NCBI GenBank assembly: GCA_028015205.1
Contig: CM051516.1
Location: 58,160,230 to 58,224,229, forward strand
DNA from: Mytilisepta virgata
Taxonomy: Eukaryota > Mollusca > Bivalvia > Mytilida > Mytilidae
DNA: 64,000 nt
Reading direction: 5' to 3'
Part shown: one piece after another, positions 1 through 64,000 of the stretch
Numbering within the stretch: position 1 is the first letter of the stretch
Layout of the letters: every line of letters starts with the position of its first letter
Notes under the pieces: generated by a model
The model's input: the letters and a program-made list of their open reading frames with translations, nothing else
The model's database searches: none
Told to the model about the DNA's origin: nothing
Made by a program: the position numbers and the translations under genes

Positions 1-68
1 AGAACATTCTCACGACTTTCGTAACTTTAGAGGAGGATGCTCTAGAAGAACTGCTAGAAAAACTCAAG
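1..68 (+). CDS. DMD: Dystrophin exon (3' part), equivalent to human exon 46
   Basis: This is the 3' end of an exon cut by the window edge. Read from base 3 it gives 22 codons, NILTTFVTLEED followed by a Leu/Glu-rich helix, and ends AAG before gtaagt in phase 0. The acidic amphipathic helix fits a spectrin-repeat helix of the central rod. The assignment to this gene rests on phase and on the exon series that follows, because the piece is too short to be diagnostic. It runs straight into the next exon at 4651. Confidence 0.75.
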
Positions 69-712
69 GTAAGTCCAAGGGTACTTGATAAAGGGTTCAT
101 TTTTACATTTCAACATTATATGGTATGTTGCCCTACTGGTTCTTCACTTAATTAGATTTTCAAAAGTGTATGTGGTTTTTAAATTGTATATGTGTTTCCC
201 TGGCAGTCCAAAGTGGAGTTAAAGAAATGACAGGTCTTGTCTACCAATACAAATTGTGCAAATTAAACTGGCTGTCATCTGTGCAACGTCTACTTAAACC
301 ATGTATCAAATTTAACCTTTTACTAGTTGCTGAAAATTTTCATATGTGAAGGATTTTTACTTGTTAGATAACCTACATCTGTATTTTTTAATTGGGGGGG
401 GGGGGGGGGGGGGGGGTGGAAACTTGTTTAAAAAGTAAAACCTTAGTGGATTATCAAGTACATACAGGATTGTGTGGGTTCATACTACAGCAAAAGTTTG
501 TATAAATAGTTACTGATTTCTGTTGGTAAATCTTGTAGAAGGAATGTAATTGTGAGAGAATTATACAATTACATGTTTTATGGAATGTTAATTAGTGCAG
601 AAAGTTCATTTATTCTACTTATTACATAATTACATGTGGATTATTAAACCATACCTGTGTTTTAAATACTGTGTAGACCTGACTTCATGATATATATACA
701 GTCTGACACAGG

Positions 713-2965
713 TTTTTATACGACCGCAAAATTTTTGCGGTCGTATATTGGTATGACGTTGGCGTCGTTGTCGTCGTCTGCGTCGTCGTCCGTCGTCAGC
801 GTCGTCGTCCGAAGACATTTGGTTTTCGCACTATAACTTTAGTATAAGTTAATAGAAATCTATGAAATTTAAACACAAGGTTTATGACCACAAAAGGAAG
901 GTTGGGATTGATTTTGGGAGTTTTGGTCCCAACAGTTTAAGAATCAGGGGCCAAAAAAGGGCCCAATAAGCATTTTTCTTGGTTTTCGCACAATAACTCT
1001 AGTATAAGTAAATAGAAATCTATGAAATTTTAACACAAGGTTTATGACCACAAAAGGAAGGTTGGGATTGTTTTTGGGAGTTTTGGTCCCAACAGTTTAG
1101 GAATTAGGGGCTAAAAAAGGGCCAAAATAAGCATTTTTCTTGGTTTTTGCACAATAACTTTAGTATAAGTAAATAGAAATCTATGAAATTTAAACACAAG
1201 GTTTATGACCACAAAAGGAAGGTTGGGATTGATTTTTGGAGTTTTGGTCCCAACAGTTTAGGAATTAGGGGCCAAAAGGGTCCAAAATTAAACTTTGTTT
1301 GATTTCATTGAAAATTGAACTATTGGGGTTCTTTGATATGCCGAATCTAACTGTGCATTTAGATTCTTAATTTTTGGTCCCGTTTTCAAATTGGTCTACA
1401 TTAAGGTCCAAAGGGTCCAAAATTAAACTTAGTTTGATTTTAACAAAAATTGAATTCTTTGGGTTCTTTGATATGCTGAATCTAAACATGTACTTAGTTT
1501 TTTTATTATGGGCCCAGTTTTCAAGTTGGTCCAAATCGGGGTCCAAAATTAAACTTTGTTTGATTTCATCGAAAATTGAACTATTGGGGTTCTTTGATAT
1601 GCCGAATCTAACCGTGCATTTAGATTCTTAATTTTTGGTCCCGTTTTCAAATTGGTCTACATTAAGGTCCAAAGGGTCCAAAATTAAACTTAGTTTGATT
1701 TTAACAAAAATTGAATTCTTGGGGTTCTTTGATATGCTGAATCTAAACATGTACTTAGTTTTTTTATTATGGGCCCAGTTTTCAAGTTGGTTCAAATCGG
1801 GGTCCAAAATTAAAGCCAAAAAGGGGGTAAATTATTTTTTTTTTGGGGGGGGGGGGGGGGCAATTCTCCACAGCATATTGTATTACACAAAAGCAAAAAA
1901 TTGAATATAAATTCAAATCATATGACCAATTCTAAGTTCTTTATTTCAGTTATTCTGTGTCAGAAACCTAATATGTGTCAAATATTTGAAGAAATTTTCA
2001 ATTGCACAGTATTGCGCAATAGCAAGAAATTGATATGTGTGCCCTGTTATCAAAACTTTATTATTAACAAATTCCATTGGAAATTTGCCAATATAAAATG
2101 TGCTGATGAAGCTTTTTTGTTTATCTTATCTAAACTGCTTTTAAATTATGTATATTTAAAATTTGCCATCCATGACTATGATGTCATTTTCTATTTTAAT
2201 ATGTTATGGTGTATTTAAATGGGCTGTTATGGTTGCAAAGTATAAAGAAATGGGGGGGGGGGGGGGTTTGAAAACAAAATTTGGGGGGGGGGGGGGGTAA
2301 ATGAGAAATTGGGGAGGGGGTAATTTTTTCTCATTTCATATTTCATAAATTAAAAAGAAAATTTCAAATTTTTTTTAGCAAAAAAAGGAGGGGGGGGGGG
2401 GGTTACAATAAATTTTATTGTTTTTTGTTTTTTTTTTGGGAGGGGGGGTCAATGTGCAACTTCATAGTGTGTTAAAAAAAGGGGTAAATTATTATTTTTT
2501 TTTGCTGGGGGGCAATTCTCCACAGCATATTGTATTGCACAAGAAGCAAAAAATTGAATATAAATTCAAATCATATGACCAATTTTAAGTTCTTTGATTT
2601 CAGTTATTCTGTGTCAGAAACCTATTATGTGTCAAATATTTGAAGAAATTTTCAATTACACAGTATTGCGCAATAGCAAGAAATTGATATGTGTGCCCAA
2701 TTTTAAATTTTAAATTGGTTATTTCTGATTTATATATAAAAACAAATAATACTGATATGGTTTGAATAGGTAAATTAAAAATTTTTAAGTTCTTAGACAA
2801 CATTCATTCTGTGTCAGAAACCTATGCTGTGTCAAATATTTATTCACAATCCAAATTCAGTATTGTATCAAGCTTGAATGTTGTGTTCATAATTGCCCCA
2901 ACTATTCAGGGTTCGACATCTGCGGTCGTATCTAGCTGCGCCCAGCGGAGCATTTTATTGGCAAT
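713..2965. mobile_element. GTC-rich hairpin-ended element, copy 1
   Basis: The 5' end is a near-perfect hairpin with 14-base arms at 717-730 and 734-747 (TATACGACCGCAAA). It is followed by a GTC/CGT microsatellite (about 760-810). Next come three tandem units of about 160 bp (starting 819, 979 and 1140), then two of 261 bp (starting 1285 and 1546). The 3' part has a duplicated segment of about 145 bp (about 1893-2043 and 2552-2695) separated by poly-G tracts. Near 2919-2929 the sequence TGCGGTCGTAT repeats the 5' arm and is followed by a short imperfect hairpin, taken as the 3' end. The architecture matches Helentron-associated interspersed elements (HINE/pearl-like). It has no coding capacity. 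The borders are approximate. Confidence 0.7.
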
Positions 2966-2978
2966 ATTGGTGAACTTA

Positions 2979-4441
2979 TTAGCTGACCTGGCCTAAAAGG
3001 CCATGTGAGCTTTTGCCATCATTTTGCGTCCGTCGTCCATCCACATTTCACATTTTCATCTTCTTCTCTGAAACCACCTGTCCAAAATGGAACCCAACTT
3101 GGCAAGAATGTTGATGGGATTGTTCTGTACAAAACTTATGTTTTTTTGTGCCAATTAGGTATTCAACATGGCTACCAGGGGCAGATAATTCATTCTGATT
3201 GGACTTTTCTTTAAAGTTCTTTTTGTCAGAAACTACTGAGCCAATTGAATTGAATTGTTGCATGAATGATCTTTGGATGAACCTCTACAAAAAGTTTGTA
3301 TTTGTGCCGATCAGAAATTCAAGATGGCCGCCACAGCCGGACTTAGTTTAACATTGGACCCTATGGAAAAATTTGTACAAAGGTCTGATTGTCAGAAACT
3401 ACTGAGCCAATTGAATTGATTTGTTGCATGAATGATCTTTGGATGAACCTCTACAAAAAGTTGTTTTTTGTGCTGATAGGAAATTCAAGATGGCCGCCAC
3501 AGCCAGCCTTAGTTTAACATTGGACCCTATGGGGAAATTTGTACAAAGGTCTTCTTGTCAGAAACTTCCAAGCCAATTGAAATATTTTTATGTATGAACA
3601 AGCATTGGATGAACCTTTACAAAACCTTTTGTTTTTTTTTTGTGATAGGAAATTCAAGATGGCCGCCACAGCCGGACTTAGTTTAACATTGGACCCTATG
3701 GGGAAATTTGTACAAAGGTCTAATTGTCAGAAACTACTGAGCCAATTGAATTTATTGCATGAATGATCTTTGGATGAACCTCTACAAAATTTTGTTTTTT
3801 GTGCTGATAGGAAATTCAAGATGGCCGCCACAGCCACCCTTAGTTTAACAATGGACCCAATGGGGATAATTGTACAAAGGTCTTCTTGTCAGAAACTTGC
3901 AAGCCAATTGAAATATTTTTATGTATGAACAAGCATTGGACCTTTACAAAAGTTATGTTTTTTTTTGTGATCGGAAATTCAAGATGGTCGCCACAGCCGG
4001 AATTAGTTTAACATTGGACCCTATGGGGAAATTTGTACAAAGGTCTTTTTGTCAGAAACTTCCAAGCCAAATAAAATGTTTTTATGTACGAACAAGCATT
4101 AGATGTACCTCTACAAAACTTATGTTTTTTGTGCCAATCGGAAATTCAAGATGGCCGCCACAGCCGGACTTGGTTTAAAATTGAACCCAGAAATGTTTTT
4201 GTTGCATGAAGATATTTGATAAATTTCTGCTACAAAAGTTATGTTTTTATGCTGATCAGAATCCAAGCTAGCTGCCACACTTTGTTTAACATTTTTAACA
4301 TTGGACACTGGAAGAATTCTTATCTTATCTAGAAGCACTGGACATAGTAGAACAATTCCTTACAGATTTTATCTAGAAGTGCTTTGTCATTTGTTGTCAC
4401 TTAAAATACAGGTGAGTGATTCAGGCTCCATGGAGCCTCTG
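2979..4441. mobile_element. GTC-rich hairpin-ended element, copy 2 (AGCTSACCTG family)
   Basis: It starts TTAGCTGACCTGGCC, and its first 30 bases fold on themselves around GGCCTAAAAGGCC. A GTC-type run (GCGTCCGTCGTCC) follows. Then come about six tandem units of about 166 bp, each marked by AAGATGGCCGCCACAGCC. The end is ACAGGTGAGTGATT followed by the hairpin AGGCTCCATGGAGCCT. It belongs to the same family as the larger copy at 41452-43606. It lies within about 15 bp of the end of copy 1, so the two are adjacent insertions. It has no coding capacity. Confidence 0.75.
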
Positions 4442-4650
4442 GTTTCTGGTCAATTTCTATTTAAATTGCATTATCTGTATTTTACAAAATCTCTGTGTAC
4501 TTTTTATTGGATGATATCTCAATAATGGACTCTCCATATTCCTTAATTTTCATATTCATACTGTAAGTATAGATATAAAGAAAGGACAGGATCCATTTCA
4601 TTGCATAATATTAAGAAAACTCAACACAAATGCTTATGTTTCTCTGTTAG

Positions 4651-4797
4651 GACCGAGATGATGATGTTGAAGCCAGACAGCAGACATTAAATGCCGTATT
4701 ACGTAATGGACAGACCATGCTGAAACAAGATGTTTCTCCTGAGGACAAAGACAACATCAAGAAAGATCTAGAAAATCTACAAACAAGATTCTCCAAG
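4651..4797 (+). CDS. DMD: Dystrophin exon, equivalent to human exon 47
   Basis: 147 nt, 49 codons, phase 0 at both ends, from tctgttag to AAG/gtacaa. It encodes a charged coiled-coil helix (starts DRDDDVEARQQ, ends NLQTRFSK) belonging to a rod spectrin repeat near R17-R18. Human exon 47 is 150 nt, one codon longer. Dystrophin repeats at this place contribute to rod elasticity and membrane spacing. Identity is by order and length more than by residue match, since these repeats diverge fast. Confidence 0.85.
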
Positions 4798-5283
4798 GTA
4801 CAAAAGTAGTTATCTCCCTTTGAAAAGAAACTATCATCTGAGATGCAATTTTTTCCAGTTAACTGGACTATGTGCAGACATGATTTTTTTCTGTTTTTTG
4901 CCATCCAGATTTCCCCATATGGTTTCTTTATTTATATAGCAATATACTTTCTATTATAGAATTTCCGCTTTGTTTTTTTTCTGGAAAAATGATCTCTGTA
5001 TAAAGTATCTGTAGCAGTTTTAAATAATATATGAGATTCAAGTTCTTCTGATTACATATATATTTATGTGACTGCAATAGAATTTCTATCTTGATTTGTC
5101 AGATTTAAATGAAATACAGTAAAATATTTGTTGCTTTGTAGTGTAAGGAGCCAGAAAAAGACAGTTCAAGTTAGGATAGTTTGATAATTGTTAATTATCT
5201 AGAATATGAATATTTTTGAACGACCAAAGAATTGGTTAGAACAACAGTAGTCCATTGTAGTTAAGTAATTTGTTTGTATTTAG
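4798..5283 (+). other. Intron, nothing recognised
   Basis: An AT-rich intron of 486 bp with a tag acceptor at 5281-5283. No repeat or ORF of interest was seen. Confidence 0.8.
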
Positions 5284-5472
5284 GTAGTAAAAGACATCCC
5301 AGTGACTATACGTCAAACAGAAAGTCGGTTACACACACTCAGAACATTCCAACTAGAAATAGATGAACTTCAGTCATGGTTGTCGTCGACAAAACTTGTG
5401 TTGGAGACACAACATCAACCTGGTTCAGCAACATGTACAGAAGGAAATGATTCCTTTGTAGTGGACCCTCAG
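5284..5472 (+). CDS. DMD: Dystrophin exon, equivalent to human exon 48
   Basis: 189 nt, 63 codons, phase 0/0, from tttag to CAG/gtatgt. It contains a classical helix-A core with tryptophan, EIDELQSWLSSTKLVLE at about residues 27-43 of the exon, followed by a polar loop (CTEGNDSFVVDPQ). The Trp in helix A is the hallmark packing residue of spectrin repeats. Human exon 48 is 186 nt. The exon provides helix C of one repeat and helix A of the next (about R18/R19). Confidence 0.9.
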
Positions 5473-6071
5473 GTATGTTTTCTATAATGTTAGTGAAACA
5501 GCTTGACTAGTTTCCAAAAGAATTAAAATTAAGGCCACTTTTAGAAATATGGTTGTTTGTTCTCTCCTGACCCTACATTTCAAGGGAGGGTATGTAGTTA
5601 GGTCAAAAGTTTTTTTTTGTTCAACAGAATTTTATATTATGTAGACGAGATTCCCTCGCATGCAGACAACATCTAATCGTAAACTTTCTTGATTTTAGAT
5701 CGAATCCAATGAAAAATATTAAAAAATTCTGGTCTCAATAAAGCGCACATAAGGTCCTGGATTGACTCCGAAATTGATCGGGTCAGGCAAGGGGAAACAA
5801 ACAATACTTTTATTTTGGCCTAAGGCTTCTTTTGCTATTTGTAGATGGACCACCTGTCTTGACAGTGAAAGATTTTAAATATTTTTTAGCAGATAAGGAA
5901 TTGTGGTGGGATAATTTTTGTCATTCCAAACTTTAGTAAAATATGATGAACAATAATTAGCTTTACAGGTCCACACTACAGTGGTTTTATTCCATTAACT
6001 TGTACATTTTGATTCCTATACCTTATTTCTTTTATAATATTCCATAAGTAAAACAGTAACATTGCTTTTAG
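5473..6071 (+). other. Intron, nothing recognised
   Basis: A 599-bp AT-rich intron. No repeats or ORFs worth reporting. Confidence 0.8.
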
Positions 6072-6288
6072 ACAACTAAGCAAGCCATTGAAGACAGACG
6101 TTCCAATGTTGAAGCTGTCAATAGTAAATACAGATTGTTGATGGAGGAATGTGCTGAGCAGGAAGTTATCATCCCAGATTCAATTCAGCAACAAATTAAT
6201 CGTCTAAATTGCGATTGGGAGATAATACAGAAATTGGCAGCAGAAATCAAACCTGTCTCTGAAGAAAGAATGGAAGTTATTACTCAAG
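6072..6288 (+). CDS. DMD: Dystrophin exon, equivalent to human exons 49+50 fused
   Basis: 217 nt, starting in phase 0 after cttttag and ending one base into a codon (CAA G/gtaaag). It encodes helices B and C of the repeat before hinge 3, with the helix-C tryptophan in LNCDWEIIQKLA. The human equivalents, exons 49 and 50, total 211 nt, so an intron present in vertebrates is absent here, or was gained there. The split codon completes as Val with the next exon. Confidence 0.9.
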
Positions 6289-6396
6289 GTAAAGATAAGA
6301 TAAAAGTTAATAAAATTTAGAATTTAAACTTGGAAATTACCAAACAGTTGAAAAAAACATTTATAGTAATATTAACACATAACAAATACACGACTC

Positions 6397-6762
6397 CCAA
6401 ATTGATTTTTAGTTCTTTGGATTTCACCACTCCAATTTTCGGACTTTGTAAATTTTAATTGAAAAAAAAAAAATTTGCTGCCTCATTTCGCAAAAAATCT
6501 TGAAATTTCGTCCTAATTCTTCATTTTTCTAAAAATAAAAAATAAAAAGTGTTTGCCCGCTCCCAAATTTTGCTAGAAAGTAGGGATTTTTTCCGTGTTT
6601 AGCAATATTTTAGTTAAAAAAAATTGTGCCGCCTGTAAATTTGATCTTTGCCTTAAAAAAAAAAAAAACGAGTCCTCATTAAAAAAAAATAATAAATGAA
6701 ACTTTCGCTCCCTCGCGCCTATTTTTGACATTAAAAATCCAAACAACTAAAAATCAATTTGG
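6397..6762. mobile_element. MITE-like inverted-repeat element
   Basis: The arms at 6397-6424 and 6735-6762 are inverse complements over 28 bases with one mismatch (CCAAATTGATTTTTAGTT at the left end). The 310 bp between are A- and T-run rich and non-coding. It sits inside the 580-bp intron between the exons ending 6288 and starting 6869 and makes up most of that intron. A short non-autonomous DNA transposon is the simplest reading. A target-site duplication was not resolved. Confidence 0.7.
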
Positions 6763-6868
6763 TGTGGCCTGACGATTCATTATAAAGATATACATAATAT
6801 GACTCAGAAACAAGCTAAACATTAATTTATATTACTGGTAATCCTTTATAAAATCATTTGCTTATTAG

Positions 6869-7080
6869 TTAAAGCTCAAGCTCTACAGATGGGAGTACAA
6901 AAAATTAAAGTGGAAGGACTGCAAACATCTGAAGCTCAGAAAACATCACAGTGGCCAGATTTCGACAAATCCATTGCAGAACTGCGGGACTGGTTGACAT
7001 TGTTGGAAAGAATGTTAAAATCCCAAAGAGTCACTGTTGGTGATATAAAGGACATTGAACTCATGATTCAGAAGGAACAG
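6869..7080 (+). CDS. DMD: Dystrophin exon, equivalent to human exon 51 (hinge 3 / R20 start)
   Basis: 212 nt, phase 1 to 0, from attag to CAG/gtattt. The first 30 or so codons are the hinge-3 equivalent, short and without the proline-rich stretch of vertebrates. Then comes R20 helix A ([19 protein letters not shown]) and the strongly conserved [19 protein letters not shown], which matches vertebrate dystrophin at this point. Human exon 51 is 233 nt; the difference lies in the hinge. This exon fixes the register of the whole window against the human gene. Confidence 0.96.
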
Positions 7081-7376
7081 GTATTTATTGTGGTCTGAAA
7101 AAGACAGATTTTTATTGAAAAGATTTTGATACAGCTAATGTTTGTGTATGCATGTGTGTATTTTCACCCGGAGAAAGAATTATATACACATGCTTGCCTT
7201 TTGCTTAAAAAGTGCCAATTTTTTTTTAATTTACAAATTCTGATTTTAGTTATCGAATTTGATAACTTTAAGCATTACAGTTTTGCATGACATATTATTT
7301 TATAAAAATATGAAGATTATGTTAATTGATACACATAAATATTTTATATTCTCAAAGTATTTATTTTCTTTGCCAG

Positions 7377-7490
7377 CAGCATACAACTCAAGCTACTCCT
7401 ATTGATACTGAGCATGAGATTACCTCCCTTGATCTTGATGCTGCTCAGGCACTGATATGTGATATTAACAAACAGCTTATTCAGCTCCAG
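7377..7490 (+). CDS. DMD: Extra in-frame exon inside spectrin repeat R20 (candidate cassette)
   Basis: 114 nt, 38 codons, phase 0/0, bounded by ttgccagcag and CAG/gtgtgt. The peptide begins QHTTQATPIDTEHE and ends DINKQLIQLQ. Skipping it joins IELMIQKEQ to SILQDMATRRTQLEDVL, which aligns without a gap to the human exon 51/52 junction, so these 38 residues have no vertebrate counterpart. The acceptor is a NAGNAG (cag cag), so the first Gln may be optional. It would insert near the start of helix B and lengthen or break the repeat. Whether it is constitutive or alternatively spliced cannot be seen from DNA. It could also be a cryptic exon, but clean phase, good splice sites and protein-like composition argue for use. 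Confidence 0.65.
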
Positions 7491-9454
7491 GTGTGTCTCT
7501 TTCTTACATTGTCAGACCTGCAATAGTTATTTCCCTTTGCCTTTGTAATTCGTTCAGCTCTTTTTTGGACAGGAAATGGATTTTTTTCAATATCAGAAAA
7601 GATCAATTTTCTCTGCATGAATTTTGACCTATTGGGGAAGGCATCTGTTTTTTTTTTTAACCTTTTCTTTTTATTTATTTGCATGGAAACATTTAACAAC
7701 TATGGTTAATGAGTGTTAAGCCTTTCTTGTTTTCACATTTTATTTCTTGAAATCTTTATCAAAAGAAATAAAACATCACCAAGAAAACTTTAAATTTAAT
7801 ATGGGAGTCATGTTCGTTCACATATATACACATGAAATAGTCTTATGTATAATTGAATGCATATACGTAATGAAAATCTGACATTGTGTACAGCAGGTCT
7901 GATAATGTTGTATTGTAACAGCTTTATACTAACATCACATATGCTATTACTGTTTTTGTTCTTTTTTTTTTAACATTCTGCTATAAATTCTTTTTCTTTG
8001 AATTGTTGATTTTTAAACTGCATGTTGTTTGTAATTTATTATTGTAGTGCAGAATGGCATCGAGTTATCAAATCATTATGGTGTAATATCAAGTTATCAA
8101 ATCATTATGGTGTAATATCAAGTTATCAAATCATTATGGTGTAATATCAAGTCATCAAATCATTACTGTGTTATATAAACTTATCAAATCATTGCCGTGT
8201 AGTATCAGGTTATCAAATCATTACAGTGTAATATCAAGTTATCAAATCATTACTGTGTTATATAAACTTACCAAATCACTGCCATGTAGTATCAGGTTAT
8301 CAAAACATTACGTTGAATATCAGGTTATCAAATCATTATAGTTTAATATGAAGTTATTAAATCATTACAGTGTAATATCAAGTTATCAAATCATTACAGT
8401 GTAATATCAAGTTATGAAATCGTTACAGTGTAATATCAAGTTATTAAATCATTACAGTGTAATATCAAGTTATCAAATCATTACAGTGTAATATCAAGTT
8501 ATCAAATCATTACAGTGTAATATCAAGTTATCATATCATTACAGTGTAATATCAAGTTGTGAAATCATTACGGTGTAATATGAAGTTAAAAAGCTTTAGA
8601 ATACTATAAAATTTGTGCTTTTAGTAGCATACTACTGAAATTTTAGAGATTTTTGTATGTATGTATTTTCGCAAACCTTTGTTAATTGACAGTAATGCAA
8701 TTTACTAAGCATCAACAATCAAAATTTGAGGTCAATAATTGTGATCTTTATCCTTCTGTCATGTATTTTGCAATAATAGAAACATCTGATTAATTTATGA
8801 AATTAGAGTAAATTTTGTGTATTTTCACAAATCAAGTATTGTACTGCAGCATGTGTCATTATGGTTACTCTTTTTATATAATTTTGAATTTACATTTTGA
8901 TGTACAGAAATTTTTTTTTTGTCATTTGATAGACAATTAGCTTCTTATAACTTATAATTTTTTTCTCAGAATTTTTTTAACCATATTTTAGATAATTTAA
9001 AAAAAAAAAAAAACGTTTTGTAGTATTTGCCTCTGTTGGAACTTTTTGATATTTAACATCATAATATTAAGTATTGATAAATTATTTATCAAATAACCGA
9101 ACAGGTATTTAAATCAAATTATCAAATCTTTGTAGATGTGAGTTGAAGGGTAAAATTCCCCATAAACATTTCCATTAACAGCTGGTGGATATTGGACAAT
9201 TTATTACATAATACTGCAGTCATAGGGAACTATTCAATAAATTTCTTGCAATTTAAGAAAAAACATCTAAAATTTTGAAGGTATAAAAGTTGTAGGAATA
9301 TGACATCTATGTTTTGTGTAGATTTAACATTATTTTTTTAATGTTTAATAGTTAAACATTATGAAAAGTTTCAAATTAAGATTATTATATTTAAATTGCT
9401 AAATAATGAAAATACAAGGTGAACATCCACTTTAGTGTTATATTTGTTTTGTAG
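7491..9454 (+). other. Intron (51-52 equivalent, 3' part) with a minisatellite
   Basis: A 1964-bp AT-rich intron. The only structure seen is the 29-bp tandem array at about 8055-8588. The remainder is low-complexity A/T sequence. Confidence 0.8.
8055..8588. repeat. 29-bp minisatellite
   Basis: About 18 tandem copies of a 29-bp unit (consensus around AAGTTATCAAATCATTACAG TGTAATATC), diverging by a few substitutions per copy. It is intronic and has no ORF. Confidence 0.9.
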
Positions 9455-9572
9455 TCAATACTACAAGATATGGCTACGAGGAGGACTCAGCTAGAAGATG
9501 TTTTGAGCACAGCAGAAGACTTACAAAAACACAGTACCAATGAGACTGATAAACAGATGCTGAAGGATAGGG
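9455..9572 (+). CDS. DMD: Dystrophin exon, equivalent to human exon 52
   Basis: 118 nt, the same length as human exon 52, phase 0 to 1, from ttgtag to AGG G/gtaagt. It encodes most of R20 helix B and the turn to helix C (SILQDMATRRTQLEDVLSTA, then NETDKQMLKDR). ATRRTQLEDVL corresponds to EQRRPQLEELI of human dystrophin. It follows the optional exon at 7377. Confidence 0.95.
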
Positions 9573-9707
9573 GTAAGTTAATACGCAAAGTTTATGTGAA
9601 TTACCAAATGCCAATGTTCATATCAACTTTCCAAAAATCTAAGATCCATTTTGTTTTTGCTATTATAACAGTAGTAGTGTATGCTCATTGACTTGGTAGA
9701 AAGAGAA

Positions 9708-9840
9708 TAGTAAGTTTATTTTCCCAGAGATACCAACTATTGCCCCCAAGGGGTATTGTCCTGGAAATACCAACTATTGCAGGGAGGCATACCCGAGTGG
9801 CAGTAGTTGGTATCGAGGGGCAATAAACCTACTGTTTCCT
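9708..9840. mobile_element. Foldback / MITE-like element
   Basis: Inverted arms of about 45-50 bp face each other: GTAAGTTTATT..GATACCAACTATTGCCCC on the left against the complement of the right arm (AGTAGTTGGTATCGAGGGGC..). The loop is short. It is non-coding and abuts a second foldback on its right. Confidence 0.55.
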
Positions 9841-9849
9841 GGATATGCA

Positions 9850-10065
9850 GTCAGTAAGTGTTTTATTATACCCAAAGAATATTTACCAGTGAATAGTTTT
9901 AGGTTTAGAAATAGACAAAATAATGAAATTAATGTCTTGATTTTCTAAATTATTATACCTTAGTATAAAAAACTATTCACTGGTAAATAGTGACCCGTGA
10001 TTAGTACTACAAAGTATTGACCGGTAAAGTGTTTCGGGTATAATAAAACACTTATTTAACAGTCA
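9850..10065. mobile_element. Foldback / MITE-like element with 18-bp perfect terminal repeats
   Basis: The termini AAGTGTTTTATTATACCC (left) and its exact complement GGGTATAATAAAACACTT (right) are joined to inner arms ATTTACCAGTGAATAGTTTT and its complement. The whole 200 bp could fold into one long interrupted hairpin. Non-autonomous and non-coding. Confidence 0.7.
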
Positions 10066-10456
10066 TTTCAAGATATAGTCAATTTATTTGTCCCCTCAAC
10101 ACATTGACTATTTCCCTCCGCTATAGAGATTGCTATAAAAAGACAGAGAAAACAAATATTGTTCATGTAATACTACTAACTGAACATTGTTTTGCCAGGA
10201 ATTTTGTGGCTGAACTCGTGTATTATGTTTTTGTTTATTTTTTGAAGATATTTTTAAAATAATGAGACACAAAGAGTTTGGTAGATTCATATTCGGTGGA
10301 TTTATATTCTTGACACAAATTCCCTGCATAGAATTTTGTGTCAAAATTTGTAAGCAAAGGAGCATAGCTACTTCATTTTAAAGTCACATTAGGCCTTGAA
10401 AGTTACATAAGGTCAAATAAATCACTTTTTTAATAAATTTTGTTTCTTGTTTATAG

Positions 10457-10665
10457 TTGAGAAATTAAGAGAACACTGGGAGCAGGCCTATGCCAGGGTA
10501 AATCAGAGAAAGAACCAGTTACATGATATGTTGTTAGAATGTCGCCAGTTCGATGAAATGCATGCTGAATTTGAGCGATGGCTGTCACAAGTGGAAAAGG
10601 AACTAGATTCTGGGAAAATTGATCCTAAGGCAGAAGATATTGATAAACAGATAGCTAAACAGAAG
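10457..10665 (+). CDS. DMD: Dystrophin exon, equivalent to human exon 53
   Basis: 209 nt, phase 1 to 0, from ttatag to AAG/gttaga. It covers R20 helix C (VEKLREHWEQAYARV, Trp conserved) and R21 helix A (EMHAEFERWLSQVEKEL), then a short loop. Human exon 53 is 212 nt. The spacing of the two tryptophans is that of consecutive spectrin repeats. The donor gttaga is weaker than its neighbours. Confidence 0.95.
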
Positions 10666-12531
10666 GTTAGACTAATATTTTGATATAAAACAGAATCTGT
10701 GAAGGGAGATAACCACAAAAATTTAGAATGAGAAAAATCTCTTAGTGAGAATCTGAATTCAAGTTGTGGTATTCAAGATATATGTGGCAAATTAAGAGCA
10801 AAATCTGTTATCACCTGAGTTATTGTAGATTTTCATAAAAAAGATGACAAAATATATCATTACTTTGGTGTTGAGGGACCTAGAAAAATAGTTTGAATCA
10901 GAGTAACTTGAGAAACTGAAGAACCAAAAGGAGACATAATTTGCTAAAACACTTGACTAAGTGTTCAAGAAATCCAAGACGTTAATTATTCAAGTTTAAG
11001 CAGTTGTAGTTGAACTGCATACTTTGGAATTAGATATGTTGTTGATGTGATTGCTGATTTTTTGTGTCAAAAATTATTACATACAATTGAAGTTTTGTAT
11101 TTAAAGATATTTATAATAGGAAACCATTTTATGTGACCACATATTTTTGTACCCATATTATGTTATGATTCTGTCATCGTCGTTGGCGTCTGCAGCCAGT
11201 TAAGTTTCTGCACATTTAACATTGTTTTATTAAACATATCCTTATAATATTTTACCACAATAGTCCCCCATAAGAAATACAGGTTAAGATTGGTTTTTAG
11301 AAATCTCCCCCTCCTTTTTTTCTGGAGGTCATTAAGGATTTTTTTATCCTTTTTTGGTGTAATTTTAAAATTTTTATTTGGTTTTTATAAGTTTTGTTTT
11401 TTTTTTTAATTTTCTTTGCTGAAAATGAAAAAAATTAGAATTTGTTTTTCACTAACTCTTACCGTTTTAGTGAAAAGTTTAGCGAAAAGTCGCAGAGGCA
11501 AGATATAGGTATTACTACGCTACGACAGCGGCATAAACTTTTGTAAAACTTTAATTACTTTGCACATGTAATACCTACAATTATTATTTATGGTCCACAA
11601 GATAGCTTATCGTATAAGGTTTTCCGCAGTATACTTGTCTTGTGACCCTGACCTCATTTTCATGGTTCACTGACTTCATAAATATGAATTTAAAATCTGC
11701 ATCAAAGTTTCGTGGTTAAATCCATTTCTTAGCAACCTAGGCTAACCATATTTGGTCTATTGTTAGTTCTTGGTGGGTACATGCCAGTCTGACACTTGTC
11801 TCTGGACCTTGACCTCAATTTCATGGTTGAATGACTTTCATCCAAGTTTCTTGATTCAGTCCATTTTTCAACAACTGTAATACCTAGATCTGCTGTATTT
11901 GTTCTATTGACAGTTCTTGGTGGGAACATACCATGGACCTTGACCTCAATTTGCTTGAGTGACCTTGTCACATTTTCGAGATTATGTCCATTTCTCAGCA
12001 ACTTTAATATACCTAGACCCACCATATTTGGTCAATAGATAGTTCTTAGTGGATACATGTTGGTATGACAACTGCCTTTTGACCTTGACCTAAATTTCTT
12101 TTGCAAAATGTTGGGTATCAGATAATCATTATTCTGTGTCCATGTGCATACTCAGGCGAGACATGTAGTGTGTCCACTCTTGTTTTAAAATTTACATCCG
12201 ATTTTGATAATTTTTTTTTAAACATGGTTTGTCCATGGGTCTAAAAAGTAATGTATTTTGAAATGTAAATTTTTATATATTTTTTTTTCATTTGGCTTTT
12301 CTGCTAGGTCCTATATATTACTGTGTAATGTATATTGGTATACCCAACACTTTATTGTGTCAAGCATTATAGTGTCCTCAATTACTTCAACTGTTCACCT
12401 GTCAACATGTTGCAGTCGTATCATGCTGTGCTTAGCAAAGCCCTTTAATCCATTTGAATATTGGAATTGTGAAATAATCCAATTTTAGAGGCCATATTAT
12501 TTTGAGAATGGTTAAAATCCATATATTTCAG
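10666..12531 (+). other. Intron with a degenerate GTC-type tandem element
   Basis: A 1866-bp intron. The first 470 bases show nothing. About 11140-12185 is a repeat element listed separately. The last 350 bases are AT-rich. A 98-codon ORF on the minus strand (11729-12025) is a by-product of the repeats. Confidence 0.75.
11140..12185. mobile_element. GTC-type tandem-repeat element, copy 3 (diverged)
   Basis: It opens with GTCATCGTCGTTGGCGTC at about 11174. It carries three or more tandem units of about 130-150 bp marked by GACCTTGACCTCAATTTCAT and AGTTCTTGGTGGGTACATG, and ends near CAGGCGAGACATGTAGTGTG. The GTC run, tandem core and GCGAGAC-type tail are shared with the element at 61946-63180. 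The 5' hairpin is not clear, so it is older or truncated. Confidence 0.55.
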
Positions 12532-12686
12532 AGAGTACAAACTGAAGTAGACAAACAACAGAAAATGATAGATAGTTTGAAGAAAATGGCAAGCAAATTA
12601 ATAGATGAATACAATCAGGAAGATACTAGTCATATAAAATTACAGTTAGAGAAAGCAATGAATCGGTGGTCAGCTCTACTTCATAG
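12532..12686 (+). CDS. DMD: Dystrophin exon, equivalent to human exon 54
   Basis: 155 nt, identical in length to human exon 54, phase 0 to 2, from tttcag to CAT AG/gtatgt. It encodes R21 helix B (RVQTEVDKQQKMIDSLKKMA) and the start of helix C with AMNRWSALLHR. DEYNQEDTSHIK corresponds to human RDYSADDTRKVH. The last two bases (AG) pair with the A of the next exon to give Arg. Confidence 0.95.
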
Positions 12687-12725
12687 GTATGTTATATTAT
12701 AAATGTAACTTTCCTTACAAAAACT

Positions 12726-12860
12726 GGGGCCTTAGTGGCTGAGTGGTCTACTAGTTTGTTATAACAACCAGCTATCACTAGCATTTCAAAAATGAGTTTT
12801 TTAGTTTGAATATTGCAAATTGTGTACGACTCCAATCTTAGTTGACAAGGATTGCAGAGT
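12726..12860 (+). repeat. SINE fragment (tRNA-headed family)
   Basis: The tRNA-like head GGGGCCTTAGTGGCTGAGTGGTCTA is present in degraded form, and the middle part (GTACGACTCCAATCTTAGTTGACAAGG) matches the full copy at 14274. The 3' third is missing. It lies in the 526-bp intron 12687-13212, which has no other feature. Confidence 0.7.
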
Positions 12861-13212
12861 GAGAGGCACGATTTAGCAAATGCAATGTAAGTGACATAAA
12901 TCTCCAGTAAACTTAAACCAATAGTTTTACTTGTACAAATTTAGTTTACTTGGGGATTGTACTCTAAAATCCACATTAATAAATAAAAATAATTGTGGCC
13001 AAGCTTTCTGAGTTTATTGGAATTAGTTTGTTTAAATGTAATATTTTATTTTTTTATCATTGCTTCATGACAAATGTATCAAATAAAACAAAAAACAAAA
13101 AAAAACGAAATTTATCTGTATAATTTTTTACATCTAAGGGGAAATAACTCTTGCTGGTTTCATGTTTTCACATATGTCTAACTATAAACAATATATTTGT
13201 TAAAATCCACAG

Positions 13213-13402
13213 ATTGGCATACAACATAAAAGTGTTACAAACAAACAGAAACTCACTTCAACAAGTAGAGACCACTTTGGATGGTTACATCAATTGGATG
13301 ATTGGATTGGAAAACAGTTTTACAAGGCTAGTCAACGAGACAAGTAAACCAGAAGTTAGGGGAAATGACGATCTTTGTAAAGAATACTTGGAGCAGTTTA
13401 AG
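13213..13402 (+). CDS. DMD: Dystrophin exon, equivalent to human exon 55
   Basis: 190 nt, the same as human exon 55, phase 2 to 0, from atccacag to AAG/gtatgt. It encodes the rest of R21 helix C (LAYNIKVLQTNRNSLQQVE) and R22 helix A with LDGYINWMIGLENSF, ending KEYLEQFK. In the normal transcript it joins the exon at 40974 (DLQAEVDANKG), as in vertebrates (KELMKQWQ-DLQGEIEAHT). It may instead join the candidate exon at 32853. It precedes the largest intron of the window. Confidence 0.95.
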
Positions 13403-14273
13403 GTATGTTTCATATTTTTTGCATGTTTGTCTGTCAGTATTTGTTAAAAATATTATAAATGTTATTATGGATTCATCCTAATTATTTGGATATGAGGATT
13501 TTTGTAAATTGCAAAAATTTTAGAGAAATGGATATTTTATAGCGTTTTATTACTTGAGATTACAAAACGCATATATTTGATATATCTGAAATAAGAAACT
13601 TTCCCTCTATCATGGAAATTGACACCCATGAAAAAAAAAAATGAATCCATTGCATATCTTTAAAGATTCAGTAAGCTAGTTAACCAAGACATTGCAGATC
13701 GCAGGAGCTATTGTTGAATTAGTGTATACTCAGAAATTAAACATTTTACACCCTTGTCATATTTAGAAACTTTTTTGTCAAGTTTCAGATTAACAGTTTG
13801 AAGCTTTAATGATAATTATATTAATAGACAAGACAATTTAAATCACATGTTTTTTGTAAAACATTAATTAGGATATTTTCTGTCAGTCTCTCAGGAAAAC
13901 AGAGACAAACAAAAAAAAAACATAACCCCCACACCCTGCAGTAGTGATAGTAAGATTAATGCTAAATTTTTTTTCAAAGATCATTTAAGTTTAATTAAAA
14001 CTATGCATTCTGATACCAAGTAAACAAATAATTTGTCTTTGCCTTGTGTATTTGACTCATATTCTCTCATAATTTCTCATATGTCAAAGTAATTTGTTGG
14101 TTCCATAATTTTCCACTATATTTACTCTTTTTATCTCAAATTTGTTTCTATGACGCCTTCAATTTTGGAGAAAACTTGATAGAATTAATCAGTGTTGTTG
14201 CTTCAGACTTTAAATAAGTTTAAAATAAAAAGTATGGAATCTACTATCTGTTGTCATTTTTCAATTTAATAGA

Positions 14274-14522
14274 GGGGCCTCGGTGGCCGAGTGATCTAGG
14301 TAGTTTGTCATGACTACTAATGATCACTAGCCTGTCAACGCTGGGGTTGTGATTTCGAATCTCACCTGTGGCAGTGTGTGTTCGACTCCGATTTTAATTG
14401 ACAAGGATTGCCAATTTTCCTACTGAAGTACTCCGGCTTCCTCCACCAATAAAAACTGGCCGCCCCGAAATAGCCAAATGTGCTGAAAACAGCGTTAAAC
14501 CCCAACTAAACAAACAAACAAA
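14274..14522 (+). mobile_element. tRNA-derived SINE, full copy
   Basis: The head GGCCTCGGTGGCCGAGTGAT resembles a pol III A box. GGTTGTGATTTCGAATCTC is a B box. A conserved body (TTCCTCCACCAATAAAAACT, AATAGCCAAATGTGCTGAAAA) follows, with a tail of AAAC repeats. The same family recurs at 12726, 29979, 36134, 61533 and, reversed, at 52766. Confidence 0.9.
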
Positions 14523-17267
14523 TCAATTTAATAGATTTGATTTGAAATGTAATTTATTCATAAACTGACTAATTTCTAATTTAATATTTATTACCTCTCC
14601 TTATTACAGTTACTAGACTTTATTTATGTGCATACACAGTGTTCATTGATACAGCTTAGCCTATTCCCTGTATGAGAACAAAAACAAAATTTCTAAAAAA
14701 AATTTAAAAAGTTGCTTTCTGAAATAATAAATAAAACAGGAAAATAAGTTAGTGCCAGAAATTATATTTCCTGGAAGTTTCATGTTTTTCTCTTTTGATG
14801 CTTTTGTCAAAGACAGAAAGAAAATTTTGAAAAGACTGAAGTGTAATCAACTAAGATTCATGCTGAAACTGTCATATAAATGAAAATAACATTGATGGAT
14901 CATGTCATGTACAAGAAAATGCTAGTTGATAAGAAATTCTTACATCATTAGAAATCTAACTAGTTTACTACTGAAGTGAATTAAAAGTACTGTGGGCAGA
15001 CTCATTTTGGTAAGATAATCAATGAGGATCATATATGAGGGATATGAACATGGGTAAATGGGAAATAAGATTGTCATTCTCAATGAAGCAAAAAATTAAA
15101 ATTTTACCCGCATTTTGCATTTTATCATTTTTTCACAAAAAAACAGACGAATAATGGCCTGCCAAAATAAGGACGCTTGTATTAAAAACTGTAAACATTT
15201 TGCATAAAAATAACCCTGCTCTTCCCTTATATTATATATAGACAGGCAAAAAGGTCTTTTTAGGATTTTTTTATAAGAAACCTTCCTGTTATAAAGGAAT
15301 AAGGTTTTATCTATTACAATGTCCGAAATTTCAGTTACTGTAAATTTTTTTCATCATGGCCAAAATATGCAACAAGTTGGTAAATGTAATAGTTTGAACT
15401 GGTACCATTACTGTCGGTGTTTTATTGAATCCATAGTTGCAAAAAAAATTTCCAAACTATCGTAAATATTAATGAAAAAAAATTAATTATTTTTGTGAAA
15501 TTATACATCAGTCCATGATAGCCATATATTAATTAAGAATTGAATGCTTTATTTTGGTAGGTTTATCAGGGTGTAAAAGCCTTGAACCGAAACATATTTG
15601 GGGCAGTTTTTTCTGCCCTTATGCTACGACTCAGTTTGGCCATGGTTTGACTTTGGAGCTCACAAACAACAACATGCCTCGCTGCAATGCATGAAACAGT
15701 CATCTATGATTGTTATAGTATCATTTTTCATAATTTAATGCTCTCTTTTATGCAAACTAAGCCGGTTACATTGGGAAATTTTGTATTTGCGGGATTTGTA
15801 AATAACGACTGTCGTACACATACAGAAAGTATGCCTTCGAGAAGAAAACTAGTTCCCAGCTGTAATGCGTATGAATTTTCTTACCAGTCATAGTGAAGCG
15901 CCCAACTTTTAATTCATATATGCATGTCTTTGATTATATTCGGGTAGAATTATTTATTAGGATTGCCATACCAATTATGATGACCGGCATTATCGTTTGA
16001 CTTTAGTATTTTGTTTACATTAATTTTGTCACATGTAAAAAAAGTTTGTGCACATGCATAGCATTTTATAAGGTTGACTAGTGTCCGTGTCCTTTACTTC
16101 AGTCGTAGTTTGTGTACATTTTGATGGGTTATACAAACAAACCCGGTTTGTTTTCCATTTTTTACCTTAAAATAAAAAATATTAAACCTTGTACTGCCAG
16201 AAAAAAACGTAGCGATAGGGCCGGATATAAGCAAACTTAATATCTACGGGCATGCGTATTGTATGTAAATAAATCTAAATTCGTCTGTCGATTGTCAGTT
16301 CATTACACCTTTAAGATTAATAATTTTTTTTTTCTTTGTGTAAAATCATAATTGAACTGTCATTTAGATCTTAATTGAATAAAAATTGTCTTGTTACTGT
16401 AATTTCATAAAACATGTTGGAAGTTTGAATCATGGAATATATATTAGGAAGAATATTGCTTGGAATGATTTAAATTGAAAATTGTCATGGAAATTATTTG
16501 AATAAATTCAAGGAAACAGTAATCATTTTGGTTTGACATATGTATTTCATGGATCAATATGACTTGGATGTATAACAGGGAATATTATTTTGCAAAAAGT
16601 TTGAAAATGAATCCATGGAAAAATTATTTATAGAAAACATGCTTGGTGTTTTATTAAGTTCGTTTAATTGATGTTATAGTCTTATTATAATAACAATTCA
16701 CCTACTTTAATTTACAATTGACCCCATTTTTGTAGTATTGTATCATGAGCATTATGAGAAAATTACAGGAAAATGCAATATTCAAAGAAAATTGTTTGAA
16801 GGCAATGTTAATTCCAATTATACATCCAATATATTTAACATAGAGTTACTCTGAAAGGGTTTGGTGTTGTGATATTATACATATTTTACCCTGTATATTT
16901 CCCTGTTAAATAATCTACTGTATTACCTGTGATTAAGAATAAAAAAAAATCACCGAAAATGGCTTCATGCTTACATGGTGACTGTCACCAAGGGGCATTA
17001 TATTTTTCTGAACTTTCAAGAGGTAGACAGTGTATGTGAAATTGTGTAGTTTTTTAGCTCTGCAAAAAACTTGTTCCTATTCAGTTAAAACAGAAACAAC
17101 ATCTCAGTTATATTCTTCCTTGTGGTGATGTTATATACAAACACATTCTTTCAAGTAAGCAGGTCACAAGTGTTTCCAACAAATACTGGTAGAGCCATGA
17201 TAATGTATATATAGTTGATGAAGGAATCGCATATTGATATGGCCAATAGTTAAAAACTGCCCCACAG

Positions 17268-17668
17268 CTCTTTGATTTGTATAAAATGTGCACCCAGTCT
17301 ATAAAACTGCTAAAATGTGCACCCAGTCTATAAAACTACTAAAATATGCACCCAGTCTACAAAACTACTAACATATGCACCCAGTCTATAAAACTACTAA
17401 CATGTACACCCAATCTATATAACTACTAAAATGTGCACCAGTCTATAAAACTAATTAAATATGCACCCAGTCTATAAAACTACTAAAATGTGCACCCAGT
17501 CTATAAAACTATCAAAATGTGCACCCAGTCTATAAAACTTAAAATGTGCACCCAGTCTATAAAACTACCAAAATGTGCACCCAGTCTATAAAACTACTCA
17601 AATGTTCACCCAGTCTATAAAACTACCAAAATGTGCACCCAGTCTATAAAACTACCAAAATGATGCAT
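17268..17668. repeat. 29-bp minisatellite
   Basis: About 13-14 tandem copies of a unit reading AAAATGTGCACCCAGTCTAT plus AAAACTACT. Unrelated in sequence to the 29-bp array at 8055. Intronic. Confidence 0.9.
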
Positions 17669-19194
17669 TCAGTTCATACAATTACATATTATATTTGATA
17701 AGTAAAAAAACAACTGTTGTTATAAAATATACTTCTTGAAATATTACTCCCCTACATCACTTTTCATAACCATGTTACAACCTCTATTCCAATAAAAAAT
17801 TTAAATGAAACAAGTAATATAATTATCAAAAAGTAAATAAAATGTATAATAAAAAGTCATTAAAAAAATATTTCAGATGTTATTAAAATTGCCTTGTATT
17901 TATTATAATCGTCAGTCAGAAACGGTTTCGTTGTCCATTTCCTTGTTTTCAGGATACTCAAGTTTTAGTTTATGCGTCATAAATGTTGAACTGCATGGTT
18001 CAGAGTTTTCTGTATAATAAAACAATAATAATGTTTTACATGTAGGATAGCTTCAGAAAAGACAATTACTGCAGCATGCCGACTTATTATGTAAAATCAA
18101 TCTTTATTAGCAGACAGTTTTAAATTGACAGTTCACAACTCAATAACACTGCTTTGACGTATTCTGCAATTTAATAAAATCTTCAGAAATGATGTGATGG
18201 CCTCTGAGATTTACATTTATTTTATGTTTGTAAAATCTTTGATTTTGTTTGTAGTATCTGATTATATGTCGTGTCATGTTAGAGTTTTATTGGCGAGACC
18301 CTGTGATTAAATTCCAAATTTGTTCTAATATCTCTGCTAATATACTTTTAGTAAAACCATTGAGCTATATTTGGTGTCATTGTACTTTTAAGATATTTTA
18401 TGTGTAAAATAGAGATTTGAAAATTGAACACCACAAATGGGCAATATAACTTTTATAAAATGAAGGAACACGAAGGTTTCAGAGTGAACATTAATTGAGA
18501 AAGCCCACAGTTCAATGCATCAGATATAGATGCTTTAAAATATATTTTTAAAGAATTTACCTATGGAAAAGATTGGTGCTGATTATATTAATACCTATGG
18601 AAAAGATTGGTGCTGATTATGTTAAATTTCCAATGTGGATTCTCTAATTCCTAATTGTAAATTTCTTTTAACTTAATTGCAAAGTGACTATTGAAAGTTC
18701 TGCATGTGCATCCAACTGAATTTGTTATGGTTGTAAGCAAAGGGAAACGGGAGAAATTGAGTCGAACACAAACTCCGGAGAAGCCTTCCGCTTTAATTTT
18801 ACCATATTCTAAGTTGACAATGACTTTTAATAGATAATCAATGAAAAGAAAGACAAACTGATTTATGCTGAAACATCATGGTTAAAATTACAGAAACTAC
18901 AAAAAAAATATGAAATAGTCAAACAAAAGGTCTATTTAAGTAAACAAAGTTCAACCTCAGAACTTTGTTTCACAATAATTATACCTGAAGCTTTTAATAT
19001 TGAACATTTTCTTTGACATTTAATCGTTTCAATAACAAAGTAGTAATATCTGGTCCAACAAAACTAACATGGTTTAATTAGTCATCTAAAAAACAGTCTA
19101 GTTGTTACAATGTAGTCATAAGTATTGTAAAATATGGATTTTTATCTTGAGTGACATTGCAGCTTGAGACAATATTATTCTCACGACTTTCTGA

Positions 19195-19620
19195 AATTTT
19201 ATGATATAATTCTATTCTGGAAGAGCGCTTGACGGGTTTCGGAAGAAACCGCAGGGATGTGATATCATACCAGATGTCACCTAATAACTTTGTGACGAGA
19301 CGGAAATCACAGTAATATTTCTCTGCGGTTTGATACTAATCTGGGAGCGATTATTATGCATTATTTGGAGTGGTTTGGACACAAAAGTAATTGCTCATTT
19401 TGTTTTGTGGGCTGGCATCCTGTTGCTCTCAATTATGATATAATAATAGATTTATTCATAATATCTCTCCGTCTTTTTCCAAAGAAACATGAAACCACTC
19501 GATTCTCACAGGAAACGTTAGGAAGAGATTTCAGATGCTCGTCCATTTCTCCTAAATGGGATAATGTCCAAGGTGTTAATTTATGTATAATTGAGGTGAT
19601 AATTAAAATTTACACCTAAT
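19195..19620. other. Locally GC-raised stretch, unassigned
   Basis: The sequence is less AT-rich than its surroundings (for example GAGCGCTTGACGGGTTTCGG and GTGACGAGACGG) and carries an 87-codon + strand ORF (19356-19619) plus an inverted pair AAACCGCAG..CTGCGGTTT about 80 bp apart. No donor gives the phase 0 needed to splice into the exon at 40974. The ORF has no recognised similarity. It could be a regulatory region of the intron. No function is claimed. Confidence 0.25.
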
Positions 19621-20754
19621 GTCAAAAGTAACTCATGGCATATGATTTTTTCTGGAAACTTACATGTATATCTGGAAGGCAGTTTAATAAATTGTTAATT
19701 ATCATTGAATGGATATTTTTTTATTGAAAATGATGGATTTTTGCAACAAAAAAAAGTAGAAAACAAATGTTAGGAAATTTTAAAGAAGAAAGAACATTTA
19801 TTTTGAAATTCAAAATGAAAAATTGATATTACATCACAAATTATATAACTGTTAATGGATGTATCATTATGAAAAGGTGCGACAGAGTCTTCCATAATGG
19901 GATAATTTTTAAAAACTTTGAAAAAAATAATTTTTGAGTCACTGTATCAGGAAATAAACAGTTGCACAGTAAAAAAGTTATAAAAAATCTTTTCTATTTG
20001 CATTTGCATTTAAAAGAGTAATAATGATGAAAGTGTAATACAGGAGATATTGTTGCATGCCAGGAAGTGAAATTATGATGGAAACTGTTGTATACATGCA
20101 CATGAATAGATCCCGCGAGCTGACGATCAGAATATGGATTTATACATACTAGAAGAGATTTACTGGGAGGAAGTTCAGTTGTTTGAGGTATTTTTTTCTG
20201 AAATCTGTTTTCAATTGATTTCTTAAGTCTTTGTCAATTAAAGCCGTAATTTATTCTTTACTTTAAAAGGCTTGATGTATAGTAATTAAAATTTATACAG
20301 GTAAATTGTCAATTGAATAATTTTTCAAAAATGTAAATAATCTGTAGCAACAAGAGAACTTCTAAAATGTCAGGTTTTTAAAACAATTCGAAACTGAGTT
20401 CGGAAAGGTAGATAGATAGAGTCCTTCTCTATGTAACTCATCCCCCCTCTTCCAAATTGTGGTGTTCAAGCCTTTTTGTTTGCGCAACTATTTAACATAC
20501 ATGCATATTTTGAACAAACTGTATAATATATATGTGTAAAATGTGAAAAACATCTGAAACTGCACACAGTAAAAAAGTTTTCACAGCTGAAGGGATGTCA
20601 AAATTAATTCGGAGCAACAATGAGTAATTGTAGTGTGAAGTCTTAACAGCAAAATTTTTTTATGAAATAGTTTGAAATTTTGAAAATTTTAATCACTTCT
20701 TTTTGATAGATAATCAGATTGATTTTGCCTTATCTCTATAGTATGCAGGACTTT

Positions 20755-21178
20755 CACACATCCTTCCAGACCTCTAAAGTTAATAGGACTTCTGGGATAC
20801 TGCTGAACCTCTAAGGTCAATAGGACCTTCTAATATACTGCTGAACCTCTTAAAGTTATCAGGATTTCTGGGATACTCCTGAATCTCCCTTAAGTTAGCA
20901 GGACCTTGTCAGATACTGCTGAACCTCTAAAGTTCTCAGGATTTCTGGAATACTCCTGAATCTCCCCTAGGTTAGCAGAACCTTCTCAGATACTACTGAA
21001 TCTCTAAAATTATCAGGATTTCAGGACTACTCCTGAATCTCCCCTAAGTTAGCAGAACCTTCTCCTCTAAAGTTATCAGGATTTCAGAGATACTCCTGAA
21101 TCTCCCCTTAATTAGCAGGACCTTCTTAGATACTGCTGAACCTCTAAAGTTATCAGGATTTCAGGGATACTCAGATCT
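20755..21178. repeat. Minisatellite of alternating ~38-bp half units
   Basis: Two related half units alternate. One reads CTGAACCTCTAAAGTTATCA followed by GGATTTC. The other reads CTGAATCTCCCCTAAGTTAG followed by CAGGACCTTCT. Together they form a dimer of about 77 bp repeated about five times. No coding potential. Confidence 0.8.
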
Positions 21179-21739
21179 TATTTTTTATTACATTTAAGAA
21201 TATAGAAGTCAAATGAATAGTGGATGATGATAAGGCTCTTTAAATGTATTTTATCCTGTTACTATTACATCACATTTCTGCATATATTTTAGATATATTT
21301 TTTCAAGCAGGACCCAAAAAGATAAGATATGAATGTTTCAGTCGTTGAAAAAAAATTGCCTTTTACACAGTAAATACAACATTTTCTTAAAATCACAATT
21401 CTCGTCTATTTCATATTTAGATGACATTTTCTTTATGTGAAGGAAAAACATGATTATATTTTCTCTGAAATAGCTTTTTTCTCCAGGGAAATATACGTAG
21501 AAATATATTTTATAACCTAATATTCCTACAGACACCTTAACTGAAATTATGCCCCATTAATATATTTTTTACGATAATAGGTATATCGGTTAAAAGGTTT
21601 TGAGATTTTCTTAATACTGGTGTCAGTCTGTATCAGAAAAATAGTACAGATAGTATAAGAAATGTTCGAAATTTTATTTTTCAACTAAATATAACAAACT
21701 GTTGGTATGTCTGTTAACATAAATTTATCAACATAATTT

Positions 21740-22885
21740 TTTAGTTGTTTGGAACATGTGGTTGAATCAAATTTTGAATTGTTTGGAACATGTGATTAAG
21801 GCATAATCTTTGTTTGAAATATGTGATTGAGAAAAAATCTTTGTTTGGAACATGTGATTGAGACAAAATCTTTGTATGGAACATGTGATTGAGACATAAT
21901 CTTTGTTTGAAACATGTGATTGAGAAAAAATCTTTGTTTGGAACATGTGATTGAGTCATAATCTTTGTTTGGAACATGTGATTGAGGCATAAATCTTTGT
22001 TTGGACATGTGATTGAGACATAATCTTTGTTCGGAACTTGTGATTGAGACAAAATCTTTGTTTGGAACATGTGATTGAGACAAAATCTTTGTTTGGAACA
22101 TTTGATTGAGACTTAATCTTTGTTTGGAACATGTGATTGAGGCAAAATCTTTGTTTGGACATGTGATTGCAGCCAAGTAAAATCTTTTATTTGCAAAATG
22201 TGATTGAGACAAAATCTTTGTTTGGAACAGGTGATTGAGGCCAATCTTTGTTTGGAACATGTGATTGAGACAAAATCTTTGTTTGGACATGTGATTGTGG
22301 CCAAGTAAAATCTTTATTTGCAAAATGTGATTCCGACAAAATCTTTGTTTAGAACATGTGATTGAATCAAAATCTTTGTTTGGACATGTGATTGTGGCCA
22401 AGAAAAATCTTTATTTGCAAAATGTGATTGAGACAAAATCTTTGTTCGGAACATGTGATTGAGGCAAAATCTAAGGTTGGAACGTGTGATTGTGACAAAA
22501 TCTTTTATTTGGACCATGTTATTGAGGCAACATCTTTGTTTAGAACATGTGATTGAGGCAACATCTTTGTTTAGAACATGTGTTTGAGTCAAAATCTTTG
22601 TTTGGAACCTGTGATTGAGACATAATCTTTTTTTGGAACATGTGTTTGAGGCCAATCTTTGTTTGGACATGTGGTTGAGACATAATCTTTGTTTAGACAT
22701 ATGATTGAGACAAAATCTTTGTTTGGAAAATGTGATTGAGGCCAATATTTGGTTGGAACATGTGATTGAGGCCAAATCTTTGTTTGGAACATGAGATTGA
22801 GACATAATCTTTGTTTGAAGCATGTGATTGAGACAAAGTCTTTGTTTGGAACATGTGGTTAAGGCAAATCTTTAATTGTTTCGAA
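21740..22885. repeat. 31-bp satellite array, stop-poor on the minus strand
   Basis: About 36 copies of a 31-bp unit (ATCTTTGTTTGGAACATGTG plus ATTGAGACAAA). Since 31 is not a multiple of three, three units make a 31-residue peptide period, and minus-strand frames stay open for up to 201 codons. Repeats of the type NHMFQTKI and SKQRF are artefacts of this period. There is no promoter, splice or codon evidence for a gene. Confidence 0.9.
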
Positions 22886-23937
22886 CATTTGATTTTATAT
22901 CCTGTTGTTCTACAAATACCTGGAGTCATGTTTGCTTTGCCAATATATGTAATAAATGACTGTCGCAGAGATTTTCAGTTTGCCTACATTTTGAACAAAA
23001 TTATCAATATATGTTAATTTTTTTTTTCTTGGTGATAAACAAATTTTGATTTCTTTCTTTTAGTAATATCACCTTTGGGAGTTATGTCTTTAAATCATCT
23101 GTTATTTACCACTGTTTTCTTATAAATTTTTGTCACCTTATTTAATTATTTTCCAACAGACAAATTACCATACAGTTTGTCCTTTTTTTGACTATGTCAT
23201 AAAATGCGTGAAAAAAGATAATTGGTGATTGTGGTTTTAACGATAAATTTTGTCCATTGTATTAAGTTAGATTAATGCTGTTTAGATTTGTTAGTAATTG
23301 AATATAAATTGAAATATTGATTTATTAGAAAAAAATCTTTGCAGAGAAATGAGTAAATTAGAATTAAATTTGTGTGAATTTTCTCACTGAGCACTGAAAA
23401 TAGTCATTGTTATAGCCACTTTCGGATAATACTGCTTGAATCAACTTGTTTATTTAATAATTTCTTGAAATGAACATGGACTGTTGCCATAGAAATCAAT
23501 AGAAATAATTCTTGCTTAGTACCTTTGATAGAATATAAGAAGATGATTTAAACTGGAAATTGTCAGGATTTAGGAAAGTATTGGTTGTCGTAGCTGATCA
23601 TCGTATAATTACTTCAGATATTAATTAACAATTCTAGGGCTAACAGATTGGATTTCTGCTTCAGAGAAATTTCAGATTTTTTTTTGCCCGAAGACAAAGT
23701 TGGAGAATAATCACCTACAAACAATTATAACAGTAGTTTTTATCGGATTTATTGAAAGTCGATTGAAGGTTAACTACAGATAAAACATTCAAGTTTTCAC
23801 CTTAAATGATATAAACACCTTGAATCGGTTATTGCTGAAATTGGAATGTATCGGAATTTTCTGATTTTGTTGTTACTGAACACTTGAGTGACATCAATGT
23901 ACTTTATTATATATATATATATTGTGTTGGATGGAAA

Positions 23938-24072
23938 ATGGATGAAAGATTTCCCTGTGAAAGTCAATATTTTATGTCACCTAAAAATACACGACGTTCG
24001 ATGTCACCAAAAAGTTCACCACGTTCTTTGTCACCAAGGATAAATAAACCTAAACGGAGGGTATACTTCCAG
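23938..24072 (+). CDS. DMD: Candidate alternative first exon A of a short dystrophin (Dp116-position)
   Basis: An ATG opens 45 codons that end CAG before gtttgt in phase 0, exactly the phase needed to join the exon at 40974 (or 32853). The peptide begins MDERFPCESQYF and carries four Ser-Pro-Lys/Arg sites (MSPKN, MSPKS, SSPRS, LSPRI). It finishes with a basic patch and RVYF (residues 41-44, in KPKRRVYFQ). The frame is open upstream to a stop at 23836 with no earlier ATG. The intron is the counterpart of vertebrate intron 55, which holds the Dp116 first exon. A transcript starting here would make a dystrophin of the last rod repeats plus WW/EF/ZZ regions. No core promoter was identified: the TATATA run at about 23909 is too close to the ATG to act as its TATA box. 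RNA evidence is lacking. Confidence 0.6.
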
Positions 24073-25059
24073 GTTTGTAATGAAATATTTATGATAAATG
24101 ATCAACAATTTTTTTAATGGAAACCTGGAATTGTCATAGTTTCAGAATGGTTATTCATTTCTTTGGTCATGTTTATTTTTCAAATTTTCCATGTATTTTT
24201 ATTCTATGATCAAAATAACAATCCAAAGATACTAATATTAGATATAGTAAATTTATACTATGCTGTATACAACACATTTCAAGGCGTTACCTCTCATCAG
24301 CAGCATTAAAACCGAAACATTTGGAAGACCAAAAACCAAACTTATTTTAAATAAGAAGTACTCATAACCAAAAATACCGAAATAGGAAGCCAAATTTCAG
24401 CTAAGGAGATCTACCATGTGCAATACAAGGAATGAACCCTTACTATCAAAGTATAATTCCAAAATATAATTCATGTGTGTTTCTGGTTACATGCCCAAAA
24501 TGACATAGGGTAGGTAGCTAGGAAAAACATTTTATTTTGAAAAATTATTTTCTTGTCTTTCCGAAGAATGGCAAGTGGTCAGTCAAACTGGAAATTTATG
24601 TACTCTACATCTGTAATTTAACAGCAGGTACCTACAATTAAACCTACCAACCTATTTAAACAATAAAATATTCATGGGGGTTTTATGTGCGAGATGGCAC
24701 TCATACTGGTTCCTACAAAACCCTTAGAGGGGCCTTCAAATTTATTTTAATTTTGTTTTTTGGATGCTTCATACTTTTACAAACCTATAGCCATGGTAAA
24801 TTGGATGTTTCGTTTTAAATTGTAAACAAAATTGCGCTGTCAAAATTTCCATTTGGGAGCTTTCATGGGGTGACAATTTTATTTGTATAGGTATGTGTAT
24901 ACGGTGGGCTGGGGGGGGGGGGTTAATTTCAAGTAATTTTGAAGGCTGATTTTACTAGAGTGTTTGTATAAAACACATAGAAATTGAATTTATGGATTGT
25001 CAAGAACTCTGGTCAAGGATGCATACAGTGGCTGGCTTTGTCTGTTTCTGTTAGAAAGA

Positions 25060-25900
25060 TTAATTTTATATAAGATGTGAAGACAAGACATTATAAACGA
25101 TATCTGAATGTAGACAACCAAGTCTGATGTTACTAGTTTGGAAATCTATACAAGATATTAAAGAGCGTGTCAGGAGAGGACGACAATTTGATTTGCAAAT
25201 ATTGAAATTTTTAGCAAAATATTTGGATTCATTCACTGAAAAAAAAACCCAAAATATAAAGAGGCCAAAAAAAAAATCAAATAGCCATCCCTTCTAATAT
25301 CTAGCGCCCAAGAGACCATCAACAAAAGAAAGAAGTATCAAACATGGTTCTTGGGAAGATTCATTTACATATGAACATGAATCACACACCATGTCGGTCT
25401 AAAAAGTAATGGACAGAGTTGTTTTCCTGCAATTTCAAATTAACTTTTAGTTTTTTTAGGTACAAACTATCTAACACCGGCCATCGATACTTGGAAGGCA
25501 TTCACTGCTCTTTTTGTCGGCTGTATAGCACAATTGTTGCAATGATCTCTATTGATATGCTTTGGATTCTGGGTTTCTCTGACACAGAAATTCTACACAT
25601 TTTACCCCGAAATTACTTGCAAGTTCTCCGAGCAACAGTCTCTGTTCAACATGGAAAGACTTTTTTTGATCGAATGTCTTGGTGCAAGATGATTGTAAAT
25701 TGTGTATCTTCTGGTCGAAATGTCCATTGTGGTGTGCAGTGAAGATATTCATCATGTCAAATTTATTGGGAATAGACTCATTAATTGTTTGGCCTCCATG
25801 TGCTCACATTTATTGCAATTAAGCTGCATGGCAACCTACAAGCCATGCCGTTTGTTTAGAATTAATCTGTATCATACAAATGCTTACTGCATTTAAAATG
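25060..25900. other. Cluster of short unexplained open stretches
   Basis: Base composition rises and several short open frames follow one another on the + strand. One of about 67 codons (no useful ATG) ends at about 25296 and contains KERVRRGRQFDLQILKFLAK. A frame after a ctag acceptor-like site at 25304 ends HESHTMSV. Another is open from about 25419 to 25742. The minus strand also has a 68-codon ORF (25549-25755). None matches a family I recognise, and they do not share a frame. It could be a decayed insertion, a non-coding RNA or chance. Confidence 0.2.
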
Positions 25901-28162
25901 TCGATTGAAATCAAACATTTTAAAGACGCGATTGAAAGGCTAATCTACATAAAAAAACGTTTCTGGAAAAACGATAAATTCTGTAAATTTTTTCCCTGAT
26001 CCAATGTCAATAAAATGTTTGAGATTGCAGCCAAATATTTCATACATAATATACAGTCAAACACCTATAAAGGAAGCCTTGCATTAATCTAGCTTGTATA
26101 TTTACCAAACCTCTAACAATAAACGGCACTGTGGAAATGTCCCATTCATGAACAAAGCTTGTTTTTGTGTATAATGGGCTCTACTTTCTGGTCCCTTAGG
26201 TGCTTTATTATAGGAGTTTTCCTGGGTTTTGATGACGTCTTAGAATCATAAATTAAAGTATTCAAGGAAATCCACATTTCGTAACTGTAACTAGAATTGT
26301 TTGATTATTGGGTAATGTCCACCAGCAACAATCACGTGCATATAAGAATGAGAACATGTAAATGTGCAATCAATATGATCCCTGCTTTGTACTATTTTAA
26401 ACATGGTATAAGCTTACAATAAGGTACCAGTCTGCAGGAAGACTACCCCTTCTTGATATATTATTATGAATATGAACCAACCAGTCTTTGCACTTATCTC
26501 ATAAATGTCATTTGCTTGCTGGCAAATACCAACATAAGTTGTAGATTTTACCCTGCCTATGATCCAACCCCACAACCTCTTCCACTCAAGGAAAGCATGG
26601 CACTACCCGGCAGTTGAGTAGGTATGTAAATTACAGAATCACATTATCCATTGTCCTCAAAGATGAATATGAAGTGTGAAATATAGCAGTTTTATTGATA
26701 TACCAATTTACAGAGTTTAGTACAATCACATCTTTATTCCTTAGTAATTGACATTAAATCAGTTCTGTAAAAGACATTGATTGAGTACTCTGATCCATTG
26801 TATATAAATTATCATTAAACTCCTGTAGTCTTCATTAGTTTTACTTACAAATGAGGGTATTAAACAAGATCAAAGCTGTTTTCACTTAGACAAATAGTTC
26901 TTGTAATAAATGAATATAGTGTTATCTGAATTGTGGTCTGACTTCATAAGCTTTTACATTCTTTTGATAGAAACTAAGTTCCAATTTTTATAGCTAATTA
27001 CGAACTTTTACTTTCGCTGAACAGCTTTTTTGTCGTTTATGTCATTTTAAGTGCAGTCAGACTAAATGTCTGTGTGATAGAGCCCTTGCATGCCTCCTGG
27101 CTAAATATCTGTGTGATAGAGCCCTTTGCCAGTTTGTTGGATTCTGATTGGGCCATTTCGCTTGAAGTTCTGTTTTGTTATGAAACTTTATTTACTTGGT
27201 GACAGTTTCATTTCACATTTTGTATGAAGTGTGTATTTTAACGTTTTCACAAATTTTGCAATTTCATTCCAAAATGACAACTAACTTGGCCTAAATTTAA
27301 GCAGTTAATTTTCTCTGAAACTGCTGAATAATCTGAATTTTCAATAAGTTACATAGCAATGTCAGTAAATGCCAGGTGGAGCTGTTTTGGTTGAAGTTAT
27401 TTTGAAAACTGGATTCCGCTTCTTTACAACCTTTTCCAGCCTATTTTGGGACCAGTATACTGTAAACAAACTGTGGTTTCTGCCCAGTGGTGCCCTTAGT
27501 GTTTACTGACATCGCTAAATTACAATCTGATTAAAACCTGACATTTTGATAGGCTGCACTCTCGAGCTCTGCGTATCAGAAAATTGAGTTATAATCAGAT
27601 TGAATAAGTTAAAAGATACACCAAAGGTGTGAACATACATGAGAAACTAACCTTTTCAGTAATGGAAAAAATTTAAAAATCCAGTGAACAGTGCTTTTAT
27701 TGCTTATAAACCTTTATAAAATCTTATTTAGTCAAACATCCTTCCTAGACCCATTTCCACTTCACCCTGCATCCCTGAGTAAAATTTTTAAAGGATATCC
27801 CTGCTAACCAGAATTTTATCAATTCTTTATCTATATATTTCTTCAAAAATCAGAGAAAAACTAGAGATAATTCCTTTATTTCTGAAAGTTCACCTATGTG
27901 CATTTCAAAATATCTGACTTGGTCTATATATGGTGGAAATAATATTTCATTTGATGTAAAACTTATTACAGTTGACTACATACACTTAGATGGAAGTCCA
28001 GCATCCATTAGTGTTTGACCACCTTCAATGACAAAAAGTATTACTGCAAAATGTTCTGTGAACCCTGTACATGATGAATACATAGCATTTCTATGTATAT
28101 GGCGAACTTGATAATCTAGAGGAAATTGACATTAATTGATAATATTGATACAATAAACTGTT

Positions 28163-28700
28163 TTAGATATGGTACGGTGTCAGAGACAGATGAAATGGTG
28201 TAAATAATAATTGTTTTCTTGTACCAGACAAGAACGTGTTGTCTGACAATGTATTAAGGATGTGTTGGGATTGATAATTGATGACCAATCGATTAATGAT
28301 AACAGAATTCCGTAGAATTCGGACATGATATGATCTGAGGTTACAAATGATTGTATTTGATTTTTGGTTATGTTTTTTGAATATTGATAGAGAGGTTGTT
28401 ATCGTAGTTTTCCCAGTGGTATATTTTTTTTGTATCGTTCGATTTTGCATCATATTTGTGGAACATGTCTTCTGTTCTTTGAAGTTGGAAGGGAAATGGG
28501 GAGGGTTGTAATTTTTTTGTAATTCGGTAGATTTGTAAAAGGGATTTTGAAATTTTAAGGAATGAATTGTGATGTCTTCCATGGTGGTATCTTTGTAGCA
28601 TTCTTGCTGTAAATTCTGGAGATAATGGTTGATTTCTGATCTTAGTCAAATAATTTACATTAAAACTTATATTTTTTGCTTCTCTAATAAAGAACATGGA
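28163..28700 (-). other. Overlapping minus-strand ORFs, unassigned
   Basis: Two minus-strand frames overlap (139 codons at 28163-28582; 109 codons at 28368-28697), as if one open region suffered a frameshift. The residues are Asn/Thr/Lys/His rich with no motif I can place. A decayed mobile-element coding region is possible. Chance openness in AT-rich DNA is also possible. Confidence 0.2.
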
Positions 28701-29329
28701 ATTTCAGAGTTAGAGCAAAGACTTGTTTTCACTGAGTCAGAATAATTTGTCTGAGTGGGGTGACAATTGTCTTCCTCTGCACTTTTTCTTTTAAAACCTG
28801 TGCAGAATGTTTAAATTCATATTACATTATGTTCTTGTTCTGAATATGCATGTTATATTTGCAAATTGATGTTTGAACAATAGTCTATTAACCATATTGA
28901 AACAGTCATGTTCTGTACCAGGGAACTCTGAAATAATGGATGATCATTTAAATTTTGATAATCAGAGTGATACTTAATAAACAATATCAGTTGTCTTTAT
29001 AATCTTTTCTATATTGTAGTTCAAAATTAATTATGCAAATAAAATCTCTACTTCAAATATTTGTACAAAAAAAAATCATTCAATATAAAAATGGTATAAT
29101 TACCAGCTTCTGTTTAAAGTTCATGGTTTTGACAAAAATATTTGAAATCTTCTGATTTATATAAACACAATATTTTCAATTCTATTTGCAATGCATTATG
29201 AATAAATCATTTGTGTACAGGAAACTTATTGGGTTACTGCTGTATTGGATCTTGGTAGTAACGCTCTTCAGTAATACGTTCAGGTTTGGCATACAAGATA
29301 ATTGACAGAAATTGATACTCTGACCAGAT

Positions 29330-29500
29330 TACTTACAGTGTGAAATGTCAATTGAGGAGACAAAATGTACATGAAGCCCGCCTCTTGGTGCGGGATTTTC
29401 TCGCTGTGTTGAAGACCCATTGGTAGCCTTCGGCCGTTTTTTGCTCTTTGGTCGGGTTGTTGTCTCTTTGACACATTCCCCATTTCCATTCTCTATTCTA
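29330..29500. repeat. Bivalve interspersed repeat fragment
   Basis: The segment containing GAAGACCCATTGGTAGCCTT, CTTTGGTCGGGTTGTTGTCT and CTTTGACACATTCCCCATTT is a widespread interspersed sequence in bivalve genomes as I remember it, and is much less AT-rich than its flanks. Probably the end of a retroelement. A similar but weaker stretch lies near 31376-31450. Confidence 0.5.
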
Positions 29501-29978
29501 TCAATGACTCTATTGACTTTTCAACATGTAACATTCATTGATCCTTTTATCCAGACAAACACATTTTTGCTTTAATGCTTCAGTAGGTTATAATAAGAAC
29601 TTTTTCAAACATTTTATTCCCAGGAAATCAGTTTTTATATTGCTTCTCTCTACAGTTGGTATTATTGGATTTTGATGAAATATCTTTGAGTCCAGCATAT
29701 TATTAAAAAGTTTTGAACAAAACTACGGGTTGAGATTTTGGTGGACATGTGTTTTCCATCTTTTTTATAATTTCCAAATACAGGTTTATATTTTTTAAAG
29801 ACCCAGTGTGTAAAAGATCCAATTTGAAAATACTCAGTACACAAGAAATGGTCTTGTTCTTTGGACCTTAATCTAGGTCATGACCACAAATTATTATATC
29901 TTTTTTACTGTAAATAGCTTGAACCAGAAATTTAATGCAGAAATTGTGTATATATATATATCTTTCTCAAGTAGAAAC

Positions 29979-30196
29979 AGGGCCTCGGTGGCTGAGACTA
30001 GCCATGTCAACACTGAGGTTGTGAGTTCGAATCTCACCCTATGGCTGGATGTGTTCGACTCGGATCTTAATTGACAAGGAATGTCAGTGGTTCTTTCCGG
30101 TTACTCCAACTTTCTCCACCAATAAAAACTGGCTGCCTCGAAATAGCCAAATGTGCTGAAAACGCCTTAAAACCCCACCTAAACAAGCAAACAAAG
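29979..30196 (+). mobile_element. tRNA-derived SINE copy
   Basis: The same family as 14274-14522: head GGGCCTCGGTGGCTGAG, B box GGTTGTGAGTTCGAATCTC, body and (AAAC)-like tail. A short deletion lies between the A-box and B-box regions. Confidence 0.9.
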
Positions 30197-32852
30197 TGAA
30201 ATTGAAATAGACTCCATAATGTTTATATGCAGCATCTATGAAAATAGGTATATTTCATTTCCAAAGTTTACCAATAATAACGGAGGTCATTGTTGTTACA
30301 TTGTACGGAACATACGGGACATTTGGAAGAATCACACAGTCATTTATGACTTTAAATTTACAAAGAGAACAACATATTCCGTTCCATATGTAATGAACAG
30401 AACAGAACATATCTTTTGATTTATTTGTTAATTTGATGCCCAAATTTGAGCAGTTTTTACATACAATTCATGTACTAACAATATAATGCTGAAAGTATTG
30501 TCATGGTTGAGTTTCATCAAGTTGAAGTTCTCAAACATCTGAACCTAATCCCTTCTAGTTATCAGCTGTGATAAATATCTAAACGTATATGACTTAAGGG
30601 TTTTTGAAGATAGAATTTTATTCTACAGTTCATAATGATGTAAGGTCCTAAGATGTGTACAACATAAATATATTCTAGCACCTGTAAAAACTGTTGTACT
30701 TCCAGGATTGGTCATTAGACCTGTTTACAGTTAATTATGAAACTGTTTTACTTTTATTCTGACCAGCAAAAAATATAGACAAATAGTCTGTGGGCCTTTT
30801 GTTGACAAATTGTACAATGCATAGCACAAGTTGAAAGCAAGTTATTACTTGTTTCTAAGGATTAGATTATATATTAACAGTCTTGATGATTTTACGTAAT
30901 TTTTTTGTGACAAAATATTGACCATGGTAATATATTAGACAAACTCCCATTAGTAGAAGTCCATTCTTATCACCTGTGGTCAAATGGTCAAGTGTCCACT
31001 CCAGTATTCCGTTAATGTAACTCCTTTATCCGAGATCTACTTCAAAAATCTATTAATGGACCATTTGTTTAACTGGTAATGGGTTTTGTAATAACAGGGA
31101 TTATACAAGCTGGAATGTAAATTAAAACCTTTAATTTGATTACTGCTGTACATGTATACCTGTAGATTTTCTAATGAGAAAACTTCAAAATATTTCCTAC
31201 TTGACAAATGTATGATAAAGTGATGAATCAGCTTTAGTACATTTTTACTAGATTTGTTTTAATTATGATTATTTATGCTCCAAAAAGAAGATCAAGAGAC
31301 CCAAGTTTTTATCTTACTCCCTTACAGTTTCAATAAACTTAGCCCCCCCCCCCCCTCTCTTTTTCCCATATATATGTTCTCAGCCTTTTGCTGCTGTTTG
31401 TCCAATTGGATGGTGTCTGATTGACACATAACCCTTATTCATCCTTTCATTTTATTATAAGATATAACTTTATTGTCATTAAACATATCAATAAACTTTT
31501 GTGGCAAACACATTACAAAACATATATAAACAAACACATAAAAGTACAAACTGTAGTACATGATTGGATTAAGAGACTTCTGACCTGAGTAATCTAATGA
31601 CCATTTTAAAAAAAAGAGCCAATAATTCTTACAGGTCTGAATGAAGATGGATTTAATAAATATGAAATTTTTTCATCTTGATCCAAATTTTAAAGTTTAT
31701 ATTGTCTGTAAGATTATCTAACTTAGCAAAGAGGTCCTTTCGCAAATTTTGATTTATTTTACAATCTAATACGAAGTGATTCTTGTCCTCAATAACTGAA
31801 AATTTTGCATATTTTTTTAATAAGTTACATCAGTTCATTTCAGACTCTTTTACAATATTGGAAACTGTTTGAATTTTTAAGTATTTTCTTTGGATTGCAG
31901 ATTCAAGAAAATTCCTCAACACATTATCCCCTTTCAAATTGTGATTTCCATTGGAGCTCAATTATATTCAAGGATACTATATTTGGAGTTTCAGTTTTCA
32001 AACAGATATATCATCTGTTATCACCTAGGATTTCAGCATTTGCAGAATATTTATTTAATTGATGAAGTTGATTAATTATGCATGATGTTTTATTGATTTC
32101 TCATTTATTGTGTAATTTCAAAGACTTCAAATAAATGAACATGTATTTTTTTTCTGTTGAACAGGTACATGTACTTTTATATATGTAGATCAAAACCTTT
32201 AAAAAAATATGTATGATACAAACATAGGCAAAAATTTTAAATAAATTAAAAATGAATTTTGTCCTATTTTAGTAGAATATGGATAGAACATTACAAAAGT
32301 ATTTAGTTTTCTTTTTGATACCTAAAAGTCTATTTTTTGGAATGAGAGCATTGATGTCCTATATTTTCTAAATTAACCTAAATTGGTTTTTTTGTGTATT
32401 CTGAATTGTTTTGACATTTTCTAAATAAAAGGAAGAATAGAATGGAAGTTGTTTGATGTAAACAAATAAATGTTCTTGGATATGTAAGTATTTTTATGAC
32501 GACCTGTTCACCCCTGTAACAGATAGGTGGAACATCCCACGTTTACTACACAAATAGTAAAGTACATTTTCTCAATGAAAATGATTTACATTTTTTATAC
32601 ATATGTCAAAACAAGGTTAATTAGATTTACCTTTGGTAATCAGTAATTGTAATGTCAATTTTTTGGATGAGTAAGAAAACCTGATAGTGACTTACTGGTT
32701 AACGATTTAATTAATACTTATTTTGTGGAAAAAATGTGTAGTTACAATCTAATTTTAGCTGAGGATTTTAATTGACATGATCCCTTCAATTAATTGTTTT
32801 GGAGCGATACAATTTTATTTTTGTGGGAATTTTTTGTTGAAAAATTGTACAG

Positions 32853-32957
32853 CTGAAAAGAATTCTGGCAGGAGCCAAGAAAATTTCGGTACAATATTCT
32901 CCTCAGATGTTGGATATATGTGTGAGCCTCCGAAACCTTCTTAATCACTTTGAAAAG
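32853..32957 (+). CDS. DMD: Candidate 105-nt cassette or alternative exon in the giant intron
   Basis: Between ttgtacag and AAG/gtaaga lie 35 codons, phase 0/0, beginning LKRILAGAKKISVQYSPQ and ending SLRNLLNHFEK. It can join KEYLEQFK (exon 13213) to DLQAEVD (exon 40974) in frame, or follow alternative exon A. Direct joining of the flanking exons already aligns gap-free with vertebrates, so this would be an extra piece at the start of R22 helix B. Upstream the frame stays open only to a stop at 32838. Alternatively, transcription could start nearby and use the ATG at 32907. The donor is strong and the acceptor tract moderate. Base composition is richer than the surrounding intron. Confidence 0.5.
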
Positions 32958-35900
32958 GTAAGAAGAAAAAAAATAGTCATTTTGACATTGGATTGTTTAA
33001 ATGTATGTTGTTCAACACTTCCCATTTCCAAAATTTTCTTCCTCATATTCCCCTATACCCATGAATTGTCTCTGAAAAAGTATATATGGTTTAACAATTG
33101 AAAAAAAAATTAATATTGTTTCTTTTTTGAAGTTCCACCTAAGTCGGTTACAATAACAGTATTTAAATTGTTGTGTCTGAAAGTTACCAAAAAGAAAAAG
33201 AAAAATAAATTTCAACCTTTGTTCCCCCTGGTGGCATTATTTATTTACATGTACTGGCCTGGGTGTAATTCACAGTTTTGTCAAGTCATCATTAATAAAG
33301 TTACGAACTAGTAGACAACTTTGTCAGACTTACAGAATTAATGAGGCTATGAACTCGATTATTTATTTAATATTCCTCGTGACTGTGTAAATGATCAATT
33401 AATTTCATATAATTGATGGATACAAATAACTCATTCTAATAACTTTTTGGATATCAAGAAATCGGCACTAGACGATTATTCTCCATGATGGATCAGATTT
33501 ATAACTTTCATAATTGAATCCACGATTATTGTGGCGATAATTGCGGAAATGTTAGTTTTTGTTTTGATGTGCTTTCTGGCATTACCTCAGATATACAGAT
33601 GCGATGATAAAACTGCGTACATTTAATGTCAGAGCAAAGTCTTGAAGTTTTTGTAGGTTTTCACTGTGTAGTATGTTACAGAATAATAACAAGTGGTTGA
33701 TTGCTGTTCGCAAAATTTTGCGGACGTTCTTGGAAGTGAATTTGAACCCCAAATATCTTAATGGAAAATTAAGTTTGGTTGTTTTTAAGGAAGATTTTAT
33801 TGGACTATAGTTATACATGAGCAACTGTATTCCTTTAAAGGGAAGAAAGCAAATGAATCCCACTACTACATATGTCAGAAGTTAACAATGATGAATTTAA
33901 ATTTTCTTTTCTATTCTTCTCTGTCGAATACATATATAGAGGGATATATGGTATGCAAGTTAAAAGAAACAGTCACATACACTCTTCAAATATTAAAAAT
34001 AACATTCTACACATTGAACATACATATAGATATTGGGTAATCCTTGCAACAACTCATAACATATAAGACATAGGAAGATAGATAATCTTTTTCAAAATCT
34101 GGCTCTCGCTCATTATTTTCTGCACAAATTTGAAGGTAATTTCCTGAAATAATTGTCTTCTCACAAATTATAGTTTTCCTGCTGCATCCATTTATTTTAG
34201 TTTGCTGCATTTCTGTTGATTTTTTTGCAGTTGTTAATCTCACAACTCCATTAATTATTTAAAATGCAACACTTTCTGCATGTGCATGCAACATGTCATT
34301 GAAATAATTGTCTAAGGACACACCATGTGTAACAGAACTGTGACAGAAACTGTAATTAACAATTGCTTTAAGTGTTCTATAATGAGTTGTTACATGGAAA
34401 CTGGATTTTTATGGTTTTGTAAGAGTTTTAGGCCAAAGTTTCATTGAGGAGTTAATGTCATATGTCATGCTGTTGTATATGTATATCTGGACTGTGACAC
34501 ATGTTTTTTAAAGATACAATTTGTGTCAAGTAAGGGATGACAGTTTACCATATAAAAAAAAAACATTCATATGAAGCAAGGAGAAAAATAGTAATAGAAT
34601 TTTTAACATTATATTTTTATATGTAGAATTGACTTAACATTATCAAGGAAACACAGTAGTACCTAGGGTGTCACACTCCACCCGATCATAGTGAAGTGTT
34701 TTGCCTAAGATGTCAGATTTTCTGTTGGAGAGCATTAAATTTTTATTTGTAACTAATAAAAACTTGTGTAGTAATATGTTATGTAGCTAAAAGTTGTATC
34801 TTAGAGACAACACTCTTTACAATAGGAGAGTCACAGATCGACCACTTTATAAAAAGGACACTGCAGTATGTAATTTTCTAGTATAATTATCCAATAAATT
34901 CAAATAAAATTGTTCAGATTTAACCTAAAAAAAGTGTTGAATTTCTTTTACATTTTTATATAGACAACACCAGATTGTCTGTTTAGTTAACTTCATGGTT
35001 GCATACTGTCGCTATACCCAGAGCTGACTTGTGGTTTGTGGTATTTGTGAATACTTGACTTAATTTATTACCAAACAAGTATCTTACATCAAACGCTATA
35101 TTATGGTAGTATTATGTAGTCATATCTTGGTGATTTTACACTGTTTGTGGTATTTAGTCTAATCTCTGTGGTTTGTGGTAAATGAAACTACATTGACGGC
35201 TTACAAGTAGTCGATTGATTTTTGGTCATAATTACAAAATACATTTTGTTGGATTCAGTCTTTTTAAATGGCACTTAATATTCTTCATGATTTTTTTTTT
35301 TTTTTTTTTTTTTGGGGGGGGGGGGGTCTTTATAAATTTGACAGACCTTTTTGAAACAAAAAAATATCTATCTGAATACTATGAAATCAAAAATTCATGC
35401 AAAATTTTTGGTATTGTGGAAAATGCGACTGAATAATCATTGCAAAAATAACATTAATAATTTGCCTCAATATACTCTATTAAATATGGACATGACTTGC
35501 ATTGATATTGCTTGTGTTATTGTCAATTTTCATAGATTCCAATACAATAAATGGATACATTAATTTCTGAAATCATTGAATACACTGCTAGTGATTTCCT
35601 GCTTGCAAATTCTGGGGAAAAAATTGTACCAAAAATTGTTCCAAACAACCCATTAAAGCCTCTCTTCCAGCAAATTTTATATTGCTTACATTTACATATT
35701 TGGAAGGGTAACATGAGTTTTGTATTCTGATGTTATGTTTAATCAACTTTTTTTTACTTTACAGAATAGAGTAAAGTATTATGAAATATTATTACATTTG
35801 GTTACCATAGTTACAAATTAATATTGTTTTAATATCGTCAAAATCATTAGATGACAACAAATATTAGCATTTAAAATTTGATATTCCTGCGAAATTAATG

Positions 35901-36133
35901 AACACTAACTTTTTAAATTAAATTGATCATACACAACTTTTGCCTATGTGCAGATATAAATCAATCATTTTTAGTACACCATTCCAAAAAGGGCCAACTG
36001 AGCTATTACTTTGTTACTTTTTTTTTCTTAAACTGCTATTTATCCAGGATATCAGAGATTTCATCAAATAATATTTATTGTATAATCAGACATAAAATAA
36101 ATATAATTATTATCAATGTTTGTGACTGAGAAG

Positions 36134-36228
36134 TATTGCTAGAACTCTGGCTTCCTCTACTAATAAAACCTGTCCACCAAAATATAGCCAGTTATGCTGA
36201 AATTGACGTAAAACCCCTATCAAAAACC
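36134..36228 (+). repeat. SINE 3' fragment
   Basis: Only the body and tail of the tRNA-headed SINE remain (GGCTTCCTCTACTAATAAAA, ATATAGCCAGTTATGCTGAA), diverged. Confidence 0.7.
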
Positions 36229-36428
36229 AGTTGGCATCAGTGAAGGGATTTATCAGGAAATTTCTGGGTGAAGGGTCCGGTGTTGGGGCATAGATTTATC
36301 AGGAAATTTCTGAGTGAAGGGTCCAGTGTTGGAGCATAGATTTATCAGGAAATTTCTGGGTGAAGGGTCCGGTGTTGGAGCATAGATTTATTAGGAAATT
36401 TCTGAGGTCCATTTTTGAGCATAGATTT
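36229..36428. repeat. 46-bp minisatellite
   Basis: About four copies of TTTATCAGGAAATTTCTGGG followed by TGAAGGGTCCGGTGTTGG and AGCATAGA, directly after the SINE fragment. Confidence 0.85.
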
Positions 36429-38429
36429 ATCAGGGAATTCCAAATGTAATATCTTGCTTACCCGTAACATAAGGAAGTGTTTACACAACAAAGGTTCTTT
36501 AACATTGTTTTCAGCATATACTTATCTAAAGTATATATCATGTGAGCTTTCCTCAGTTTTGACAAATAAGTATATTGTGGATAAAATTAGTACGCTGTGG
36601 TATGACTATTGATTATTCTATCATTACTAATACTCTGTGTAAGTCATAATCTGTTGACATTAGACACACTCAAATACTCAAATATTCAATTGTTTTCATT
36701 AGTCAAATCCTGGAGGCTATAGATGGGTCCAGTGTACTTGCTATAGATCTGCAATATTTGTTCCTTCTTGATTCCACTTAAAAGCATAAAAATATATCTC
36801 GGAACTGGAAAATCTCCCCCCCCCCCAAAAAAAAAAAAAACATTTTTTTGTGGCAGTTTGGAGAAAGTTTCATTTTATAACCCCTTTAGAACCTTTTGTT
36901 ATAGAAATTCTTTCTTTTCACCAGTTATTAATAAATGGGGGTGAAATGTAAAAAATTTGAGATAATCCCCATACCATATGTTTTATATCTTTACTGTTAA
37001 TGAAGGGTGTATACTTTGTGTAGTTTATCATCATTAAGAAACAGACAAGGTTTTTAATTGATCATTTCATCAATGTTTAATGGCATACAGATTCTGTGAA
37101 ACATCATCTTGTGTTTATCTAGTTCTGATAACATTGGTTTTTATATGTTGGGCATAGTAGAAAAGGAATAGGCTAGAGTTTATATTTTTGAAAGAGAAAT
37201 GCAAATTATCTCCGTTTTGTCATAAGGGCTAATTTTGGGTACTCTGTTAAGGGAGATAAATTTTACTGTAGAAAATTGTACATTTGGTAAGAGTTGCTTC
37301 CCTTTGAAGTTTTGATATACATTTTTAAAATATTTTAAATGATTAAATTAAAAGCTTTATAATTATTTTATTGTTTCAGATCTTTTAGGTCAATTTATTT
37401 TCAATTTTTGTGTGTGGTCTGCTGTCTTTGAAGAAAGATAGCACTTCATAGATAAATTCAAAGAATGAATCATCTGCAATGTGTTGGGTCTGTCCTTAAT
37501 AATTATTGTGCAATAAGTGATTAATTTACTGTATGCAATTTATTAAAAAGAAGATCATTTCTCTTCTCAGAACCTTTTTTGCACAATCTCCCTATCCCTG
37601 CCACCAAAACCATCCTGGACATTTTCAAAAAGAACCTTTGTCTGCACATTAATGGCTTCCTTTGTGCATTTGAAGTAAAGTTTCCAACATTATCAAGTAA
37701 CGATCAATCAATCATATCTTCCTACCATATCCCCCCTTCCATCATGGAAAAGGTCACTGTCAATAATTTAAGATGAATCTGCCAATGATAATTGTTAAAA
37801 CAAACTATTACTGATCATTTTCTCAACAAAGAATGTCACAATCACCATTTCTTACAATATATCAAACATTTTTAAGACATAGATCATAAATAATTGAGAC
37901 ACAGATCATAAACAGACAAGCTTTTCTCACAGCATCTGTTGATGCATGTGTTGTTACACCAGTGTAAGACATGACAGTATCTGTTATTGAACATAAAAAC
38001 TGCTTGTTAATTTGGTATGGTTAGAAATGGTTAATTTACTTTCTTAATAGAATGTACTAAATTATATAAAAGGGGAAGTGAAAGGGAGCCTTACAGTTTT
38101 CTCAACCAATTGTTCAGATGATCTCTAAAAATTCATTTAAGGAAGAGGTAATGATACCCAATTGACATTTCAGAAAAAAAACAACCCGTCCTAATATAGA
38201 GTTTACTCAATATATCTGAAGTCACTATGGTTTATTGTTAAAAGAAGCTTTCAGAAATTGTACATGTATCATGTTTCTGGCATTGCCAGTCCTATATGGG
38301 TTAAAAACTAGTAGTACAGCTACAATTTTTTTGAAAGGTATAAACCTTTCGAAAAAAACTGTAGGTATTTTAAAATTCATAAAACTGTCAGGAAAAAGTT
38401 GATCAACATGATCAAAAACTTAGCTATAA

Positions 38430-39655
38430 TTTCATATTTCTTTTCTGTAGTGTGATATTCATTTCTAAACACACTGAATAACGATTTGTTTTCTGTAGTG
38501 TGATATTTCACTACTAAACACGCTGAATAACGATTTGTTTTCTGTAGTGTGATATTTCAATCGAAAAAGCACTGAATAAAAATTTGTTTAATGTAGTGTT
38601 ACATTACACTACTAAACACACTGAATAATACTGAAATACTTTCTATTTCACTCAAAAAAGCACTGAATAAAAATTTGTTTACTGTAGTGCGATATTTCAC
38701 TACTAAACACGCTGAATAACAATTTGTTTTCTGTAGTGTGATATTTCACTACTAAACACACTGAATAAAAATTTGTTTTCTGTAGTGTGATATTTCACTC
38801 AAAAAAGAACTGAATAAAAATTTGTTTACTGTAGTGTGATATTACACTACTAAACACACTGAATAATACTGAAATACTTTCTATTTCACTCAAAAAAGCA
38901 CTGAATAAAAATTTGTATTCTGTAGTGTGATATTTCACTACAAAACACACTGAATAACAATTTGTTTTCTGTAGTGTGATATTTCACTACTAAACACTCT
39001 GAATAACAATTTGTTTTCTGTAGTGTGATATTTCACTACTAAACACGCTGAATAACAATTTGTTTTCTGTAGTGTGATATTTCACTACTAAACATGCTGA
39101 ATAACAATTTGTTTTCTGTAGTGTGATATTTCACTACTAAACACGCTGAATAACAATTTGTTTTCTGTAGTGTGATATTTCACTACTAAACACACTGAAT
39201 AACGATTTGTTTTCTGTAGTGTGATATTTCACTACAAAACACACAGAATAATGATTTGTATTCTGTAGTGTGATATTTCACTACAAAACACACAGAATTA
39301 CGATTTGTTTTCTGTAGTGGGATATTTCACTACAAAATACACTGAATAACGATTTGTTTTCTGTAATGTGATATTTCACTACAAAACACACAGAATAACA
39401 ATTTGTTTTCTGTAGTGGGATATATTTTACTACTAAACATGCTGAATAACAATTTGTTTTCTGTAGTGTGATATTTCACTACAAAACACACAGAATAATG
39501 ATTTGTATTCTGTGTGATATTTCACTACAAAACACACAGAATAACGATTTGTTTTCTGTAGTGGGATATTTCACTACAAAACACACAGAATAACGATTTG
39601 TTTTCTGTAGTGTGATTTTTCACCACTAAACACACTGAATAACAATTTGAAATGG
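38430..39655. repeat. 49-bp minisatellite with an internal palindrome
   Basis: About 25 copies of a unit reading TGTAGTGTGATATTTCACTA followed by CTAAACACACTGAATAACAA and TTTGTTTTC. Each unit has a near-palindrome (TAGTGTGATATTTCACTA); some variants read TAGTGTGATATTACACTA. A few units are replaced by a shorter variant with ACTTTCTATTTCACTC. Non-coding. Confidence 0.9.
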
Positions 39656-40973
39656 AAAATGCACGCTTGTAAAAATAAAAAAAAAGATATCTGTCCATTT
39701 TGACTTTAGAGAGCAAAAATGGCACTGAAAGTTTATATTTCAGATAATATTGTAAAGATTTTTTAAACCGTTACCTAAAACTTTTCTAGACCAAGTAAAT
39801 TCAGAATTTACTAAATGAACCTTACTGGAAATTATAACTTACAAATAGGTTTTAATTCTAATACAGTTCTAAACGTTCTCAATAGAAATTGTTTTATTGA
39901 TGTTTAGCTGAAAATCATTCTCTGGTTACTCTTGCCAATCTTCCCATAACTTAGATCATTTAATTGGTGAGAATATGTTTATTGATAGATAAAATGCTAA
40001 TTAAGGACTGAAATGGCCAACTTAATTAACCTCATTGATATAATGAACTTCCAATAAAGATGAAAATTACAAATATAGTCGTTAAATTGAAAGTGAGACG
40101 AGCGTTATCAGTGTTATCGGGGATGTAGATTTCAATAAGAGTTCCATATTAGGAAAAACAGTGTTGTAAGATCTTTGATCTGTGTCCATTATAAAAAAAA
40201 TAAATGGTCAGTACTTTGTTACTTAATTATACAGTTACAGTATGTTAAGTTTGTAATAATTTAAATGTGTATTTTATTGGTTTCATTTGGAAATAAATTT
40301 GTGTAATAAGAGGGAATTATTGAGTACTGTTTGGGTTTAATTAGAGCAAAAGTTTTCTTTAAATAGAATGTGCTGTGTCAAAACAGTAGAGTTTAAATCA
40401 GGAAGCAAAAAATTCAATTGGCATTTAATTTTTCAAAAATTTTAACCTTTTTACATTTTATTTCGAATTTTCTAACTAGGATCTAGCTCTTTTGCTCTAA
40501 TTTTTGGACACTTTTAAATTTTATCTCATTTTACATAGAGATTTAAAGTTGAAATTAAAACCAAAGGATTCAACATCTATATATGTTTAATGTGATAAGT
40601 GTTCAATCAATGAACTTTCTGGTATTTGAAGGACCATAATTTATTAATTTGAACACACTTTGAGTGACTGGAGCAAGGGTGAAATTTGAAACAAAAATCT
40701 GTGCTCCAAAATCTAAAAAAAAAAAAACCTCAGGCTCCAAAATGAAAAAAATCATGAATAAATATTCCCTTCCATTAGATAGTTGAAAAATATATATACA
40801 GTCATGCATGCTTCAAAAAATAATTTCCTTTCTCCAAATTCCAGAAAAATAAAATTGTTGCTCCCTACAAGTTTGTATTCATCTTTATTCTAAAGTGGAT
40901 ATTAATTATATCCATTTTCCATACACAAGACCATCTCTAACACTGAGCTAATTAGATAACTATTTCCTTCCAG

Positions 40974-41143
40974 GATTTACAAGCCGAAGTTGATGCAAAC
41001 AAGGGAACATATGATTCTTTGAACACTGCTGGTAATCAGCTGACCAGAACAATGGTAGCTTCCGACGCCCAGCGACTCCAAAGAAGATTAGAGGAGATGA
41101 ATCAGCGATGGATCAATCTAATGACCAAATCTATGGAAATCAG
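40974..41143 (+). CDS. DMD: Dystrophin exon, equivalent to human exon 56
   Basis: 170 nt, phase 0 to 2, from ccttccag to ATC AG/gtaaaa. It encodes R22 helices B and C: DLQAEVDANKGTYDSL, then RLQRRLEEMNQRWINLM. This matches human DLQGEIEAHTDVYHNL and LLQRRLDNMNFKWSEL. Human exon 56 is 173 nt. It is the shared acceptor for the giant intron, so it would be the second exon of any transcript starting at exon A. Confidence 0.97.
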
Positions 41144-41451
41144 GTAAAACAACATTACTCTATAAATATAAGGTCCATTTTATTGTATAAGATGTAATAG
41201 CCATTTTGTATACATTTTGAAATTCTGAACTTAAGTCTGTGAAAAGTCTTAGGATTTTAGAAATGACAAGAAACTTTAGGTACTAGTAGTAAACTGTGAG
41301 GCATGTCGGATTGAAGGGTTTGAGGAACTCAGGGGTGGAGAATTTGAATTTTTAAGGCAATTTTTGAAAGGAACATAAGTTTTATCTCAGAATGGTATAT
41401 GTATATAAAATCTTCATCAAAAATGTTATTTGTGTTTCAGCACATAGCCTT

Positions 41452-43606
41452 TTTAGCTCACCTGACCCAAAGGGTCAAGTGAGCTTTTCTCATCACTTGG
41501 CGTCCGTCGTCCGTCGTCGTCCGTCGTCCGTCGTCCGTCGTCCGTTAACTTTTACAAAAATCTTCTCCTCTGAAACTACTGGGCCAAATTTAACCAAACT
41601 TGGCCACAAGCATCATTAGGGTATCTAGTTTAAAAAATGTGTCCGATGACCCCGCCAGCCAACCAACATGGCCGACATGGCTAAAAATAGAACATAGGGG
41701 TAAACTGCAGTTTTTGTCTTATATCTCAAAAACGAAAGCAATTAGAGCAAAACTGACATGGGGTAAAAATGTTCATCAGGTCAAGATCTACCTGTCATGA
41801 AATTTTCAGACGAATCGGTCAACCCTTTGTTGGGTTATTGCCCCTGAATTGTTAATTTTAAGAAAATTTTGCAGTATTAGGTTATTATCTTGAATATTAT
41901 TATAGATAAAGACCAATTGTAAACAGCAAAAAATGTTCAACAAAGTAAGATCTACAAATAAGTCAACATGACCAAAATCGTTGATTGACCCCTTATAGGA
42001 GTTTTTGCCCTTTAAAGACGGCATCCAGCGTAAACTTTCCTGTAAAGATCTTTTCCTCTCAAACCACTGGGCCAAATGAGACCAAACTTTGGTGGAATGG
42101 TCCTTGGGTGGCCCCCTTCCAAAATTATGTCTGGCATCCCCGACTTCCAACCGAGTTGGCTGCTGTTACTAAAAATAGAAAAAAAGGGGGGTGACTTTCA
42201 AAAATCTTCGTATATGAAACTACAAGTCCAGTTGGAACCAAAGTTGGCTGTAATAGTTCTTAGGAGGTTATCTTTCAGAAATATGTCCAATGACCTGGAC
42301 TGTTAACCAAGATGGCCGCCACAGCCGAACTTAGTTTAACATAGGGCCCTATGGGAAAATTCATTGAAAAATCTTCTTGTCTTAAACTACTTGACCAATT
42401 GGAACCAGACTTGGCAGCAATGGTCCTTAGATGGTCCTCTTACAGAGGTGTGTCCGATGACCCGGACTGTCAACCAAGATGGCCGCCACAGCCAAACTTA
42501 TTTTAACATAGGGCCCTATAGGAAAATTCATTGAAAAATCTTCTTGTCTGAAACCACTTAACATATTGGAGCCAGACATGGCGGCATTGGTCCTTAGGAG
42601 GTCTTTTTTCAGAAATGTGTCTGATTTCGTGGACTGTGAACCAAGATGGCCGCCACAGCAGAACTTAGTTTAACATAGGACCCTATGGGAAAATCACTCA
42701 AAAATCTTCTCGTCTGAAACCACTAAGCCAATTAGAATAAGACTTGGTAGCAATGGTCCTTAGATGGTCCTCTTTCAGAATTTTGTGTGATGATCCGGAC
42801 TGTCAACCAAGATGGCCGCCACAACCGAACTTAGTTTAACATAGGGCCCTATAGGAAAATACATTGACAAATCTTCTTGTCTGAAACCACTTAACATATT
42901 GGAGCAGGACTTGGCGGCATTAGTCCTTAGGAGGTCCTTTTTCAGAAATGTGTCTAATTTCGTGGACTGTGAACCAAGATGGCCACCACAGCAGAACTTA
43001 GTTTAACATAGGACCCTATGGGAAAATCACTCAAAAATCTTCTCATCTGAAACTACTAAGCCAATTAGAATTAGACATGGTAGCAATGGTCCTTAGATGG
43101 TCCTCTTTCAGAATTTTGTGCGATGACCTAGACTGTCAACCAAGATGGCTGCCATTTAGTTTAACATAGGGCCCTATGGAAAAATTCATTGAAAAATCTT
43201 CTTGTCTGAAACCACTTGACATATTGGAGCCAGACTTGGCAGCATTGGTCCTTAGGAGGTCCTCTTTCAGAAATTTGTCCGATCACCTGGATTGTCAACC
43301 AAGATTGCTGCCACACCGACCTTTGTTAAATATTGGACCCTATAGGAAAATTCATTTAAAAATCTTCTAGTCTGAAACCTCTTAGCCAGTTGGAACAAGA
43401 CTTAGCAGAAATGGTCCTTAGATGGTTCTCTTTTAGAAATGTATCCGTTGACCTGGACTAAACCAAGATGACTGCCACAGCTGAAATTAGTTTAACATAG
43501 AATCCTATAGAAAAACCAGCCAAATTGACTGCAACACTTAAATTTTTAGGTCTGCTCAAGGTGAAAAGTTAAATCCAGGTGAGCGATACAGGCTCTTGAG
43601 AGCCTC
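41452..43606. mobile_element. GTC-rich hairpin-ended element, copy 4 (large AGCTCACCTG copy)
   Basis: It starts TTTAGCTCACCTGACCC, and its first 35 bases fold (AGCTCAC..GTGAGCT around CCCAAAGGG). Then come GTCCGTCGTC repeats (41501-41545), a unique part, and six or seven tandem units of about 167 bp marked CCAAGATGGCCGCCACAGCC. The 3' end is CAGGTGAGCGATAC, the inverse of the 5' AGCTCACCTG, followed by the perfect hairpin AGGCTCTTGAGAGCCT and then CTAG. A terminal hairpin followed by CTAG is typical of Helitron-type 3' ends. No transposase is encoded. Confidence 0.8.
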
Positions 43607-43732
43607 TAGTTTTTATCCTTTTAACAACAAGGTTATCCATTTTAGAGGTCCATTACTTGTGTATATAAATATGTTAATGCTAACTATGTATATGGTATAT
43701 GATATTTTACCAAAGCTTGTGCTATTAATTTT

Positions 43733-44012
43733 TATACCCACCGCAAACAAAGTTTGGGGGGTATATAGGAATCACCTTGTCCGTCCGTCTGTCCGTCTGT
43801 CTGTCTGTCTGTCCATCTGTCCATATATTTGTAACCGCAACTCCTCCTAGACCGCTCAATGGATTTCAACGAAACTTTACAGAAAGGAAGTACATCATCC
43901 AAAGATGCGCATGAAGAAAAATCTTTGCTTTCCGATATCACACAAGGGAGATAATTTGACTTCAAAGCGGGGTGTATCCTTTGTGAGCTTTGCTCACAGT
44001 ACATCTAGATTT
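43733..44012. mobile_element. GTC-rich hairpin-ended element, copy 5 (short TATACCC family)
   Basis: 5' TTTATACCCACCGCAAAC folds back on AGTTTGGGGGGTATA. It is followed by GTCCGTCCGTCTGTC repeats. The 3' part has GCGGGGTGTATCC, a near inverse of the 5' terminus, then the hairpin GTGAGCTTTGCTCAC and, after seven bases, CTAG. It is a complete 280-bp element without internal tandem units. Non-coding. Confidence 0.75.
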
Positions 44013-44509
44013 CTCTGTTTATACTTCAAAATTATGTGGTTACCAGTTGGTCAATTCAAATACTTTAAAATCCATCTTTGAAAGTAAAGTTTGAATTAAA
44101 CTAGTAATGTCAAATAAATTTAGAAATTTTTGCTTGTATGATATTTCTCACATACATGTAATATGTACACAATTAAAACAGGATCAAACAAATATCCTGT
44201 CTATGCATTAATTAAGAGGTCATTATCTAGGTGTCACCTCCCTGCTTAATTATCGCTACATTTGTGATTAGATAAAACAGCCATTTTTGAGAACATTGAA
44301 CTGCAGTTAATTTCTTTTCTGCTACAATAGGAAATAAACGTTTGGATTCAGTATGGAGTTCAGCTACTTTTAATCAGTTTTAATGAAAAATATTACTTAG
44401 ATTCATCATGAAATAAGGAATAGATTTTTCAATTATATCATAGTGCCACAAAGTGAATTAATAATGACATAATTTTGTAATATAAGTGACAATACTATAT
44501 TAAACTAAA

Positions 44510-44805
44510 ATGAGATATATTGCTCTAATTGGACATAAGTCTGGGACAGATTGTAGACTTGGAAGATTTGACTGTGACTGCTCTAAGGGAAAAAAATGTT
44601 GCAGTGAAAGAAATTACACAAAGGAAAGTTACAATTTATATGGTGAACCAGATTTTATTAACATATATAGCCATCAGCGAACACATTCAGAGCCGGAATT
44701 ATATGTGGCTGTCATTGGCGAGTATAAAAACTTGAGCAAAAGTACTGAACATTTAAATAGATCACAAAGTTTACCTCCAAAGAAAAAGAAGAAAAGAGTT
44801 CATTG
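44510..44805 (+). CDS. DMD: Candidate alternative first exon B of a short dystrophin
   Basis: An ATG (in-frame stop nine bases upstream) opens 98 codons plus two bases, to a donor at CATTG/gtagga. This leaves phase 2, exactly what the next exon (46115) needs; the split codon becomes Trp and the protein continues GRLESNAEQW. The N-terminus reads MRYIALIGHKSGTD, then a Cys-rich patch (CDCSKGKKCC), then YNLYGEPDF. Two RxxSxP sites follow (RTHSEP 57-62, RSQSLP 84-89), then PPKKKKKRVHW (89-99). The lysine run resembles a nuclear-localisation signal, and RVHW fits the PP1-docking RVxF class. If the intron is retained the frame stops at once (TGG TAG), giving a 99-residue peptide. The product would contain R23-R24, WW, EF and ZZ regions. 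No core promoter is recognised. Confidence 0.65.
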
Positions 44806-45716
44806 GTAGGAATAAAATGGGAAGTTGTCATGACAACAAACACACATAAACATGTACACAACCATTTTACAAAAATGTTTGGTTAGATTTAAGCTTGAAA
44901 CCTGATCTAAAAAAGAGTTACATGTAAGACTTTGCTTTGAATTTTGGTATCATGAATTGGCAGTATAAATGTATTAAGACTTTGAAATTTTAAATTAAAA
45001 TGTCCTTTATACAAAAAATAGCCAAACACAAAATTTTAAAATAATGCATTAATGGCTTTTTTCCCAGCATACATTGTTATTGGATTAAGGATATCATTTT
45101 GTTCCAGTTGGCCTTCAAATAGAATATTTCGTACCAAGATCATATTTACACCATCAGGCTTAGATATCCTAAGTCTATTATTTTGACCAAGGGATATTTG
45201 TAAAAACAATGACCACAGTATTGATTTATTGAATAAAGTGTATGAAGATATTCAACTATTAAATCATTTGTAAGGGTATCAGGCTAGGTAATTTATTTAT
45301 TTGCTTAAAGCAATACTGTTAATAGTTTTTTCTAGACTTTTACAAATTGATCACAAGATAAAGTTATTTCCTGTAAAATCCCTTCTGTTCTGTAAATATC
45401 TATTGTCGGAGGAAATATGTCACGTTTGTATAATAAATTTATATAATGAATTTTTTTTTTCTTAAGACATATTACTTTGTTTCTTTTTATAGAATATATT
45501 GTAAAGCTTGGTATACTATTTCTATATGGCAACAGAAAAACAGTTTATGTCTTCATTTTGTTATGAGCAAATATATCTCAAGTAAAAATTGTTTGAAAGA
45601 ATTTCCTTATTTATCTTGTGATTATTTTCCTTACTTAAAATTTCTTTTTGCTATAATGTTTTTAATGAGTTGTCTTTCTTTATAGATGTCTGTGGTGACA
45701 GTTTCACATAAGATTA

Positions 45717-45983
45717 TTTAAGGGGGTACAGAACACCTAAGGGAATTAACTCTTTAAAAATCAGCTGAAAGTTTTAATCACATACTATTAGTAAAGAGAA
45801 ATCAAGCTTCTCAATGATCAAAATTAGTGTCAAACTGCTATATATCCAATGAAATTATTCCCGTAAATTGTATGGTTCAAATTTATTGAATTTTTCATAT
45901 TTCTGTCAACAGGTCAAAGTAAATATTTCATCAAAATTTTCTGAAAATCTATTTTAGTCAAAATGTTGGGTACCCCCTTAAAT
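45717..45983. mobile_element. MITE with TTTAAGGGGGTAC termini
   Basis: The termini TTTAAGGGGGTAC and GTACCCCCTTAAA are exact inverse complements (13 bp) around 240 bp of non-coding AT-rich sequence. A short DNA-transposon derivative. Confidence 0.75.
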
Positions 45984-46114
45984 TACAGCAATAAATAAAT
46001 CCTGTACATTTTTAATTGACAACAATCTTGTAAATATTTCTCTGTTTCTCAGAGGTTCACAGCGTATTGTATATGTTTATTTATAATTATATGCATAATT
46101 TATATGTATTTTAG

Positions 46115-46271
46115 GGGTCGTCTTGAAAGCAATGCTGAACAGTGGCTCCATCTAGTTAATACTCTACAAGAACTTATCAGCTGGTTAATGACAAAACAAC
46201 AAGAACTCCATAAACAGCGACCAATAGGTGGCGACTCTGCTACTTTACAAAAGCAAAATGAAGAGAACAAG
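46115..46271 (+). CDS. DMD: Dystrophin exon, equivalent to human exon 57
   Basis: 157 nt, equal to human exon 57, phase 2 to 0, from gtattttag to AAG/gtacaa. It encodes R23 helix A (AEQWLHLVNTLQELISWLM) and the loop RPIGGDSATLQKQNEENK, which matches human APIGGDFPAVQKQNDVHR closely. It accepts splicing both from the exon at 40974 (Arg at the junction) and, if used, from exon B (Trp at the junction). Confidence 0.97.
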
Positions 46272-46643
46272 GTACAAAAATAAAGAGTTTTCTAATCTGT
46301 GTTATAATTTTTGTGTTAGGTAAAAAGAACTTTAAAGGATTTTTTGTAGTAAATTTTTCCAAAATATTTACCTTGGTTAAACGGCCATCTTCCTCTTGCC
46401 AGAACATTTATCTTGGTTAAATGGCCATTTGCCTTCAATGCTCATATGATTCCAGCCAAGAATTTTTAATTAAACAGGAATAATCCAGATTCATATGAAT
46501 AATTTTGTCAGTATTTCAGCTCCTGTTAAAAACAAGAATATTTTACTTTAATATAAGTTATATGTTTAATAGTTTAGTATTTTTATGCTAAAATCAGTAG
46601 ACGTTATTACAAAAACTACAGTAATGGTGATATTACATTGCAG
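46272..46643 (+). other. Intron, nothing recognised
   Basis: A 372-bp intron. It has a short imperfect duplication near 46365-46430 (TTACCTTGGTTAAACGGCCA and a second similar copy). Otherwise plain. Confidence 0.75.
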
Positions 46644-46773
46644 AGGTTAAGAAGTCAGCTAGATACTAAAAGACCAATAATTGAACAGAGTTTAGAGGCT
46701 GGTCGTTTCTACCTCAGGGAAGAAGGTGAAGATTCCCGGCTCAGTACCAGTAGTGGGGACAGCAATGATCATG
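46644..46773 (+). CDS. DMD: Dystrophin exon, equivalent to human exon 58
   Basis: 130 nt, phase 0 to 1, from attgcag to CAT G/gtaggt. It encodes R23 helix B (RLRSQLDTKRPIIEQSLEAG) and an acidic, Ser-rich loop (GEDSRLSTSSGDSNDH) where vertebrates have a Pro/Glu-rich loop. Human exon 58 is 121 nt. Degenerate copies of this exon follow in the intron. Confidence 0.94.
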
Positions 46774-46789
46774 GTAGGTATAGGGAAGG

Positions 46790-47017
46790 GACAGCAATTG
46801 AACAGAGTTTAGAGGCAGGTTGTTTTCACCTCTGATAAGGTGGTGACGTAGTACCAGTATTTAACAGTAACAATCGTATATGGGATAGGGTAGCAATTAA
46901 TCAGAGTTTAAAGGCTTGTTGTTTCTACATCAGAGAAGTGAAGATTCTATACTTAGTAACAGTAGCAGTGATCATGAAAGATTAAGAGGGTGTGGCAGCC
47001 ATTGAGTTAAGAGGCAG
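46790..47017 (+). pseudogene. Tandem degenerate copies of the preceding exon
   Basis: Two copies of most of exon 46644-46773 lie in its downstream intron, in the same orientation. Copy 1 (about 46793-46885) reads CAATTGAACAGAGTTTAGAG. Copy 2 (about 46892-46985) reads CAATTAATCAGAGTTTAAAG and later AGTAGCAGTGATCATG. A third trace, CATTGAGTTAAGAGGCAG, ends at 47017. Spacing is 117 then 99 bp. Copy 1 has a stop (CTCTGATAA) in the exon frame, and both have lost the gtaggt donor. They look like unequal duplications that never became or no longer are exons. Confidence 0.8.
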
Positions 47018-47185
47018 TTTTTAAAAAAAAAAATTGAGGTAAATATGCTTCACTGCCATCTTAGGTTGTACAAGATTTTGTTTAATAGAATGTGATGTCT
47101 CCAAAATTTATGATTCTAATATTCAAAATATACATACATATTGAATATTGTATTTGTAGTGGATTTATGTCCCTTCGGTTATCTG

Positions 47186-47520
47186 TATTAGTCCCCTACC
47201 AGCCTAAGGGGACTATAGCTTTGCACTCTCTCAGTCCATCTGTCCATCCATCAGTCCCACTACAGTTTTCTGGACTTTTTTCAGAAACTGTTTACCCAAC
47301 TGATCTTATTTTTGGTATTTGAGCTTATAATGATGATTTACAGATCAATTTTGAGTTTCACGCTGATCGGATTATTATTGTGAGAGTTACTGTCCTTAGA
47401 AATAGGAAGTTTTATCAAAATATTTGTTTTCAAAACCCTTTTATCAACTGATCATATTTTTTATATTTGAGCTTATAATGATAGCTAGGAATTATTGTTA
47501 AAATAAAGCTCTTTTTAATA
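47186..47520. mobile_element. GTC-type hairpin element, copy 6 (TAGTCCCC family, 3' end unclear)
   Basis: 5' TAGTCCCCTACC folds onto AAGGGGACTA. It is followed by a TCCATCTGTCCATCCATCAG microsatellite and then two related segments of about 160 bp (ATTTTTGGTATTTGAGCTTA and ATTTTTTATATTTGAGCTTA). No 3' hairpin was found, so it is probably truncated. Confidence 0.6.
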
Positions 47521-48074
47521 TCTTTTAAGTTTTTCAACCATGTACAACAGGAAGCCATTGTGGAAGTCAAAGAAACATTTCCTTTATAATTGCAGTAAAA
47601 AAGAACTTTGACAATCTGTTATGGAAGACAGCTATAAATCCATGACTTGTATTTTTAAGATACTTCCATTCTATAAACTGTAGAAAAAATCGAGAGAAAA
47701 ATCTGTAATGATAAATTGAATTAATGTTGGTGTAGGACAGTAGATAGTTGCACAGTTCTACAATGCAAAACTTAATCTTTTTTTTTTGAAATCATATATT
47801 TATACAGTTTGTGTAACTTGTAACGTATCTGAACATCCCATAATCATTGTGATGTTATTGACACAGTCTTTTCCCAGAGATATTGAACACTTGGCCATAT
47901 AAAATCCTCTAACCAGTTGATTACATCATAAACAACATTCTCTGTCATTTCTCTTCCTGATTAGGACATTAATGCTGTATTACTTAGTAGTGAGGTCTAC
48001 AGGAGACAAATCCAGGGATAAAATCAGGACTTTTTTGTCCTTGTGATTGGCTTTTTGCATGTACTGCAGATTCT

Positions 48075-48190
48075 GAACACAATCTGGGTTGTTTGAACAC
48101 CCAAAGGACCTACAAAATCTGTCTCTGCAGTCTTCACCAAAACAATCTGGGTTGTTTGAACACCCAAAGGGCCTACAAAATCTGTGCAGT
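48075..48190. repeat. Direct duplication, about 65 bp
   Basis: Two near-identical copies of a segment containing CAATCTGGGTTGTTTGAACA and CCTACAAAATCTGT in the 58-59 intron. Non-coding. Confidence 0.75.
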
Positions 48191-48725
48191 CTGCACCAAA
48201 AACTGTATCTTGCCTTAGTTCAGAACTAATTTTTACTAGACCAAATGGAAAAATACCACTGAAATAATAGAATTTATAAGAAGAAAAAAAAGTTTTACAA
48301 GATTGGCTTAGGGCTAGTGGATAAAGACTGAGAAACTTCATGAAATCAAGGTCTTAAAGAACAGAAATTAAGTGAAGTGACTGAAAAATGTAGTTGCAGT
48401 TATTAGATATATATATATATATATACGTCTACAGTAATAACCATATATATACGTCTACAGTAATAACCAATTTTCAAACTTACTAGATGTTGGTCCAATA
48501 ATAAATTAACGATACAGTTCAAACTAAAAAATAAATAAATGTCTAAAAAGTTGCAAAAGAACATCAAAATAAAACAAATAAACTTTTGAATTATAACAAT
48601 TATTCAAAATTAGCAAAATCTTCAGATCACTGAGATCCTTCATCAGTGCTGTCGCGTTATTATATAATAAGATTTACTGACACCATTGTATCCCGAGCCA
48701 TTAGTGATTATCTTCTGGTGAACAG

Positions 48726-49040
48726 TTGCTGGTTGTTGAGGACCAAATAACAATCCCTGTGCAGTGCTCAGTCTTAAGGGATATTGTTTCCCGTATGCTT
48801 ATACCAAGGCCTCCAGCCTATGGTGTGTACACTTCACAGTTGATTCGTTACTTCCGTTCATGTGATGTATACGATGACTTTCTCGGCAGAGTGAGATTGC
48901 TGTCACATAAACTTCTAAGACAAGGTTACGTTCAGTCTATGTTAATTTCATCAGTCCAAAACTTTTACACTCATCATCACCAATTTATTGGCCAATACAA
49001 AGTTTGTATCTCACATATGAGACTAGATATCTTTAGTTAG
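48726..49040 (+). pseudogene. Retroelement reverse-transcriptase C-terminal fragment
   Basis: A 104-codon frame whose second part reads PPAYGVYTSQLIRYFRSC, then FLGRVRLLSHKLLRQGYVQS and FIGQYKV. This is the conserved tail seen after the reverse-transcriptase palm in a large class of invertebrate retroelements (often with the motif YGVYISQLIRYARAC). The catalytic palm is absent and only this 3' piece remains, in the same direction as the host gene. Downstream (49050-49550) a segment with GGAGCACCTGATGT and TTCACATTGCTAGT occurs twice and may be its 3' untranslated region. I could not decide between non-LTR and Penelope-like. Confidence 0.75.
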
Positions 49041-50785
49041 ATTTCACGTCCTTCTGGAATTAATTCCTCACTAGACTTGCCACTTCTCTGGATTTTACTC
49101 ACTGGCAATGTGATGGGTGCCATTATTGGAGCAGGAGCACCTGATGTTTTAGTGGGAGTTCACATTGCTAGTACTTTAGTTTCTGTACTGTCTTGTTCTA
49201 ATTCTGTTTAGTTTATTATATTTATTCTTTAAGTTATACATGTATCCTAGTGGCATTTGTTGGTTATGTTGTATTCTCATGAGTTTGTCTTGCTTTTTGA
49301 CTTTGATTTAAAGGACTTTTCCCACTGTTTTGTCACTTCAGTATTCTCTTGATGATATTGTATATCCTTACAATTCAATTTTTATTCTTACCCTTCCGGA
49401 GCACCTGATGTCACTCCTGGGTTTAAATGGAAGTTCACATTGCTAGTGCTTTAGTTTCCATGCTGTCTTGTTCTAGTTTTGTTTAGTTTATTATACTTTG
49501 GACTTTTTCCAATGTTTTGTCGCTTCAGTATTCTTTTGCCGATGTGACTTAATAAAAGCTTTCAGTCCAGTACCATTGATCATGATTTTAGTAATCAATT
49601 TTATATATCATGACAGTCACCTTATCATATTTTTTCATGTCCTTTTCTGAATTAATATTATAGAATTTCTCATTTGGTTTTGACTGAGCTGTTCAAATAT
49701 TCACCAGATAGAACCACATAAATTGTCATGCTGACATTTCATTAACTACTGAATGAATGAAAGAAGCCATTTTGGCTTAAATGTTTTACAAAAATATCAT
49801 TTGTCTCCAGCTGGGAATCCTGTGAAATACCATTATATGCTATAAATAAAACTACTGTTCTGAGAAAGAAACCCATCAAATTGTTTTTTCTTGTATCTTG
49901 ATGGACACTGTCACATGAAGTTTATATCAAAAATTGATTAACTATAGTAGATAGTTTGAATGTGGCATTAAAAGATAGTCCACTTCTTATATGAACAAGA
50001 CTGGGAAGGGGAAGATTGGCAATGACTACACAACATGCATGGGAACAGTTTTAAATCTGGAAGGATTGAATCTATAAATAAACAAAGACCATGAAATAAT
50101 TGTTAGGCGGATATTTCATAATTTTACACAACATTTAACTTTTTAAGTATCCTTTGGATAAAAAAATGGGTTGGTCTCAACACTAAAGTGTTAGATATAA
50201 CATGTTTTATACATACAGATGGATAGGTATTTTTTCTCTAATATAATCATGATTCAATTCTTGTTACATCAATCCTAACTAGTCAGTTTTTTTCAACTTA
50301 ACTTTTAATTCAAGATAACGGGATTAAATTATTATATATATCGCGGTTGATAACCCAAAAAGATTCTTCATACTGCCCAGAATTTTAATTTAAATGTTTT
50401 CGAGTTAACAGGAATCGACTCTATTTCATTTTTTGTCTAAGTTTTTTTAACATTTTTCAAAGTCTTGCATAAAGGCTGCAATTTTACTACACAAACTCTA
50501 GAAACTTATAGTGCAAAGACTAAACCTAATGTTCTCTCATACTTTAAATTTTGATTGCTCATTCTTTAGAATAACTTGTACTGTTTTTCTTGGTAAATTA
50601 TCTCCCATGTACACATTTAATTTTATAAATTAAATAAGTAATGAATAGAACTTAGACAAATTTCATGATAAAACCCGTCTGTGTGTGCATGATAAATAGT
50701 TGATTTTTTACATGATTTACAGATTTGGTTATTGTTAATGTATGGCAGTCTAGCAGCTAAATAGATGGGTCTTCAGAAGACCACT

Positions 50786-50997
50786 TACTGTAAATTCGGA
50801 AATTATTGCGATGTTTTTATTATTGTGAAAAATGTGACCGAGCTGTTATCTCAATAATTTAAACTCGCATTTTGGAATTTTTTTTATATGAATGAAGCGG
50901 GGTTTTTCTCAATATCGCAAAAATTAAAATTGCATTTTGGTCTAAAATGACAAAATCGCAATAATAAATTTATGCAATAATTTCTGAATTTACAGTA
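50786..50997. mobile_element. MITE with TACTGTAAATTC termini
   Basis: The left end TACTGTAAATTCGGAAATTA is the inverse complement of the right end (TAATTTCTGAATTTACAGTA, one mismatch), with further inner pairing at TTATTATTG/CAATAATAA. 212 bp, non-coding. Confidence 0.8.
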
Positions 50998-51674
50998 TCT
51001 CTCTAATTCATAACTATTGATTATTGTAAAAAAAAATTACAATATGTAGAATAATTTGAAAATTTGGGGAGTGTGATTCAATGAAATGTATCCTGTTTGA
51101 TGTGAGTGTATTACCCCATTCAGATACATACAGTTGTGGTTGAAAAATATGTTCCAAACTATTATTGGCTATGAAAGAGATGGAAAATGAGTTCAGAGCA
51201 GATTTTGCAGCTATAATCATATTTAATTAATTAGAATTAAGGATCACTGTAAAGTGTTGTGTCCTTAATACTTCTTATTTATCATGGTAAAGATGTAATA
51301 TTTCTTGGATTTATTAAATAAAACATATCAATAAAAACATTTAACAGTAACAATTGTTATGCATGCAAGAGAGAAGCAGACATGTTAAGGTCGTTCCAAA
51401 CATAAAAGAAGGAAAATCCAATATGACAGTTGATTTCATGTTTTATACTAAACTGTCAGCTTTGTTCATTCTTAATACAGAGTTTTAAAGCCAATTGCTT
51501 GAAGCAGTAATATAAGCAGTCTGAAGCATGATACTTAACAACTGAATATTCTGTGTTTTCAGCATTTTTATCAAAGACAATGAAATGTTAACGGTATTAT
51601 CACATGATTTTATCTTGAATAACAATATTACATAATGGAAGCGGTAGTAATAAACCATCAAATGTGTTTTACAG

Positions 51675-51826
51675 AGGAAATGGCGGCAGAATCTTCGCAT
51701 GCAGATAAAGAAGCGCAACATCTTATTAAAAAGATTAGAAGACAAGTACGTCTGCTTAACAGGAAGTGGACTGAAGTCAATCAAGGTTGTAACGAATGGC
51801 AGTCACGGATTGAAATAGTGTCAAAG
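51675..51826 (+). CDS. DMD: Dystrophin exon, 5' half of human exon 59 equivalent
   Basis: 152 nt, phase 1 to 0, from ttttacag to AAG/gtaggt. It encodes R23 helix C (KKIRRQVRLLNRKWTEVNQG, Trp conserved) and the start of R24 helix A (NEWQSRIEIVSK, compare human SADWQRKIDETLE). Human exon 59 (269 nt) corresponds to this exon plus the next (152+135=287 nt), so an intron is present here that the human gene lacks. Confidence 0.94.
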
Positions 51827-52064
51827 GTAGGTAATTCCTACTGACAATCAGTAGGGAAGAGAAAAATTATTCTCTAATTTATAATCCAGAATTTAAAGAA
51901 AAATTGAAAGAGAGAGGCATATTTTCAAATCATTTTTCTGAGCCATTTTTATTTTGAAAATGAAAAAAATGGATTTGGTTAATCAGAATATAGTAGTAAA
52001 TTAGTGGCCAATATTATGAATTCTTTACTTACCAATTTAAAAGATTATTTTATTTTATTTGCAG

Positions 52065-52199
52065 AAAGTAACAACATTAGAAAAAGGTTTAGAAAAATTA
52101 AACGACAAACTATTGGAAGCGGAGCAAACAAAATCGACATGGTGTGAGATATCTGATATAATGATAGATCACTTACAAGTGGAAATAGAGGAATTAAAA
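52065..52199 (+). CDS. DMD: Dystrophin exon, 3' half of human exon 59 equivalent
   Basis: 135 nt, phase 0/0, from tttgcag to AAA/gtaaga. It encodes R24 helix A, second half, and the loop: TLEKGLEKLNDKLLEAEQTK, then STWCEISDIMIDHLQ. This corresponds to human [26 protein letters not shown]. The preceding intron is only 238 bp and the following one (52200-52577) 378 bp with nothing recognised. Confidence 0.94.
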
Positions 52200-52577
52200 G
52201 TAAGATGTAGTATATTTATTATATAGTGTCTTTTTTTAATTCCATGTTATGTCTGAAGGTCAATAATATCCGTATTGACCAGCTGATGCTTTGACTGTCA
52301 TATCACAGTGTTACAATAATGACAATTGACAATTGTCTTTCACGGAGACATTTTCTTACAAAAGATAAGTTTCTATGTCTGATAGGTCAGTGCTTGGTAC
52401 TTGTTATAAAGTTTTTATAATCTATTGAACTTGCAAGGTACAAATTAGTCTAAAATTAACTTCGACCCTACCTATCACATACATTTCTTCACTATGCTGT
52501 GGGAATTGTTTGGAAGAGTTACCTCCCACAAGGCATGAAATTTTGAATATCAAAATATTTTAACTTATTTTCCCTAG

Positions 52578-52708
52578 AAATATGAGAAGTCTATCCAGCC
52601 TATCCATACAGATGTAGATACAGTAAGCGATGAAGCCAATGAATTACAGAATCTAAATGTTGTTTTATCACATACCAATGTACACAAGTTAGAAGAGTAT
52701 AATACAAG
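52578..52708 (+). CDS. DMD: Dystrophin exon, equivalent to most of human exon 60
   Basis: 131 nt, phase 0 to 2, from ttccctag to ACA AG/gtatgt. It encodes R24 helix B (KYEKSIQPIHTDVDTVSDEA) and the following turn to helix C (KLEEYNTR). Together with the next exon it totals 226 nt, the same as human exons 60+61 (147+79), but the intron lies 16 bases further upstream. Confidence 0.94.
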
Positions 52709-52765
52709 GTATGTTTTGTTTACCAAATTCTTATAATTTCAAATAATAAATCTTTTGATTATTTA

Positions 52766-53035
52766 TTTGTTTGTTTGTTTAATTGGGGTTTTACACCGTT
52801 TTCAGCACATTTGGCTATTTTGCAGCAGCCAGTTTTTATTGGTGGAAGAAGCCAGAGTACCCGGAAAAAACCACCGACCTTCGGTTGGAAAATTGGCAAT
52901 CCTTGTCAGTTAAGATTGGAGTCGAACACACCCCGCCACCGGTGAGATTCAAACTCACAACCTCAGCGTTGACAGGCTAGTGATCTTTAGTAGTCATGAC
53001 GAACTATCTAGACCACTTGGCCATCAAGGTCCCCT
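52766..53035 (-). mobile_element. tRNA-derived SINE, reverse orientation
   Basis: A full-length inverse copy: it begins with GTTTGTTTGTTT (the complement of the AAAC tail) and ends with GGCCATCAAGGTCCCC (the complement of the tRNA-like head). The B-box complement GAGATTCAAACTCACAACCT is intact. It lies in the 780-bp intron 52709-53488, which holds nothing else. Confidence 0.9.
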
Positions 53036-53488
53036 TTTGATTATTTAAAAAATACTCTTTTTTGTATGAAAATCTGAACTTGTTTATGATGGGGAATTAT
53101 TTTTCTTTCTTTCAAGTTCAGTATTGGGTTCTTTTGTGCCATTCTGTATGGAGTCATTATTTTTTCTTCTTACTGATAACTAAACAAATTTTAAAACCTA
53201 CGAATAATGTTACTATATCGTCACAAGCTTTCGATATTTACCATGTTTAAGTATATATATAATTCAGAATTTTTTTTTAATACATTTTCAATGAAATAAA
53301 TCTGGTTCTTTGATAATGTACGATAGGCAGGCGGGCGATCAAAGCAGTGATGAAGAAAATCCAATCTGCCGTCATACAGAAAGCTTCTGGTTTTTTTATC
53401 AGTTGAAAAGAAATATATAAATTTAATACAAACGTGAAAAACTTAAAGTATAAAATTAATGAAACCCTTTAATCTTTATAATTTTTAG

Positions 53489-53583
53489 ATGGAAGGAATT
53501 ACAGATATCATTAGAGGACAGATTAAAGAATCTACAAGATGCTATCAGGGAGTTTGGACCAGATTCTCAACATTTCTTATCCA
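53489..53583 (+). CDS. DMD: Dystrophin exon, equivalent to human exon 61 (R24 end / hinge 4)
   Basis: 95 nt, phase 2 to 1, from ttttag to TCC A/gtaagt. It encodes R24 helix C ([20 protein letters not shown]) and [12 protein letters not shown], the start of hinge 4, matching human RDFGPASQHFLST. The long intron to the WW exon follows. Confidence 0.97.
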
Positions 53584-54104
53584 GTAAGTCATTAAAACTT
53601 TTCTAGCAGTCAGAAAAAAAAAACTTCAGTTGTATCAGTTTGTATGTCCATTCAGTCAGCTTCAGTCAGCTTCTGTACATAGATAGATGTGTTTATGCCA
53701 CACAGTGACAACAAATAAGAATACCGGTAATCAAAACAGCATTGAGTATTTTCTGTTAAAAGTTGGTCAGAGTCAGTCCACATGGAATTAGCAACTTATG
53801 TTAAAATTGACAGGATATTGATGAAGGTCTGTAATTTTGTCATCCTTGGGTTTTATTCAAAGAGATCTGAAAACATACTATGTGAATACAAGCAGTTACA
53901 TGAAGTAAACTGATAATAATAAGCACTTGGTAAATATGGCTTTAACGACAAATGTAAAACCATAGTTTTCAATGCCAAATTTACTTCCAATCCCAAAATC
54001 CTTTCACTTTCAAATTAAATTTATTATATTTAACTGTTCCAACAGAATTCAGCTAAAGTTTATCATGGAAATGTTACCCCTATAAACTTTTTAATGTATC
54101 TGAA

Positions 54105-54345
54105 ATTTCAATAAAGTACTAGATTGGACCCAGAATTTTACAATTTGTGCAATTAATGGGATTAAGACTGTTATAACTTACTTTTGTGTTTTGTTTAGAG
54201 TTATGCCCCTTAGAAATAACAAAATTCAATATAAAGTTCTGGATTGGACCCAGAATGTTACAGTTTGTGCACTTAATGGGTTTTTAAGACTGTTATATCT
54301 TACATTTATGTGTTGTTTAGAGTTATGCCCCTTAAAAATAACAAA
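54105..54345. repeat. Direct duplication, about 115 bp
   Basis: Two adjacent copies containing GATTGGACCCAGAATTTTAC and GAGTTATGCCCCTTAGAAAT. A 66-codon ORF across them has no recognised similarity. Confidence 0.8.
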
Positions 54346-56192
54346 ACTGCCATTAGATATACATGTGTCCCATGTGAATTTAATTGTTTAGGATAGGTGC
54401 ATCTCAGTTTTTGTATGTCTTTAATAATGTGATATCAATATTGAGTTCAGTCTACCATACTAGAATACCTTTGTGTATCTTTTTCAGATATTACATAATT
54501 CTAAATGTAATATAAATCCTTTATATTTGATACTAAAACATAAAATCATATGTAAATTACATAATAAAACAATTTTATAAATATAGCCTTCAGCATTCAT
54601 GTATTGTCTTCCTTGTAAAATATATGTTTAAAGGTGGAATATACAATTTTACATGTGACTTCACTAAGTTAATGCTAAGTAGCAGTTACCTCCCTTTGTT
54701 GGCAATAAAGTTTATACCAGAATTGATTGAATTTATATTTAAGTCATAAATCTTGTACATACGATTATATTGTTTGCTTTGGATTCAAATTTATGTAACT
54801 TTGGTTGACTTGAATATTGATCAAGGTTAGTAAATTGGTATCAGGCAAAGATATTTGAGAAAGTAATATAAGAGTAGTTCAACGAAGTAAAAGGATAACT
54901 ACAGGAGCACCTACTTGCAATTTTGAATATAATTGAAAATTTCCAAAGAAATATTAAACTGTGTAGCCAGGTTTTATCACTAAAATATTTCTTAAAACTA
55001 AAAAAATGCATTTGAACTAAAACTGAAAATTTTTATTTTTGAAAAAGTCAAAATTTAAGCAATATGTGTATGTCAGCTAAATTTTTCACCAATGCATTTT
55101 ATTAGAGTTGCAAACTTTAATACATGTCTTAACCCCCCCCCCCCCTTACAAAAATATTACAATTAATGGGTGGACAGTTTCATGATATAGACTTTACCCA
55201 AGAAATTCAAAAGTTTCAAATAAATCTGATACCATTATGATTTTAAGACAAAATGATTGATTTATAAAATTAAATGTCAGATAATGTGTTAAACCTAATG
55301 GAGCCCCAGACAGGTAAATATAAGTCATATATACAGGTATTTGACAACTGAGTATGCAGATATATACTGCACAAATTTTGAAGATTTTTAATGATGAGAC
55401 CAAGTTCAGATGTATGGAAACTCAGATTTTGGGAAGGTTTGTCATATACCTTATTTTCTTCATTTATTAGTAAGGGCAGAACTCTTTGTTTTTTGTGTTT
55501 TATGTTTTGTCTTTACGCAATTTACAACTTTTTATTGTAAGGATGGGGGGGGGGGGGGGTTAGTGCTAATGAAGAGAAAAGATGATAGAAGTAATATTGG
55601 AATAAATATTGCTGAATTATGCAATTTGTTTAATTAAACATATTTTATGAAATAAATCAAAAGAACACTGTTCAGATATTAATTATTAATACTAAGGAAA
55701 TATGCCAGTGAGATATGTAAATTTATGCATATTACATATACTATATTCTATTTATTATATTAAATCATTATGTGTCTATGTGGTCTATTTAATGTGAATT
55801 TATTATAAAAACTTCAGGATCGTACTTAGCAGTGAAAAATTGTTTAAAAACAATTTTTAGTATTTAAGGGAAAAGAGTTGTGAAGATATTTAACCATTTT
55901 AGTAATTTGCTATTTACAAAAGATTACCAAAATGGTATAATACAAGTTCAAAAATGTGAAATAATTTCATGGAATATATCATACCAACAGACAGACAACT
56001 ATCCAGTAATACATATCAAGCTGTCAATGGCTCTGTAATTTTAGGAAAAATGGGGAGGGGGTACTGAAAAATTCATGCTATGGACTATCTTTCCAGTGTG
56101 TTTCATTGTGACTGACTGTATGTAAAAAGTTTTTATAACATCTTATTGGAATTTTTGCATTTTAACCAAAAAAAACCTCTCTTATTATTTAC

Positions 56193-56433
56193 TCTACTGT
56201 ATGGCAGTGAGACCCTTGCTTACTGTGTGTCTCTACTGTCTGGCAGTGAGATCCATGCTTACTGTGTGTCTCTACTGTCTGGCAGTGAGATCCATGCTTA
56301 CTGTGTGTCTCTACTGTCTGGCTGTGAGACCCGTGCTTACTGTGTGTCTCTACTGTCTGGCAGTGAGATCCATGCTTACTGTGTGTCTCTACTGTCTGGC
56401 TGTGAGACCCGTGCGTACTGTGTGTACCTCGGC
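56193..56433. repeat. 39-bp minisatellite
   Basis: About six copies of CTCTACTGTCTGGCAGTGAG plus ATCCATGCTTACTGTGTGT. Since 39 is a multiple of three, two + frames stay open (13-residue period, for example SGSEIHAYCVSLL), producing spurious ORFs of about 100 codons. Confidence 0.9.
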
Positions 56434-57967
56434 AGCTGATTTCTTAATGAAAAGCTCAGAACTGTACTACAATTCTGTACATTTCAAACAAGAATTAGAT
56501 ATGTCCTAAAAGTCAAAATGGTTTGAACTTTTGGAAAGAAAACTCATCTATAGTTATGTTCAATGTTTATTTTTCTGAACCATATAAAATTTGTACTACA
56601 TATAAAGGGATATCAATGTAAACAGGTGTATTTGATATTACATCTGCCTTTTTATCTTATCTGAATTTGACATTGACACCACAGTAAGTAAAGCTGCAAG
56701 GTCACAAATGGTCATCTTCAAAGATTTTATATCAAAGTTGTATTCAGTTATATTGAATATTTAGAATCCAATAGTGTTATACTTTATATTAGTTAAATCA
56801 TTATACATTATACATGTAAGCATCTATCAACCAGAAATGCTAAAGACTGAAAATGAAGAACTTAAACATTCCAGAAAGAGATAGAAATAATCTACCAATT
56901 GGTAGCATAAAAATGATTAAAGTAGGCCTTGAAGTTGTGAAAATTATTGCATAAAAAATGGAAATTAAATTGTCAGTGAATTTTAAATATTAAGATATTT
57001 TTTTATAAATCAGAAATAAGAGAAGCCTCAATGACCAAAAAAATATTTTCATTTAAAAAGTCCCCCCCCCCAAATATGAAATGGTAATTTAATGTTTGTA
57101 AAAAATTAGGGCAGTGAATGTATAAGTCACTGTTTTTGGTATTTTTATATGATTATATCATATCATCCTTAATTAGGCATGAAATTGACAAATCATGATC
57201 GTGATTTGATTAGAAGATTTAAACTTTGATCAGATTTGTGATATGAACTGATCTCCCATGCTTATATTTCACATTCTAGAGTTATCAGATGATATTATCT
57301 TATTTAAATAATTTTGGTTATTGTTAGATATAAAAATTAAATTTAGTCTTATAACATTTTAGCCTTCAGCTGTAGTCATTGTTTGTAGTTGTAAATTAAA
57401 ACCTTGAGAAATGATACAAAAACATCAATTATAGATAGAAATACACTGCGACATTGAAAAGTACATCAGTTTTATATCCTAAGGTGAAAAAAAATAAATG
57501 TTACAATAAATTTATATCAGATAAAGTAAATGACCTGCCAAAACTTTTGTCATGTAATCCAATACTTAATATAACTGAATTTGATAACAAAATTTGACCT
57601 TAAATGTTTCTCTGTGTAGTATTTTGAATCAAATTTTTGTGAGAGAGGTTTGACAAATATTTAACTATGGGTAGAAAAAGTGATCAGATTTTACCATTGC
57701 ATGCTAAAAGACAGCTGTTTCCAGTGGAGTTAGGTAAATTGTGTGGTTAGATTATACATTACTGCAAAAAAATCTTTACAGTGGAATTTGGGTCACCCAT
57801 GGGACTGTCGAAAATATTTAAATTCTAAATACAAAAAACCTTTGGTGTAAGGATAGACTAGTCTGAGTTTACCATTGTGTTAAGTCAATTTTAGTTCAAG
57901 CAAACAAGGTTCCATTGTAGTAAAAAGATATAATATACTATAGGCATTATATTTTTATTTTTTATAG

Positions 57968-58028
57968 GATCTGTGGATCATCCATGGGAGAGGTCTGTGT
58001 CAGGAAATAAAGTGCCTTATTATATAAA
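57968..58028 (+). CDS. DMD: Dystrophin exon, equivalent to human exon 62 (WW domain, first half)
   Basis: 61 nt, identical to human exon 62, phase 1 to 2, from tttatag to ATA AA/gtaagt. It encodes SVDHPWERSVSGNKVPYYI, with the first WW tryptophan and the Tyr-Tyr of the ligand groove. The WW domain binds the PPxY tail of beta-dystroglycan together with the EF-hand region. The split codon completes as Asn. Confidence 0.98.
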
Positions 58029-58161
58029 GTAAGTGGATGAGCATTTTTGAAATGTAGATATTGTAAATGATATCCTGAAATGTAATGATTTACATTCACT
58101 TAAACGTATTTGTAAGATAGTCTTAGTTACTGAATATTTGATATTTAGACTCGTCGGCACC

Positions 58162-58271
58162 ATGGCTTCCATCACCGCCACGATATTGCCCATTTTGCTG
58201 AAAGTGGCATTAACCACCAATAAAACAAACAAGAAAGCACTAAGTAATGAATCCAGTAACTGTCAGAGCGT
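58162..58271 (+). CDS. DMD: Weak candidate first exon C in the Dp71-equivalent intron
   Basis: The 445-bp intron 58029-58473 corresponds to vertebrate intron 62, home of the Dp71 first exon. Inside it is a GC-raised patch with an ATG in excellent context (GGCACCATGGCTTCC). Its frame begins MASITATILPILLKVAL and stays open for 49 codons. A possible donor (GAGCGT/gtatgg at 58272) ends it after 36 codons plus two bases, in phase 2 as needed by the exon at 58474. A second possibility is the short ATG at 58350 with donor CCAG/gtttag at 58367 (MEVIS, also phase 2). Both donors are weak and there is no homology to the vertebrate Dp71 N-terminus. Confidence 0.25.
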
Positions 58272-58473
58272 GTATGGCATTTCTTTTCAAATAGGTCAAA
58301 TAATTGTAGTGAAATAGTAGTGGAAACTACTGGCCAGCCACCAGTATAAATGGAAGTTATTTCCAGGTTTAGAACTAGGCAAAATAGTAAAATTATTGTT
58401 TAAATGTTTATATAGAAAAAAAACATACCTCAAGAACATATACCTTTGTAATGTGTATACTATTTATTTTCAG

Positions 58474-58535
58474 TCATACAACAGAAACTACACACTGGGA
58501 CCACCCAGAGATGGCAGCACTCATGGAGGCCTTAA
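58474..58535 (+). CDS. DMD: Dystrophin exon, equivalent to human exon 63 (WW domain, second half)
   Basis: 62 nt, identical to human exon 63, phase 2 to 1, from ttttcag to TTA A/gtaagt. It encodes HTTETTHWDHPEMAALMEAL, with the second WW signature Trp followed by DHP. Human: [20 protein letters not shown]. In vertebrates this is the first exon shared by Dp71. Confidence 0.98.
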
Positions 58536-58984
58536 GTAAGTTCATAGTTTATCTGAAACCAATCTTCTGCTGTATATTCAAGTACACCCTTAGGTGAAAG
58601 TCGGATTTTTTTAGGATGAACTTTTAAAAAAAGGAAGAAAACAAAGATAGCTGAAGTAACAGTTGATAATGCAAAATTTTGAAAATACACAACATTGTTT
58701 AAATTTTTAGATGATAAGAGTTCAATTCTTTTCATATTTGATCCAAAAATTTCACATTTAGAAAAAACTACATAGAACAAATACATAAAATAAAGACAAC
58801 CATAAAATTTTCAGTTTCCAAATTTAAAATTTGTCAAATTTTCTAGAATTTATAAAATAGAAATTTCTGTCACATGGAAATAAAAGACAACTTTTTTGGG
58901 GGTCACTTTTGTCTTGAGAGTCACCTAACCCTTTAAAGCAAATTTATTATTGGTTGAAATAATTGTTACAATGATTTGTTTTAG

Positions 58985-59059
58985 ATAAATTAAACAATGT
59001 GAGATTCTCAGCATACAGAACTGCCATGAAGATAAGGATGCTACAGAAAAAACTCAGAT
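58985..59059 (+). CDS. DMD: Dystrophin exon, equivalent to human exon 64 (EF-hand region start)
   Basis: 75 nt, identical to human exon 64, phase 1/1, from gttttag to AGA T/gtaagt. It encodes KLNNVRFSAYRTAMKIRMLQ, the invariant start of the first EF-hand-like domain that packs against the WW domain. The flanking introns (58536-58984 and 59060-60102) hold nothing recognised except poly-G near 59690 and short ORFs. Confidence 0.98.
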
Positions 59060-60102
59060 GTAAGTCATTTTAAACAATTTTACTAAATCCAATTTTATTC
59101 AGTTATTTTTTTAAACTTTCATACAATATTTTAAAATGAGCACTTATTTCCAGAGGTGATTACTTGTACGGTTTGACCGTATTTTTCACAGAATTTTGTG
59201 TCAAAATACACTCTACATATTGTATTAAAAAATCTATGGAGATACATGAATCCGGGAAAAAAAACTGATTTTTGTCAGGAATTAGTCAACTAGAAAAATT
59301 CACGTGGGCGCAACGCTTTTTATACTAGCAATTTGCCATCATTTCAATCGTTGAATATCAAAAACCCCATGGCTGATGGGGTTGATGAAAATCATAAATA
59401 ATTTGTTCATCAAATGGTTGAATATGGAATATCAATGAGACTTCAAACAATTATTGCCTTGTGAATTGAGTGTTAAAGTTCGGCTTGGAAAAAGCCTCAG
59501 CCCCCAAAAATTCTTAGGATTAATCATGTTATTGCTTATTAGTTATAGTTAAGTTTGGTTGAAGCTAATTATACTTGTCTGTTTTAAAAAGATCGCCCAA
59601 TGACTCAGCCTTAAAACATGAATGTTCAAAATAATTACAAGAGGCTTGTCTTGAACTTGGTCATTTTCAGCCCTTTTTTTAGAGGAAAAGGGGGGGGGTT
59701 ATATAATATTAATTTCAAAGTGATAGGTGAAGGAATCCTATTAAAATTTGTACCATGAAGGTCGTTTTCTATCTTAAAAATATGACACAAATTGGTGTCA
59801 GAATGCAGGAAATGGCATCTTAATTTTGTCTTATGGCACTCACCGGTGATTGTACTGACAGAATTCTAAAAATACTGATGATAATAATTGAAAATACTGA
59901 TAGACCACATAGGCAGGTCTGTATTTCAAATATAAATATAATTTCATCCTTTATTGATCAGTTCACATTTAAAGGTGGTAGCAAAACTTATTCCTGTAAA
60001 ATTTTATTCAGAAAGTGTCTTTTTCTGCAGTGAAAGTTAAAAAAAATCTGATTTAGCATTTTATTGAACTAAACTAATTATACATAATGTTTTATATTTT
60101 AG

Positions 60103-60307
60103 TGGATTTAATGGAAATGAATGTAGCTACACAGTGTTTTGAACAGCATCATCTTCGTGGACAGAATGATAATTTAATGGACATTATACAAATAATTAAC
60201 TGTTTATCTTCCATGTATGAAGTTGTCGCTCAAAGTCATCCTAATCTAGTCAATGTTCCACTGTGTGTGGATCTAGTTCTTAACTGGATACTCAATGTGT
60301 ATGATGT
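60103..60307 (+). CDS. DMD: Dystrophin exon, equivalent to human exon 65
   Basis: 205 nt, phase 1 to 2, from attttag to GAT GT/gtaagt. It encodes the core of EF-hand domain 1: LDLMEMNVATQCFEQHHLRG, MDIIQIINCLSSMYEVV, NLVNVPLCVDLVLNWILNVY. Human exon 65 is 202 nt; the one-codon excess is in HHLRGQND against human HNLKQND. These EF hands have mostly lost calcium ligands and act structurally in dystroglycan binding. Confidence 0.98.
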
Positions 60308-60631
60308 GTAAGTATAGAGTTATCCCCCTTTGTCAATATGGACTCAAATAGATTAAACTATTGCTTGTTTTGATTTTTGTTTATCAGTGAAGGTCACATG
60401 ACCACCTATAGATATTATTAACATTTTAATTTTATGAAATCAAATGTTTCTAATATTCTTTCATTTTCATTTGGAAAGAAACATGAACTCTCAACTACAG
60501 ATGGCGTTGAAATTCTGAATTTTCAATATTTACATAATTTCTTTTTCAATTCTCATTTTAACTTGACTAATTTTATTATCCTGGTAATTTAATTTGGTCC
60601 TTTATTATGGCTATTTGGACTTCTTTTTCAG

Positions 60632-60717
60632 AGCGAGGAGTGGAAAAATACGAGTTTTGTCTTTCAAAGTAGGATTAATATTATTATGTAATGGGCATTT
60701 AGATGAAAAATATAAAT
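60632..60717 (+). CDS. DMD: Dystrophin exon, equivalent to human exon 66
   Basis: 86 nt, identical to human exon 66, phase 2 to 1, from tttttcag to AAA T/gtaagt. It encodes [20 protein letters not shown] and GHLDEKYK, the link between the two EF-hand-like domains. The preceding intron (60308-60631) shows nothing. Confidence 0.98.
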
Positions 60718-61019
60718 GTAAGTATATAGATATTCTATAATATGCATTGGATATACAATTAATAAATTACATTGTGTTATTGACACTACATCAATTCATT
60801 GGCAAAAATATAGAAAGACAAAATATAAAAAGGAATTATAACTAAAAACCATCCTTGAAGAAGGCTTGCTGCAAAATTACCAAAAAGTAATAGTTGTATC
60901 TATAGAAATGTCATCGAGCATTTTTGTGAAATGAATAAATGCACTTCCACATGTATCATAAATAAGAGACATGTGTAGATGTTATAGATAAATGGAAAAT
61001 TTAGTTTAATCTTATTTAC

Positions 61020-61328
61020 AGTGGATTAGGAAACAAGTTATACCAACTTATGCTGCTAATCCCTCTCCACTTGCTAGGTCTTAGAGTTTACATGCAGTGG
61101 CATTTTAGCCTACACTTTTTTGACATCTAAAGGGAGGTCTTTATCATGCTAAGGATGTTGCTCTCCCTTAACACTGGACTAACACCTTTTATTGAGATCA
61201 TCCTTCCAAATGGTGTTGATAGAGCATTGCAAATTTGATCCCTGATATTTTCATCTCCAATGGGAATCGGACCAGGGACCTTTGACTTCCTGGTCCAATA
61301 TGCTAACCACTACACCATGACGCCCTTT
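61020..61328 (-). mobile_element. tRNA-derived SINE of a second family, reverse orientation
   Basis: Read on the minus strand, the head GGGCGTCATGGTGTAGTGGT then TAGCATATTGGACC resembles a tRNA 5' half, and GGTCCCTGGTCCGATTCCC a B box. A body of about 230 bp follows. It differs in sequence from the main SINE family of the window. It is not a functional tRNA gene, since the anticodon and acceptor arms do not close. Confidence 0.7.
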
Positions 61329-61532
61329 AAATAAATGATAGGAACAATCTTGGTGTTGCTGTAAGCTGAGCTTTTCATTGTGGAAGACCTGACATCATTA
61401 GTTTTCCTTGATTTTTACCTTATATACCATTAGATATGGGAAAATCCAGTTACTAGTTTGGGAAAGTACAGCTGAAGAGGAGGGGGGCGGGGGTAGTTGC
61501 ATGTTTCTCTACATTATCTTTTACTTTGTTCA

Positions 61533-61747
61533 AGGGTCCTTGGTGGCCGAGTGGTCATGACTACTAATGTTCACTAGCCTGTCAATACTGAGGTTGTGAG
61601 TTCGACTCTCACCTGTGGTGGTTGTGGTCAAATCTCTGGGTACTGTGGCTTCCTCCACCAAAACAAAACTGGCAAAAAAACTGGCCTCTGCAAAATAGCC
61701 AAATGTGCTGAAAACGGCGTAAAACCCCAACTAAACAAACAAACAAA
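61533..61747 (+). mobile_element. tRNA-derived SINE copy
   Basis: Main family: head AGGGTCCTTGGTGGCCGAGT, B box GGTTGTGAGTTCGACTCTC, body AATAGCCAAATGTGCTGAAA and an AAAC tail. A 20-bp duplication (AAAACTGGC) lies in the body. The minus-strand ORF here is a shadow. Confidence 0.9.
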
Positions 61748-61945
61748 CTTTGTTCTACCTTTATTGTGACCGTTCAGTGAGTAAACAATATTTTCTGTAT
61801 TAACTTTGGCTGTGGCTCAATAAGTTTTCAAATTTTATACATGTACTTTGGGAATTGTTGTTCTAAAATATAAACACCTATACAAAATGTCATTGAATGC
61901 TATTTTTAAAACTGAAAAACAAAATGCAAAACTTCTTTAAGATTT

Positions 61946-63180
61946 AGCTTTTTGTCGAGCCTTCGACTTTTGTCGAAAAAGCGAGACATAGCGATCCTAC
62001 ATTCCGTCGTCGTCGTCGTCGGCGGCGGCGGCGTCCACAAATATTCACCCTGTGGTTAAAGTTTTTGAAATTTTAATAACTTTCTTAAAATATCCTGGAT
62101 TTGTACCAAACTTGGACAGAAGCTTGTTTATGATCATAAGATAGTATCCAGAAGTAAATTTTGTAAAATAAAAATTCCAGTTTTTCTGTATATTACTTAT
62201 AAATGGACTTAGTTTTTCTGCCAGGAAACATTACATTCACTCTGTGGTTAAAGTTTTTAAAATTTTAATAACTTTCTTAAAATATCCTGGATTTGTACCA
62301 AACTTGGACAGAAGCTTGTTTATGATCATAAGATAGTATCCAGAAGTAAATTTTGTAAAATAAAAATTCCAGTTTTTCTGTATATTACTTATAAATGGAC
62401 TTAGTTTTTCTGCCAGGAAACATTACATTCATTCTGTGGTTAAAGTTTTCAAAATTTTAATAACTTTCTTAAACTATCCTGGATTTGTACCAAACTTGGA
62501 CAGAAGCTTGTTTATGATCATAATATAGTATCCAGAAGTAAATTTAGTAAAAAAAAAAAAAATTTTTCCGTATTTTACTTATAAATGGACTTAGTTTTTC
62601 TGCCAGGAAACATTACATTCACTCTGTGGTTAAAGTTTTTAAAATTTTAATAACTTTCTTAAACTATCCAGGAATTTTACCAAATTTGGACAGAAGCTTG
62701 TTTATGATATAAAGATTGTATCCAGGAGAAAATTTTGTAAAATATTTATTTCTGTTTTTCAGTTTTTTACGCAATAATACATTTTTAATTTATATTCATA
62801 TTTATGTCACCTGGCCTTAAACATCTTATTCTAATTCACTCTAAATGTAGTTTATGAGAAAAAAATGCAAATTTCCTATAACCCACAATTTTCTTATTTG
62901 TACATATATTCTACTTTTTTAATTAAAGGCTAGATCATTAAGCACTTTAAAATTTGTCTTCTTTAACATTTGTTCATTCAATAAATTTATGTTTCTACTC
63001 ATTTATAAATCTATATATATATAATTGCATACTATATTAATTTTTTACAACAAAATCTTTTTTCATACATTTCAAATGTTTTATTTCATTAACTGCAAAT
63101 CTATTATGTGCATTCACCTATCACACTGAAAATATAGACAACATCAAAAGTAGGCGAGACACTGGGTTCCGCGGAACCCT
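61946..63180. mobile_element. GTC-rich hairpin-ended element, copy 7 (TTGTCGAGCC family)
   Basis: 5' TAGCTTTTTGTCGAGCCTTC folds onto TTTTGTCGAAAAAG. It is followed by CGTCGTCGTC and GGCGGCGGCG runs. The core has four tandem units of about 191 bp (TGTGGTTAAAGTTTT at 62051, 62243, 62435 and 62625). The end is GTAGGCGAGACACTGGGTTC with the perfect hairpin GGGTTCCGCGGAACCC. Non-coding, same design as the other GTC elements. Confidence 0.8.
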
Positions 63181-63253
63181 TACGAATTTTTCTTATTATT
63201 TAGAGTTTATTATAAAAAATTTATATATACATGTATATTTTTTTTCTTTTTAG

Positions 63254-63411
63254 TTCTGTTTCGATTGATAGCTAATACTAATGGTTATGCCGACCAGAGG
63301 AAGTTAGGTTTGTTATTACATGACTGTTTACAGTTACCACGACAACTCGGTGAAGTGGCATCGTTTGGAGGCAGCAATATTGAACCGAGTGTTCGTAGTT
63401 GTTTTGAAAAG
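63254..63411 (+). CDS. DMD: Dystrophin exon, equivalent to human exon 67
   Basis: 158 nt, identical to human exon 67, phase 1 to 0, from ctttttag to AAG/gtacat. It encodes the second EF-hand-like domain: [53 protein letters not shown]. It is the last exon of the window. The next should supply the ZZ zinc finger. Confidence 0.98.
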
Positions 63412-63459
63412 GTACATCATAAGTTATAGGTTACATGTTCTTGTTGTTTTGTAGAGGGT

Positions 63460-64000
63460 TAAAAGAGCAGTAATCTGATTTCAATATTGAACATATGTAT
63501 GTCTGAGTTGGAGGAAGTAATCTTACTTCAGTATTGAACATATGTATGTCTGAGTTGGAGGCAGTAATCTTACTAAAGTATTGAACACATGTATGTCTGA
63601 ATTGGAGGCAGTAATCTTACTAAAGTATTGAACATATGTATGTCTGAATTGGAGGCAGTAATCTTACTTCAGTATTGAACATATGTATGTCTTGAGTTGG
63701 AGGCAGTAATCTTACTTCAGTATTGAACATATGTATGTCTGAATTGAAAGCAGTAATCTTACTTCAGTATTGAACACATGTATGTCTGAATTGGAGGCAG
63801 TAATCTTACTAAAATATTGAACATATTTATGTCTGAGTTGGAGGCAGTAATCTTACTTCAGTATTAAACATATGTATGTCTGAGTTGGAGGCAGTAATCT
63901 TACTTCAGTATTGAACATATGTATGTCTGAATTGGAGGCAGTAATCTGACTTCAGTATTGAACATATGTATGTCTGAGTTGGAGGCAGTAATCTTACTTC
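63460..64000. repeat. 47-bp minisatellite, continues past the window
   Basis: At least 11 copies of TGTCTGAGTTGGAGGCAGTA plus ATCTTACTTCAGTATTGAAC and ATATGTA, with alternating CTTCAG and CTAAAG variants. It starts about 50 bp after the last exon and is still running at base 64000. Confidence 0.92.

Follow-up and report, generated by a model that had tools for sequence, protein, structure and literature searches.

Short products arise from internal promoters of dystrophin genes, and for their unique heads little function has been assigned. In vertebrates, as the promoters are placed in PMC1790709, Dp260 starts just before exon 30, Dp140 between exons 44 and 45, Dp116 between exons 55 and 56, and Dp71 between exons 62 and 63; the same source treats the intron-55 promoter as ancient and assigns sea urchin SuDp98 and Drosophila Dp205, two invertebrate isoforms from internal promoters, to the intron-55 ortholog. 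We describe a candidate alternative first exon, B, in the intron 56 equivalent of a mytilid dystrophin gene, together with a companion candidate, A, in the intron 55 equivalent (Table 1). Dp116, G-utrophin (Up113) and DRP2-type proteins begin, as a product starting at B would, with a first exon of their own that lies in the 3' third of the gene; they lack the actin-binding domain and retain R23-R24 to the C-terminus. The first exon of Dp116 lies in intron 55 and joins exon 56, whereas B lies in intron 56, unlike the exons of SuDp98 and Dp205 as well, and would join exon 57; its head would have 99 residues, against 10-24 in Dp116/Dp118 and 48 in Up113. Tested against the features of the Dp116 class, the sequence of B can splice in frame to a downstream dystrophin exon but misses the intron-55 position of the vertebrate Dp116 first exon, which A occupies. 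Cysteines occur in vertebrate short-form N-termini as in B, and human exon S1 has CC in its upstream part (PMC1790709, PMC5664101); a homology of B to human Dp116 exon S1 through CCSxR was rejected, as 364 of 4,000 shuffles scored equally well and the similarity is not significant. Titles and abstract openings of the listed papers yielded nothing on mussel dystrophin isoforms, nor on a dystrophin first exon that docks PP1 or 14-3-3.

The window analysed is the whole stretch of 64,000 nucleotides from Mytilisepta virgata (GCA_028015205.1, contig CM051516.1, positions 58,160,230 to 58,224,229). Its + strand carries a dystrophin gene, the exons of which were located with a human dystrophin query; downstream exons were placed on GT/AG sites with their phases and cross-checked against dystrophin-like isoform X1 of Mytilus trossulus (P0004, 3,784 residues). 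The trimmed, concatenated window exons are 88.2% identical to this protein (1,018 aligned positions) and, by sequence, the gene is a mytilid-like dystrophin. The intron 55 equivalent extends from the exon ending at 13402 to the exon 56 equivalent, which opens in phase 0 with DLQAEVD. B is placed in the human intron 56 equivalent because it is flanked by the equivalents of exons 56 and 57. The initial annotation had given B this position, away from any known vertebrate promoter; the matches of the flanking exons to human exons 56 and 57 support the position, and the promoters listed in PMC1790709 agree with the second statement. Given an intron-55 promoter of such age, finding an internal start in this region would be less of a surprise than that annotation implied.

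Table 1. Features of the B and A candidates and flanking exons (positions within the window; a slash marks the exon-intron border)
Feature	Position	Strand	Description
Candidate first exon A	23938..24072	+	45 codons, phase 0; donor CAG/GTTTGT; ends KPKRRVYFQ
Dystrophin exon 56 equivalent	40974..41143	+	Phase-2 donor; match to human exon 56
Possible 5' untranslated part of B exon	44444..44509	+	Proposed from acceptor score
Candidate first coding exon B	44510..44805	+	98 codons + 2 nt, phase 2; ATG start
RTHSEP codons	44678..44695	+	Residues 57-62; 14-3-3 mode-1-like (near consensus)
RSQSLP codons	44759..44776	+	Residues 84-89; exact fit to 14-3-3 consensus RSXpSXP
KKKKKRVHW codons	44780..44806	+	Basic run and RVxF-type KRVHW (residues 95-99)
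5' splice site of B, GTAGGA	44806..44811	+	TTG/GTAGGA; log-odds 5.48
Dystrophin exon 57 equivalent	46115..46271	+	157 nt; start of spectrin repeat R23

Several other features of the gene were recorded. Between two dystrophin exons, 7377-7490 is a 114-nt frame (QHTTQATPIDTEHEITSLDLDAAQALICDINKQLIQLQ) with good-looking splice sites (tttgccag and gtgtgt), a possible cassette exon by its sequence; its peptide is absent from Mytilus trossulus X1 and gave one chance-level match (E 0.42) among eight fetched proteins. At 46887-47035, 3' of exon 58, sequence encoded by that exon is weakly matched twice (E 0.001 each), perhaps through a local duplication. The intron after exon 58 holds an ORF at 48708-49040 (YGVYTSQLIRYFRSCDVY), which we take to resemble a reverse transcriptase fragment. 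Roughly eight 167-bp tandem repeats (with a 333-bp period too) occupy 42200-43515, the array ending at ~43500-43515, about 1 kb 5' of B. Outside the window, one database dystrophin (P0009, 1,837 residues) has a strongly hydrophobic, transmembrane-like N-terminus fused to the rod domain; it may be a short isoform anchored in the membrane, or else an artefact of assembly.

B is contained in a stop-to-stop frame at 44504-44809, with an in-frame TAA at 44501-44503, two codons 5' of its ATG, and an A at -3 of that ATG, a fair start context as read directly. Joining B to exon 57 gives the junction codon TG+G (Trp) at the R22/R23 boundary, and the reading frame then continues open across 12 further exons to 63411; the acceptor at 46115 serves both B and exon 56. 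The phase-2 donor, Trp junction and upstream stop reported for B in the initial annotation were thus recovered, and the Cys-rich patch, Ser motifs and lysine run that it noted are all present in the peptide. G+C content is 34.3% in B and 27% in the flanks. B is no repeat copy within the window; the region 44000-46114 has a single low-grade match to the rest of the window, of 38 positions, at ~45429-45463, outside B. The donor is weakish: 13 of 15 gene donors score higher and two lower (leave-one-out range 3.36 to 11.0; 15 of 19 entered positions, with 4803, 7077, 10662 and 12687 dropped as GT is absent at the coordinate), and 166 of the 3,630 + strand GT sites equal or exceed its score. The best 3' splice site within 43900-44800 falls just before 44444 (score 6.43, reached by 3.9% of other AGs) and would leave 66 untranslated bases ahead of the ATG.

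ORF length and general coding statistics do not distinguish B from intron sequence. Three ATG-started ORFs of at least 98 codons occur on the + strand of the window: B (99 codons to its stop), 1922-2218 (98 codons) and 56201-56509 (102 codons), the last a tandem repeat. The description of B as the longest non-repeat intronic ORF therefore holds for ATG-started frames of the + strand only, a - strand frame at 28163-28582 being longer (139 codons). In 3 Mb of single strand simulated with an order-3 Markov model of the introns, ATG-ORFs of this size (98 codons or more) numbered 52, or roughly one in every 57 kb; the length of B is thus at chance level, carries no evidential weight alone, and was rejected as evidence. 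A phase-2 donor at least as strong as that of B, at or beyond codon 98, was found in one of these 52 simulated ORFs. On a codon log-odds scale derived from 1,025 codons of the dystrophin gene, B scores -0.068 per codon, a value matched or beaten by 12 of 149 intronic ORFs and by 6.2% of 14,836 intron windows; because of those 12 ORFs, and because the +1 frame of B scores higher (0.062) than its own frame, the codon test gives coding no support. The amino-acid composition score of B is reached by 24 of 155 intronic ORFs, and with both scores unremarkable, general coding statistics are neutral on B. A bacterial-type promoter scan (3 found; shuffle mean 4.4) was set aside as not applicable, since it models bacterial promoters.

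B carries two motifs of the 14-3-3 mode-1 type, RTHSEP and RSQSLP, and its end, KKKKKRVHW, holds an RVxF-type pattern. The PP1-docking pattern was coded as [KR][KR][VI]x[FW], and the PKKKKKRV run we take to be similar to a nuclear signal. The 14-3-3 consensus RSXpSXP and the RVxF name and examples follow PMC4482762, where in PPP1R3D (R6) the 14-3-3 motif RARSLP precedes the RVxF motif RVRF on the N-terminal side and mutation was used to test both. PPP1R3D thus shows that a PP1 targeting subunit can work with a 14-3-3 site placed ahead of an RVxF site; B has the same order, RSQSLP then KRVHW, a likeness at the motif level only. The final base of the Trp codon in KRVHW is the first G of the intron, and exon 57 restores the same base on splicing. 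Shuffling B 200,000 times never produced two R[ST]x[ST]xP motifs and gave at least one in 0.49% of shuffles, while the RVxF-type pattern occurred anywhere in 0.86% and in the last five residues at a frequency of 7.5e-5; the six-frame translation excluding A and B (118,631 residues) contains two R[ST]x[ST]xP and 10 RVxF-type matches. Both motif classes, which are absent from the initial annotation, were picked post hoc, after the sequence of B had been viewed, and by our own estimate the paired 14-3-3-type sites would still be unlikely by chance after correction for a few hundred motif classes. As predicted motifs, they give B the sequence characteristics of 14-3-3 clients (RSXpSXP) and of PP1-interacting proteins (RVxF). 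In PMC8783446, PP1-beta ranks first among the non-sarcoglycan proteins precipitated together with gamma-sarcoglycan in mouse muscle, which makes PP1 near the dystrophin complex plausible; secondary screens reported there left binding of PP1-beta to the sarcoglycan complex unsupported.

Candidate A is the last part of an intron-55 ORF and encodes MDERFPCESQYFMSPKNTRRSMSPKSSPRSLSPRINKPKRRVYFQ, with RSxSP repeats and RRVYF next to a donor that scores 6.64 and agrees in phase with the start of exon 56. The donor-proximal ends of A and B align with a Smith-Waterman score of 37, equalled in 30 of 5,000 shuffles. Across six frames there are 12 RVxF-type matches, seven with a GT in the scanned stretch and three with a donor of at least 5.48, namely A, B and 21349-21363 (KKIAF, donor 5.78); besides A and B this leaves 10, five and one, the one scoring above the donor of B. 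The KKIAF match directly follows a stop codon, with no ORF before it, and because it has the same pairing of motif and donor, the case for a shared design of A and B is weakened; an RVxF motif beside a donor was accordingly discarded as proof of common design. That A and B are consecutive internal first exons of mytilid dystrophin, both ending in a basic RVx[FW] after RSxS sites and giving phospho-switchable, PP1-targeting short dystrophins of the dystroglycan complex, is in our view doubtful.

Three protein searches were run against 5.77 billion sequences, using up to 100 sampled 5-residue words and 90% identity clusters that hide members; they covered candidate lengths of ~55-173 residues (B alone), 397-1262 (B with the downstream exons) and 1251-3981 (the end of A with B and exon 57). 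B alone returned no candidate sharing three words (~55-173 residues). For B with the downstream exons (residues 1-190 scored), the one match in 601 candidates was a protein of Bulinus truncatus in which exons 56 and 57 are both represented. The end of A with B and exon 57 gave seven matches in 303 candidates, five of them bivalve dystrophins (Mytilus trossulus, Argopecten irradians, Saccostrea echinata, Magallana gigas and Crassostrea virginica) and one from a tick. BlastP of B against the eight matched proteins gave chance-level matches only (best E 0.89 among the four listed). The missing homologue is weak evidence because of the 90% clustering, the sampled words and the gap at 174-396 residues in the lengths covered. 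Matches of B to Pfam GON (E 0.036; 14.4 bits against a cut-off of 22.6) and to a PRDM9 zinc-finger chain (E 8.9e-4; residues 47-67, no single stretch passing) were dismissed as chance or short-motif matches, and none of 39 viral pattern matches was confirmed.

The reading that we favour, as the single most likely one at a probability of roughly 50%, is that B does serve a short dystrophin as an alternative first exon; the phase-matched donor and motif content speak for it, companion A helps less, and ORF length not at all. A less likely but possible explanation is that chance alone accounts for the ORF of B in AT-rich intron DNA, its donor and motifs being coincidental and found by looking: about one such ORF is expected per 57 kb of strand and 1922-2218 is another on the + strand, the codon and composition scores are unremarkable, no homologue was found in the lengths covered, the donor is weak, and 21349-21363 pairs a third RVxF-type match with a comparable donor where there is no ORF. 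What speaks against coincidence is the combination of the matching donor (1 of 52), two 14-3-3-type motifs and an RVxF-type end, by our own estimate jointly improbable even after a rough correction for motif classes. Decay of an exon used in an ancestor only would fit the intact motifs, weak donor and lack of a homologue found, and we consider it extremely unlikely; the frame has no stop, whereas an idle frame of such length would be expected to break soon in this base composition.

The immediate surroundings of B also admit readings other than a first exon. Past the donor come one more codon (TGG), TAG at 44807-44809 and, one base further, AATAAA from 44811, so that a stand-alone 99-codon ORF is formally possible and B might belong to an alternative last exon (ending RVHW), through intronic polyadenylation, or to a nested small gene. 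Intronic polyadenylation is reported for human DMD (PMC7278912), and the 44444 acceptor joined to exon 56 would meet an early stop; AATAAA, however, occurs four times in 44401-46115, making one nearby unremarkable, no candidate protein of ~55-173 residues emerged from the database search, and two human queries brought up no convincing CBM21/PPP1R3-like continuation in the window (tblastn and a two-sequence HMM; best E 0.054, on an unrelated repeat, and 0.83), on which ground a nested PPP1R3-like gene was rejected. Taken together, we judge these possibilities improbable. An in-frame cassette between exons 56 and 57 could be formed, for example, by 44671-44805, where an AG before 44671 gives a symmetrical exon of 135 nt (phase 2-2) with all motifs; since exon 56 ends in phase 2 too, long dystrophins would thereby gain 45 residues, both 14-3-3 motifs among them, at the junction of R22 with R23. 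The acceptor before 44671 scores -0.41, however, and the best in-frame acceptor within B 0.64, a value exceeded by 20 of 21 gene acceptors (leave-one-out range 0.35 to 12.64); 54 open codons upstream would be left unexplained, and the Mytilus trossulus X1 protein runs from exon 56 straight into exon 57. The cassette is very unlikely because no in-frame acceptor within B is strong.

Under the first-exon reading, an internal promoter in intron 56 would drive a transcript with B as the coding part of its first exon, which perhaps begins at ~44444 with an untranslated stretch. Spliced to exon 57, B would give a short dystrophin of ~1,010 residues (99 new, then R23 to the C-terminus, the length of which is estimated from the Mytilus trossulus protein); the actin-binding domain and R1-R22 would be missing from it. 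The proposal in the initial annotation of a short isoform starting at R23 retains the support of phase, domain boundary, start context, the poor cassette reading and motif content, and loses its argument from ORF length, which is at chance level. The head would probably be unstructured and act through short motifs: once the Ser residues of its two RxxSxP sites were phosphorylated, a 14-3-3 dimer could bind there and mask the adjacent basic/RVxW stretch, and in the unphosphorylated head KRVHW might dock PP1, or the basic run might serve as a nuclear signal. In this way the B isoform may bring a regulated phosphatase to the dystroglycan-syntrophin complex; we put forward 14-3-3-gated PP1 docking by a short dystrophin as a hypothesis drawn from these motifs. 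If true, a mollusc isoform that starts exactly at R23 would mean that promoter position shifts between introns in evolution, and a motif-rich head of 99 residues would give a testable idea, 14-3-3 and PP1 recruitment, for the heads of short dystrophins.
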